Of a stretch of DNA of 49,285 nt, positions 1 to 49,285 are shown piece by piece; the stretch's first letter is position 1; every line of letters starts with the position of its first letter. Below the pieces are notes generated by a model. The model did no database searches. It was not told where the DNA came from and saw nothing but the letters and a program-made list of their open reading frames with translations. A program made the translations under genes and the position numbers. The DNA is from Candidatus Zhuqueibacterota bacterium (lineage in GTDB: Bacteria; Zhuqueibacterota; QNDG01; JABMRT01), in NCBI GenBank assembly GCA_013202295.1, contig JABMRT010000092.1:1-49285 (forward strand). The letters run 5' to 3'.

Positions 1-1366
1 AACCCATACCCATAATATTGGCTGTGGGAGAAAGCATTTCCTGCATGCCGGGCCCGCCTGCCGGGCCTTCATAGCGGATCACAACCACATCCCCCGCTTT
101 TACCTTGCCGTTCAGGATTCCTTCACACGCCTCTTCCTGGGATTCAAAGATCACGGCTGGTCCTTCGTGTATAAACATTTTCGGATCCACTGCCCCGGTT
201 TTCACCACAGCGCCTTCTGGAGCCAGATTGCCTTTCAGGATGGCCAATCCTCCCTCTTGACTGTAGGGATTGTCCAGTTTGCGAATCACATCTGTATCCT
301 TGATTTCAGCAGATTGGATATTTTCACTCAACGTTTTTAAAGTCACTGTTTTTTGATCGAGCTTAAGTACATTCTTTTTCGCAATTTCATTCAAGATGGC
401 ACTGATTCCACCAGCCCGGTCCACGTCTTCGATATGCACCGTGGAGGCAGGAGATACTTTGCAGATATGTGGTACTTTGCGCGCAACACTGTCAATTCGA
501 TCCATCGTGTAATCCACTTCAGCCTCATGAGCAATAGCCAGAACATGGAGTACCGTGTTTGTAGAACCGCCCATGGCCATATCCAAAGCAAATGCATTGT
601 CTATTGCTTCGGTTGTGACGATGTCACGTGGTTTAAGATCCGCTTCAACCAGCCGGATGATTTGTGCCCCTGCCTTGTGGACCAGTTCTCTTCTCTCCGG
701 GGTTTCTGCGAGTACAGTGCCATTTCCGGGCAGACCGAGTCCAATCGCTTCTGTCAGGCAGTTCATGGAATTTGCGGTAAACATGCCAGAGCATGATCCG
801 CATCCCGGGCATCCGTAATCTTCCAGTTCCTTCAATTCATCTTCATTGATGGTTCCGGCTTGATATTGTCCGACGCCTTCGAAAACAGAGATGAGATCCA
901 CGATTTTACCGGAAGGAGTCTTACCCGCAGCCATGGGGCCGCCGCTTATAAAGATAGTAGGAATGTTAGCCCGCATCGCACCCATCATCATTCCAGGAAT
1001 AATCTTGTCGCAATTCGGGATACAGACCAAACCGTCGAAACAATGGGCCTTGACCATGGTTTCCACCGCATCCGCAATCAATTCGCGGCTTGGAAGCGAG
1101 TACTTCATTCCATCGTGTCCCATGGCAATACCATCACAAACACCGATTGTATTGAACTCAAACGGCACACCACCAGCCTCACGGATGGAGTCTTTGGCAA
1201 TCCGGCCGAACTCCTGCAAATGCACATGACCCGGAATGATATCCACGTAGGAATTACAAACTCCAATAAACGGTTTCTTGAAATCCTGATCTTTGACGCC
1301 GCATGCCCTAAGAAGACTTCGATGCGGTGCCCTTTCAAATCCTTTTTTAATCTTGTCGCTTTTCAT
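1..1366 (-). CDS. ilvD: Dihydroxy-acid dehydratase (C-terminus cut by window edge)
   Basis: IlvD dehydrates 2,3-dihydroxy acids to 2-oxo acids in valine, isoleucine and leucine synthesis, in the cytoplasm, using an Fe-S cluster. About 455 codons are present of a usual 550-560; the C-terminal part lies beyond base 1. The frame begins [10 protein letters not shown] and contains the family motifs [65 protein letters not shown] and [15 protein letters not shown]; the cysteines in CNSY, PNCDK and CGSC are the expected cluster ligands. The ATG at 1366 follows a GAGGT Shine-Dalgarno sequence. It is separated from pcrA upstream by about 440 bases that carry a promoter and a possible leader peptide, so it is probably transcribed on its own. 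The identification is secure. Confidence 0.97.
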
Positions 1367-1408
1367 ATGACCTCATTCAGAATGTAGTTCTTGATCCGTC
1401 CCTGCCCG

Positions 1409-1475
1409 GGTCAAACCTACAAGATGTTGCTGAATTGGATTATTGAACGTTATGATAGAGTCTGTAGGAATGACC
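1409..1475 (-). promoter_or_regulatory. Inverted repeat in the ilvD leader
   Basis: On the minus strand GGTCA-TT-CCTACA (1475-1463) can pair with TGTAGG-TT-TGACC (1421-1409), giving 5 and 6 base pairs around a 2x2 internal loop, with about 41 bases between the arms. It starts about 8 bases after the stop of the Ile/Val/Leu-rich reading frame and ends some 40 bases before ilvD. No run of T follows, so it is not a simple intrinsic terminator. It could be part of an attenuation structure; function is inferred. Confidence 0.35.
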
Positions 1476-1483
1476 GTTCAGGA

Positions 1484-1708
1484 TTACCCCGATACTACTA
1501 GGGAATGCAAACCCATACCAATTAGGCCGAGAATGCATACCTGGTCGATAATAACTCGAATAATCCCTACATGTATACATAAAACAGAGGGGTGCGAACC
1601 AATTTGCATGGCTGGTTGATAGGCAAATTTATTAGATTTGTCTGCCATTTGGATTCGATCTAAAAACCTTGAGTATGTCTTGCTTATTGAGTGCATAAAT
1701 GTCTGCAT
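1484..1708 (-). CDS. Candidate leader peptide of ilvD, rich in branched-chain codons
   Basis: This minus-strand frame lies between a good promoter (1734-1762) and ilvD. The longest version has 74 codons. A 41-codon version could begin at an internal ATG (MQIGSHPSV). The last 28 codons before the TAA hold 15 Ile, Val or Leu codons, including the runs GIIRVII, CILGLI and SLVV. Such enrichment beside a branched-chain amino-acid gene is what leader peptides of ilv operons show, where ribosome stalling at scarce codons controls transcription. Against this, no clear Shine-Dalgarno sequence precedes any of the ATGs, the peptide would be long, and no intrinsic terminator with a T run is seen before ilvD. 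It may instead be a chance open frame in a 440-base untranslated leader. Confidence 0.35.
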   Translation of the reverse strand: MQTFMHSISKTYSRFLDRIQMADKSNKFAYQPAMQIGSHPSVLCIHVGIIRVIIDQVCILGLIGMGLHSLVVSG

Positions 1709-1733
1709 AAATTATCACGAATGATTGAAGCCA

Positions 1734-1762
1734 AATATAAAAAATATTCAAGATTGAGTCAA
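1734..1762 (-). promoter_or_regulatory. Sigma-70-type promoter for ilvD
   Basis: On the minus strand the -35 box TTGACT (1762-1757) and the -10 box TATATT (1739-1734) are separated by exactly 17 bases. Transcription would start near 1727, leaving a leader of about 360 bases before ilvD. The long leader supports regulation between promoter and gene. Confidence 0.6.
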
Positions 1763-1805
1763 GCAAAAAGAAGTTATGTTATCGTTTTAAATTGAATTTC
1801 TTCAA

Positions 1806-4007
1806 CTATCCGATATCAAATTGCGCATATTGGGCGATAAACTTCTTTACACTGCCATTTTGGAACTGAACCGTGACCTTCATTTTCTTTCCACTGCCTT
1901 CGACACTTGTGATTTGTCCGCGACCGAAAAGCGCATGCGTGACCATAAGTCCCTTTCTGAGCAGGGTACTTTCTTGTGAAAACGCCTCATAATCGGGATG
2001 CGCATCAGCATAGATTTTTTGAGAGGAAATCCTTGGTCGCGTAAAGGATGAGGGTAAGGATGAAGATGTGGTGGTGGATCTGGATTTTTTGCGCTCAATC
2101 ACACTCGAATCGATCTCGTCAATAAAGCGGGATGGCAATCGATAACTCTCACTGCCATAAGTGTTGCGCCGATTGGTATATAGCAAGTAGACCTTCTGCT
2201 CGGCACGCGTAAGCCCCACATAAAAGAGACGACGCTCTTCTTCGATTTGTTCCGGTGATTCAAGAGCGCGACTAATCGGGAACAGGTTCTCCTCCATACC
2301 CGGAATAAATATGACAGGAAATTCCAGCCCTTTTGCGCTGTGCAATGTCATCAGAGTAATTGCATTGGTTTTATCATTCCAGGTATCCACATCCGAGACA
2401 AGCGCCACGCCTTCAAGAAATCCGGCCAGAGTGGGTGAATCGCTCTCCTCCACATATTCTTTAATCGCTGATAGAAATTCTCTTATATTTTCAAGGCGCG
2501 ATTGCCCCTCACTTGTGGAATCTTCCTTCAGGTTGTGCAGCAAACCACACTCATCCATCAGGGTGTGTACCAGTTCGTTTGGAGAAATTTCATCAATCAA
2601 TTGCTGATATTTTACTATCATTTTGTTGAATGTATGAATAGCAGTTCCAGCCCTTTCAGTCAATTCCGGAATTTGTTTTACATCAGCCAAACTGTCAAAG
2701 ATGGATTTTCCCTGTTCTGCTGCGTAATTTTGTACGTGCGTTAGGGAAACATCTCCGATCCCACGTGCAGGAAAATTAATAATGCGTTTCAGGCTCACTG
2801 TATCCATTGGATTGGCAATAAGCTTGAGATAGGCCAATGCGTCCTTGATTTCTTTTCGCTCATAAAATCGTACTCCACCCACAATCACATAGGACATCCC
2901 GCCTCGACGAAGCGCATCCTCAATCGCACGGGACTGGGCACTGGTTCGGTAGAGGATTGCAAAATCCTTGAATGTGCGTTTATGCTTAAAAACCTCATCA
3001 CGAGTTTTTTCAACAATCCGAGATGCTTCTTCTCGCTCATCCATCGTTTCGATGAGTTCAATTTTTTCTCCATCTGCCCCATCCGTCCAGAGTGTCTTGC
3101 CTTTTCGCCCGGAATTGTGAACCACTACTGAACTTGCTGCCTTAAGGATCGTTTTCGTGGAGCGGTAATTCTGTTCTAGTCGGAAAATCTGGGTATTTGG
3201 GAAATCCTTCTCGAAGTCGAGAATGTTCCGAATATCCGCACCGCGCCATCCATAAATGGATTGATCATCATCACCGACCACATACAAATTTTGATGCACC
3301 TCTGCCAGCATGCGCACCAGGGTATATTGTGCGATATTAGTATCCTGATACTCATCAACGTGCACGTATTGGAAACGCTCCTGGTATTTGGCAAGAATCT
3401 CCGGATATTTTTCAAATATCTGTATCGGTACAGTGATTAAATCATCAAAATCGAACACCTGATTCAATCGCAATTGATTTTCATAGGCAGAGTAAATCTT
3501 TCCCGCAATTTCTTCAAATGGTGTGCTTGCTGATTTCATAAATTGGTTTGGAGGGATCAAGCCGTTTTTACACTTACTGATGACAGAAGCAATGGATTTG
3601 GGAGCATATTGGGTGACAGGGACGCGAAGGGTTTCCATAATCGATTTGATGAGCCGGACCTGATCGTCTGAATCATAGATTCCAAAATTCACATACAATC
3701 CGACCTGCTGAGCTTCCATACGCAGCAATTTCGCGAAAATGGAATGAAACGTTCCAACCCACAGGCCTTTGTTTTCGCCGGTTAACTTAGCAACCCGACC
3801 GCGCATCTCTCCAGCCGCTTTATTGGTGAAGGTCATGGAAAGGATTTGCCAGGGAGGAACTTCGCGCTGTTTGATGAGATGGGCAATCCGAGTGGTCAGT
3901 ACACGTGTCTTGCCGCTGCCCGCACCGGCTAAAACCAAAATCGGACCATCCGGGGCGGTCACTGCTTTAAGCTGCTCAGGATTTAAAGATTTAAAAATAT
4001 CTTCCAT
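1806..4007 (-). CDS. pcrA: UvrD/PcrA-type DNA helicase
   Basis: This is a superfamily 1A 3'-5' DNA helicase of 733 residues that unwinds DNA in nucleotide excision repair and clears recombinase from DNA. The motifs appear in order: Walker A GAGSGKT (Lys33), DEYQDT at residues 218-223 (motif II), VVGDDDQSIYGWRGA (motif III), MTLHSAKGLEF (motif V) and RRLFYVGLTRA (motif VI). The C-terminal stretch LFGRGQITSVEG matches the small Tudor-like tail that binds RNA polymerase in PcrA/UvrD. Length is typical. The ATG at 4007 is preceded by TTGGA. It lies 18 bases after mltG and is probably cotranscribed with it. PcrA and UvrD cannot be told apart from sequence alone. Confidence 0.95.
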   Translation of the reverse strand: MEDIFKSLNPEQLKAVTAPDGPILVLAGAGSGKTRVLTTRIAHLIKQREVPPWQILSMTFTNKAAGEMRGRVAKLTGENKGLWVGTFHSIFAKLLRMEAQQVGLYVNFGIYDSDDQVRLIKSIMETLRVPVTQYAPKSIASVISKCKNGLIPPNQFMKSASTPFEEIAGKIYSAYENQLRLNQVFDFDDLITVPIQIFEKYPEILAKYQERFQYVHVDEYQDTNIAQYTLVRMLAEVHQNLYVVGDDDQSIYGWRGADIRNILDFEKDFPNTQIFRLEQNYRSTKTILKAASSVVVHNSGRKGKTLWTDGADGEKIELIETMDEREEASRIVEKTRDEVFKHKRTFKDFAILYRTSAQSRAIEDALRRGGMSYVIVGGVRFYERKEIKDALAYLKLIANPMDTVSLKRIINFPARGIGDVSLTHVQNYAAEQGKSIFDSLADVKQIPELTERAGTAIHTFNKMIVKYQQLIDEISPNELVHTLMDECGLLHNLKEDSTSEGQSRLENIREFLSAIKEYVEESDSPTLAGFLEGVALVSDVDTWNDKTNAITLMTLHSAKGLEFPVIFIPGMEENLFPISRALESPEQIEEERRLFYVGLTRAEQKVYLLYTNRRNTYGSESYRLPSRFIDEIDSSVIERKKSRSTTTSSSLPSSFTRPRISSQKIYADAHPDYEAFSQESTLLRKGLMVTHALFGRGQITSVEGSGKKMKVTVQFQNGSVKKFIAQYAQFDIG

Positions 4008-4025
4008 AATATTCCAATAAAATGA

Positions 4026-5120
4026 TTATTGGCCGTTTTTACGGCGCACGCTACGGCGAACTCGGTCAAAACGACTTTTTGCTCTTAAATGATCTTCCAT
4101 GTTCGTGGAAAAGGTATGGGATCCGTCTCCATTGGCAACCATGTACAGATAAGGGACGGCTGCGGGATACAATGCGGCTTTAATGCATGCAATTCCCGGA
4201 TTGTTCACAGGGCCCGGAGGCAAACCTCCATGGATATAAGAATTATAGGGAGATTCGATTTCCAGATCCTTGCTCAACAGACGTCTCGGTCCGTCCGGGA
4301 TAAGATATTGAATCGTCGGATCGGCTTGAAGACGCATACCCAGTCTGAGCCGTTTGTGATAGAGCGCACTGATTAATGGCCGCTCTGATGCCAGAACCGC
4401 TTCTCCTTCAATGATGGAGGCCATCGTGACGACTTCATTCATAGTCATGTCCAATTGGGCGGATTTTTGTATGAGCGAATCGGAAAATATGTCAAAGAAG
4501 TGGTTTACTATGATCCCAATTGCATCTTTCGCGCTCATACCCTGATGCAGGTAATACGTGTCTGGATAAAGATATCCTTCAAGAGATTCCGCTTTAATCC
4601 CGTATTCCAAGCAAAGAGCGGGATCATTGACGGTCTGAATAAATTCATTTGGATTAATACCGATCTTTTCATTTAAAATGGATGCGATATCCCTGGCCCA
4701 AATACCTTCTCTGAGGGTGACTTTAATGAGCAGGATGTCACCCTTGACAATCCGTCTCAGGATGCGATAATTGGTTTGTCTGCCTGTGAACTGATATGTG
4801 CCTGCTTTCAGTTTCCGGGACATGCCGGACATCTTCGCGGCTGTGATAAAACAATCAGTATCTTCCAGAATCCTATGCTGATACAGGGAATCCGCAATTT
4901 GAACCAGAGACATCCCTGACCGGATATGAACCATGGAGTTACCGGTATTCTCATCAATCATCCAGGATGAAAAGAAAAGACGATAAGAAATGGTTATTAT
5001 AATGATGAGGGCTGAGGATAATCCAACAGCACTGAAAAGCCATATCCGGTTAATCCGGGAAATTTGTACTAATTTTAAAAATTTGAGTAAATGATTATAG
5101 TAATCGCTAAAACGTTCCAT
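4026..5120 (-). CDS. mltG: Endolytic murein transglycosylase MltG
   Basis: MltG cleaves nascent peptidoglycan strands and is thought to act as a terminase that sets glycan length; it sits in the inner membrane facing the periplasm. The 364-residue protein has one membrane segment at about 26-49, a LysM-like region after it, and a YceG catalytic domain. The segment VTMASIIEGEA holds the expected catalytic glutamate (Glu238), followed by RLRLGMRLQADPTIQYL, PYNSYIHGGLPPGPVNNPG and ANGDGSHTFS, all family signatures. The start at 5120 has only a weak upstream AAGGA. It heads a two-gene unit with pcrA and has a good promoter at 5219-5247. Confidence 0.95.
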   Translation of the reverse strand: MERFSDYYNHLLKFLKLVQISRINRIWLFSAVGLSSALIIIITISYRLFFSSWMIDENTGNSMVHIRSGMSLVQIADSLYQHRILEDTDCFITAAKMSGMSRKLKAGTYQFTGRQTNYRILRRIVKGDILLIKVTLREGIWARDIASILNEKIGINPNEFIQTVNDPALCLEYGIKAESLEGYLYPDTYYLHQGMSAKDAIGIIVNHFFDIFSDSLIQKSAQLDMTMNEVVTMASIIEGEAVLASERPLISALYHKRLRLGMRLQADPTIQYLIPDGPRRLLSKDLEIESPYNSYIHGGLPPGPVNNPGIACIKAALYPAAVPYLYMVANGDGSHTFSTNMEDHLRAKSRFDRVRRSVRRKNGQ

Positions 5121-5218
5121 GTAAAGTGATTGTATCCTTGGGATTTAGAATTATTTATTTACTGCATGAGGTATTACATGTCTGCAGTGAACTACATCCT
5201 TGCTGAACAAGGTGTATC

Positions 5219-5247
5219 AATTTACGATATTGCATGAGTATTGTCAA
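5219..5247 (-). promoter_or_regulatory. Promoter for mltG-pcrA
   Basis: Minus-strand TTGACA (5247-5242), a 17-base spacer and TAAATT (5224-5219). The start point would be near 5212, at a small hairpin CCTTG-CTGAA-CAAGG (5198-5212). Together with the plus-strand promoter at 5365-5393 it makes the 321-base gap 5121-5441 a divergent promoter region; nothing else was recognised there. Confidence 0.6.
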
Positions 5248-5364
5248 CCGCTTTAAATGAAAAATGACGTCCAATTTTAAATTTGGATTAAATTAGAACG
5301 GAACGATTTTTATATTTTTGCGTGTGATGATAGTTAGAACGTTTGGAGTTTTTATTTTCATGAC

Positions 5365-5393
5365 TTGACAATATCATGAAAAAGTATTAAAAT
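5365..5393 (+). promoter_or_regulatory. Promoter for the 5442 lipoprotein gene
   Basis: Perfect -35 TTGACA (5365-5370), 17-base spacer, -10 TAAAAT (5388-5393). The start point would be about 5400, some 42 bases before the ATG at 5442. It would drive the lipoprotein and the barrel gene that follows 24 bases later. Confidence 0.7.
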
Positions 5394-5441
5394 GATTCAC
5401 TTTGATCGGATTCAATTAATTCTTGAAATGGAATATTCTGA

Positions 5442-6614
5442 ATGAAGTTATTATATGCAAAAAGCTTTACCCTTACGACAATGTCATCGATCACTTTCGT
5501 TATGATATTGATGTTATTGGGGGGATGCACGGTTCCGGAAAGCAATCCAACAGGAGCCTCTTATGTAAATCGCATCATTCCCTCTGTGGAAAAAGGGGAT
5601 CCTGTTTATTCAACAGAAGCCGACTCGGTTTTCACAGAGTCGCCGAGTAATTCAAGCTCCTACTATCTATATACCTATACCGGAGATGACCTTGATGATC
5701 GTGCCGTTAGCACAGTGCTTTTCCCGCCATTGGCAGATAGTACGAATATTGACAGCGTGAAACTCTATCTTCACCAAAGTGAGAGCAATATGGAGAATGG
5801 ATCATTTTCTGTGTCACTCCACACATGGAATCAGGATTGGCAGGATGCTGTTGATAATGGGGATGATTTCCCTGATGCACTGATACCGGACATCATCTCC
5901 ACCTGGGAAATCACTGAGGATTCTGTTGGAAATAACAGCTATACGTTTGATCTTGATCCCGATTGGGTTGAAACCTGGCTTGATACGACCGGATTTATTC
6001 TCATAATCGATGAGATGGACAATAATGCATACGCCAGATTTTATAGCAAACAAAACAGTGATGATCTGAAACCACGTTTGGATTTTTACATAGATGGTGA
6101 TACGCTTGTCACAGAAACAGTCTACCCGCTATCGGATACGTATTATGTACAAAAACCAGCTCCCAATCGTCCTGATCTTCTATTTATGGACAATGGCACA
6201 CATGATCGAATCCGTCTGCAATTTGACGTTTCAAGCGTAGCTGAAGATATCACAATTAATCTGGCACGCCTGATTCTATATGTAGACACCCTGGTCTCAC
6301 AACCAGATCCTTCCGAATATTATAACCTCAGTGCATATCGACTCATTGAAGATTATGCAAACGGTCTGGAGTATGATGCCAGCAATTCTTCATTCGGTAC
6401 GCTCGAAACCGGTCAGAATTCTCTATCGATTTCAGTGACCGCCATTGTTCAGGGGTGGACAAGTAATACCTATGATAATTTTGGCTTTCTGTTAAAGGGT
6501 TACAGTGAAGGGCTCACGATGGATCGAAGAGGTTTTTATATGAACGTACAGGATTCGACACGCATGCCCCGACTCGAATTATATTACACACCTCCTTTAA
6601 CAAATAGATACTAG
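5442..6614 (+). CDS. Lipoprotein with two DNRLRE-like modules
   Basis: This is a predicted lipoprotein of 390 residues. The N-terminus has a hydrophobic stretch ending LMLLGGC, so Cys29 is the likely lipidation site. The rest is Ser/Asp/Tyr-rich and falls into two similar halves. The first is roughly residues 55-225, with VSTVLFPPL, DSVKLYLHQ and a final KPRLDFYID. The second is roughly 226-388, with DTYYVQK, RIRLQFDVSS, LARLILYVD, VQGWTSNTYDNFGFLLKG and MPRLELYYT. This pattern of a beta-rich module with an LxFDxS strand and a closing PRL(D/E)xYY strand resembles DNRLRE domains of secreted and surface proteins. Enzymatic function is not evident. It has its own promoter and is followed after 24 bases by a barrel gene, so the two may act together in the outer membrane. 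The domain assignment is by eye. Confidence 0.75.
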   Translation: MKLLYAKSFTLTTMSSITFVMILMLLGGCTVPESNPTGASYVNRIIPSVEKGDPVYSTEADSVFTESPSNSSSYYLYTYTGDDLDDRAVSTVLFPPLADSTNIDSVKLYLHQSESNMENGSFSVSLHTWNQDWQDAVDNGDDFPDALIPDIISTWEITEDSVGNNSYTFDLDPDWVETWLDTTGFILIIDEMDNNAYARFYSKQNSDDLKPRLDFYIDGDTLVTETVYPLSDTYYVQKPAPNRPDLLFMDNGTHDRIRLQFDVSSVAEDITINLARLILYVDTLVSQPDPSEYYNLSAYRLIEDYANGLEYDASNSSFGTLETGQNSLSISVTAIVQGWTSNTYDNFGFLLKGYSEGLTMDRRGFYMNVQDSTRMPRLELYYTPPLTNRY

Positions 6615-6638
6615 AATTTTAAGATTCGGAGAAATCGA

Positions 6639-7829
6639 ATGAAATATAGATGGATAACCATTTATTTCTGCATTGGCATGCATCAACTTTTTGGTGGATC
6701 CATTCTCTCATCACAGGGAATCGGCCTGCCCTATGACAATCCCACCATTCGATCTATGGGTATGGGAAATGTCTCACTCGCAGTCCCCTCTGCATCACGG
6801 ATTGACCACACCAATCCTGCCGGATTATCAAGTATAAACACAACACAATTGACGATTCAATCAGTTTTCCATAACAATCAAAATGAAGATCCATACAATA
6901 AATCCACCTCCAATTATGCGAATTTTGATGGATTCCATTTTGCTATTCCGTTTGGACGGGGATTATACGCTTCCTTTGGCATCAAGCCCATTACCCGGAT
7001 TGATTACAAAATCGCATTTATAGATCAGATTGAATCTGAGGTTTATACAAAATCGCTTGAAGGTTCTGGTGGCGTCAATCGTTTTTCTGTGGCGGCTGCA
7101 TGGTCTCCGTTAAACCGGATTTCAATCGGTGTGCGCGTGTCTTATATGATGGGACGCATTATGGAGGAATCTCGCAATCGATTCAAAAGCGGATCAGATT
7201 ATATATCAACCCATGACCGAATCTCTGCTTATGCGAATGGCATAAACTGGACTGTGGGATTAATTGTTCGCCCGTATCCCTCTTGGACAATTGGTGGAAT
7301 TTACTCACCGACTGTCCAGATGGATACGCAGGTTGATATTTATCAAATTTTCAATTCTTCTTCTTTGGATGAAGGATCAATTCAATATCCAGGTACGTTT
7401 GGCATCGGTACATCCGTCGTGCTTTTTAAAAATCTATTAATTGGCATGGATTACCAGCAAATCCAGTGGGCACAACTTCAGATCAATGAATCTAATGTGG
7501 CTCACACACAAAACAGCAATAGAATCTCTTTCGGAATTGAAAAATTAGCTGTTTCAGATCCCTTTGCGAATTACCTGAAACGGATTCCGCTTCGGCTGGG
7601 CGCGTTATTTCAACCTTATTATATTCTTGATCCAGAGGGCAATTCAATCTCTGAATTATTGGGAACTTTTGGTTTCGGTCTGCCGCTATTTCACAATACG
7701 TCTCATATAGATTTTATGTTTGGCATTGGCAAACGGGGATCTCTTGAGAAAAATGGATTGGAAGAAAATCTAATCCGGTTTGGACTGTCCATTACCGGCG
7801 GTGAAAAGTGGTTTGTTCGGAACTATTAA
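6639..7829 (+). CDS. Outer-membrane beta-barrel protein, PorV/FadL-like
   Basis: This is a 396-residue exported protein with a hydrophobic N-terminus, then GIGLPYDNPTIRSMGMGN and IDHTNPAGLSSI. A glycine-rich 'MGMGN..A' followed by 'xNPAGL' is the hallmark of the N-terminus of UPF0164/PorV and OmpP1/FadL barrels. The remainder alternates short amphipathic strands (GLYASFGIKPITRIDYK, WTIGGIYSPTVQMDTQVD, NLLIGMDYQQIQWAQ) as expected for a barrel, and ends in an aromatic residue (Tyr). It probably transports hydrophobic compounds or serves as a shuttle or anchor protein; the exact role cannot be read from sequence. GGAGA precedes the ATG. It lies 24 bases after the lipoprotein gene. Confidence 0.75.
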   Translation: MKYRWITIYFCIGMHQLFGGSILSSQGIGLPYDNPTIRSMGMGNVSLAVPSASRIDHTNPAGLSSINTTQLTIQSVFHNNQNEDPYNKSTSNYANFDGFHFAIPFGRGLYASFGIKPITRIDYKIAFIDQIESEVYTKSLEGSGGVNRFSVAAAWSPLNRISIGVRVSYMMGRIMEESRNRFKSGSDYISTHDRISAYANGINWTVGLIVRPYPSWTIGGIYSPTVQMDTQVDIYQIFNSSSLDEGSIQYPGTFGIGTSVVLFKNLLIGMDYQQIQWAQLQINESNVAHTQNSNRISFGIEKLAVSDPFANYLKRIPLRLGALFQPYYILDPEGNSISELLGTFGFGLPLFHNTSHIDFMFGIGKRGSLEKNGLEENLIRFGLSITGGEKWFVRNY

Positions 7830-7934
7830 TATCAGTTTTATAAGCGAATTTTCACTTGTTTTTCTCCACGTTTTTTGTTAATCTTAATCTTACTAAATTG
7901 AGGCAAGTTAACTCTATATAGAAGGAGGTCTGCC

Positions 7935-9194
7935 GTGTCAAAATTTCAGCGACAGGGCGTTTTATTTATTTCACTGATTTTATTACTCTTTGCTGCCCTT
8001 TACATCTTTGGGTGCGCTGCGTCACAGCCCAAGACATTGACGCCAGAAGAGAAAAAAGCCTATCAGGATTCTGTGGATCTGGACCATAAAAAGAAACTCA
8101 ATCTTCAGTGGAGTTTCGGCTATGAACCCTTCAAGCAAGGTGATTACGCCAGGGCCAAAGGTTACTTCAAGAAAGTCGCAGAGTTGGATACGGGTGGTAT
8201 TTTCGGGACAGTACTGTATCAACGTCTAGGCCGCTGCTATCTTGAACTTGGTCAAGCCGATAGTGCAAAATATGCCTATCTCATGGGAATTCAAAACAAA
8301 CCGGATGATCCCTACTCTTATCAGATGATGGTGTATATCTTTGAACAAAGCGGTGAATTTGAAAAAGCCATCCCCTACCAGTTAAAAGTAACAGAACTTG
8401 AGCCGGACAAAGCAGAGCATTTTAAGAAACTGGGTGAGCTCTATCTGAATGTCGATGATCCGGATGCGGCGATTGAAGCTTACCAGACTGCTGTGAAGTT
8501 GGATCCTTCCGATAATGAAGCACAGACCACACTTGCCAATCTGGTATCCACCTATCTTGATTTAGACCAGCTTATTGCGACACTTCTGAATGCGGTCACT
8601 GAATTCCCCGATGACATGAAAAAACGCACAGATCTGGCTGAAGCCTATTTGAAAGCCGGAGAGCCAGCCAAATCAGTGGAGCAACTCATTCTGGTCACAG
8701 AGAAAGAACCAAACAACATTTACGCGTTGGAATATCTTGGCAAATCCTATCAGCAGCTTGAACAGAATAGAAATGCAGTAGGCACATACAAAAAAATCCT
8801 TGAACTGCAGCCAGACGACAAGAAAAATATGTGTAATCTCGCATTAAGCTATCGCTCTCTGAATCAGTTTTCGACAGCCATGCGTTACGCCAACAAAGCC
8901 CGCGCTTTTGACTCAGGCTATGGGTTGGCTCAATTGACCCGAGGTATGATCTATGAAGCCTCTGCGGATTATTGCGTGGATCAGAATCCAGAACAAAAGA
9001 TCCTGTTTGATGATAAACTCGTCTATAAAATGGCAAATGATGAATATAAAAAAGCCAAGAAGGATTTAAACTGGTCGAGGGATGCTTCAAATCGCATGAT
9101 CTATGTCGAGCCTTTGATTCCGACAAAATCAGATTATTTTATGAATAAAAATGTAACCACACCACGAAGTGCGTGTTACGACTGGATTCAGTAA
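7935..9194 (+). CDS. TPR-repeat lipoprotein
   Basis: The 419-residue product starts with a hydrophobic segment ending LYIFGC, a plausible lipobox with the modified cysteine near residue 27, so it is probably a membrane-anchored periplasmic lipoprotein. From about residue 50 it is built of consecutive tetratricopeptide repeats (for example YEPFKQGDYARAKGYFKKV, LGRCYLELGQADSAKYAYL, LGELYLNVDDPDAAIEAYQ, LAEAYLKAGEPAKSVEQL, LGKSYQQLEQNRNAVGTYK), which form protein-binding solenoids. The GTG start at 7935 sits 6 bases after a strong AAGGAGGT. A hairpin at 9271-9300 follows. Partners are unknown. Confidence 0.85.
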   Translation: MSKFQRQGVLFISLILLLFAALYIFGCAASQPKTLTPEEKKAYQDSVDLDHKKKLNLQWSFGYEPFKQGDYARAKGYFKKVAELDTGGIFGTVLYQRLGRCYLELGQADSAKYAYLMGIQNKPDDPYSYQMMVYIFEQSGEFEKAIPYQLKVTELEPDKAEHFKKLGELYLNVDDPDAAIEAYQTAVKLDPSDNEAQTTLANLVSTYLDLDQLIATLLNAVTEFPDDMKKRTDLAEAYLKAGEPAKSVEQLILVTEKEPNNIYALEYLGKSYQQLEQNRNAVGTYKKILELQPDDKKNMCNLALSYRSLNQFSTAMRYANKARAFDSGYGLAQLTRGMIYEASADYCVDQNPEQKILFDDKLVYKMANDEYKKAKKDLNWSRDASNRMIYVEPLIPTKSDYFMNKNVTTPRSACYDWIQ

Positions 9195-9270
9195 AAGAAG
9201 ATTCCAAACTTTCGACTAAACACTGAATCAGTCATATAGGCTATCAAAATTTTATCTGAAATTCATTTCT

Positions 9271-9300
9271 GAAAATGGGGCTTCAACAAGTCCCATTTTC
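9271..9300 (+). terminator. Strong hairpin between the TPR gene and glyA
   Basis: GAAAATGGGGCTT and AAGTCCCATTTTC form a 13-base-pair stem (one G-U pair) around a CAAC tetraloop. A's and T's at the stem base resemble a bidirectional terminator, but no further T run follows. It probably ends the TPR transcript; it could also act as a leader element of glyA, which starts 33 bases later. Confidence 0.6.
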
Positions 9301-9332
9301 CATATACAATCCTATTGATAATGGAGTCGCGT

Positions 9333-10628
9333 GTGAAAAACTACCTGGAATTTGATCCTGAAGTTGCTGCCGCTATACAGAATGAAATCGGAAGACAGAA
9401 CGATACAATCGAATTAATTGCATCCGAAAATTTCGTCAGCCTCGCAGTACTCGCAGCACAGGGCAGTGTTCTGACAAACAAATATGCCGAGGGTTACCCG
9501 GGGCATCGTTATTATGGCGGATGTGATTATGTGGATGTAGCCGAAAATTTGGCAAGAGACCGTGCCAAGAAGCTTTTTCGATGTGAATATGCCAATGTAC
9601 AGCCCCATGCCGGATCCCAGGCCAACATGGCCGCTTATATGTCTTTCATCCAGCCGGGTGATACAGTATTGGGAATGGGTCTATCCCACGGAGGTCATTT
9701 AACTCACGGCAGTATGATCAATTTTTCAGGACAACATTATCACTTTGTTTCTTACGGTGTCAAAAAAGAAACAGGCACCATTGATTTTGATCAGGTCCGG
9801 AAACAGGCCCAAGAGCATAAGCCAAAACTCATTGTGGCGGGTGCGAGTGCCTATCCCCGATTCATTGATTACAAGAAATTTCGTGAAATCGCGGATGAAG
9901 TCAATGCCTTTTTAATGGCTGACATTGCCCACGTCGCAGGATTGATTGCTGCCCAAATCCATCCAGATCCACTACCCTATTGTGATGTAGTCACAGGAAC
10001 GTCTCACAAAACTCTTCGTGGACCTCGTGGTGGTCTGATTCTGGTTGGGAAAGATCGTGAAAATCCATTCGGAATCACAGCACCGAAATCAGGCCGTGTG
10101 AAAAATATTTCTGAAATCATTAACAGCAAAGTTATGCCCGGCATTCAAGGTGGCCCCTTAATGCACGCGATTGCAGCCAAAGCTGTGGCATTTAAGGAAG
10201 CCCTGCAGCCGGAATTTATCACATACAGCAAGCAAATCATTCAGAATGCCTCGACGTTGGCACAGCGTCTGATTGAATATGAATACAATCTGGTTTCTGG
10301 TGGAACGGACAATCATCTCATGCTAATTGATTTATCAAATAAGGATATCAGTGGCAAGGCTGCGGAAATTGCGTTGGATAAGGCGGGAATTACAGTAAAC
10401 AAAAATATGATTCCTTTTGATGAAAGAAGTCGACTTGTTACCAGTGGCATCCGGATCGGTACACCTGCAATGACCACACGTGGACTAAAAGAGCCTGAGA
10501 TGAATCAGATCGGCGAGCTGATTCACCGGGTGATCGCGAATCCGGACAATGAGAGCATTCTTAAGTCTGTACATGGCGAAGCGAAGGAACTCTGTGCCCG
10601 CTTTCCATTATATTCTGAATTGCGGTAA
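9333..10628 (+). CDS. glyA: Serine hydroxymethyltransferase
   Basis: GlyA is the PLP enzyme that interconverts serine and glycine and loads one-carbon units on tetrahydrofolate. Family motifs include [53 protein letters not shown] and [14 protein letters not shown], whose lysine (about residue 226) binds PLP. The chosen GTG at 9333 gives [11 protein letters not shown], which matches the usual N-terminus and lies 6 bases after GGAG. An in-frame ATG at 9321 and TTG at 9315 have no Shine-Dalgarno sequence. It heads a run glyA-comEB-nrdR-rnfCDGEA-tatC with short gaps. Very secure. Confidence 0.97.
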
Positions 10629-10647
10629 TATTATCACGGATCCATCC

Positions 10648-11133
10648 ATGAAAAACAAAGGATCTTTTGAGAAGCGTCCATCCTGGGATTCATATTTTAT
10701 GGAGATCACCCAGCTTGTGGCAACCCGTTCCACGTGTTTGCGTCGACAAGTGGGTGCGGTTATTGTGAAAGACAAGCGCATCCTTGCCACTGGGTATAAC
10801 GGCGTTCCCAAATCGCTTCCCCATTGTCTGGATATTGGTTGCTTGAGAGAACAGAAAAGCGTACCTTCTGGTGAACGTCATGAGTTGTGCCGAGGCATCC
10901 ATGGTGAGCAAAATGCGATCATCCAGGCAGCCACATCCGGTGTCAATATTGAAGGCGCGACACTGTACTGCACACATCATCCCTGTTCGCTATGTGTTAA
11001 AATGATTCTTAATGCATCAATCCAGATGGTTTATTATATGGATGGTTACCCTGATGAACTGGCTGTCGAACTCGCGAAAGAGGGACAATTAAATCTCATC
11101 AAGCACTCTCTCCATAAGGAAGGTTCATTATGA
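10648..11133 (+). CDS. comEB: dCMP deaminase (ComEB type)
   Basis: This zinc enzyme deaminates dCMP to dUMP and so supplies the dTMP precursor. The 161 residues include the zinc site HGEQNAI (His, and Glu as proton shuttle) and HHPCSLCVK (two Cys), plus [12 protein letters not shown] and [20 protein letters not shown], all typical of dCMP deaminases rather than cytidine deaminases. The ATG at 10648 is used because the homologous part begins there; a longer open frame runs back into glyA without support. It overlaps nrdR by 4 bases. Placement next to glyA and nrdR makes a deoxynucleotide and one-carbon module. Confidence 0.93.
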
Positions 11134-11594
11134 GATGTCCATTCTGTGGGATTGATCAAGATCGTGTGGTAGATACACGTTCAAGAGAAGACGGCCGTGT
11201 CATCCGAAGGAGACGACTTTGCGAAAATTGCGAGCGTCGCTTTATCACGGTTGAGGAAATCGAGAATAAAAGTCTGACGATTATTAAATCAGACAATCGA
11301 AGAGAGGGTTTTGATCGCGGAAAACTATTACGTGGTGTGCAAATTTCCTGCATCAAACGTCCAGTATCCATCGAGCAAATTGAGAAACTTGTTGAAAATG
11401 TTAAGGTTGAACTGGAAAGTGAATTTGTAAAAGAAGTGCCGAGCCGCCGCGTGGGCGAGCTAGTCATTCAATTTTTACGAGAACTGGATGAGGTAGCTTA
11501 CGTGCGTTTCGCATCTGTATATCGCAATTTTAAAGATAAAGAAGAATTTGTACACGAGCTGAATCAGTTGGAGAAGACTCCGGATCCGGAATAA
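11130..11594 (+). CDS. nrdR: Ribonucleotide reductase repressor NrdR
   Basis: NrdR is a Zn-ribbon/ATP-cone repressor of ribonucleotide reductase genes that senses ATP and dATP. The protein (154 residues, typical) begins MRCPFCG, then [19 protein letters not shown] and CENCERRF, so the four zinc cysteines are present, followed by an ATP cone (about 50-140) with [15 protein letters not shown] and [12 protein letters not shown]. It overlaps the end of comEB by 4 bases (ATGA), which suggests translational coupling. It is followed 16 bases later by rnfC. Confidence 0.97.
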
Positions 11595-11610
11595 CATCAT
11601 TGGAGATTCA

Positions 11611-12918
11611 ATGGGAAGAAAAAGCTTTCGGGGCGGTATTCATCCCCCTGAGCAGAAATCATTTGCCGAAGATATACCAATACAGAATTTACCGCTTCCA
11701 GAACGTGTGATCATTCCCCTTCAGCAGCACATCGGCGCTCCGGCTGAACCTGTTGTGGAAAAGGGAGATGCAGTAAAAACGGGACAAATTATTGGTAAAG
11801 CTTCCAAATTTGTATCTCTTCCGGTTCATGCGAGTATTTCAGGAACGGTTGTTTCTGTGAACAAGCGTCCACATCCGCTGGGAACGGATCTTCTAGCGAT
11901 TGAGATCGAAGGTGATGGCGCGAACTCCTGGAAGCGACTCCCGAAGGATGAAGATGTCTCAAAACTTTCAGCAGAGGATAAAAAGAAGCGGATATTGGAT
12001 GCCGGTATAGCGGGATTGGGCGGCGCCACCTTCCCCACCCATGTCAAGTTGACACCTCCGCCAGAGAAACCAATTGATACGTTAATCATCAATGGTGTGG
12101 AGTGTGAACCCTATCTAACTGCGGACCATCGCCTGATGCTTGAGAAGCCGAATGAAATACTGGCAGGCGCTCGGATCATGGCTGACATTTTAAAATCCAA
12201 GAAAATAATCATTGGAATAGAAGACAACAAACTGGATGCGATCCGCCTCTTAAGAAAAAAAACCCGTCGATTTAAAACCATCTCAGTCCTCTCTTTATCT
12301 GTAAAATATCCTCAGGGTGGAGAAAAACAGTTGATCAAGGCTGCCACGGGACGGGAAGTGCCTGCTGGTAGATTGCCAATGGATGTCGGTTGTGTGGTGC
12401 AAAATGTGGGAACCGCATTTGCCGTGCATCAAGCTGTGACACAGCAACGTCCGCTCATAGAACGGATCGTGACTGTGACAGGAACAGGCATCAACAGCCC
12501 GAAAAATTGTCGTGTGCGTATCGGTACGCCTGTTGCGGATCTGATCTCTTTTTGTGGTGGATATACTTCGGACGATGTCAAACTTATCAGCGGCGGTCCC
12601 ATGATGGGCATTTCACAATGGACAGACACGATTCCTGTCATCAAGGGTACCTCGGGAATATTGGTGATGAAAGGGTCCGATGTTGAAACCCAGGAAGAAC
12701 AACCTTGCATTTCCTGCGCACGATGTGTGGATATATGTCCGATGCGATTAACACCCAATAAAATCGCCACCTTTGTGGAATATAAAAGATTATCTGACGC
12801 CAAGGAAAATCGAATATATGATTGTATGGAATGCGGATCGTGCAGTTTTATTTGTCCTGCAAAGCGACATTTGGTACAGTATATTAAATTGGGTAAAGCG
12901 TTATGCAGCACATTATAA
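11611..12918 (+). CDS. rnfC: Rnf electron transport complex subunit C
   Basis: RnfC is the cytoplasmic peripheral subunit of the ion-translocating ferredoxin:NAD+ oxidoreductase and carries the NADH/flavin-binding region and two [4Fe-4S] clusters. Visible are the N-terminal RnfC barrel-sandwich part (FRGGIHPPEQK, PVHASISGTV), the nucleotide/flavin region AGIAGLGGATFPTHVKL and NGVECEPYLTADHRLM, and two CxxCxxCxxxCP sets at Cys366/369/372/376 and Cys405/408/411/415. At 435 residues it lacks the long C-terminal extension of some proteobacterial RnfC. First gene of the rnf cluster. Confidence 0.96.
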   Translation: MGRKSFRGGIHPPEQKSFAEDIPIQNLPLPERVIIPLQQHIGAPAEPVVEKGDAVKTGQIIGKASKFVSLPVHASISGTVVSVNKRPHPLGTDLLAIEIEGDGANSWKRLPKDEDVSKLSAEDKKKRILDAGIAGLGGATFPTHVKLTPPPEKPIDTLIINGVECEPYLTADHRLMLEKPNEILAGARIMADILKSKKIIIGIEDNKLDAIRLLRKKTRRFKTISVLSLSVKYPQGGEKQLIKAATGREVPAGRLPMDVGCVVQNVGTAFAVHQAVTQQRPLIERIVTVTGTGINSPKNCRVRIGTPVADLISFCGGYTSDDVKLISGGPMMGISQWTDTIPVIKGTSGILVMKGSDVETQEEQPCISCARCVDICPMRLTPNKIATFVEYKRLSDAKENRIYDCMECGSCSFICPAKRHLVQYIKLGKALCSTL

Positions 12919-12952
12919 TTCGACCCTACATGATGTTGAAGGAGACTATTAA

Positions 12953-13975
12953 ATGAGCCATCCTTTTACCATTTCTCCCTCTCCCCATGTCAGGGATGAT
13001 GACTCCATTCAAAGAATAATGTTTTCGGTCATTCTGGCCCTCCTGCCTGCCGGATTTTATGCCATGTATTTGTTCGGACCGCGCGTCATTTGGCTCAATT
13101 TTATTGCGATTGGTGCAGCAGTCATTACAGAGGTGCTTTGCCAGCTTGTCATGAAACGCCCCATACGAATCAGTGACGGAAGTGCGATTCTTACCGGATT
13201 ACTCCTTGCATATAACATTCCTGCATCCACGCCTTTGTGGATGCCTGCTGTGGGCTCAATTGTGGGAATCCTTGTCGGTAAACAGGTGTTTGGAGGGATT
13301 GGATACAATCCCATGAATCCGGCGCTGGTGGGACGTGCGTTTCTCATGGCATCCTGGCCAGTGCATATGACAGTGTTTAACATCGCGCCACATGGTGGCA
13401 CGCTATCCGGAATCGATGCCATGACGGCTGCAACCCCCCTGAATGCATTTAAACACATTCGATCAATCCTTCTACATGCCGATCAATATACAACCAATGA
13501 GGTCGCAGAAGCGTCTGTGACCCTCTCAAAACTATACGGCAGCTATTCAAATCTCTTCATAGGCAAGGTTGGGGGGTGTATTGGAGAGACCTCTGCCCTG
13601 CTCCTTCTGATTGGTGCTGCCTTTCTGATGTCTCGCCACATCATCGGATGGAAAATTCCCTTCATGTATGTGACAACTGTTTTTATTCTGACATGGGTGT
13701 TTGGTGGCGTTGCCGGATTGTTCTCCGGAAATCCACTTTTTCATATATTATCAGGCGGCCTGATACTGGGTGCATTCTATATGGCAACAGACATGGTCAC
13801 AACTCCTGTCACATTTAAAGGGCGTATTTTATTTGGAGTGGGCTGTGGATTTTTTACTGTGGTCATTCGTCTTTGGGGCGGGTATCCTGAAGGGGTCAGT
13901 TATGCGATTCTTTTAATGAACCTGACCACACCATTGATCGACCGCCTGACAAAGCCCAAAGTGTTCGGAGGATAA
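12953..13975 (+). CDS. rnfD: Rnf complex subunit D
   Basis: RnfD is an inner-membrane subunit of Rnf with a covalent FMN. The 340-residue protein is strongly hydrophobic with several transmembrane helices. It starts with the conserved SPSPHVRDDDSIQRIM, and contains GGIGYNPMNPALVGRAFLMASWP and FYMATDMVTTPVTFKG. The covalent FMN is expected at the threonine of TAATPL (Thr161). GGAG precedes the ATG. Located between rnfC and rnfG. Confidence 0.96.
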   Translation: MSHPFTISPSPHVRDDDSIQRIMFSVILALLPAGFYAMYLFGPRVIWLNFIAIGAAVITEVLCQLVMKRPIRISDGSAILTGLLLAYNIPASTPLWMPAVGSIVGILVGKQVFGGIGYNPMNPALVGRAFLMASWPVHMTVFNIAPHGGTLSGIDAMTAATPLNAFKHIRSILLHADQYTTNEVAEASVTLSKLYGSYSNLFIGKVGGCIGETSALLLLIGAAFLMSRHIIGWKIPFMYVTTVFILTWVFGGVAGLFSGNPLFHILSGGLILGAFYMATDMVTTPVTFKGRILFGVGCGFFTVVIRLWGGYPEGVSYAILLMNLTTPLIDRLTKPKVFGG

Positions 13976-13982
13976 GGCTTCT

Positions 13983-14546
13983 ATGAAGGAAATTTTTAAA
14001 TTCGCACTGGTATTGGGATTGGTAACTGGCATCGCTGCCTGTGCTCTTGGTGTGGTCAATCAAATCACCCAACCCCGTATTGCTCTACAGCAACAACTCG
14101 CATTGAATGCGGGATTGTATAGGGTGTTGCCTGGATCTGAGAATGGCTGTATCATTGAGCAGCATTTGGATGGATTGAACATGTATTACACCGGGTACTT
14201 AAACCGAGATACCACGGACTTTATCGGATACGCGCTACCTGTTGAATCCAAGGGGTATTCAAGCACTATTCGCACTTTGGTTGGCCTGGATTCTTTACGG
14301 AATATTATCTCACTTAAAATTCTATTTCAACAGGAAACTCCGGGATTGGGTACAAAATGCGAAGAAGTTCGTCCCGGAGAAACCGAGCCTTGGTTTCAAT
14401 ATCAATTCAAAGGATTATTCGTGCCGGATGTCGCTCTTGATAAAAATGGTGGCTCAATTCATTGCATTACAGGAGCAACAATTACTTCTGCCGCGATCAC
14501 GGATGCAGTCAAAGAATCATCCGTAAAACTTTTTAGTGAATTATAA
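13983..14546 (+). CDS. rnfG: Rnf complex subunit G
   Basis: RnfG is a single-pass membrane protein whose periplasmic FMN-binding domain carries covalently bound flavin. The 187 residues show one N-terminal membrane helix (about 7-27), the ETPGLGTK motif at 118-125 and the flavinylation motif TGATITS at 163-169, where FMN is expected on Thr166. Length is normal. A flavin transferase (ApbE), which would attach the flavin, is not in the window. The gene starts 7 bases after rnfD. Confidence 0.95.
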   Translation: MKEIFKFALVLGLVTGIAACALGVVNQITQPRIALQQQLALNAGLYRVLPGSENGCIIEQHLDGLNMYYTGYLNRDTTDFIGYALPVESKGYSSTIRTLVGLDSLRNIISLKILFQQETPGLGTKCEEVRPGETEPWFQYQFKGLFVPDVALDKNGGSIHCITGATITSAAITDAVKESSVKLFSEL

Positions 14547-14567
14547 CAGGTCTTTTGGGAGTATTTC

Positions 14568-15179
14568 ATGTCTGTGGGCAAAGAATTCATAAAAGGGATG
14601 GTTCGTGAAAATCCCGTATTTCGTCTGCTTCTGGGCTTGTGTCCCGTATTGGCGACGTCGTCTTCGGTGATGAATGCAATCGGGATGGGTGTTTCCGTGA
14701 TTTTTGTGTTAGTTGCCTCAAACACACTCGTTTCATTGTTGCGAAATTTCATCCCTCCTAAAATACGCATCCCCATCTATATCAGCATTATCGCAACATT
14801 TGTGACTGTTGTCGATTTGATTATGGCCGGCTTTTTTCCAGATTTGCATAAATCCCTGGGCATGTTCATCAAGTTGATTGTGGTCAATTGCATTATTCTC
14901 GGTCGTGCTGAGGCATTTGCCAGTAAAAACAATACATTCTATGCCATTATTGACGGACTCGGAATGGGAATCGGATTTACTTTTTCCATGATTATTATTG
15001 CAACAATTCGTGAATTACTCGGAAATGGTACCTGGCTCAACATGCCTGTTTTCGGGACCCAGTTTGAGCCTGTCTTAATTTTTGTTCTTGCTCCTGGAGC
15101 GTTTATAACTTTGGGATTTATTATTGGTGGCATGAATTGGCTAGACCATCGTCGAGCCGCTATCGCAACGAAATCCTAA
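14568..15179 (+). CDS. rnfE: Rnf complex subunit E
   Basis: RnfE is a polytopic membrane subunit paralogous to RnfA; together they hold a cluster in the membrane core. The 203-residue protein has about six helices. It contains [18 protein letters not shown] near the N-terminus, [17 protein letters not shown] in the middle and [10 protein letters not shown] later, all characteristic, with the conserved cysteines in LGLCP and VVNCI. It follows rnfG by 21 bases. Confidence 0.96.
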
Positions 15180-15198
15180 TTTAACTCGAGATCTTGTC

Positions 15199-15837
15199 AT
15201 GGATATTCAGAATCTACTTATTATTAGCGTCGGTGCAATATTTATAAGCAATTTTGTCCTTTCCCGATTTCTTGGATTGTGTCCGTATATCGGTGTGTCC
15301 AAGCAATTGGACTCAGCGCTGGGCATGGGTATGGCCGTCGTTTTTGTGATGAGCATTGCTTCTCTATTCACATGGATGATCTATTATTACTTTCTTGAAC
15401 CGTCAAGCGCCAACTTGATTTTCAAACTTTTTCGCAATCAGTTGGATTCCCCTCCTGATCTACGCTACTTGCAAACCATCGCCTTTATTCTGGTTATTGC
15501 AACTCTTGTTCAATTTGTGGAAATGGTCATTCAGAAAACCAGTCCGGGATTATACCGTTCTCTGGGGATCTACCTTCCGCTTATCACGACAAATTGTGCT
15601 GTGCTGGGTGTGGCATTTTTAAATATTGATTCAGATTACAATTTCATTGAAAGCATAGTGAATGGATTTGCCTCAGGAGTTGGATTTACATTAGCACTTG
15701 TATTAATGGCAGGATTGCGTGAAAAGCTTGAAATGGCCAACGTACCGAAGGCCATGAAAGGTGCTCCGATTGCCTTCATTATGGCCGGATTAATGTCTCT
15801 GGCCTTTATGGGATTTTCTGGTCTATCATTCGGATAA
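15199..15837 (+). CDS. rnfA: Rnf complex subunit A
   Basis: RnfA is the second paralogous membrane core subunit. The 212 residues include [35 protein letters not shown] and [18 protein letters not shown], with the conserved cysteines in LGLCP and TTNCAV. About six transmembrane helices. It is the last rnf gene; the next gene, 13 bases on, is tatC rather than rnfB. Confidence 0.96.
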
Positions 15838-15850
15838 GGAAGTATTTTTC

Positions 15851-16690
15851 ATGAGTCAGTCGAGCGATAAAAAGAAGAAGAAATCTCATAAGAAACGAGT
15901 TGAGATGCCTTTCCTTGATCATCTTGAAGAACTCCGCTGGCGTATCATTAAAAGTGTTGCTTCTGTGGTGATCATAATGGTTGCTGCATTCCCATTTTCT
16001 GGACGAATTCTCAATCTATTGACTCTTCCCAATGATCGTCTAAGTGATCCTGCAAAACTCATTTTTCTCAAACCCACAGGTATGATTCTCGTCCGCATGG
16101 AACTGGCCCTTGTAGTTGGCATCATTGTTTCGCTACCCATCATTTTTTATCAGTTCTGGAGTTTTGTGACACCAGGATTGCTTCCCAATGAGAAACGACA
16201 CGTTCCCACCGCTGTAATTCTCACCTCATTATGCTTCCTGATCGGCTCTGGATTTGCTTTTTTCATCATGTTTCCTATGGTACTCCCATTTTTATATAGT
16301 ATGGGCACGGATACTATCACGGCTACAATAAATATCAATGAGTACATTAGTTTCGTACTTCGACTTGTACTTGTAGCAGGGCTTTTGTTTGAGTTGCCTA
16401 TTTTATCCTTTTTCTTATCCCGTGTTGGAATTCTTAATCCGGATTTCTTAAGAAAATACAGACGATATGGTATCGTAACTGTTTTTATCCTGGCGGCTAT
16501 AGTTACTCCCCCTGATCCGATGAGTCAATTGATGATGGCTGTGCCATTAATTTTTTTATACGAAATTAGTATTTGGGTTTCTATTATTGGACATCGAAAA
16601 AAACTGGCCAGTGATGAGGAGTGGGAAAAGGAGTTTTCTGATACTAAAAAGAAACCTCCTGCTAACACAAAAAAGAATACAAAGAAGTAA
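15851..16690 (+). CDS. tatC: Sec-independent protein translocase TatC
   Basis: TatC is the membrane receptor of the twin-arginine translocon that binds signal peptides of folded, often cofactor-bearing, exports. The 279-residue protein has the conserved MPFLDHLEELRWRIIKS cytoplasmic N-terminus after a lysine-rich head, SLPIIFYQFWSFVTPGLLPNEKR, six helices and TPPDPMSQLMMAVPL. It carries an added Lys-rich C-tail. It is the last gene of the glyA-rnf operon and is followed by a strong terminator. Two tatA-type partners lie at 28275-28707 on the other strand. Confidence 0.97.
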   Translation: MSQSSDKKKKKSHKKRVEMPFLDHLEELRWRIIKSVASVVIIMVAAFPFSGRILNLLTLPNDRLSDPAKLIFLKPTGMILVRMELALVVGIIVSLPIIFYQFWSFVTPGLLPNEKRHVPTAVILTSLCFLIGSGFAFFIMFPMVLPFLYSMGTDTITATININEYISFVLRLVLVAGLLFELPILSFFLSRVGILNPDFLRKYRRYGIVTVFILAAIVTPPDPMSQLMMAVPLIFLYEISIWVSIIGHRKKLASDEEWEKEFSDTKKKPPANTKKNTKK

Positions 16691-16700
16691 AAGAATATTA

Positions 16701-16737
16701 AAAAAAGGAGTGCTCGAACCAAGCACTCCTTTTTTTA
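16701..16737. terminator. Bidirectional intrinsic terminator
   Basis: AAAAAAGGAGTGCT (16701-16714) and AGCACTCCTTTTTT (16722-16735) form a perfect stem around a 7-base loop, with A and T runs on either side. It lies between the convergent tatC and the barrel/TPR gene and can stop transcription from both. Confidence 0.92.
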
Positions 16738-16756
16738 TTTATCTATAATGGCTAAA

Positions 16757-18067
16757 CTATAACCGACCTAAATACCTCATCGCTTTTGGCGCATATTCCG
16801 AAGTTGGATATTTGCTGACCAGCTGTTGAAAATTTTCACGGGCAGCAGTTTTGTTACCCATCTTCATATACACAACACCATTCATAATCAATGCATCATC
16901 AAACTTATAAGAAGAACGGTAATCCATTACTTTGCTAAATGAATTGATCGCATCATTGTAACGGCCCGTCGCATTATAGCTCTCACCAATCCAGTACTGG
17001 CAATTACTTGCAAGTTTGTGTGATGGATTCGTTTGTAATAGATTCTGGAACATCTGAATGGCAGAATTAAAGTCCTTCGCATAGAATTTGTTTAATGACT
17101 CTTGATATTGCGCCTTGAATGATGCATCATCAATGGCTGATGCACTTGTATATCCTCCGGCCATGCGACTGCTTAAATCTGCGATGGCTGCTTCTGTGGC
17201 ACTCACCCGACTTTCGAGATTTATGGGATCGGCAGATTGATTTAAATCGTCGAAAAATAGATTGCTTTCTGTGGATCCTGAATATTCAGTCGCATTGGCT
17301 GATTCTTCATAACTGCCTGCTATTGCTTCTTCTGGTTGAAAAAGCAAAGCCAATGCATCCGCTTCCTCATTTCTTACACTTGTATTATCTTCCATGAAAA
17401 GATCATCCAATGAGGCAATTTCACTATCACCAACAGGATATTCAATCTCTTCACGGTAGATGTTATCCGTACTTTCTTTCAACTTGTAGGACAACCCAGC
17501 TTTTGCAGCCCAAAACACTGGCTTTTTATCAAGATCGGAGGAGGCTACATATCGATAATCCCCAGATGCCTGGAAAGTCATCTTTTCATTCAACGCATAT
17601 TCAAATCCTCCACCTGCAAGCAATGCAGCATCATAATAGCGATCGCCAGTGATTACTTGATCGGAACCAGGCATCTTGAATTTGCTCTGAAAACCGAAGG
17701 CACTTAAACCTGCAAAAACCATTGGGGAAAATTTTGAAGAAGTACTTGGCTTGTATCCAACCTTTACTTCAAATGTGGGCAGAAGTGTGGTCATAAATGA
17801 CTCCCACTTCATCATTTTGTCGGTAATGGTTTGAATACCGGTTCCTATTGTTAAAAATGTTTTTGGATTAATATTGTACTTGAGGAAAAACTCAACACCA
17901 GGACCCGCTCCGGTTCCATCAGGGGAAAAGGCCATACTGCTTTTATCCTGATTGGTTGCTACAAAATTGCCGCCTACTCCATCTGGCTCACTTAAATTGA
18001 TACCAGAAAAAGCATTTTGTGCAGAAACGATCAGGATAACTACGAATAAAAGACTTCTTGATTTCAT
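16757..18067 (-). CDS. Outer-membrane barrel fused to a YbgF-like TPR domain
   Basis: This 436-residue exported protein has a signal peptide ending about NAFSG. Residues 25-205 look like an outer-membrane beta-barrel (GVEFFLKYNINPKTFLTIG, FEVKVGYKPS, FEYALNEKMTFQASGDYRY, FWAAKAGLSYKL). An acidic Ser/Glu-rich linker follows (about 206-285), then a short coiled-coil-like stretch (NLESRVSATEAAIADLSSRM). A C-terminal TPR block (about 315-436) has YQESLNKFYAKDFNSAIQMFQ, SNCQYWIGESYNATGRYNDAI and KTAARENFQQLVSKYPTSEYAPKA, as in YbgF/CpoB of the Tol-Pal system. The ATG at 18067 lies 8 bases after GGGAGG; a GTG just before it is possible. The fusion suggests a link between outer membrane and periplasm; this is inference. 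Confidence 0.8.
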   Translation of the reverse strand: MKSRSLLFVVILIVSAQNAFSGINLSEPDGVGGNFVATNQDKSSMAFSPDGTGAGPGVEFFLKYNINPKTFLTIGTGIQTITDKMMKWESFMTTLLPTFEVKVGYKPSTSSKFSPMVFAGLSAFGFQSKFKMPGSDQVITGDRYYDAALLAGGGFEYALNEKMTFQASGDYRYVASSDLDKKPVFWAAKAGLSYKLKESTDNIYREEIEYPVGDSEIASLDDLFMEDNTSVRNEEADALALLFQPEEAIAGSYEESANATEYSGSTESNLFFDDLNQSADPINLESRVSATEAAIADLSSRMAGGYTSASAIDDASFKAQYQESLNKFYAKDFNSAIQMFQNLLQTNPSHKLASNCQYWIGESYNATGRYNDAINSFSKVMDYRSSYKFDDALIMNGVVYMKMGNKTAARENFQQLVSKYPTSEYAPKAMRYLGRL

Positions 18068-18489
18068 CACTATGTCCTCCCTAAGACTTTTTGTGATGGT
18101 GTGAAAATATATATTATCTACTGTTGCAAAATATCTACCAAAAATAATATATTATCTGAGTGAATCTATTTATCATATTATTTTTATTGAAATTGCGTTT
18201 TATTTTTGTATAATGCTTTTATGCCTTATTAACAGTTTCTTGTACGGTATCCGATCATTATGGAACTTTTACAAAAACAGCCAGTATTATTTTTTAACAA
18301 ACAATCGCTATCAATAAGATAATATATCATTTATGATATGTAGTAAATTTATATTATTCAATCATAAATGTCAAGAAAAATATTACTTTTGGAATATTTC
18401 TTCTTTTAATGTTAAAAAATATTGTTATTTTTATTTAGCTGGTTGATTTAATACTTATTGGATTCATTTGACTTGTAAGGATTTGGGCA
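18068..18489. other. AT-rich divergent intergenic region
   Basis: This stretch separates the minus-strand barrel/TPR gene from the plus-strand nucleoside phosphorylase. It is very AT-rich. A good plus-strand promoter is visible at 18187-18214, which would leave a leader of about 270 bases before the phosphorylase. No known RNA motif was recognised. A 20-codon frame starting near 18260 lacks a Shine-Dalgarno sequence and is not called. Confidence 0.5.
18187..18214 (+). promoter_or_regulatory. Promoter upstream of the nucleoside phosphorylase gene
   Basis: TTGAAA (18187-18192), 16-base spacer, consensus -10 TATAAT (18209-18214). In an AT-rich region such matches can arise by chance, so confidence is limited. 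Confidence 0.45.
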
Positions 18490-19251
18490 TTGGAGCAATC
18501 TCTATTTAATGCAAGTATATATATCAAGCATAGGTTAAAATTGGTCAATCCGGATTCATATCAGTTTCCGAAGTTATGCGTTTTGGGGTTTTTCCCAACA
18601 CTTTATAGGTATATTAGCCAACACTTTGATATACAAAAAGTCGATTTTATCAATACACGTCATCCTTATTTTATACTTAAAAAGGGTGAATTACAAATCG
18701 CATTTCTTTGTCCAGGAGTGGGGGCTCCACTGGCTGGAGCACAACTGGATGAAACGATTGCAATGGGAGCTGAAAAAATATTGTTCTTTGGGTCTTGCGG
18801 CGTGATTGATCCTCATGTTAGAATGGATTCAATAATCTTGCTAAATGGTGCTGTAAGTGATGAAGGAACATCTCGACATTATAAAGCAGAATCCAATTCA
18901 ATTCAGCCTGATTGTTCATTATTCGATTCACTGCAAAGGACTTTTATAGCGAAGGGAATTCCATGTTTTCCGGGTAAAACATGGACAACAGATGCTGTCT
19001 ATCGAGAAACTCCAAGCAAAATTAAAGATATGCGCCAAAAAGGATGTGTTTGTGTGGACATGGAATCATCGGCACTTTTCTCAATTGCAAGATTCTATCA
19101 AAAAAAGATTGCGGGATTTCTGGTTCCTGGAGATAGATTAACAGAGCACACTTGGCAGCCCTATATAAGAAATGATAATCACCTGCATTTAAAGCCATCT
19201 AATCTTCTAGAATTAGTGTTTGATTCATTAATAGATAATGAATTAAAATAA
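18490..19251 (+). CDS. Nucleoside phosphorylase, uridine phosphorylase-like
   Basis: This member of the PNP/UDP phosphorylase family has 253 residues. Such enzymes split nucleosides with phosphate in salvage. Family features include LCPGVGAPLAGAQLDETIAMG (phosphate-binding region), ILFFGSCGVID, and VCVDMESSALFSIARF, whose MES motif binds the ribose. The substrate (uridine, another nucleoside or a nucleoside-like compound) cannot be fixed. The TTG at 18490 follows AAGGA by 8 bases, and an in-frame stop lies shortly upstream at 18469, so no longer start is available. Confidence 0.85.
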   Translation: MEQSLFNASIYIKHRLKLVNPDSYQFPKLCVLGFFPTLYRYISQHFDIQKVDFINTRHPYFILKKGELQIAFLCPGVGAPLAGAQLDETIAMGAEKILFFGSCGVIDPHVRMDSIILLNGAVSDEGTSRHYKAESNSIQPDCSLFDSLQRTFIAKGIPCFPGKTWTTDAVYRETPSKIKDMRQKGCVCVDMESSALFSIARFYQKKIAGFLVPGDRLTEHTWQPYIRNDNHLHLKPSNLLELVFDSLIDNELK

Positions 19252-19398
19252 ATTAATTCAGCCTTTATAATGAATAGTTTGTCAAGTATATTCACTATTA
19301 TTTTATTGTTAAATGCTTATTTTTTGTTTACATTAACACTTACAATTTAATATGCAAAATGTGCGTGTCATTTTTTAAAGTCCTTTCAGGGGGAATAC

Positions 19399-20541
19399 AT
19401 GTGGCAGCGGCAACGTAAATTCATTGCCATTTCGATAACAATATACTTTCTGTTAATACCTATAAATTACGCCGAGATTTCCACAGGCATCCGTGTTTAC
19501 AATAATCAATGGCATGAGACTTGGCTCATCACACCGGCCCCGGTATTGACGTTCTCCAGCAAATGGATGGCGCTTCAATTTGATGGTACATTTGGTACTT
19601 ATTCTCCTCAAGCAGCTCCATATAACTATATCATTCAATCCCGCTTTTCAATGATTCCGATGTTACGTCTTAAAGTTGGCCCTATTGAGTCAGGTTTAGG
19701 TTACGGATATGCCTATCAATTCAGCCGGAACGAAATACTGAATAAATCAGATCAGTGGGAATTTTCATCTCTTCAGGAGAACAGCGGTGAATTTCGATTT
19801 TTGATTGGATTGGGATTTTCTGTTTCAGACCATTTAAATTTTCATGTCAATGGAGGCTACCATTATCTAAATCAAAACAACCTTGCCTATTCTTTCGGAA
19901 TGAGTATTGGTTTCAAGCAATCAATCTCTGAAATCCCCGAAAAGGAATCTGTAACAGATAATAGGCCTTCTCCAGATAATCAATCTATCAATACTGTTGA
20001 GCGTTCTGATTCTCAGCCAGCCATTGAGATAACAAATCAAACGAAATCTCAAGTTCCAGAATTGGAGCCCAAGGCTACCGCTCAAATCAAAACCGTTTGT
20101 TTAATTGGAACCCAGGACAAATTTATCAATGAAATAAACGCATCTCTCGAAGCGGCCCTAATTAAAAATGGAACAAGTGTACTGAGCTGGGATAAAATCA
20201 AAGTGGCTGTCAGGAAACATCATCAAAAAATGCGTATCGAGGAATCCAATGGCAACTCAAGTTATGATGATCGCGATGACTTTTTTATGAATGATATGCA
20301 AATCTTTTTTAATGGTGCTGAGTTATTCGCCCTTGATGCTGTGATTGATACCAAACTGCGATATATCTATGAAACATATGGTGAAGAGATTTTAGTGAAT
20401 GCGGCATATATCCGTGTGCTGCATCCCAAGACAGGCGAGATTTTAATAGCGATAGAATATGATAAACCGGAATCTTCATACTCTGAATGCAAGGCTGCCT
20501 TAACAACACAATTAATTCAAAAATTGTATACTCAAAATTAG
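19399..20541 (+). CDS. Exported protein: beta-barrel part plus CsgG/LPP20-like C-terminal domain
   Basis: The 380-residue product has a signal peptide ending about INYAE. Residues 25-180 alternate hydrophobic strands (MALQFDGTFGTYS, GPIESGLGYGYAYQFS, FRFLIGLGFSVSDHLNFHVNGGYHY) and look like a small outer-membrane barrel. A Pro/Gln/Glu-rich linker spans about 181-230. The C-terminal domain (about 232-380) runs KTVCLIGTQDKFINEINASL, ALDAVIDTKLRYIYETYGEE, VNAAYIRVLHPKTGEILIAIEY. This is the alpha/beta pattern of CsgG/LPP20/FlgO-like periplasmic domains, where a residue series covering 'variable metabolite state, then VLxPxTGEIL' is common. The fold call is by eye. GGGGG precedes the ATG. Its neighbours give no functional hint. 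Confidence 0.65.
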   Translation: MWQRQRKFIAISITIYFLLIPINYAEISTGIRVYNNQWHETWLITPAPVLTFSSKWMALQFDGTFGTYSPQAAPYNYIIQSRFSMIPMLRLKVGPIESGLGYGYAYQFSRNEILNKSDQWEFSSLQENSGEFRFLIGLGFSVSDHLNFHVNGGYHYLNQNNLAYSFGMSIGFKQSISEIPEKESVTDNRPSPDNQSINTVERSDSQPAIEITNQTKSQVPELEPKATAQIKTVCLIGTQDKFINEINASLEAALIKNGTSVLSWDKIKVAVRKHHQKMRIEESNGNSSYDDRDDFFMNDMQIFFNGAELFALDAVIDTKLRYIYETYGEEILVNAAYIRVLHPKTGEILIAIEYDKPESSYSECKAALTTQLIQKLYTQN

Positions 20542-20620
20542 GGTAATAAAATTTCCGTATTACACAAATTCTTAAGTAATATTTATATATATCTTATAAA
20601 CATCTTCAGTCTGAAAGCCT

Positions 20621-20788
20621 TCAGAACCCTCTGTGATATAGAATTCGCATCGTCTCCCTGATCCAATATTTAAAAATCACACTATAGTGAACAAATATAT
20701 CTTCACCACCTTCACGCTCGATGAAACTGAATCCTTTAGTCCGGTTGAACCATTTAACAGCATCTTTTTCTATCTCTTATCTCTCCAT
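20621..20788 (-). pseudogene. Decayed cold-shock protein gene (CspA family)
   Basis: On the minus strand 20758-20681 reads [14 protein letters not shown] and then [12 protein letters not shown], an unmistakable cold-shock domain with both RNA-binding motifs (KGFSFI and the IFVHYS segment). The frame is broken at both ends. An ATG at 20788 is followed after two codons by a TAA, and after VHYS the frame continues with unrelated codons to a TGA at 20621, so the C-terminal strands are lost. No usable start codon lies between the TAA and the domain. It would have encoded an RNA chaperone of about 67 residues. It lies just downstream of the DUF2723-tail-like gene on the same strand. Confidence 0.8.
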
Positions 20789-20812
20789 TGACAGTTCTAT
20801 AATACCGTCGCA

Positions 20813-21889
20813 TCAATGGTTATTCATTTTGCTATGAACGCTAGAATCATCGTTGTTATCCAATTTTGGTAGAATTGCATGCTTTAAAGGCCCTGCCTGT
20901 AAAAGAGAAATTAATTTTTCGGATGGTTTATTTTGTACATAGAAAGTATGCTCTACAAAAAGACATGCCAGTTCAGTATACTGTTCTCGTATTTGCGTAA
21001 TAAAACTGGATAATGAAGTGTCTGCATGATTTATCTCATTAAAATATTGTGGTTCAAGTAAAAGTTTTTCAATCGATGACCAGTTAATCCGTTCTATTTC
21101 TGGAACAGTTTTTTCATTTAATTGATAGACCAATCCATTCAGGATCATATGGACATTCTCATACACCGCACTTGGATCTTTTAATCCTGCAATCATATAA
21201 ATAGGTCTATTCTTGATATTATCAACCACAAGCGTGTTTATCCCTTTTTTGTAAACAGGATTTGAAGTGCATTCAAGATTATAAAACTTCGAGATCTCCA
21301 TAAAGAACTCAATCTCATACGATTCAACATTTTCGGATATAACTGGGGATATTTCAAAAGTAATATTTCGAATCTCTTCACGCGTTATCCTTAATTCAGG
21401 TGGATTCATGTGAAGAGGATCATTTGATTCCATTAATGACAAATACCAAGGATATTGTAAAAAATACACAGGTACAATGCTCACATCTTTTCGAACAGAT
21501 TCAATCAATTGGAGATAGTAAAACCCCATGGAATCAACAATATGATAAGTAAGTAAAATGCCATTCTTGTCACAAGCTCGCAAACAGTTTGCTTGGTATT
21601 CGAGATACCAATCGGGGAATGCACCTTGAATCCTGGCCTGCTTAAATGTATCCACCAATTGATCAAAATTCCAGGCCCGCATTGCATTGATTACTTGCTT
21701 GGCAAAAACAACTTGAAAATACTCAAGTTTTTCAGCGGTTTGAACCTCTGATGGTACTGACGCGATGTATTTCGGATTTACAGGAATAGTTTTACAATAA
21801 CACTCTTTCAACCCGTTGAAAAAACTTAAAGTAATGAGAATATCGGTGAGCACATGGATTCTTTTAAATTTACTTGTATTGTTTGGCAT
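20813..21889 (-). CDS. Stand-alone homologue of the soluble tail of DUF2723 membrane proteins
   Basis: The 358-residue protein has a hydrophobic N-terminal stretch (about 12-32). It then resembles the C-terminal, non-membrane part of large DUF2723 proteins of Bacteroidota and relatives. Key matches to my recollection of that family are NGILLTYHIVDSMGFYYLQ followed by SVRKDVSIVPVYFLQYPWYL (compare the usual 'ILFTNGDNDTFPLWYxQ...RxDVxVVNLSLLNTxWY'), and RPIYMIAGLKD with LNGLVYQL. The multi-helix membrane part is absent. Function is unknown; DUF2723 proteins are thought to be glycosyltransferase-like membrane proteins. The ATG follows AGGATCT. A promoter lies at 21939-21967. Confidence 0.6.
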   Translation of the reverse strand: MPNNTSKFKRIHVLTDILITLSFFNGLKECYCKTIPVNPKYIASVPSEVQTAEKLEYFQVVFAKQVINAMRAWNFDQLVDTFKQARIQGAFPDWYLEYQANCLRACDKNGILLTYHIVDSMGFYYLQLIESVRKDVSIVPVYFLQYPWYLSLMESNDPLHMNPPELRITREEIRNITFEISPVISENVESYEIEFFMEISKFYNLECTSNPVYKKGINTLVVDNIKNRPIYMIAGLKDPSAVYENVHMILNGLVYQLNEKTVPEIERINWSSIEKLLLEPQYFNEINHADTSLSSFITQIREQYTELACLFVEHTFYVQNKPSEKLISLLQAGPLKHAILPKLDNNDDSSVHSKMNNH

Positions 21890-21938
21890 AGATCCTGCCT
21901 GTTAATACCATCAGATAATTTGTGTATTGATATAAAAC

Positions 21939-21967
21939 ATGATAAATGTGATTAAAATGGAATCCAA
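21939..21967 (-). promoter_or_regulatory. Candidate promoter for the 20813-21889 gene
   Basis: Minus-strand TTGGAT (21967-21962), 17-base spacer, TATCAT (21944-21939), about 50 bases upstream of the ATG. Both boxes match the consensus only partly. Confidence 0.4.
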
Positions 21968-22088
21968 CACATTGATTTAATTTGTCTTATAAAGATCACA
22001 ATATTTAAGATTTTTATAAAGACATAGTCAAAAGAAAATGACACATGTTCACTTGAATTGACATTAAATACTATAAGGATTTTATACA

Positions 22089-24212
22089 ATGTCATCCTTG
22101 CCAATAAAAATAATTATCGCTGAATCCAATTCGAACATTGTAATGCAGATAAATAAAAGTCTTGGACAGATCAATATCCCTCATACCATTGACTGGACAA
22201 AATCGCTCGATGAACTGGTCCGACAATTACGAATCATGCCATCTGAGGTCATCTTGATTTCGCAGGATATTTTAACTGAGGCACAGGAAACACATTTGTG
22301 TAATTTATCATATAGTGTTCCGGATGCAGTTTGGATCGTGATGCTCGATGATCCAGACAGCTGGATTGTTCCGAAAAAATGCCCCATCATTTTTCAGGAT
22401 TTTCTGCTTAAACCTTCAGATTTGAACCAAATCCTACCATTCAGGATCACACAAGCGCTACAAAGAGCACGTTTAAACAATATACACATGAGACATATAA
22501 TCGGTTTCAAATTAATGATAGAAAAATTTCTATATCCGATCTGTATTTGTGATAATCATTTTCAACCATTGTATAAGAATAATTGCTGGGAATCTACAGT
22601 AAATGAAAAAGAAACCTCCTTCTGGAGTCAAATAAACACTGACCCTATTAAATTAACTCTACCTTCGACAATCATGATAAATGATAAAAACAATTTACCT
22701 ATGAAAATGAATCTGATTATGTCACAAATTGAATGGGAAGGGGAAACGGCGTACTGCATGCTGCTTTCTCCTTATATGGATACATTGTCGGATCAAAGCC
22801 TTAAAACATCATTTTATTCAAATGTGAAGTCGCACCTGATTCAACCTGCCGAACAGTTAATGGATTTATTGAAAGACCGAAACCTGAATAAAATTGAATA
22901 TCAGAAGGCAACCGAAAAAGCACATACGATAACATCCCAGCTTTATACAAAGATCTCTGCAATCACAGAGATATCACAAATCGAGAATGGCAGTTTTTCA
23001 CTTAAAAAGGAGAAATTTGACCTGCTTCCTGTTTTCAATAATGCAATTCAAAAATATACAGATCAGACTAATAATTCAAAGATAACCTTACAAGTACTGT
23101 TGCCAGATTCAATTAATCCTCTTCTGGGAGACAAAGACCGTATTAAATCAATCATTGAACATTTACTTGATAATGCGTTCAAATACACAAAACAGGGCAA
23201 TGTAGATATATCGGTTCTTGCAGGAAAGGATCATGTCGCCTGTTCAGTATTGGATACAGGTGTAGGGCTAAAGCCCGAAAAACTTAAAACCATTTTTGAC
23301 CCACTTGAATCACTCAATGATGGACAACAAGTTCTCAATATGGGATTGCCTCTTGTAAAAGTGATTATCAAGGCGCATGGCGGAAAAATCTGGATGGAAA
23401 GTGAACCAGGACAAGGATGCCGTCTCACATTTACACTTCCATATTATAACAAAAAATCTGTTCTTGAAAGCGAACTCCTTCAGGCTCAAAGAAAAAACCA
23501 ATCTACAAACAATGTTTTTACCCTGTTCACACTACAGCTCTCTTTTTTTGACGATGAGGAACTGAATATAAAAATCACCCATCTATTAAAATCCACATTC
23601 AAAGAGGTTGGCTTTTTTCTGAGGGATGAATCTTCTAAATATTATCTCATTTGCCAAAGTTATATCACAATCCCTATGCTGCGGCAGTTTAAAAAGAGTT
23701 TGAAACAAGTATTATTAGAGAACGCACAGTATGATCTTCTGGATTTCAATTTTAAGCTGTTGGAATATCCGGCAGATGCAAAAAATGTGGAGACAATGAT
23801 TGATCAGATCGATGAAGATCTGAAAAATGAAATTCGGTTAAATCATCAATGTGAGATACTCATTGTGGATGATGAAGAAGCCATTATTGACACACTCAAC
23901 CGGATGCTTCGACAAACCGGATATCGACATATCCATACCGCATCCAATGGATTGCAGGCATTGAACCGAATTGAGAAACACATCCCGGATTTAATTATTC
24001 TTGATATGCGTATGCCTGAAATGAGCGGTTATGAATTATTGGGCAGACTTAAAGAAAATCCGAAATATCGTTTCATTCCTGTGGCGATCATGTCGGGCTA
24101 TCCTCTAAAAAATGATCTACTAGAAAGAGCAGAATGCACTCCGGATATTGTGACTTTAAATAAACCCATTCCAAAGGATGAGTTTCTTCATAAGGTTTAT
24201 TATTTACTCTGA
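22089..24212 (+). CDS. Hybrid histidine kinase-like protein with degenerate input and GGDEF-like regions
   Basis: This 707-residue signalling protein has several parts. Residues 1-125 look like a receiver fold without the phosphorylatable aspartate. Residues 140-230 may be PAS-like. The helical dimerisation region (about 240-300) has SHLIQP (His249) in place of the usual SHELRTP. The ATPase domain (about 305-452) is intact: LLDNAFKYT (Asn362), DTGVG (389-393), GLPLVK, and GGKIWMESEPGQG. Residues about 475-580 resemble a GGDEF fold lacking the GGDEF loop and ending EYPADAKNVETMIDQIDEDL. A C-terminal receiver (588-707) is complete with Asp594-595, phosphoacceptor Asp639 and Lys692. AAGGA lies 8 bases before the ATG. 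It is probably cytoplasmic, since no membrane helix is visible. Genes for a second kinase and a receiver follow. Confidence 0.88.
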   Translation: MSSLPIKIIIAESNSNIVMQINKSLGQINIPHTIDWTKSLDELVRQLRIMPSEVILISQDILTEAQETHLCNLSYSVPDAVWIVMLDDPDSWIVPKKCPIIFQDFLLKPSDLNQILPFRITQALQRARLNNIHMRHIIGFKLMIEKFLYPICICDNHFQPLYKNNCWESTVNEKETSFWSQINTDPIKLTLPSTIMINDKNNLPMKMNLIMSQIEWEGETAYCMLLSPYMDTLSDQSLKTSFYSNVKSHLIQPAEQLMDLLKDRNLNKIEYQKATEKAHTITSQLYTKISAITEISQIENGSFSLKKEKFDLLPVFNNAIQKYTDQTNNSKITLQVLLPDSINPLLGDKDRIKSIIEHLLDNAFKYTKQGNVDISVLAGKDHVACSVLDTGVGLKPEKLKTIFDPLESLNDGQQVLNMGLPLVKVIIKAHGGKIWMESEPGQGCRLTFTLPYYNKKSVLESELLQAQRKNQSTNNVFTLFTLQLSFFDDEELNIKITHLLKSTFKEVGFFLRDESSKYYLICQSYITIPMLRQFKKSLKQVLLENAQYDLLDFNFKLLEYPADAKNVETMIDQIDEDLKNEIRLNHQCEILIVDDEEAIIDTLNRMLRQTGYRHIHTASNGLQALNRIEKHIPDLIILDMRMPEMSGYELLGRLKENPKYRFIPVAIMSGYPLKNDLLERAECTPDIVTLNKPIPKDEFLHKVYYLL

Positions 24213-24359
24213 TATGCATAGTTGATAATTCTATTTGTGGATTCTCACAATTGAGTTTCATTACTTTTGTTATGACTAAAATTTCATTTGAGTTAAATAC
24301 TATTTTTGTCTACATTTGATTCGGATATTATATTTCGCATATCAGAGTAAATTGTATCA

Positions 24360-25757
24360 ATGAATACCTCCGTTAAACCATTAAAACTATTTATCATCGA
24401 AGACAACGAAACCGATATTGCCGTTGTACGCCGCCTTATTCAATCTTCAAAGCAAAACATTTTATTGGATTCCAGCACTCGCCTCAAGGAGGGTATCAAA
24501 CAGATTCTTGAAAATCAATATGACCTTCTGCTTCTGGATCTTTCGCTGCCTGATGGTCATGGGCTGGATGCATTGGTTCAATTTAAATCCAAATCTGTAC
24601 ACATTCCGGTCGTCATACTGACTTCAACCGACGATCGCGTTGTCGCGAGTATAGCTATCCGGCAGGGTGCGCAAGACTATATCGTAAAAGAATCCATCAC
24701 TGCGGCAAGTCTGCTTCACTCTATTCACTATGCCATTGAAAGAAAAGCTGTCGAAAACGCGTTGGAGACTGAGCGATCCAATTTTCACAGCATTGTCGAA
24801 ATGATCAATGAGGGTATTGTGGTCGCGACTCTGGATAGACGCGTACAATTCATCAATCGTGCTGCCGAGCATTTCCTTCAAACTGATCGTATTCAACTTA
24901 TTAATGCCCCCTTCCCTTTTAAAATTGAGGATGGTGAATTTTTTGAAATACCGATTCAACGGCTGAATGGAAACTTTGGGAGCGGAATCTGTCACACATT
25001 GAAAACAGATTGGATGGGCCAGGAAGCCCGGCTGATCATGATCCGTGACATAACTGTTGAAAAAGCCGCTGAACAAATGAAGGATGCATTTCTTCAGAAT
25101 GTGTCGCACGAATTACGTACCCCTCTCACTTCTATCCGTGAATCCATCGCTCAGGTTTCAGAAGGATTGCATGGCGAAATCAATGATAAGCAGGATCGAT
25201 ATCTTTCCCTCTGCTTAAATAATGTGGATTATCTCAAACGTACCGTGGATGATTTGCTTGATATATCAAAACTTGAGGCAGCTCGTTTTGAACTGAATAA
25301 AACATCTTTTGATTTCAGAGATCTTGTGAAGACTATCACCCTGTCATTTAAAAGCCCTGCAGTTTCAAAAAACATCCAACTGGACAAATCGTTACCGAAA
25401 TCACCCGTTATAGTAGAAGCGGACCGTGATAAGATCACCCGCGTCCTCATGAACATTATTGGGAATGCATTGAAATTCACAGAGGAAGGAAGCATCCATA
25501 TAAGTATTAAGAAGAAAATTGATCACCTGGAATGCTGTATTTCCGATACAGGGTTAGGGATTTCAAAAGAAGATTTACCTCATGTTTTTGACAAGTTTGT
25601 TCAATTTGGCAAACTTTCTCTCACTCATGAAATAGGGACCGGCTTGGGACTTTCTATTTCAAAAGCACTCATCGAATTGCATAATGGAAAAATTTGGGTC
25701 GAGAGCGAACTTAATAAAGGCAGTCAATTCTATTTCACACTTCCGGTTATCAAATAA
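24360..25757 (+). CDS. Hybrid sensor: receiver-PAS-histidine kinase
   Basis: A soluble 465-residue protein. An N-terminal receiver (about 8-125) has Glu14-Asp15, the phosphoacceptor Asp60 (LLLLDLSLPDGHG) and Lys110. A PAS domain covers about 140-235 (VEMINEGIVVATLDRRVQFINRAAE, MIRDITVEK). The HisKA domain has NVSHELRTPLTSIRES with phosphoacceptor His250. The HATPase domain has NIIGNALKFT, DTGLGIS and GTGLGLSISKALIELHNG. All catalytic boxes are intact, in contrast to the preceding kinase. The receiver-first order suggests that another kinase controls it. The 147-base gap from the upstream gene holds no clear terminator. Target unknown. Confidence 0.93.
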   Translation: MNTSVKPLKLFIIEDNETDIAVVRRLIQSSKQNILLDSSTRLKEGIKQILENQYDLLLLDLSLPDGHGLDALVQFKSKSVHIPVVILTSTDDRVVASIAIRQGAQDYIVKESITAASLLHSIHYAIERKAVENALETERSNFHSIVEMINEGIVVATLDRRVQFINRAAEHFLQTDRIQLINAPFPFKIEDGEFFEIPIQRLNGNFGSGICHTLKTDWMGQEARLIMIRDITVEKAAEQMKDAFLQNVSHELRTPLTSIRESIAQVSEGLHGEINDKQDRYLSLCLNNVDYLKRTVDDLLDISKLEAARFELNKTSFDFRDLVKTITLSFKSPAVSKNIQLDKSLPKSPVIVEADRDKITRVLMNIIGNALKFTEEGSIHISIKKKIDHLECCISDTGLGISKEDLPHVFDKFVQFGKLSLTHEIGTGLGLSISKALIELHNGKIWVESELNKGSQFYFTLPVIK

Positions 25758-25858
25758 ACGGAAATGAAATACATGTTGATTAAATGAACAATTGACTCAA
25801 TAAGATTGATTTCATAAATTGTGTATATCTTACATAAGAAAAATAACGGGGGACTCAG

Positions 25859-26227
25859 ATGAAAAAAATCTTGGTAGCAGATGACAATCCCGATATTCTG
25901 GAACTGCTTCAGTCCAGACTGAAAGCCAACAATTACGAGGTAGTCACTGCGGACAATGGAGTGAACACCCTTCTGAAAATCATTGAAGAGATACCGGATC
26001 TGATCATCCTTGATATCAAGATGCCGTCAGGAACCGGAATAGGTGTTTATGAAAATATCCAGCGTCAGAAACAGGTGGCTGGCATCCCTGTCATTTTTAT
26101 TACGGCTTATGCCAGTGCTGAAATAGAGGAACAGGTTCGTGAAATGGGCGCTGTGGATTTTATCTCAAAACCGTTTAACGCGGATGATTTACTCGAGAAG
26201 GTGAAGAAGGCGCTGGACGAATCATAG
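25859..26227 (+). CDS. Single-domain response regulator
   Basis: A 122-residue receiver without an output domain. It has Asp8-Asp9 (VADDNPD), the phosphoacceptor Asp52 (IILDIKMPSGTG), the switch Thr of ITAYAS and Lys104 (SKPFNADDL). It probably relays phosphate from the two kinases encoded just upstream to a partner elsewhere. GGGGG precedes the ATG. Confidence 0.93.
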   Translation: MKKILVADDNPDILELLQSRLKANNYEVVTADNGVNTLLKIIEEIPDLIILDIKMPSGTGIGVYENIQRQKQVAGIPVIFITAYASAEIEEQVREMGAVDFISKPFNADDLLEKVKKALDES

Positions 26228-26230
26228 AAA

Positions 26231-26253
26231 GTGGACAATATTATTCTGTCCAC
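26231..26253. terminator. Hairpin between convergent genes
   Basis: GTGGACA (26231-26237) and TGTCCAC (26247-26253) form a perfect 7-base stem with a 9-base loop between the receiver gene and the convergent adenosine-specific kinase gene. There is no T run on either side, so a terminator role is only likely from position. Confidence 0.35.
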
Positions 26254-26289
26254 GTGGAATTGTTAAACATTTAGAAAAAGCGGGATATC

Positions 26290-26775
26290 CTATTTCGCTT
26301 TATATCCGATCTGCCTCAAGAATATTTTTCGAGTTTCAATATCTTCAGGCGCTTCTATCCCCAAAGGGGATTCTCCATCCACAACACCGACAATACCTCT
26401 TCCCTGATCTGTTTCAATAATCAGGACTTGAGTTGGATTAGCTGTCGCGCAAAAGATCCGGCACACTTCAGGCACTTGCCGAATAACAGGAAGCACATTG
26501 ATCGGAAATGCGTTTTTCAGAAATATAATAAAACTGTGTCCGCAGGCAATGGATTGAGCATTCGTTTTGGCCAGTTCGATCATTGCGTCGTCTGTGCCGG
26601 AGTAACGAATTAGACGCGGTCCGGAGGCTTCACAAAATGCCAATCCGAATTCGATATTGGGGACGGTTTGAATGAGAGCCTCGTGAATATCCTCCACCGT
26701 TTTTATAAAATGTGATTGTCCAAATATAAAATTCAACGCACCTGGATTTTTAATAGGAACCACTTGAATATCCAC
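26290..26775 (-). CDS. Adenosine-specific kinase (DUF355 family)
   Basis: A small protein (161 residues) of the adenosine-specific kinase family, first described from hyperthermophilic archaea and also present in some bacteria. Nearly the whole family core is visible: GQSHFIKTVEDIHEAL, FGLAFCEASGPRLIRY, SIACGHSFIIFLKNAFPIN, EVCRIFCATANPTQV, GRGIVGVVDGESPLG. It is thought to phosphorylate adenosine or a related nucleoside; the physiological role in bacteria is unsettled. The GTG at 26775 gives MDIQVVPIKN, in line with the family, and lies 5 bases after AAGGAGG; the longer open frame begins at a TTG that overlaps this Shine-Dalgarno sequence. Last gene of the minus-strand cluster, 36 bases after gatA. 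Confidence 0.87.
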   Translation of the reverse strand: MDIQVVPIKNPGALNFIFGQSHFIKTVEDIHEALIQTVPNIEFGLAFCEASGPRLIRYSGTDDAMIELAKTNAQSIACGHSFIIFLKNAFPINVLPVIRQVPEVCRIFCATANPTQVLIIETDQGRGIVGVVDGESPLGIEAPEDIETRKIFLRQIGYKAK

Positions 26776-26811
26776 ATCCACCTCCTTCAATAAAAACGGA
26801 TTGTCTGGAAA

Positions 26812-28239
26812 TTATGGATTGGATGTCTCAATCCAATTCGCCACTCGGAATAGCAAATCCTCCTGAAACGCATCGGAAGTAATCTGAATTCCGATGGGAA
26901 GATTCGAATCATCCTTGCCAATCGGGATGGATATTGCGGGCAAACCGGCCAAAGGCGCAGTTACAGTATAGATATCGGACAAGTACATGCTCATGGGATC
27001 ATCTACCTTCTCGCCCAGTTTAAACGCCGTTGTGGGCGTAGTCGGCCCAATGATCACATCACAGTCCTCGAAGGCCTTCTTAAAGTCCTGCTGGATCAGT
27101 GTACGGCACTTCTGCGCCTTGATGTAGTAGGCGTCATAATATCCGGCAGAGAGGACGTAGGTACCCAGCATGATTCGCCGCTTGACTTCGTCCCCGAATC
27201 CATCATGCCTTGAATCGAGATACATCTGGTCAAGATCCTGAATGTCTGAAGCACGAAACCCGTATTTCACAGCATCATATCGCGCAAGATTTGAGGAAGC
27301 CTCCGCAGTGCAGATGAGATAATAAGTCGCAATCCCGTAATCAGTCATTGGCAGTTTGATGGGTTGAAGAACAGCGCCTTCCTTCTCCATCGCTTGAAGG
27401 ACGTTTTGTACAGATTCACGAATTGAAGAATCCAATCCTCCCCGGAAATATTCTTCCGGTACACCGACACGGAGTCCTTTGATCCCTTGCTCAATATTCT
27501 CATGATAATCTGGAACAGCAACCGGACTTGACGTGGAATCGTTCCCATCTTCACCTGCGAGAACCTGGAGCAAGTCAGCGCAATCTGAAACGAATTGAGA
27601 AAAAAGCCCCACCGTATCCAGTGAGGACGCAAACGCGATCAATCCATACCGGGAGATTCGGCCATACGTCGGACGGAGCCCTGCAATGCCGCACAGCGCC
27701 GCTGGCTGACGCACAGAGCCGCCAGTATCAGATCCCAAAGCAGTCATGGCAAGATCTGCGGCCACCGCTGCAGCAGATCCTCCGCTTGAGCCGCCGGGGA
27801 TGCGGTCAGGATCATGAGGATTTTTCACCGATCCATAAGCTGAATTCTCAGTGGAAGATCCCATTCCGAATTCATCCATATTGGTCTTGCCCACAATAAC
27901 AGCGTCGGCTTTCTCAAGAAGCGAAACCACATGGGCGTCATAGGGTGCGATATATGATGAAAGGATTTTTGATCCGCAGGTTGTTCGAACTTTATTCATG
28001 GAAAAGATATCTTTAACCGCGACAACCATGCCCGCCAACGGCCCCGCAGAACCGGATTGTATCTTCCGATCTACTTCCCTTGCTTTATCAAGGGCGCGCT
28101 CATCCAAAACTGTGATGAACGCGTTCAGATCACTTTTATTTATCTTCTCAATATATTGTAAAGCGAGTTTTTCACTGGTCGTTTCGCCATTATTCAGCCG
28201 ACTCTGAATCTGTTGATAGGTTTGCCGGGATTCTGCCAA
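26812..28239 (-). CDS. gatA: Asp-tRNA(Asn)/Glu-tRNA(Gln) amidotransferase subunit A
   Basis: GatA is the amidase subunit that releases ammonia from glutamine for transamidation of mischarged Glu-tRNA(Gln) or Asp-tRNA(Asn). The 475 residues show the amidase signature with the Lys-cisSer-Ser triad: Lys in VVAVKDIF, Ser in IPGGSSGGSAAAV and Ser in LGSDTGGSVRQPAA. VGKTNMDEFGMGSSTENSAYG is also typical of GatA. The TTG at 28239 follows GGAGG. gatB and gatC are not in the window, which is common when the subunits are unlinked. It follows tatA by 35 bases. Confidence 0.95.
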   Translation of the reverse strand: MAESRQTYQQIQSRLNNGETTSEKLALQYIEKINKSDLNAFITVLDERALDKAREVDRKIQSGSAGPLAGMVVAVKDIFSMNKVRTTCGSKILSSYIAPYDAHVVSLLEKADAVIVGKTNMDEFGMGSSTENSAYGSVKNPHDPDRIPGGSSGGSAAAVAADLAMTALGSDTGGSVRQPAALCGIAGLRPTYGRISRYGLIAFASSLDTVGLFSQFVSDCADLLQVLAGEDGNDSTSSPVAVPDYHENIEQGIKGLRVGVPEEYFRGGLDSSIRESVQNVLQAMEKEGAVLQPIKLPMTDYGIATYYLICTAEASSNLARYDAVKYGFRASDIQDLDQMYLDSRHDGFGDEVKRRIMLGTYVLSAGYYDAYYIKAQKCRTLIQQDFKKAFEDCDVIIGPTTPTTAFKLGEKVDDPMSMYLSDIYTVTAPLAGLPAISIPIGKDDSNLPIGIQITSDAFQEDLLFRVANWIETSNP

Positions 28240-28274
28240 ACTGCCTCCATGTCCCTCGTATCAAGTTTGATTCA

Positions 28275-28481
28275 TCAATCCTTTTTCTTCTTTTCATTTT
28301 TAATCTCTTCTTTATCATCCTCGTCCGTCATCCCCTCTTCAACCTGTTTCATCCCATCTTTAAATTCACGAATCCCTTTACCCAGACCTCGGGCCAGTTC
28401 GGGAATTTTCTTGCCGCCAAATAACAACAGCACGATAAGAACGATGACAATAATTTCCATATGTCCTGGCATACTAAACAT
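28275..28481 (-). CDS. tatA: TatA/E family twin-arginine translocase protein (copy 1)
   Basis: A 68-residue TatA-type protein. It has a short N-terminal membrane helix ([13 protein letters not shown]), the hinge [21 protein letters not shown] and a charged, Lys/Glu-rich tail. TatA monomers assemble the pore for folded proteins with TatC (15851-16690, plus strand). The helix begins with the polar Glu near its start, as in TatA. A second copy lies 28 bases upstream. Confidence 0.93.
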
Positions 28482-28509
28482 ATTGCTTTCTCCTTAATAA
28501 AAATAAATC

Positions 28510-28707
28510 TTATCCTTTTAAATCTGGCTCGTCATCATCTTCGACAAGCCGTTGAATTTCGTCCTTGGCGCCTTGTGTCGCCTTTTGAAAATCCCTGAGT
28601 CCTTTGCCTATATTTCGCGCCACTTGCGGCAGCTGCTTGCTTCCGAAAAGAAGCAGTGCAACAAGCAGAATTAAAAACAGCTCAAATGATCCGATGGAAC
28701 CGAACAT
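28510..28707 (-). CDS. tatA: TatA/E family twin-arginine translocase protein (copy 2)
   Basis: A 65-residue paralogue of the neighbour, with FELFLILLVALLLF as membrane helix, the hinge FGSKQLPQVARNIGKGLRDFQ and an acidic tail. Two adjacent TatA-like genes with one TatC suggest either a TatA plus a short TatB-like partner, or two interchangeable TatA forms. Neither has the long helix of proteobacterial TatB. It is 15 bases after pssA. Confidence 0.93.
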   Translation of the reverse strand: MFGSIGSFELFLILLVALLLFGSKQLPQVARNIGKGLRDFQKATQGAKDEIQRLVEDDDEPDLKG

Positions 28708-28722
28708 CTTACTTTGCCTCCA

Positions 28723-29457
28723 TTAATGAGATCTGATTACATGGAAGAACTGAGATGCAGTTACATCTCCATGTATCCACAAATAGATCCATTCTACGAT
28801 ACCAAATAAGATAAATAGACTGAGAATAGGAAACAAACACCAATTTGGTAAAAGCGCCATTGAAACAACACAAATTAGAATAAATATGGATTTAAATTTC
28901 AGATACAGTGATTCGTGAAATTGTAAAGCCGGCCAGTCATACGGCACTGTACTCACCATTAAAATCGACAATATCGCAAGGATTGAAACCAGAAATCCAT
29001 CATGAAACGATTGCATCATATGGACCCTGAATAATTCAAAAGCGGCCACTGTCATACCGGATACCGGAATTGGCAATCCAGTGTACCCTTTTGTGCGATC
29101 ACCCGCTTGTAAAACATTGAACCGTGCGAGACGGTACAAACCCGCAAGAAGATAGAAAAATGCGATCAGTAAACCGATGAATCCAAAATTCTTTAACCCA
29201 GAAGAATAAACAAGGAAAGCTGGCGCCACTCCGAACGAGACCAGGTCCGCCAATGAATCCATTTCAAACCCGTATGCAGACCCTGTTCCTGTCCATCGCG
29301 CCAGTTTCCCATCCATGCCATCAAAGAGTACTGCAATGATGATAAACCAGGCAGCGGTTTCAAAATCTTTTGTTGAGATTTGTATGATAGCGGCAAATCC
29401 GAAAAACAGATTCAAACAAGTAAACAGACTTGGCAATGATGTAATATTAAACTTCAT
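28723..29457 (-). CDS. pssA: CDP-diacylglycerol-serine O-phosphatidyltransferase
   Basis: PssA makes phosphatidylserine from CDP-diacylglycerol and serine in the inner membrane. The 244 residues are mostly hydrophobic, with the CDP-alcohol phosphotransferase motif D-G-x2-A-R-x8-G-x3-D-x3-D visible in FDGMDGKLARWTGTGSA followed by YGFEMDSLADLVSFG. The N-terminal LPSLFTCLNLFFGF is typical of the Gram-positive/PssA type II class. It overlaps psd by 11 bases, so the two steps to phosphatidylethanolamine are coupled. Confidence 0.95.
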   Translation of the reverse strand: MKFNITSLPSLFTCLNLFFGFAAIIQISTKDFETAAWFIIIAVLFDGMDGKLARWTGTGSAYGFEMDSLADLVSFGVAPAFLVYSSGLKNFGFIGLLIAFFYLLAGLYRLARFNVLQAGDRTKGYTGLPIPVSGMTVAAFELFRVHMMQSFHDGFLVSILAILSILMVSTVPYDWPALQFHESLYLKFKSIFILICVVSMALLPNWCLFPILSLFILFGIVEWIYLWIHGDVTASQFFHVIRSH

Positions 29458-30079
29458 CTACGAATTCACCTATAATCGATTCACCTGCACGGACTCGATC
29501 CCCTTCCTTGATTTTTATTTGGATGGATGCGGGCAGGATAAGCTCAATGCCGCTCCCGAATTTAATCATTCCAAATATTTCACCTTTATCAACGCTTTGC
29601 TCTTCAGTCAACTTGCAGACAATGCGTCTCGCAATCAATCCCGCGATTTGACTGAATTGGACAGAACCATATTTGCTTTTAATATGGATTGTATTCCTCT
29701 CATTAATATTACCCGCTTTGGACAAGAAAGCCGGTAAATATTTGCCGGACTGATACTGAACCTTTTTTACGACTCCTTGGATCGGAATGCGATTCACATG
29801 CACGTCGAACAGGGACAGGAAGATATGAATTCGGATGCCATCCTCCTGGATTATAGACATTACTCGGCCATCGGCCGGGGCCACAACCAGATTTTCGCCG
29901 GTTGGAATGGAACGCTCCGGATTTCTCGCAAAGTATAGCACAAAGGCAATCCAACCAAGAATGAAAGCGGAGACAAGGAGGAGAACTGATCCCCAAAAAA
30001 AGGACAGGATCGTGATGGACAAACAAATCACTCCCGAAACAATGAGCACGCCTCGCATTTCACGAATTGGATGAATCAT
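29447..30079 (-). CDS. psd: Phosphatidylserine decarboxylase proenzyme
   Basis: Psd converts phosphatidylserine to phosphatidylethanolamine and cleaves itself to form a pyruvoyl cofactor. The 210 residues fit the short bacterial type: two N-terminal hydrophobic segments, VVAPADGRVMSI, IHIFLSLFDVHVNRIPIQG, ERNTIHIKSKYG, and FGMIKFGSGIELILP, where Gly-Ser is the expected cleavage and pyruvoyl site. Gene order purB-psd-pssA with gaps of 13 bases or less or overlaps supports cotranscription. Confidence 0.96.
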   Translation of the reverse strand: MIHPIREMRGVLIVSGVICLSITILSFFWGSVLLLVSAFILGWIAFVLYFARNPERSIPTGENLVVAPADGRVMSIIQEDGIRIHIFLSLFDVHVNRIPIQGVVKKVQYQSGKYLPAFLSKAGNINERNTIHIKSKYGSVQFSQIAGLIARRIVCKLTEEQSVDKGEIFGMIKFGSGIELILPASIQIKIKEGDRVRAGESIIGEFVDEV

Positions 30080-30092
30080 AATTCACTCAGTC

Positions 30093-31388
30093 TCAAATCA
30101 GCCCCACACGTTTAAAAAGAAAATCTACGTTCCGGAGTTGATGTTTCAAATCAAAGCACTGCTCGATCTCTTCTTCTGAAAGTGCGTCACAAATTTCCTT
30201 GTCTTTCTTGACCATATCCTGAAACGCCTCACCTGTCTTCCAGCATTCCATGGAGGGAGTCTGCACCAGTTTATACGCCTTCTCTCGCGTCAATCCTTTT
30301 TGAATCAATGCAAGCATCAGAGGCTGGGAAAAGATCAATCCATTGGTGCGCTGAAGATTTTTCGTCATATTTTCAGGATACACGAGCAGCTTGTCGATCA
30401 GCGTCACCGCTTTCCCCAGCATATAATCCATTAAGATACAACTGTCCGGAAGGATCACGCGTTCCACCGAGGAATGAGAAATATCGCGTTCATGCCAGAG
30501 TGCCACATTCTCAATTCCGGCCATGGCATTGGATCTCAGCACGCGCGCCAGTCCGGCGATTCGTTCACAAGTAATGGGATTGCGTTTATGAGGCATTGAG
30601 GATGAACCTTTTTGTCCCTTGCTGAAGAATTCTTCTGCTTCGCGCACTTCGGTCCGTTGCAAATGCCGGATTTCAATGGATATTTTTTCAAGAGAGGCTC
30701 CGATGATCGCCAATGTGGATAGATATTCCGCATGCCGGTCCCGCTGAATAACTTGCGTGGATATGGGAGCCGGTTTCAAACCGAGCTTCTTGCATGTCAT
30801 TTCTTCCACTTCAGGATCGAGATGTGCAAGCGTGCCAACCGCACCGGATATCATACCCACTCGAATGGATTCAACTGCGGATTTAAACCGTTCAATATTG
30901 CGGCGATTCTCGTCATACCACAGGGCCAGTTTCAAACCGAATGTCATGGGTTCTGCATGAATGCCGTGGCTTCTTCCAATGCAGATTGTGTCTTTTAACT
31001 CAACAGCTCGCCTGGCGAGCACCTCACCAAACGTCTCAAGCTGTTTCAGGATCAATGCACTCGCATCCATGAGCTGTAAGGATGTTGCTGTATCGAGCAC
31101 GTCGGAGGAAGTCATGCCCAGATGGATATAGCGGGAATCCGGGCCCACGTGTTCAGCCACATTTGTGAGAAAAGCGATTATATCATGATGGACCTCGGCC
31201 TCAATCTCATCAATACGTCTGATATCAAAAGCTGCTTTGTCACGGATGTTTATCCAGGCCGATTCAGGGATCACACCCCGTTCGGTCTGCACTTCACAGA
31301 CCGCGAGTTCCACATCGAGCCATCGTTGATACCGGTTTTGCAGATCCCATATTGTTCCCATTTCGGGATTGGTATATCGTTCAATCAT
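30093..31388 (-). CDS. purB: Adenylosuccinate lyase
   Basis: PurB removes fumarate from SAICAR and adenylosuccinate in purine synthesis. The protein of 431 residues has IHLGMTSSDVLDTATS, CIGRSHGIHAEPMTFG (catalytic His) and the signature KGSSSMPHKRNP with the catalytic serine. The ATG at 31388 gives MIERYTNPEMGTIW, the usual start, with GAGG 9 bases before it. An ATG two codons upstream is only 3 bases from the same Shine-Dalgarno sequence. It overlaps the htrA stop by 8 bases. Confidence 0.97.
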   Translation of the reverse strand: MIERYTNPEMGTIWDLQNRYQRWLDVELAVCEVQTERGVIPESAWINIRDKAAFDIRRIDEIEAEVHHDIIAFLTNVAEHVGPDSRYIHLGMTSSDVLDTATSLQLMDASALILKQLETFGEVLARRAVELKDTICIGRSHGIHAEPMTFGLKLALWYDENRRNIERFKSAVESIRVGMISGAVGTLAHLDPEVEEMTCKKLGLKPAPISTQVIQRDRHAEYLSTLAIIGASLEKISIEIRHLQRTEVREAEEFFSKGQKGSSSMPHKRNPITCERIAGLARVLRSNAMAGIENVALWHERDISHSSVERVILPDSCILMDYMLGKAVTLIDKLLVYPENMTKNLQRTNGLIFSQPLMLALIQKGLTREKAYKLVQTPSMECWKTGEAFQDMVKKDKEICDALSEEEIEQCFDLKHQLRNVDFLFKRVGLI

Positions 31389-32592
31389 TCTCATTTACCT
31401 CACTTTTATTTTCAATGAGCTGTTTAATTTCGAGTTTCACGTCATAAAGCTGTCCATATCGATAGATTCGCAGAGAAATATTCTTTTCATCCTGTTTGTT
31501 AAATTGACTATACACACGATTGTATTCCGATTTGCTTCGCACAAGATACCCATCCATGGCCACAATTACATCCCCAACTTCAAGACCCGCCTTTTCAGCT
31601 ATACTTTCCGTTTCCACTTTGGAAACGATCACGCCACTTCCTTCAGCAATCCCTAATGTCCGCGCAACCAGCCAGTTGATATTTTCAACGGCAATTCCGA
31701 CTCCTTTGGGCTTATCCAGATTTCCGATGCGTTTCAGATCCGGTAGAATTTCCTTGACCCGATTAATCGGAATCGCGAATCCAATTCCGACAGAGGTATT
31801 GGAGTATTCACTGCCCGAGATAATAAACGCATTGATGCCGACACACTGACCGAGACTGTTCACAAGCGGTCCGCCGCTGTTCCCCCCGTTAATAGACGCA
31901 TCGGTTTGAATCATATCATTATAAACCCGATTATCAATCTGGTTAAAGTCCATACCAGTCGCGCTGATCACGCCCACAGTAACTGTGGGTTTGGAGTTGA
32001 TATCAAACAATCCGAATGGATTTCCAAGTGCAATTGCCCACTCACCGATGATCATATCTTTCGAATCACCCAGCGGGATATAAGGAAAACTTTCTCCATC
32101 AATCTTTAAAAGCGCAACATCATCCTTCTCGCTTCTTCCAATCAATTCAGCTTTATGTTGTTCACCATCCGTGGTGGTAACCACAATCTCAATCGCTTCG
32201 TGAATCACATGCTCATTGGTCAAAATATATCCATTCGGGGAAATTAGAAATCCTGAGCCCAAACTTTTCACACGTTCTTTATATTGGTAAGGTCGAAGAA
32301 ATTGTTCGAAAAAAGGATCATAAAAAGGGGAGCGAACCACGCGCGTCCGGACTGAAATCACATTGATTCCCACTACTGCGGGACTCACATCAGCGATGGC
32401 ACGAGTCAGAACATTCTGTCTGGATTGTGTAATTTCCTGTTCAATGATCTGTTTGTCGAGATCGTTCATTTCCCCATCAGTGTGATCATCCAGATCTTGA
32501 TAGCGATCGGATTGGGATTGACAGGAGAATACAGGCAATCCAATCACCATCAAAAGAAAAAGGCTCGTCATTCGATATTTTATATTCCGCAT
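31381..32592 (-). CDS. HtrA/DegP-like serine protease with one PDZ domain, predicted lipoprotein
   Basis: A 403-residue trypsin-like protease of the HtrA family, acting in envelope protein quality control. The signal sequence ends VFSC (Cys24), so the protein is likely lipid-anchored rather than free. The catalytic triad is His128 (ILTNEHVIH), Asp158 (KDDVALLKI) and Ser239 (INGGNSGGP). A PDZ domain covers about 285-400 (GVIVSKVETESIAEKAGLEVGDVIVAM). Only one PDZ is present, as in DegS, while DegP has two. Preceded by truA and followed by purB in the cluster. Confidence 0.94.
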   Translation of the reverse strand: MRNIKYRMTSLFLLMVIGLPVFSCQSQSDRYQDLDDHTDGEMNDLDKQIIEQEITQSRQNVLTRAIADVSPAVVGINVISVRTRVVRSPFYDPFFEQFLRPYQYKERVKSLGSGFLISPNGYILTNEHVIHEAIEIVVTTTDGEQHKAELIGRSEKDDVALLKIDGESFPYIPLGDSKDMIIGEWAIALGNPFGLFDINSKPTVTVGVISATGMDFNQIDNRVYNDMIQTDASINGGNSGGPLVNSLGQCVGINAFIISGSEYSNTSVGIGFAIPINRVKEILPDLKRIGNLDKPKGVGIAVENINWLVARTLGIAEGSGVIVSKVETESIAEKAGLEVGDVIVAMDGYLVRSKSEYNRVYSQFNKQDEKNISLRIYRYGQLYDVKLEIKQLIENKSEVNEND

Positions 32593-32612
32593 GCTTCTGT
32601 TCCTCTGATACG

Positions 32613-33386
32613 TTAGTATTCTACTTTCACTAAAAACAATCCCTGTGGCGGAATCGTGGGTCCGGCAAGATCTCTATTGAGATCTGTAAATAGTTTTTCA
32701 AACTCGGTGTTTGACATTTTTCCACGTCCGACTTCCAGCAATGTCCCTAAAATAATCCGCACCATGTTATGGAAATAACTGGTCGCCTGAATCTGAAAAA
32801 GAATTTCATCCTGGGATTCAGACCACTCAGCAAGAAGAACTGTGGATTTCGGATTCTGAATATGGGGCACAGCCCGGCAGAATGAGGTCCAGTCATGCTC
32901 ACCATAAAGCATTTTTGTCGGGGATTTCATCTTCATAAAATCGAATTGAAATCCCGGACACCATCCATATGACCGCCCAATCGCGCGTCGTCTCTTGAGA
33001 AAATGGTATTCATATAATCTGGTTTTAGCAGACCGTCTGGCATTAAATTCATCAGATACAAGTTCCGCTTTCGTGAAACAGATGTCTCTTGGTGTCAATG
33101 AATTGAGCCCGTTCGAGAATGCTTCTAGCGGTAAATCCTTCTCACATTGAAAACTAATGACCTGATCGAGCGCATGCACACCGGCGTCCGTTCTGCCAGA
33201 GCCCACTATCCGGATGGTTTCGCCCGTCAATATCTCAAGTGCCTTCTCCACTTCACTCTGAACCGTGCGTTCATTAGGCTGAATCTGCCAACCGGCAAAA
33301 TCAGTTCCGTCGTACTCCAAATGTAATTTATAGGTTTTCAGTATATCTCCATATCGTTTTATTTGGAGGAGAAATCCATTAAACAA
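32613..33386 (-). CDS. truA: tRNA pseudouridine(38-40) synthase
   Basis: TruA makes pseudouridine in the anticodon stem-loop of many tRNAs. Family motifs are LHLEYDGTDFAGWQIQ, VGSGRTDAGVHALDQV with the catalytic Asp, RSAKTRLYEYHF, and SYFHNMVRIILGTLLEVG. The start is uncertain. The longest open frame begins at 33449 inside ecfT and adds a non-conserved hydrophobic head. A TTG at 33386 is given here; it overlaps the end of ecfT by 8 bases. A CTG at 33341 with GGAG five bases before it gives an N-terminus (LKTYKLHLEYDG) closest to the family. The ecfT-truA order is common in Firmicutes. Confidence 0.94.
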   Translation of the reverse strand: MFNGFLLQIKRYGDILKTYKLHLEYDGTDFAGWQIQPNERTVQSEVEKALEILTGETIRIVGSGRTDAGVHALDQVISFQCEKDLPLEAFSNGLNSLTPRDICFTKAELVSDEFNARRSAKTRLYEYHFLKRRRAIGRSYGWCPGFQFDFMKMKSPTKMLYGEHDWTSFCRAVPHIQNPKSTVLLAEWSESQDEILFQIQATSYFHNMVRIILGTLLEVGRGKMSNTEFEKLFTDLNRDLAGPTIPPQGLFLVKVEY

Positions 33387-34191
33387 ACATCTTCTGAAAA
33401 GACAGAATAGCAATAAAAAACAGGATTGTACAACCTGCTGCCAATCCATCTCGTGGAGTAAAAATCAATTTCTGAAAACTCGTGCGTCCACGACCGCCTC
33501 GATAACAGCGCGCATCCATGGCAAGAGCCAGATCATTGGCCTTTCTGAAGGCAGACAAAAACAACGGGATCAAAATAGGCACCAGACTCTGTATCTTTTT
33601 AATGGGATTTCCTTCGAAATCGGCTCCGCGCGAAACCTGCGCTTTACGGATACGCTCTGTCTCTTCTAACAAAATGGGAATGAAGCGCATGGAAATTGAC
33701 ATGATCATGGCGATCTCATGAGCTGGTATTCCTATTTTTTCGAAAGGATTCAGGAGCCGTTCCAATCCATCAGTGAGAGACATAGGCGATGTCGTCAGAG
33801 TCATTAAACTGGCCAATAGTATAAAATTGATCATACGGATACTATAGAACAATCCTCGAATCAAACCCTCTTGGGATAAAGCCCAGTTTGTGAATGGAAT
33901 TTTACAAATCGGGATTCCTGCAGTGAAAAAACCATGAAGACATATCGTGATTAAAAATAACCAGAAAAATGCACGGATATTGTTCCATGCCAAACCGACA
34001 CGAAGGTGAGCCACTGGATAAAGTAAAATAATGCCAACCAGAAAGAGAATGAGGCATTCGATCCGATTGATAAAAAAAACAGATCCCATCAAAATGAAGA
34101 GTATTATCATCTTGGTACGTGGATCCAGCAAGTGGATGAACGATTGGCGAGGGGCATATTGCCCCAATGTTAAATCAGTCTGAAATCGCAT
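33379..34191 (-). CDS. ecfT: ECF transporter transmembrane protein EcfT
   Basis: EcfT is the scaffold membrane protein of energy-coupling factor transporters for vitamins and metal ions; it couples ATPases to substrate-binding S components. The 270 residues have about five to six helices and the two coupling-helix motifs (AQVSRGADFEG and AMDARCYRGG). LDPRTKMIILF near the N-terminus is also typical. No EcfA ATPase or S component gene is in the window. It is the first gene of the minus-strand cluster; a possible promoter lies at 34215-34243. Confidence 0.9.
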   Translation of the reverse strand: MRFQTDLTLGQYAPRQSFIHLLDPRTKMIILFILMGSVFFINRIECLILFLVGIILLYPVAHLRVGLAWNNIRAFFWLFLITICLHGFFTAGIPICKIPFTNWALSQEGLIRGLFYSIRMINFILLASLMTLTTSPMSLTDGLERLLNPFEKIGIPAHEIAMIMSISMRFIPILLEETERIRKAQVSRGADFEGNPIKKIQSLVPILIPLFLSAFRKANDLALAMDARCYRGGRGRTSFQKLIFTPRDGLAAGCTILFFIAILSFQKMFV

Positions 34192-34214
34192 GATTCTTCT
34201 TTTTTTATTGTATT

Positions 34215-34243
34215 GAATCAGGAAGCAAATTTAATATTGTCAA
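34215..34243 (-). promoter_or_regulatory. Possible promoter for the ecfT-truA-htrA-purB cluster
   Basis: Minus-strand consensus -35 TTGACA (34243-34238) with a 17-base spacer to a poor -10 TGATTC (34220-34215). The start of ecfT is 24 bases downstream. The weak -10 makes this uncertain. Confidence 0.3.
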
Positions 34244-34343
34244 TCCGAACTTCCCTGAAAAACGAATATTTTTAATATAATTTATTTCTTGAATAATCAC
34301 AACCGGTTAATAGTCTGATCTGCTTTAATTGGAGAATTACTAC

Positions 34344-34372
34344 TTGACTTTTATTCAATTTCAGTTTATACT
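34344..34372 (+). promoter_or_regulatory. Promoter of the OPT transporter gene
   Basis: TTGACT (34344-34349), 17-base spacer, TATACT (34367-34372), about 60 bases before the ATG at 34432. Both boxes are near consensus and spacing is ideal. Confidence 0.65.
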
Positions 34373-34431
34373 GAAATACTTTGTCCAATACTCCACAAAA
34401 TAATTGGTGAACTTCAAATTTGGAGTCGAAT

Positions 34432-36438
34432 ATGTCTGAAGAGAAAACTGTGCAGGGAACGGAAAAAGAATTTAAGCCGTATGTGCCAGCTGATACAACC
34501 ATGAAAGAATTTACATTTCGTGCACTCGCTGTCGGCGCGATTCTTTCAATCATTCTGGGTGCGGCTAATGCGTATATCGGCTTGAAGGTCGGTTTGACAG
34601 TAGCAGCAACTTTTCCAGCAGCTGTGATGGCCATGGCGATTTTGCGCCTGTTCAAAGGAAGCATCCTTGAAGAGAACACCTGCCGAACGACCGCCGCTGT
34701 GGGTGAAGCCCTCGCTGCGGGTGCGATCTTTACCATCCCCGCTTTACTCATCGCGAAGAATCCCGCGACCGGAAAACCCATCTGGGAAAATATCCACTAT
34801 ATGGAAAGTACGGTTCTCATGGTCACCGGGGGTATACTCGGTGTTCTGTTTGTGACCTTTCTTCGTCGTATTCTTATTGAGGATAAAACCTTGCGTTTCC
34901 CTGAAAGTCTGGCCTGCGCTGAAATGGTGAAGGCGGGACAAGGCGAATCCACCGGAGCCAAGTATGTGTTTGGCGCCATGGCATTATCCGGCCTTTTTGA
35001 ATTATTTAAAAACAGCCGTGGATTATGGGCCGTTCGTGAAAAAGTGCAGGCCTTCTTCCCGATTAATGTCAGTAACTTTAAATTGAATATCGGTGGAGAG
35101 GAGCTGGTTTCCAATCCAACAGGCGGCGTATTCGTCGAATCTCCCGGTGCATCCGGTATGCTCATGGGTGTGGGATTTATCATCGGGCCCAAACTGGCCT
35201 CGATCACATTCGCAGGAGGTGTATTCGGACACATGGTTCTCGTGCCTCTGTTTATGTTTATCTTTGGCGGATTTGAATCCTACCTGAGTGTGGACACAAC
35301 CTGGGTCAGCATGGCAGGCGGCGTATTTGCAAGCCAGGTCAAGCCATTTGCTGTTGGCACCATGTTGGTCGGTGCTGTTTTTACTCTTTTCAATATGCGT
35401 AAATCACTCGGTACAGGAATGGCCCGTGCTATCAATGATCTTAAACAGATTGGCAAAACAAAAACAGCAAAAACCAACCGGCTTGATCAGGATATCCCCT
35501 ACTCGGTGACAGCAATTGGTATTGCTCTTCTTGTGATTCCGATCACGATTATCTATTACGTTCTCTGCCATAACCTGATCGGCGCCATTGTCGCAGCGCT
35601 GGTGATGACGGTCACTGGATTCCTTTTCGCAGCAGTCGCCGGTTTCCTTGTCGGTACAATTGGATCATCCAATAATCCAATTTCAGGAATTACACTCTCC
35701 ACATTGATAGTAGCGGCATTTCTTATGACCGCAATTGGTGTCACAGGCGCGCCTGGTATCGCTGCTGTTTTGGGAGTCGCAGCGGTGGTTTGTTGTTCAT
35801 CCGGTGTAGCGGGTGACATTATGCAAGATTTGAAAGTCGGACACATTCTCGGCGGTACTCCCAAATACATGGAATACGCCGTGATGATCGGTGTGGTTGC
35901 TGCCGCTCTCGTAATGGGCATCGCACTCCAGCTTCTCCATTCCGCTTATGGTGGCATTGGCAGTGTGGATCTTCCCGCTCCTCAGGCCAGTCTAATGGCT
36001 GCGCTCGCTGAAGGCATTGTGGGCGGTGAAATGGCCTGGCCTCTTGTAATCATGGGTATTTTCTTTGGTGTGGGTCTGATCATCATTGGCGCGCCCTCAA
36101 TCATGCTTATTGCAGTGGGTATGTATCTTCCGCTTTATGTAACTGCCGGGATTTTTGTCGGTGGTGTTATTAAATCGGTTGTGGATAAGATCGTAGCGAA
36201 ACGCAAACTCAATGCAGAGAAAGTCGAAAATACGGGGATTCTAATTTCCTCGGGATTAATCGCCGGCGAGGCCATCGTCGCATTGATTATCGCAGCGACT
36301 GTGCTTGCCGGACAGGGAACGCCTCTGCTGCCAAAACTCATTGAAGGCGGCAATCCCTGGCTGGGATTGGTTGTTTTTGGATTGGCGATTTTCACCTTAA
36401 TTTATTTCCCGTTGAAAAGTGCCGAAAAAGACGCTTAA
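34432..36438 (+). CDS. Oligopeptide transporter, OPT family
   Basis: This 668-residue polytopic membrane protein is a proton-coupled OPT-family transporter of peptides or metal chelates. It has roughly 14-16 helices, with AANAYIGLKVGLTVAATFPAA, ILEENTCRTTAAVGEALAAG, RFPESLACAEMVKAGQG, and GDIMQDLKVGHILGGTPKYM, motifs shared by bacterial OPT proteins. The ATG at 34432 lies 6 bases after GGAG; the longer frame from a TTG at 34420 would start on the Shine-Dalgarno sequence itself. The following genes are a PqqD-like small protein (4 bases on) and an aminopeptidase, so uptake and hydrolysis of peptides is the likely theme. Confidence 0.93.
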   Translation: MSEEKTVQGTEKEFKPYVPADTTMKEFTFRALAVGAILSIILGAANAYIGLKVGLTVAATFPAAVMAMAILRLFKGSILEENTCRTTAAVGEALAAGAIFTIPALLIAKNPATGKPIWENIHYMESTVLMVTGGILGVLFVTFLRRILIEDKTLRFPESLACAEMVKAGQGESTGAKYVFGAMALSGLFELFKNSRGLWAVREKVQAFFPINVSNFKLNIGGEELVSNPTGGVFVESPGASGMLMGVGFIIGPKLASITFAGGVFGHMVLVPLFMFIFGGFESYLSVDTTWVSMAGGVFASQVKPFAVGTMLVGAVFTLFNMRKSLGTGMARAINDLKQIGKTKTAKTNRLDQDIPYSVTAIGIALLVIPITIIYYVLCHNLIGAIVAALVMTVTGFLFAAVAGFLVGTIGSSNNPISGITLSTLIVAAFLMTAIGVTGAPGIAAVLGVAAVVCCSSGVAGDIMQDLKVGHILGGTPKYMEYAVMIGVVAAALVMGIALQLLHSAYGGIGSVDLPAPQASLMAALAEGIVGGEMAWPLVIMGIFFGVGLIIIGAPSIMLIAVGMYLPLYVTAGIFVGGVIKSVVDKIVAKRKLNAEKVENTGILISSGLIAGEAIVALIIAATVLAGQGTPLLPKLIEGGNPWLGLVVFGLAIFTLIYFPLKSAEKDA

Positions 36439-36442
36439 TACA

Positions 36443-36763
36443 ATGGATTGGATCCCCATCCGTAAAGTGAAATGGGAAGAAAATGCGGATGGCTGCGCCG
36501 TACTATACAAACCAAAATTCAAGTGGGATTTGTTTACACGGCTCATGCAAAGGATGGGGAAAGATCCAAACATGAAAATCCATCTGGATGAGTACGGCAG
36601 CCTGGTCTGGCTCGCCTGTGATGGAGATCAATCCATCTGGCAAATATGTCAGACATTACAGGATCATATTCAGGAGCCGGCAGAATCTTTGCCTCAACGC
36701 ACCATGAAGTTCTTTCAATCCCTTTTGGGACAAAATTGCATTCGGTTTAAAGAATTGGACTGA
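36443..36763 (+). CDS. PqqD-like small protein
   Basis: A 106-residue soluble protein. The core YGSLVWLACDGDQSIWQICQ matches the helix-turn pattern of PqqD/RRE-type peptide-binding modules (L-x-x-x-A-x-x-IW-x-LCDG-x-x-T-V-x-E-I). The N-terminal part MDWIPIRKVKWEEN with VLYKPKFK fits the beta strands of that fold. PqqD proteins recognise precursor peptides for modification enzymes; here no radical SAM enzyme or precursor is visible, so the role is unknown. The ATG follows the OPT stop by 4 bases, which suggests translational coupling. Confidence 0.7.
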   Translation: MDWIPIRKVKWEENADGCAVLYKPKFKWDLFTRLMQRMGKDPNMKIHLDEYGSLVWLACDGDQSIWQICQTLQDHIQEPAESLPQRTMKFFQSLLGQNCIRFKELD

Positions 36764-36836
36764 TGAAGCACAAGCGCCTCTGGGGAGAGTCGGTTATTAA
36801 ATTTTGGACAGATTAATTTCTCGTTAAAGGTTTTAC

Positions 36837-37790
36837 ATGCCCAGCTTGCGCTATGCCCTCCGATCGGTTTTTCAAGATTCTCTCCGCTTACGCCAGCAGG
36901 AACGTCTTCTAATTCTCTGTGATTCTCCGATGCTTGAATTGGCCACTCAATTCTTTAAAGTGGCCGAGACATTTTCTCGTTACACATCTCTGCATGTTCT
37001 GAAAGGACTACCCCACGCAAACAGTGAACCCCATCGTTCCATTGTACAATTGATGCAGATTCAGGATGTAGTATTGCTTGTCACAAGCCGCTCTCTCTCT
37101 CATACAAAAGCAAGACGCAATGCTTCGAAGCGCGGTGTTCGCATCATCAGCATGCCCGGCATCTCGGAAGAGATTCTATGTCGTACATCAAATGGCCATT
37201 ATAAACAAATCGTACACAAAAGCAGAAAACTGGCGGACATTCTCACAATCGGACGCGCTGCGAAATTGACTTCTCCCTCTGGTACAGATCTTTCATTCTC
37301 TATTGCACGTCAACCAGGCCATGCAGATACAGGCATGGTTCATGAACCCGGATTATTTTCAAATCTACCCGCGGGCGAAGGATGCATCGGACCTGTGCAT
37401 GGATCAGCTGAAGGAAAGATCGTGGTTGATGGATCATTTCCGGGTGTGGGTAAAATTATCAATCCTGTCGAAATGCGTGTCAAGAATGGATATGTGGTTC
37501 GTATTACGGGCGATAGCGAAGCAGAACAGATTCGTGCACAGTTAAAACCTTTCGGACGGGCCGCACGAAACATCGCCGAAGTGGGCATTGGCACGAATCC
37601 CAATGCACGATTCACGGGGTGCACCCTTGAGGATGAGAAAGTACTTGGTACCGTGCATGTGGGATTGGGGAACAGTCTCTCATTCGATGGCAAAGTGGAT
37701 GTACCCTGTCATCTGGATGCTGTGCTTTTTAAACCCACACTCATTATCGACGATCGTATCATCATTGAGAATGGTGAGATTCAAGTCTGA
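36837..37790 (+). CDS. M29-like aminopeptidase (leucyl aminopeptidase/aminopeptidase T-like)
   Basis: A 317-residue protein related to thermophilic aminopeptidases of the M29 family. Conserved parts are FSNLPAGEGCIGPVHGSAEG, NPVEMRVKNGYVVRITG, RNIAEVGIGTNPNARFTG, LEDEKVLGTVHVGLG, and VPCHLDAVLFKPTL; the Glu, His and Asp residues here are the expected metal ligands. It is shorter than classical M29 enzymes (about 400) and fits the subgroup of compact forms. It probably splits amino acids from peptides brought in by the adjacent OPT transporter. AAAGG precedes the ATG. Followed by a terminator. Confidence 0.82.
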   Translation: MPSLRYALRSVFQDSLRLRQQERLLILCDSPMLELATQFFKVAETFSRYTSLHVLKGLPHANSEPHRSIVQLMQIQDVVLLVTSRSLSHTKARRNASKRGVRIISMPGISEEILCRTSNGHYKQIVHKSRKLADILTIGRAAKLTSPSGTDLSFSIARQPGHADTGMVHEPGLFSNLPAGEGCIGPVHGSAEGKIVVDGSFPGVGKIINPVEMRVKNGYVVRITGDSEAEQIRAQLKPFGRAARNIAEVGIGTNPNARFTGCTLEDEKVLGTVHVGLGNSLSFDGKVDVPCHLDAVLFKPTLIIDDRIIIENGEIQV

Positions 37791-37806
37791 TATTAATGAC
37801 AAACAT

Positions 37807-37850
37807 AAAAAAAAGGCTTCTGAATGAAAATATTCAGAAGCCTTTTTTTT
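37807..37850. terminator. Bidirectional intrinsic terminator
   Basis: A 19-base-pair perfect stem: eight A then GGCTTCTGAAT (37807-37825) pairs with ATTCAGAAGCC then eight T (37832-37850), loop GAAAAT. It separates the convergent aminopeptidase and transketolase genes. Confidence 0.95.
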
Positions 37851-37868
37851 ATTTAAATGTGGAGCACC

Positions 37869-39872
37869 TTACCGTTTTTTTAACCACTCGCCCACTTTAC
37901 CAGCAACCGCCTCTCCCGTAAATCCATATTCTTTGGCAAGGATTTGATACGGACCTGATTCGCCATAATCAGACATGCCCATAAACAGGAAGGGTGATCT
38001 GGTAATCGCGTGCCATCCGTGGGAGATGCCGGCCTCTACGACGGCCACAGGTGTACCATCCTGAGAGATCACGTAATTTTTATAGGATTCATCCTGCGCG
38101 TTAAATGCTTCAACAGAAGGCATGGAGACTACGCGTACAGACACACCCTGATCTCTTAATATGGATTGCGCTTCGATCGCAATACCCACTTCGGATCCTG
38201 TAGCCACAAGAATGCAATCCGGAGAAGCGTCTGTATCCGACAGAATATATCCACCCTTTTGAATGAGCTTCGGATCGAAATTTTGCAAACGATCCAGGAT
38301 CGGAACGGATTGTCGTGTCAAACAGATCACAGTGGGACCATCCTTTTTACGAAGTGCAAACGCCCAGGCCATTGCAGTCTCCAATCCATCTGCGGGACGG
38401 AACACCGTAAGTCTTGGGATCAAACGCAATGAAGCAAGATGCTCAACTGGTTGATGGGTCGGACCATCCTCTCCCACAAAAATACTGTCATGCGTGAATA
38501 TGTATATGGCTTGCTGTTTCATGATGGCGGCAAGACGCATGGGAGGGCGCATATAATCAGCAAAGACCATGAAGGTGGAACCGTATGGGATGAATCCACC
38601 ATACAGAACCATACCATTCATCAAACTGCCCATTGCATGTTCACGTATTCCAAAGTGAAGATTGCGGCCGCTGAAGTCGTTTTTTGTTATCGACTCTGCA
38701 CCCACAATATCAGTTTTAGTGGATGGAGAGAGATCGGCTGAACCGCCGTATAGCGAGGGGATTATTTCTGCTGCTTTATTCACAACTTTACCGCCAATGG
38801 CACGCGTTGCAGCAGGCTTCTCAGGAAGCACTTCAATGAGTAAATCCTCCAGATTGTCGGGAATGGATTTGTCATACATTCTCTGTAGCAGCTCCGCCTG
38901 ATCCGGATTGGATTGCTTCCATTCTGCAAAGGAGGATTTCCAGGCGTCATACTCTATTTTTAAGGAATCAGCACGAGATTTAAATAAATCACGCACATCG
39001 TCCGGAACATAGAAAGCGGGTTCCAACGGCCAATTCATGGCCTTCTTTGTTTCGATAATTTCATCAGGACCAAGCGGGGCGCCATGCACACCGGCCGTCC
39101 CCTGCTTGTTTGGACTGCCAAATCCAATCTTTGTTCTTGCAAGTATAAGTGTTGGTTTGTCTATTTCCGCGATCCCCTCAGATAATGCACGATCAATCTG
39201 CGAGTGATTATGTCCATCGATTCGCACAGTATGCCACCCATAGGCATTGAACCGATCCTGTACGTTTTCAGAAAAAGCAAGTTCAGTACTTCCTTCAATG
39301 GTAATCTGATTGTCGTCATAAATATAAATCAGGTTACCCAAACCGAGATGACCGGCAATGGATGCAGCCTCTGAAGAGACTCCTTCCATTAGATCCCCAT
39401 CGCTGACAATCGTAAATATGCGTGTATCGATAGGAATTTTCGGGAACTTTGCTTTCTGGATTTTTGCAGCGAGTGCCATTCCGACGCCGTTTGAGAATCC
39501 CTGGCCAAGTGGACCCGTTGTTGTTTCAACGCCTGGAGTATGGCCCAACTCCGGATGCCCCGGTGTTTTGCTATGATACTGCCTGAAATTCTTTAAATCA
39601 TCAAGACTCAGATCGTACCCGCTCAAATGCAGCATCGCATAAATCAACATTGAACCATGACCGGCACTGAGTACGAAACGATCCCGATTCAGCCACTTTG
39701 GATCATCCGGATTATATCGTAAAAATTGTGTCCATAAAACATAGGCTACATCTGCCATGCCCATCGGCATACCAGGATGGCCCGAATTGGCTTGTTCAAC
39801 CCCTTCAATAGCTAAAAATCGAATTGAATTTACAGCTTTAATTGCTAATTGATTTGCTTCCTCGTGATTCAC
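37869..39872 (-). CDS. tkt: Transketolase
   Basis: Transketolase moves two-carbon units in the pentose phosphate pathway with thiamine diphosphate. The 667 residues are a full-length enzyme: VEQANSGHPGMPMG, RDRFVLSAGHGSML, GPLGQGFSNGVGMA, SDGDLMEGVSSEA (the TPP-Mg motif), GGSADLSPSTKT, FGIREHAMGSLMNG and DSIFVGEDGPTHQPVEH. The GTG at 39872 follows GGAGGG. It ends at the terminator at 37807-37850. It supplies erythrose 4-phosphate, a precursor for the shikimate pathway encoded further on. Confidence 0.97.
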   Translation of the reverse strand: MNHEEANQLAIKAVNSIRFLAIEGVEQANSGHPGMPMGMADVAYVLWTQFLRYNPDDPKWLNRDRFVLSAGHGSMLIYAMLHLSGYDLSLDDLKNFRQYHSKTPGHPELGHTPGVETTTGPLGQGFSNGVGMALAAKIQKAKFPKIPIDTRIFTIVSDGDLMEGVSSEAASIAGHLGLGNLIYIYDDNQITIEGSTELAFSENVQDRFNAYGWHTVRIDGHNHSQIDRALSEGIAEIDKPTLILARTKIGFGSPNKQGTAGVHGAPLGPDEIIETKKAMNWPLEPAFYVPDDVRDLFKSRADSLKIEYDAWKSSFAEWKQSNPDQAELLQRMYDKSIPDNLEDLLIEVLPEKPAATRAIGGKVVNKAAEIIPSLYGGSADLSPSTKTDIVGAESITKNDFSGRNLHFGIREHAMGSLMNGMVLYGGFIPYGSTFMVFADYMRPPMRLAAIMKQQAIYIFTHDSIFVGEDGPTHQPVEHLASLRLIPRLTVFRPADGLETAMAWAFALRKKDGPTVICLTRQSVPILDRLQNFDPKLIQKGGYILSDTDASPDCILVATGSEVGIAIEAQSILRDQGVSVRVVSMPSVEAFNAQDESYKNYVISQDGTPVAVVEAGISHGWHAITRSPFLFMGMSDYGESGPYQILAKEYGFTGEAVAGKVGEWLKKR

Positions 39873-39904
39873 GTTCTACCCTCCGAAATATTACAGTACT
39901 ACAT

Positions 39905-39941
39905 AAAACTGGATTGATGAACTCCCCACTCCACAATCCAG
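39905..39941 (-). terminator. Terminator after the CheB-like gene
   Basis: On the minus strand CTGGATTG (39941-39934) pairs with CAATCCAG (39916-39909) over a 17-base loop and is followed by TTTT. It lies just after the CheB-like gene and before tkt. Confidence 0.5.
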
Positions 39942-39951
39942 AACATATGAT

Positions 39952-40530
39952 CTAGAACCGTTCATTCACCCGTAATGTACTTATGATTTTTTCCCGGATC
40001 TGTAACGGATCCAGAATAAGATCGATACAACCTGTGTTGATGGCTTCACTTGGCATACCAAAAATCGCACAGGTTTTTTCACTTTGAGCGATCGTTACCG
40101 CATTGAGGGTTTTTAAATATTTGATTCCTTCGGCGCCATCCCGTCCCATTCCCGTTAAAATAATACCCATCAATTGCTCAAATTTATTTTCTTCGATGGA
40201 TTGCATCACAACATCAATGGAGGGCTTGACATAATTATTACGCTCTCCGTCAAATAATTGAAATGATTCATCACTGATGAGCTTTATATGTTTCTCACTT
40301 GGTGCAATATAAATCGAATGATTTTCTAAAGGGATACCATCTTCCACCAAACGGACATCCATCTGTGTATATTCATTGATCGTGTCACAAAGGGATTCGT
40401 TGATAAACTTCGGCATATGTTGTACAATAATGATCACACCATTTAACCTTGGAAGTCCATCAAACAACTCTTTCAAAATGCGTGGCCCACCAGCAGAAGA
40501 CCCAATAATTACTAATTTTTTTACATCCAT
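39952..40530 (-). CDS. CheB-type methylesterase domain protein
   Basis: A stand-alone chemoreceptor glutamate methylesterase/amidase catalytic domain (192 residues), without the N-terminal receiver of classical CheB. The triad is Ser12 (GSSAGGP), His38 (IVQHMP) and Asp131 (TGMGRDGAEG). CAIFGMPSEAINTG is also conserved. No CheR, CheA or chemoreceptor gene is in the window. A single receiver is encoded upstream on the same strand (40634-41005), separated by about 100 bases, and might supply the missing regulatory half in trans. Confidence 0.9.
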   Translation of the reverse strand: MDVKKLVIIGSSAGGPRILKELFDGLPRLNGVIIIVQHMPKFINESLCDTINEYTQMDVRLVEDGIPLENHSIYIAPSEKHIKLISDESFQLFDGERNNYVKPSIDVVMQSIEENKFEQLMGIILTGMGRDGAEGIKYLKTLNAVTIAQSEKTCAIFGMPSEAINTGCIDLILDPLQIREKIISTLRVNERF

Positions 40531-40633
40531 ATATTACTCCAAATCAATTTATACATGGTGTATAATATTTTTTTAACTTGCAAGAACCTGTTGATAGCAG
40601 CCCTGAACGGTTGAAATGCAAAAGTTCGACACA

Positions 40634-41005
40634 TCAAAGATATGAAAGATATTGTTTTACAATAGCCACAAGTTCATTGTTCTTAAATGGCTTCTTAATG
40701 TAATCCAAAACATATTCCTTGAACTGATCCATTTTCTCATCAGGTGTTTCCTGCCCTGTAAGCATACAAATAATATTATGCTCTGTATTGCCCGTTTTAA
40801 TCATCTCCTCAATGGTTTCCCAGCCATCCATTTGAGGCATAACAATGTCCATTAGAATGAGACCATTGAAACCCTGTTTGAGTGTTTCAATACACGCTTG
40901 CCCACTATTCACACTCGTAACCTCAAATCCAAATTCTTCAAGAATTCGTTTGACAGTATGGCGTACGACATCATCATCGTCTACGACCAGCACTTTTTTA
41001 TTCAT
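40634..41005 (-). CDS. Single-domain response regulator
   Basis: A 123-residue receiver with the acidic pocket VVDDDDVV, phosphoacceptor Asp53 (LILMDIVMPQMDGWE), the Thr of MLTGQE and a conserved Lys in IKKPFKNNEL. No output domain. It is followed by the CheB-like gene, so the pair may act in one chemosensory or related pathway. GGAGG precedes the ATG (GGAGGATCC). Confidence 0.92.
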   Translation of the reverse strand: MNKKVLVVDDDDVVRHTVKRILEEFGFEVTSVNSGQACIETLKQGFNGLILMDIVMPQMDGWETIEEMIKTGNTEHNIICMLTGQETPDEKMDQFKEYVLDYIKKPFKNNELVAIVKQYLSYL

Positions 41006-41056
41006 GGATCCTCCTTTTGATCAAGACCTTTTATTGAGAGTATCTTGAACATTTCC

Positions 41057-41539
41057 TTATGTCAGGCGTCGCTTGGCCTTTTTTAGAGTTCGTCCAAAAA
41101 TCGGATAAATCACCACATGACGTTCAGTTCCTTCACCCTCGCTTTCGGTTTTTACACCGCCGCGATCTTGTAAATAACTATGAATAATAAATCGCGCATA
41201 CGAACCCATGGGTGGAAGTTTCTCAGGTTCTCCCTGCATAATCACCTGCTGAGCTATCTTCTCTGCAAGACGCTTTAATCCACCCACGGGATATATTTTC
41301 ATGATAGAATCTTCATCTTGACGATACGACTTTACTCCGAACTCTGGCAACGTATCGAAATGACGATACACCTGCTTTCGTTGAAAAGCATTGAAACCGG
41401 TGATAATACTTGGCTGTAAATCATCCAACAATGATGCCATGGCTTTTTCAATGGCCTGCTTTACGTCCGAATCAATTCGAGAATCTGATCGCTGATCACG
41501 TCTTCTTGGTTCGGAATGGTTTCGTTTATCATTTTCCAC
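41057..41539 (-). CDS. R3H-domain nucleic-acid-binding protein with a tandem repeat
   Basis: A 160-residue basic protein. The C-terminal part (about 111-150) is a canonical R3H domain as in Jag: Arg116-x3-His120 in SYARFIIHSYLQ, then GGVKTESEGEG and HVVIYP. A second, more degenerate copy precedes it (about 49-86): FNAFQRKQVYRHF, FGVKSY and MKIYP, in which the His of R-x3-H is Tyr58. The N-terminus is charged and probably disordered. KH and Jag-N domains are absent. R3H domains bind single-stranded RNA or DNA. It lies 51 bases upstream of the receiver gene on the same strand. Confidence 0.8.
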   Translation of the reverse strand: MENDKRNHSEPRRRDQRSDSRIDSDVKQAIEKAMASLLDDLQPSIITGFNAFQRKQVYRHFDTLPEFGVKSYRQDEDSIMKIYPVGGLKRLAEKIAQQVIMQGEPEKLPPMGSYARFIIHSYLQDRGGVKTESEGEGTERHVVIYPIFGRTLKKAKRRLT

Positions 41540-41566
41540 GATTTATTCCTTCTTAAAAAAGTTAAG

Positions 41567-42460
41567 CTACTTGCGTAATTCTGCGATTAACATTCCGGAC
41601 ATAATAAGTCCGGCGCCCAACCAGGCTTTAGGTGCAAGGGTTTCCTGTAACAGCCACATTGCGAACAAGGCTGCAAAAACTGGTTCGGTTGTATAAATCA
41701 CACCTGCCGCAGTGGCTGTGGTTTTTGGTTGCCAATACATTTGCATTTGAAATCCGAGAGCTGTGCAAAAAAGAGCGACAAACCCAAGAGAGAACATTAA
41801 TGAATATGATGGATGAATAAATGTTTTTTCAAAAAAAATGGAACCGATCATGGCAAAAGCAGCCGTAAATAGAATCGTGAACAATGCAATACTCTCAGAT
41901 TCTCCCTGTTTTACTAACATCTCAACTAAGATTATTTCAAAAGCAAAACTGACTGCACCAAGTAAGGTAAATAAATCACCTCGATTCCATTGTCCAGACA
42001 GTGGATTTGCAAAAATATATATGCCGATTGTTGCCAGGATAACACCGATAACAGATGCTTTCTTTGGTTTTTTCTTTTCAATGAAAACGACAAGAATTGG
42101 GACAAAAACCACACAAAGCCCTGTTATAAACGCTGATTTGGATGCTTCTGTGTATTTTAATCCGACGGTCTGTAACTGCATCCCGATGAATAAAAATATT
42201 CCAAGCGGAAGGGCTTTTCTGTAAAGTTGCCATTGCACAGGTATCTTGCGAATAAGCATAAATAAATAAAGCAACAGTCCGCCGAGGAAAAAGCGAATGG
42301 ACAGAAACAAAAAAGGACTCGAGTTTTCAAGACCTATCTTCACAAGGGGGAAACTGGCTCCCCAAACAAAGGTCACAAATAGTAGCCATAAATCGGCACG
42401 AATGTGAGATCGAATATTCGAAATTGAATTCAATGTATTACTTATTTTCAATAACATCAT
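41567..42460 (-). CDS. EamA-family DMT transporter
   Basis: A 297-residue membrane protein of the drug/metabolite transporter superfamily with ten predicted helices in two EamA repeats (WLLFVTFVWGASFPLVKIGL at the start; LLGAVSFAFEIILVEMLV and AGVIYTTEPVFAALFAMWLL in the second). It probably exports a small metabolite or amino acid. It is divergent from the aromatic operon, but there is no evidence for its substrate. No Shine-Dalgarno sequence is obvious at the ATG. Confidence 0.9.
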   Translation of the reverse strand: MMLLKISNTLNSISNIRSHIRADLWLLFVTFVWGASFPLVKIGLENSSPFLFLSIRFFLGGLLLYLFMLIRKIPVQWQLYRKALPLGIFLFIGMQLQTVGLKYTEASKSAFITGLCVVFVPILVVFIEKKKPKKASVIGVILATIGIYIFANPLSGQWNRGDLFTLLGAVSFAFEIILVEMLVKQGESESIALFTILFTAAFAMIGSIFFEKTFIHPSYSLMFSLGFVALFCTALGFQMQMYWQPKTTATAAGVIYTTEPVFAALFAMWLLQETLAPKAWLGAGLIMSGMLIAELRK

Positions 42461-42774
42461 CTATGAGAATCAAAATACGATTCGAAAAAGAAGCGGATTA
42501 GTGTATTCACAATTCAATCCTGCTTCACAATGATAAACACACATATATTTCTTATAAATAGCTAGTTGAAAAAGTAATGAAAATAGAGGTTTTTTGCAAG
42601 AAATATATTTGGTGGATGAACATGAATAGAATGCGGGAGATGGTTTTTGATTTTTTTCTTCATGAATAATTACTTAAGAGATAATCATTTGGATAAATGA
42701 TTAATGCTTGACTTTATTTTTAAGTATAATTAAATTTACTAAATGATAATTTTTTCTGGAATAATTTTTGTGCT
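42461..42774. other. AT-rich intergenic region before the aromatic leader
   Basis: It separates the DMT gene from the aromatic operon. The right part (42708-42774) carries a promoter. In 42461-42700 no gene, RNA or repeat was recognised. Confidence 0.5.
42708..42736 (+). promoter_or_regulatory. Promoter of the chorismate mutase-aro operon
   Basis: TTGACT (42708-42713) and TAAATT (42731-42736) with a 17-base spacer. A consensus TATAAT at 42725-42730 overlaps but is only 11 bases from the -35. Start would be near 42743, about 32 bases before the leader peptide ATG. Confidence 0.5.
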
Positions 42775-42840
42775 ATGAAATTTATCATCGAAATATTTTA
42801 CCAATATTTGTATTATACTTTGGTAAGTTCTTGGGTGTGA
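42775..42840 (+). CDS. Leader peptide rich in aromatic codons
   Basis: A 21-codon reading frame beginning ATG AAA TTT and ending with TGA at 42838-42840. Its sequence has Phe3, Phe8, Tyr9, Tyr11, Tyr13, Tyr14 and Trp20: 7 of 21 residues are aromatic, with the cluster FYQYLYY in the middle. It lies directly between the promoter and a terminator hairpin and precedes an operon for tyrosine and chorismate synthesis. This is the structure of attenuator leader peptides such as those of the E. coli pheA and trp operons. A ribosome held at Tyr or Phe codons would change folding of the RNA ahead. The weak point is that no good Shine-Dalgarno sequence precedes the ATG. Confidence 0.65.
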   Translation: MKFIIEIFYQYLYYTLVSSWV

Positions 42841-42875
42841 TTTCTTTGAGATAAAGTATTCAATTTTCTGAAATC

Positions 42876-42903
42876 AGGCCCGCATCCCTTTGTGGGCCTT
42901 TTT
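42876..42903 (+). terminator. Attenuator terminator before the aromatic operon
   Basis: AGGCCCGCA (42876-42884) pairs with TGTGGGCCT (42891-42899; one G-T pair) around a 6-base loop, followed by TTTT. It sits 36 bases after the leader peptide stop and 22 bases before the first structural gene; no upstream plus-strand gene exists that it could terminate. Competing pairings are possible: ATACTTT (42815-42821, in the leader's Tyr codons) with AAAGTAT (42854-42860), and TGATTTC (42838-42844, across the stop) with GAAATCA (42870-42876), which abuts the terminator stem. Confidence 0.75.
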
Positions 42904-42925
42904 CACATTGATAGCCGGAGGAGAA

Positions 42926-43210
42926 ATGCCTGATCGTCTTGAATCGCTTCGTAAGGAGATACATCGTTTGGATGCAGAACTGGTAGGCCTGATTAAAACC
43001 CGGATGGAAAGGGTTCAGGAAATTGCGCGATTCAAAAAAGATAACGATATCCCCATACGTGATGACTCTCGCGAAACTGATGTAATCTCTTATGTTTTGA
43101 AACAACCTCATGAGGGAATTGATTCGGAAAAGCTGTCAATGCTTTTCCAACAAATTATGGAGATTTCACGAGACACTCAGTCAAAAGTCTTTAAATCACT
43201 GGATCAATAG
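42926..43210 (+). CDS. Chorismate mutase, AroQ class
   Basis: Chorismate mutase converts chorismate to prephenate. This 94-residue all-helical protein is the free-standing AroQ type: MPDRLESLRKEIHRLDAELVGLIKTRMERVQEIARFKK carries the conserved first helix (Arg and Glu/Asp positions), followed by IPIRDDSRETDVI with the active-site Arg/Asp region. The ATG at 42926 lies after CCGGAGGAG. The longer open frame back to 42890 would start within the attenuator and has no support. First structural gene of the aro operon, 36 bases before tyrA. Confidence 0.9.
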   Translation: MPDRLESLRKEIHRLDAELVGLIKTRMERVQEIARFKKDNDIPIRDDSRETDVISYVLKQPHEGIDSEKLSMLFQQIMEISRDTQSKVFKSLDQ

Positions 43211-43246
43211 AACTGATTCAACCACGATTTCATTTTCGGAGACAAT

Positions 43247-44350
43247 TTGTCAGATTTCTTTAAAAATATTACGATCGTTGGCGTGGGTGTAATTGGCGGC
43301 TCTCTGGGGCTTGCTTTAAAGCGAAAAAATCCGAAATTACGCATCACTGGAGTTTCGAGTCCAAAAACCATTGAAAAAGCACTCGAAATGGGAGCCATTG
43401 ACATCGGATATCCTCATCATGAAATCGAGAAAGGATTAGCTGAAGCTGATTTAGTCTTTATCTGTACTTCCATTTCTCTCATACTCGAATACATCCCCTT
43501 CATCGCACAGCATATTCAACCAGGCACGGTAGTTACTGATGTGGGAAGCACGAAGCAAATTATTGTGAACAAAGCCGAGAGCTGCTTTGCTTTGGATAAA
43601 TATTTTATTGGCGGACATCCTATGGCGGGTAATGAGGGCAAAGGTATATCCTGGGCGGATCGGTTCTTGTTTGAGAATGCGGTCTATGTCCTGTCCCCCG
43701 CTCAAAATACGCCGGAGGAGAAAATCCAGAGTCTCGGAAATCTTCTTGAAACGACAGGTGCGAAAGTACTTTTATTGCCCCCGGATCTACATGATCGTGT
43801 CGCGGCAACTGTCAGTCATTTACCGCAGATTGTTTCAATTGCATTAATGAATCTCGTATCCAAAAGTCAGGATGAATCATCGGCCTATCTTAAACTGGCC
43901 GCAGGCGGTTTTCGTGATATGACTCGGATTGCATCAAGTCCCTATGAGATGTGGCGCGATATTTTTGAAACGAATCAAGACAATATCTGTCAGTTACTTG
44001 ATGGAATCATTGATGAGTTGAAGTCATTGAAAAGCCATCTCGTTCATGATGAAATGGCAAAGCTATTCGAAAGCGCCGCTTCTGCGCGACTCTCGATCCC
44101 GCGTGATACCAAAGGATTCCTAAGACCCAATTTCGATTTGTCCGTAGAGGTGGAGGACAAACCTGGTGAGATTGCCTCGATTGCATCCTCCATGATCGAA
44201 AAAAACATCAACATAAAGGATATTGAAGTCTTAAAAGTACGTGAGGGGGACTCAGGCACAATCCGACTCTCATTCGAGACTGAACAGATTAGGATACAGG
44301 CCAAGAAGCTACTTGAGAAAACTGGATTTACAGCACATGTGAAACAGTGA
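43247..44350 (+). CDS. tyrA: Prephenate dehydrogenase with C-terminal ACT domain
   Basis: TyrA oxidises prephenate to 4-hydroxyphenylpyruvate with NAD(P), the last step but one to tyrosine. The 367 residues have a Rossmann fold (IVGVGVIGGSLGLALKRKNP), then TDVGSTKQ, FIGGHPMAGNEGKGI with the catalytic His, VSHLPQIVSIALM, and GGFRDMTRIASS. The tail (about 295-367, DLSVEVEDKPGEIASIASS) is an ACT domain, so feedback regulation by tyrosine is likely. The TTG start at 43247 is 5 bases after GGAG. No chorismate mutase is fused; that activity is encoded just upstream. Confidence 0.96.
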   Translation: MSDFFKNITIVGVGVIGGSLGLALKRKNPKLRITGVSSPKTIEKALEMGAIDIGYPHHEIEKGLAEADLVFICTSISLILEYIPFIAQHIQPGTVVTDVGSTKQIIVNKAESCFALDKYFIGGHPMAGNEGKGISWADRFLFENAVYVLSPAQNTPEEKIQSLGNLLETTGAKVLLLPPDLHDRVAATVSHLPQIVSIALMNLVSKSQDESSAYLKLAAGGFRDMTRIASSPYEMWRDIFETNQDNICQLLDGIIDELKSLKSHLVHDEMAKLFESAASARLSIPRDTKGFLRPNFDLSVEVEDKPGEIASIASSMIEKNINIKDIEVLKVREGDSGTIRLSFETEQIRIQAKKLLEKTGFTAHVKQ

Positions 44351-44357
44351 GGAACTA

Positions 44358-45644
44358 TTGATTCAAACCATCCAAAAAGCCAGAAAATTATCAGGTCGGG
44401 TCAATCTCCCCGGTGACAAATCTATTTCACATCGAGCGCTTATGCTAGGAGCGCTCGCAGAAGGCGATACACCCATTGCCAATTTATCCTATGGGCAGGA
44501 TGTGCTGAATACACGGCTTTGTCTTAAAGCGCTTGGTGTAAGGATGGAGGGAACATCCCTTGGGCTGCTTGTGCATGGTGTGGGAATGAGTGGATTGAAA
44601 CGACCTGAGAGCAGGCTGAATTGCGGTAATTCCGGCACAACTATGCGGCTGCTATCCGGGATTCTTTCCGCTCAATCCTTTGAATCCTGGTTGAGTGGTG
44701 ATGCATCCCTGAACAGCCGTCCAATGGGTCGAATCCTTGATCCTCTTTCAAAGATGCAGGCGCATATTATGGCACAACCTGAAGGCACAGCCCCGCTGAG
44801 AATCCAGGGAAGCCCGCTGTCCCCCATCCATTATGACTCACTGATAGCCAGCGCCCAGGTCAAATCATGTGTGCTTTTGGCTGGGCTTTTTGCCAATGGA
44901 CGCACTTCTGTGACTGAACCGAAGTTATCAAGAGATCACACCGAACGCATGCTCCCCTGCTTTGGCGTTCCCGTTGAACGGGATGGCCTCACAGTCACAT
45001 TTCAGGGACCTGCCAAATTGAAAGCCTGTCCGGTTCGGGTTCCCGGAGATATCTCTTCTGCTGCGTTCTTCCTCGTGGCCGGCTCTTTGGTACCGGATTC
45101 TGAAATTTACATCGAAAATGTGGGGCTCAATCCCACCCGCGCAGGTATTATAGATGTTTTGGAACGCATGGGCGCGCAGATTGAGGTACAAAATTATCAT
45201 GAACAAAATGGAGAACCTAGCGCAGATTTGATCATCCGAAGTGCCCCCCTGCATGCAACCGTGATTGAAAAAAACGAAATCCCCCGTTTAATCGACGAAC
45301 TGCCCATCCTGGCAATTGCAGCCACTCAGGCCGAAGGGCGAACCATCGTTCACGATGCCAGAGAACTTCGTGTGAAGGAAAGCGATCGTATTACCGTTAT
45401 TGAAAAAGGACTCAAAGAAATGGGCGTTCAAATTACAACCTTCGAAGATGGATTCGAAATCGAAGGGCCTCAATCGCTGTGCGGTGCCCAGATCGAGACC
45501 TGTCACGATCATCGTATTGCCATGGCTTTTGCTGTGGCTGGCCTGATAGCCACGGGTTCCACAGAAATTCTGGATGCCGAAAATGCTGAGACCTCACACC
45601 CCGGTTTTTTCCACACGATCAAGGAATTAACACATGACGAATAA
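44358..45644 (+). CDS. aroA: 3-phosphoshikimate 1-carboxyvinyltransferase (EPSP synthase)
   Basis: AroA joins shikimate 3-phosphate and PEP to EPSP. The 428 residues include LPGDKSISHRALMLGALAEG, LNCGNSGTTMRLLSG, GDASLNSRPMGRIL, LIASAQVKSCVLLAGLFA, VPGDISSAAFFLVAG, ARELRVKESDRI, and CHDHRIAMAFAVAG, all diagnostic. The TTG at 44358 follows GAGGA. It is 7 bases after tyrA and overlaps aroE by 11 bases. Confidence 0.97.
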   Translation: MIQTIQKARKLSGRVNLPGDKSISHRALMLGALAEGDTPIANLSYGQDVLNTRLCLKALGVRMEGTSLGLLVHGVGMSGLKRPESRLNCGNSGTTMRLLSGILSAQSFESWLSGDASLNSRPMGRILDPLSKMQAHIMAQPEGTAPLRIQGSPLSPIHYDSLIASAQVKSCVLLAGLFANGRTSVTEPKLSRDHTERMLPCFGVPVERDGLTVTFQGPAKLKACPVRVPGDISSAAFFLVAGSLVPDSEIYIENVGLNPTRAGIIDVLERMGAQIEVQNYHEQNGEPSADLIIRSAPLHATVIEKNEIPRLIDELPILAIAATQAEGRTIVHDARELRVKESDRITVIEKGLKEMGVQITTFEDGFEIEGPQSLCGAQIETCHDHRIAMAFAVAGLIATGSTEILDAENAETSHPGFFHTIKELTHDE

Positions 45645-46503
45645 GCCTTACTGTGTGATTGGTGACCCTGTTGCACATTCTATTTCACCTCCCATCCACA
45701 AAGCGGTGTTTACATATATTGGACTAGAAGCCGATTATACTGCGGTTCATGTAAGCTCAGATGAATTATCTGATTTTATTCTGGATGCGCGTCAAAATCA
45801 ACGTCCCGGGTTTAATGTGACAATTCCCCATAAAGAAACGATTATGTCGCTGTTGGATCGCATTGATCCACCCGCTCAAAATATCGGCGCAGTCAATACG
45901 GTGCATCTGTATGGCAATCAATTGATCGGATACAATACCGATGTGCTTGGATGTATGGCCGCTTTGAAACGGGAAGGTTTTGCATCGGATGGAAAAGCAG
46001 TCCTCATTGGCGCTGGTGGTGCGGCCCGCGCTGGACTGGAAGCTGTCGCCCGATTTGGAATGGCCGGGTGCACAATCTTTGATTTATATCCTGAAAAAGC
46101 GGATGCTTTGGTCTCGCATTTCAAACAGTTCCATTCGCTTTCGCTCGGGTTTGGATCTATTGGATCTGGCGATTTGGAATCTCGTGTTAAGGAAGCGGAT
46201 CTTGTCATCAACGCATCTCCAGTGGGCATGTGGCCGAATGTGGATAAAACGCCGTTGCCTGATCCGTCTTGTATTCAGAAAGGCACATGGGTATTTGACA
46301 TGGTTTACACCCCGTTGGAAACACGTCTTCTTTCAGATGCCCGACAAGCCGGAGCCATCCCCATATCCGGTTTGTCCATGCTCGTGGCCCAAGCCATTGA
46401 AGCCGATGCGATTTTTCTTAACCGAACACTTCCATCGGATCTGTTCGATCATGTCTTTGAAATGGCCAGGAATTTAATGGAACAAAAACGGACAAAACTG
46501 TGA
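45634..46503 (+). CDS. aroE: Shikimate 5-dehydrogenase
   Basis: AroE reduces 3-dehydroshikimate to shikimate with NADPH. The 289 residues start MTNKPYCVIGDPVAHSISP, with FNVTIPHKET (catalytic Lys), IGAVNTV, GYNTDVLGCMAAL, the nucleotide loop LIGAGGAARAG and NASPVGMWPN. Full length and typical. It overlaps aroA by 11 and aroK by 4 bases, so the three are translationally coupled. Confidence 0.97.
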   Translation: MTNKPYCVIGDPVAHSISPPIHKAVFTYIGLEADYTAVHVSSDELSDFILDARQNQRPGFNVTIPHKETIMSLLDRIDPPAQNIGAVNTVHLYGNQLIGYNTDVLGCMAALKREGFASDGKAVLIGAGGAARAGLEAVARFGMAGCTIFDLYPEKADALVSHFKQFHSLSLGFGSIGSGDLESRVKEADLVINASPVGMWPNVDKTPLPDPSCIQKGTWVFDMVYTPLETRLLSDARQAGAIPISGLSMLVAQAIEADAIFLNRTLPSDLFDHVFEMARNLMEQKRTKL

Positions 46504-47024
46504 AACGTAATGTATATTTAATGGGATTCATGTGCAGCGGAAAAACCCGCGTGGGCCTATTGCTTGCCCAACGGCTTGGCATGTCTTTTCTTGATACGGA
46601 TGATTGGATTGTCAAAGAGGCCAGCTTATCGATTCCAGAAATCTTCGAAAAATTCGGAGAACCGCATTTTCGTATGCTGGAAAAAAAGGCCATTCTTCAT
46701 GCAGCCTCATTGCAAGGCCATGTGATCTCACTTGGCGGTGGCGCAGTGATGAATGATGAGAATTGGAAGATCATCACCGAATCCGGCAATACAATCTGCC
46801 TTTCCTATCCGCCCAGCATCATTGAATCAAGGCTGGTTAGAAAGAAGGACCGTCCGCTTGTTCAGGAAAGTGATCAATCTGAACGCCTGGCCCGAATCGA
46901 TGAGTTGCTCAATCAAAGACGGGCACGTTACCAGGAGGCCAATCTCACCTTCCATCTCAATCATGAAATCGATCCGGAAAACGTGGCAGACGCGTTGGCC
47001 GGCTATCTGGGGTTTTACCGATGA
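46500..47024 (+). CDS. aroK: Shikimate kinase
   Basis: AroK phosphorylates shikimate at the 3-position. The 174-residue P-loop kinase has GFMCSGKTRVG (Walker A), FLDTDDWI (shikimate-binding Asp), FGEPHFRMLE, ISLGGGAV and RPLVQ (lid region). GTG start at 46500 overlaps the aroE stop. The final codons overlap aroB by 4 bases. Confidence 0.95.
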   Translation: MKRNVYLMGFMCSGKTRVGLLLAQRLGMSFLDTDDWIVKEASLSIPEIFEKFGEPHFRMLEKKAILHAASLQGHVISLGGGAVMNDENWKIITESGNTICLSYPPSIIESRLVRKKDRPLVQESDQSERLARIDELLNQRRARYQEANLTFHLNHEIDPENVADALAGYLGFYR

Positions 47025-48112
47025 ATACCGTCACAGTAGATCTGGGTGCGCGTTCCTATCCCATACATATCAAACCGGGAATTCTGAACCAGATCGCGCC
47101 TATTATCCAGGGATTTTCCGATTCGAGGGAAGTGGCTCTCATCACGGATGAAACCGTATCCAAGCTGTATGGTCAATCGGTTCTAGATCATCTATCCGCA
47201 GCTGGATATACGACTTTCCTTTTTACTGTGCCGGCAGGCGAGGATTCTAAATCCTATCAATATTTGGAAAAGCTTCATACAAAAATGCTTAAGGCCGGAT
47301 TAAAAAGGGACAGTCTGGTCATTGCACTTGGCGGCGGTGTTGTAGGCGATTTGGCTGGATTTGTGGCTGCGACCTATCTTCGCGGTATCGGTTTTATACA
47401 AATTCCAACCACCCTTCTGGCACAGGTAGATAGCAGCGTCGGCGGAAAAACGGGCATCAATCATATTTTGGGAAAGAACCTGATCGGCGCGTTTCACCAG
47501 CCTCTTGGTGTATTGATCGATCCGGATGCGCTGAAGACATTGAGCGTGCGGGATATGTGGGGCGGACTGGGCGAGGTCTTGAAGTACGGTCTGATCCGGG
47601 ATGTCGAATTCTTTGAAACGATCGAACAGAACCTTGAGTCGCTCTTTTCTCTTTCAGATATGGACCAGGTATCATCCATGCTGGCAATGTGCTGCCAGAT
47701 CAAAGCCGATGTCGTCAGTGCAGATGAAAAAGAAGGCGGATTGCGCCGCATCCTGAATTTCGGACACACTCTGTGTCATGCACTTGAAGCGGTCACCGGA
47801 TATGATTATTTTCGGCATGGCGAAGCTGTTGTGTATGGCTTGGATTGGGCGGCCTGGGTATCTATGCGTTTCGATTTGCTGGATTCAAACCAATACGAAC
47901 GCATTCACAAACTTATTGGACGATTTGAACTTCCCCCTCTACCTGAGAATCTGGAGGCGGATCAACTTCAAGCCAAGATGGCGCTGGATAAAAAACAAAC
48001 CGCTGCAGGTCTTAATCTTGTGTTATTGGATGCGATTGGAAGCACCGTAATACAAACTGTGCAGGATGCAACTGATGAAATCAAGGGATGGCTCAATGAA
48101 CTCCGGAAATGA
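47021..48112 (+). CDS. aroB: 3-dehydroquinate synthase
   Basis: AroB makes 3-dehydroquinate from DAHP with NAD and a divalent metal. The 363 residues include LALGGGVVGDLAGFVAATYL, PTTLLAQVDSSVGGKTGINH, LGEVLKYGLI (Glu metal ligand), LNFGHTLCHALE and YFRHGEAVVYGL (His ligands). It overlaps aroK and aroQ. Length is normal. Confidence 0.97.
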   Translation: MNTVTVDLGARSYPIHIKPGILNQIAPIIQGFSDSREVALITDETVSKLYGQSVLDHLSAAGYTTFLFTVPAGEDSKSYQYLEKLHTKMLKAGLKRDSLVIALGGGVVGDLAGFVAATYLRGIGFIQIPTTLLAQVDSSVGGKTGINHILGKNLIGAFHQPLGVLIDPDALKTLSVRDMWGGLGEVLKYGLIRDVEFFETIEQNLESLFSLSDMDQVSSMLAMCCQIKADVVSADEKEGGLRRILNFGHTLCHALEAVTGYDYFRHGEAVVYGLDWAAWVSMRFDLLDSNQYERIHKLIGRFELPPLPENLEADQLQAKMALDKKQTAAGLNLVLLDAIGSTVIQTVQDATDEIKGWLNELRK

Positions 48113-48557
48113 AAGACCGCTTATTCTGATCGTTCATGGACCGAATTTAAATCTTCTGGGTGAACGTGAACCCGAAGTCTATGGAACCATGACATTGGAC
48201 GATCTGAATCGTGAGATTTTACTCTATGCCTACTCAAAAGAAGTCGATGCCCTTTTCTTTCAATCAAACCATGAAGGTGAGATCATTGATTTCCTACATG
48301 ACAAGCGGAACACGGCAAACGGACTTGTGATTAATCCAGGAGCGTTTACCCATTACAGCATCGCAATCCGTGATGCCATTGCGGGAATCAACATTCCTGC
48401 CGTTGAAGTGCATTTGTCGGATATTCATAAACGGGAATCTTTCAGAAAAACATCCGTGATCAAGGATATTTGCATTGATCAGATCAGCGGTTTGGGTAAA
48501 GAAAGTTATCTCAGAGGACTGGATGTCCTGTTGGCCAATATGGAGAAAAACGCATAA
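48096..48557 (+). CDS. aroQ: 3-dehydroquinate dehydratase, type II
   Basis: The type II dehydroquinase removes water from 3-dehydroquinate. The 153 residues have ILIVHGPNLNLLGEREPEVYG (the catalytic Arg and Tyr), FFQSNHEGEIIDFLH, INPGAFTHYSIAIRDAI (catalytic His) and VEVHLSDIHKRESFRKTS. The ATG at 48096 lies 8 bases after AAGGG and gives MNSGNERPL; the longer frame from 48066 lies within aroB without support. It overlaps aroB by 17 bases. Last gene of the operon. Confidence 0.96.
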   Translation: MNSGNERPLILIVHGPNLNLLGEREPEVYGTMTLDDLNREILLYAYSKEVDALFFQSNHEGEIIDFLHDKRNTANGLVINPGAFTHYSIAIRDAIAGINIPAVEVHLSDIHKRESFRKTSVIKDICIDQISGLGKESYLRGLDVLLANMEKNA

Positions 48558-48566
48558 TTTCTGACA

Positions 48567-49100
48567 CTAACATTTAAACGGTTCTATTTCTACATCCACA
48601 TTTAAATCATCACCAATTGGTTTCAACTCGTGAATTAATTCGGACATTTTTATCGCTGGAGGCACAAGAATCACCGCTTTCATCATAAAGAGCGGAGTGC
48701 CGCTCATGGGAGCTTTAATCATATGGGTATCCATACTTTCGATATTCACACCCAGCGTTGCGAGTTGTCTCGTAATCGTATGCACAATGCCTTCATGATC
48801 CGCGCCATTCACTTCAATTTGACAGGGAATCCATCCTGAATATTTCGTGCTATCCCCTTCCTCAGCCGGAGCGGTTGTGACTTTAAATCCATCTTCTCTG
48901 AGTGAGGTCAGGCAATCCTGCAATCCTTCTAATTTTGATTCAGGCACAGAAATCATAATTAAAATCGCAAACACACCACCCAGTTGTGCCATCCGGCTAT
49001 CTTCAACATTTCCATTGAATTCAAGCACCCGTTTGGTAATATGCTCGACCAGACCGACACGATCCGGACCTGTGAGAGTCATGACCAATTGTTTATTCAT
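48567..49100 (-). CDS. Double-ACT-domain regulatory protein, GcvR-like
   Basis: A 177-residue protein consisting of two ACT domains. The first (about 1-80) has QLVMTLTGPDRVGLVEHITKRV; the second (about 90-177) has CQIEVNGADHEGIVHTITRQLATLGVNIESM. This is the layout of GcvR, the repressor partner of the glycine cleavage activator GcvA in E. coli, and of several small amino-acid sensors. The ATG at 49100 is 8 bases after GAGGGG. An upstream ATG at 49199 gives a non-conserved head. It is convergent with the aro operon (9 bases between the stops). Ligand and target unknown. Confidence 0.85.
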   Translation of the reverse strand: MNKQLVMTLTGPDRVGLVEHITKRVLEFNGNVEDSRMAQLGGVFAILIMISVPESKLEGLQDCLTSLREDGFKVTTAPAEEGDSTKYSGWIPCQIEVNGADHEGIVHTITRQLATLGVNIESMDTHMIKAPMSGTPLFMMKAVILVPPAIKMSELIHELKPIGDDLNVDVEIEPFKC

Positions 49101-49218
49101 AACAACATCCCCTCTTGCATGGATTCTGGATAAATTGGTTAGATTAAAATAATTTGAAGGTGTGACAATGTCAAGCGGAAAACATGGGGATTTATTCATC
49201 TTGTACGTTGGAAATTAA

Positions 49219-49251
49219 ATGTGCCCGATACGATTAAAATACCGGGCACAT
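49219..49251 (-). terminator. Hairpin at the right edge, likely terminator of a minus-strand gene
   Basis: ATGTGCCCG (49219-49227) and CGGGCACAT (49243-49251) form a perfect 9-base stem around a 15-base loop. Reading the minus strand it is followed by TTTAATTT and preceded 11 bases earlier by the stop of a possible gene that extends past the window. Confidence 0.55.
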
Positions 49252-49262
49252 CCAATACGATA

Positions 49263-49285
49263 CTATTTTTCAATTTTCTTGATAT
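49263..49285 (-). CDS. Possible C-terminal end of a gene beyond the window
   Basis: The minus strand from the right edge reads in one frame IKKIEK and then TAG (stop at 49265-49263). The charged tail followed by a hairpin at 49219-49251 is consistent with the end of a gene. A second frame also ends in a stop here, so this is only a pointer. Confidence 0.25.

Follow-up and report, generated by a model that had tools for sequence, protein, structure and literature searches.

A probable tyrosine- and phenylalanine-sensing attenuator before a chorismate mutase-tyrA-aro operon, and elements with the same RNA core before other amino-acid operons of its phylum

The window, i.e., the whole analysed stretch of 49,285 nucleotides from a Candidatus Zhuqueibacterota bacterium, encodes an operon for chorismate mutase, prephenate dehydrogenase and the shikimate pathway. 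Its genes and the elements ahead of them are the following, with the evidence in brackets.

42708 to 42736, forward strand: sigma-70-like promoter TTGACT-N17-TAAATT, with hexamers at 42708-42713 and 42731-42736 and a 17 nt spacer (consensus scan, 9/12)
42775 to 42840, forward strand: leader ORF MKFIIEIFYQYLYYTLVSSWV and stop, ATG at 42775 and TGA at 42838-42840 (sequence)
42796 to 42816, forward strand: predicted sensor codons Phe8 Tyr9 Gln Tyr11 Leu Tyr13 Tyr14 (ribosome-occupancy folding)
42832 to 42844, forward strand: antiterminator 5' arm A, UGGGU-g-UGAUUUC (duplex energy; alignment A1)
42870 to 42882, forward strand: antiterminator 3' arm B, GAAAUCA-g-GCCCG (duplex and ribosome-model folding)
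42876 to 42903, forward strand: intrinsic terminator AGGCCCGCA-UCCCUU-UGUGGGCCU-UUUU (folding, covariation)
42917 to 42923, forward strand: Shine-Dalgarno sequence GGAGGAG of chorismate mutase (sequence)
42926 to 43210, forward strand: chorismate mutase (CM_2, AroQ type), first structural gene (Pfam PF01817, 2.4e-20)
43247 to 44350, forward strand: prephenate dehydrogenase tyrA with a C-terminal ACT-like domain (Pfam PF02153, PF20463)
44358 to 48557, forward strand: aroA, aroE, aroK, aroB and aroQ (type II DHQase) (Pfam, ORFs)

The ACT match of TyrA is slightly under the Pfam cut-off, and the ORFs from aroA to aroQ overlap or nearly overlap. An earlier model-made annotation, which had only the letters and the ORFs at hand (the sequence-only reading), had named the operon chorismate mutase-tyrA-aroA-aroE-aroK-aroB-aroQ, and Pfam agrees. 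It had also placed the promoter, the leader frame and the terminator hairpin where sequence, ORFs and folding place them here. Seven of the 21 leader residues are Phe, Tyr or Trp. The terminator lies 35 nt beyond the leader stop, and its hairpin folds alone with -17.3 kcal/mol. Upstream, an EamA transporter gene (41567-42460, minus strand) is divergent from the operon, so the terminator closes no upstream transcript. At the opposite end, a gene for a two-ACT-domain protein (ACT_6, GcvR-like; 48567-49199, minus strand) converges on the end of the aro genes.

Arm A, which covers leader codons 20 and 21 and the stop, pairs with arm B over 12 bp (-18.3 kcal/mol). This duplex, spanning the leader stop, overturns the earlier view that the region has no strong antiterminator. 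Positions 42876-42882 are common to arm B and the 5' arm of the terminator, and the antiterminator and terminator hairpins are therefore mutually exclusive. We folded the RNA 3' of a ribosome placed at each leader codon in turn. The antiterminator was intact with the A-site codon at or before 14-15 and lost from codon 18 onward. Phe8, Tyr9, Tyr11, Tyr13 and Tyr14 are all on the permissive side of this switch point, whereas Trp20 is on the masking side: a ribosome there or at the stop covers arm A. Hence, the element is expected to sense Tyr/Phe and not Trp, and in this model only those five Phe and Tyr codons should act as sensors. The proposal that the aromatic leader is the sensor stands for the Phe and Tyr codons 8 to 14 and fails for Trp20. 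When arm A was masked, the computed probability of the terminator was 0.98. For the untranslated leader, that of A:B pairing was 0.76-0.84. At full equilibrium even an exposed A does not keep the terminator from winning, in the window and usually across loci; the switch must therefore depend on kinetics, as is generally the case in known attenuators.

By single-sequence statistics the aromatic content of the window leader is not significant (p 0.10-0.13). The leader region has 24% GC, 12.7% of dinucleotide shuffles yielded an ORF with at least seven F/Y/W, and by a second measure 10% of the shuffles were as aromatic. The promoter-like match is at background (six sites in the consensus scan vs 4.2 expected). 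Above chance at the window are the folding of the total leader RNA, stronger than in shuffles (z -3.3), the A:B duplex (p~0.01 vs shuffled A), and the arrangement conserved in orthologous operons. The window sequence by itself is no more than suggestive of an attenuator, and because it is weak alone the verdict rests on the comparison across relatives.

We sampled 82 genomes of the phylum, 12 of them in the class of the window. A chorismate mutase orthologue was present in all 12, and in nine, window included, an aromatic leader followed by a T-tailed hairpin lies upstream of it, e.g., MKNQMMYNLFFLFYYSVEYPYYFFINQCRGRDF (L005), MRHDNNIFHTFWGFSYFYFYAPVGGMCRQH (L011) and MLQRSGKHLLTYFGFYFYSWFYCQRSMGRLL (L013). 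Promoters of the form TTGAC(A/T) stand at the corresponding position in the relatives. Of the nine leaders that of L012 is the weakest, the leader of G005 is weakly aromatic, and G002, from the same family as the window, has neither aromatic leader nor hairpin upstream of chorismate mutase. In G007 (L010) the promoter and a GCCCAC/GTGGGC terminator are kept, with ~35 nt between the -10 hexamer and the hairpin, and the leader ORF and arm A are absent, which may reflect either a deletion in nature or an error in the assembly. Judged from these upstream sequences, conservation is broad, not universal. The element diverges too quickly for a nucleotide search with its whole sequence to give useful matches in relatives; the loci of the wider phylum were collected by a TyrA search over the 82 genomes. 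Most of their operons have the order chorismate mutase-DAHP synthase-tyrA, with the same leader and terminator arrangement. The comparison with relatives that the sequence-only reading had proposed as a check thus came out in its favour: across most of the phylum, chorismate mutase is again preceded by aromatic leader, antiterminator and terminator.

The statistics were computed on 39 orthologous chorismate-mutase upstream regions of the phylum with a terminator. The density of Phe/Tyr/Trp in the leader was significant (p ≤ 0.05 vs shuffles) in 32 of these loci and the A:B duplex, at the same threshold, in 31. The 20 codons before A were 21% Tyr, 18% Phe and 2% Trp (37 loci). The median distance was 8 nt from the last aromatic codon to A and 4 nt from the leader stop to the end of A (37 leaders). 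The orthologous G-rich A motif is visible in alignment A1, and the terminator shows two-sided compensatory changes at five of its eight pairs (36 orthologues). Counting A:B pairs in a fixed register of the MAFFT alignment gave modest support (covariation, 6/500 shuffles; 64% paired), and covariation showed no clear gain compared with a slide of -1. Families probably differ in the register of this helix, which would explain the result. We used a swap test in its place: the B arm of the locus itself was better than those of other families in 37 of the 39 loci (means of -17.0 vs -12.1 kcal/mol, Wilcoxon 9e-12). Such locus-specific complementarity is, at the level of sequence, a signature of co-evolution.

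The part of the element from arm A to the T-tract, with the sensor codons left out, was made into a covariance model (R1), which matched in 54 of the 82 genomes; the window copy scores low (32 bits, E 3e-4). Beyond chorismate mutase, matches precede trp, his, cys and putative ile operons, and the cognate residue was significantly enriched in 24 of the 27 leaders of these types. Leaders read MMNLVNTQNILINWTMWWGWWWETCVHSGI before trpB-like genes, HHHHHH before hisG and hisZ, FCCCACSC before cysteine synthase-like genes, and NIINRIIFGKIIIRIR before a class I tRNA synthetase gene, probably ileS. Representative downstream proteins were checked by Pfam; the genes that we take to be trpB and ileS are so assigned by our own finer reading of their sequences, beyond Pfam. 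The genome of the window has a second copy before hisG (L167, G000:C295:1490-1571, minus strand), with a His-rich leader (MKEMNRQIHNAHNHHHHPTP), the same core and the promoter TTGACA-N17-TATAAT. No attenuator was evident in this genome before DAHP synthase or the two chorismate-binding (TrpE/PabB-type) genes.

The trpE leader of family f12 (MKAIHSTSAYWFWYWYYYASSGMD...) contains Trp plus Tyr. In f12 genomes the chorismate mutase and tyrA genes follow trpA; in G018 and G041 tyrA is encoded ~8 kb downstream of trpE on the same contig, and chorismate mutase directly behind trpA. A single leader may here respond to both amino acids on behalf of a joined trp-tyr operon. Mixed Trp/Tyr runs, e.g., YWFWYWYYY, occur in the f12 leaders before trpE (L120, L124, L127, L137, L152).

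Another set of matches precedes a ParB-like gene: Trp was enriched in six of six leaders, and a trpB-like gene lies 3' of the ParB-like gene in the five loci inspected. The one ParB-like protein tested (~284 aa) had no Pfam match; its family is a candidate for tryptophan or serine supply. The leaders of L121, L122, L125, L126, L128 and L129 carry runs of WWW to WWWWW. Elsewhere, L200 (G010:C70:3536-3622, minus strand) has a possible Met-rich leader (TTWGMMSMGMRITTQQVMGK) and a terminator; the gene behind it, by our reading of its sequence, presumably resembles UPF0280 and could have a methionine or homocysteine role.

Seven matches (L143, L145, L147-L150 and L162), which precede clpP-like genes or have no clear gene behind them, were set aside as plain terminators, being low-scoring and having no match between codons and pathway. 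We also rejected the idea that the core was recently duplicated within genomes: cores of the same genome were no more alike than those of other families, in a comparison limited to matches selected by R1 itself. The core had no match in the plasmid collection. Outside the phylum, R1 matched in six of 306 genomes (E ≤ 1e-4). Some of these matches also clearly resemble attenuators: a cysteine-synthase-like gene has a Cys leader, trpE one with WWWW, and an ilvD-like gene one rich in Ile/Leu/Val. The CCCACT/AGTGGG core is seen in L203, L205 and L206, from other phyla, with Cys, Ile/Leu/Val and Trp leaders.

We conclude, with a probability of about 92%, that the region is a ribosome-mediated transcription attenuator that senses charged tRNA-Tyr and tRNA-Phe and acts on the chorismate mutase-tyrA-aro operon. 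The attenuator reading, already put forward from the sequence, is supported by the conservation, the compensatory changes in the terminator and the locus-specific A:B pairing. Between promoter and first gene lie an ORF with cognate codons and an intrinsic terminator, with an exclusive antiterminator that, by computation, a stalled ribosome leaves free and a ribosome at the stop masks. Computation likewise establishes the individual parts and the matching of codons to operons. The element would be a minimal attenuator of three segments: A (the leader end and stop), B, and C. With ample Tyr and Phe, the leading ribosome would reach the stop at 42838-42840, inside A, and mask it; B would then pair with C, the terminator would form, and transcription would end at ~42903. 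When Tyr or Phe is scarce, the ribosome would stall at codons 8 to 14 and leave A free to pair with nascent B as RNA polymerase makes it. The terminator would be pre-empted and the chorismate mutase-tyrA-shikimate operon transcribed. Stalling, termination and read-through in vivo are what we infer from these computations. The least supported step is translation of the leader: inspection of the sequence finds no Shine-Dalgarno sequence ahead of the ATG at 42775, as the sequence-only reading had correctly said.

A terminator in a 5' UTR suits many sensors, and this together with the missing Shine-Dalgarno sequence of the leader would also fit an incidental ORF and a terminator that obeyed a T-box, a riboswitch or an RNA-binding antiterminator or attenuator protein. 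We consider this very unlikely: none of the Rfam leader families (Phe, Trp, His and others), nor T-box, nor any other Rfam family was found at gathering score in the window or 19 loci, the non-coding part has no conserved structure besides A:B and B:C, and in Tyr/Phe, Trp, His, Cys and Ile-type operons alike the identity of the ORF codons tracks the downstream pathway. Slightly less probable still is a terminator that acts partially and constitutively, or that ends a transcript from upstream, next to a chance AT-rich ORF. Equally aromatic ORFs do arise in 10-13% of shuffles, but the divergent upstream gene leaves no transcript in need of an end, and the arrangement is kept across most of the phylum with A:B complementarity specific to each locus. 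The least likely is that the peptide itself acts, by nascent-chain arrest or in trans, in place of codon-specific stalling: short strings such as SGRD, GGRD and SGKG do recur after the sensor codons, but they are encoded by the G-rich motif A, whose pairing with B explains their recurrence, and the peptide upstream of them varies freely save for the cognate amino acid, which follows the operon.

Returning to the codon-sensing attenuator, it is tempting to see all these elements as one ancestral cassette, i.e., a G-rich antiterminator arm overlapping the leader stop plus a CCCAC/GTGGG terminator, serving throughout the phylum as a modular sensor that changes its specificity solely by codon swaps (Tyr/Phe, Trp, Trp+Tyr in the joined trp-tyr operon, His, Cys, Ile). 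We put this forward tentatively and think it rather improbable in so strong a form; the shared core may instead have arisen by convergence. If true, it would amount to a phylum-wide attenuation regulon for amino-acid synthesis.

Codon-specific transcription attenuation is well described mainly in Proteobacteria and Actinobacteria. Our results extend it to a phylum in which we found no regulator of this kind described, and throughout that phylum to a tyrosine/shikimate operon. The sensor codons vary with the genes of the operon, and joined trp and tyr genes have Trp+Tyr leaders. The covariance model and the logic of cognate codons could also place unclear genes in amino-acid pathways, e.g., the ParB-like gene ahead of a trpB-like gene.

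In E. coli, tyrA and aroF are under TyrR, and pheA has a leader. The survey by Vitreschak et al. 2004 reportedly covered Proteobacteria. We found no paper on this lineage, and none on a Tyr/Phe leader before a chorismate mutase-tyrA-aro operon, in a literature where wider predictions may exist. The mechanism is of a known kind, here in a phylum with no described example found and in an RNA with no Rfam match. Similar in its target is uORFC-13-1, a proposed Phe-sensing uORF with a terminator, likewise before a shikimate-pathway gene, reported upstream of aroF only in Acholeplasma and environmental sequences; its first gene differs, and the CCCACT/AGTGGG core is not among the features described in the text (PMC8632094). 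The candidate attenuators of actinobacterial trp, leu and cys operons share with ours cognate codons and complementary triples common to antiterminator and terminator, and that study found none for tyrosine or phenylalanine operons (PMC1262725). The His leader peptides of bacilli are also attenuators outside Proteobacteria, possibly by convergence, and concern hisS and hisZ genes in Firmicutes only (PMC2965389). As in the proteobacterial leader-peptide attenuators (trp, his, pheA, pheST, ilv, leu, thr), the leader ORF is rich in codons for the product, and alternative antiterminator and terminator hairpins precede the first gene. Unlike them, the element described here has a different RNA sequence that no Rfam leader family matches, and senses Phe plus Tyr before chorismate mutase-tyrA-aro genes. 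A further difference concerns the untranslated transcript: in 24 of 37 loci it is predicted to fold into the antiterminator and not into a protector hairpin, whereas in seven an upstream segment captures A instead. Read-through is therefore predicted here when the leader is untranslated, whereas E. coli trp has none without leader translation.
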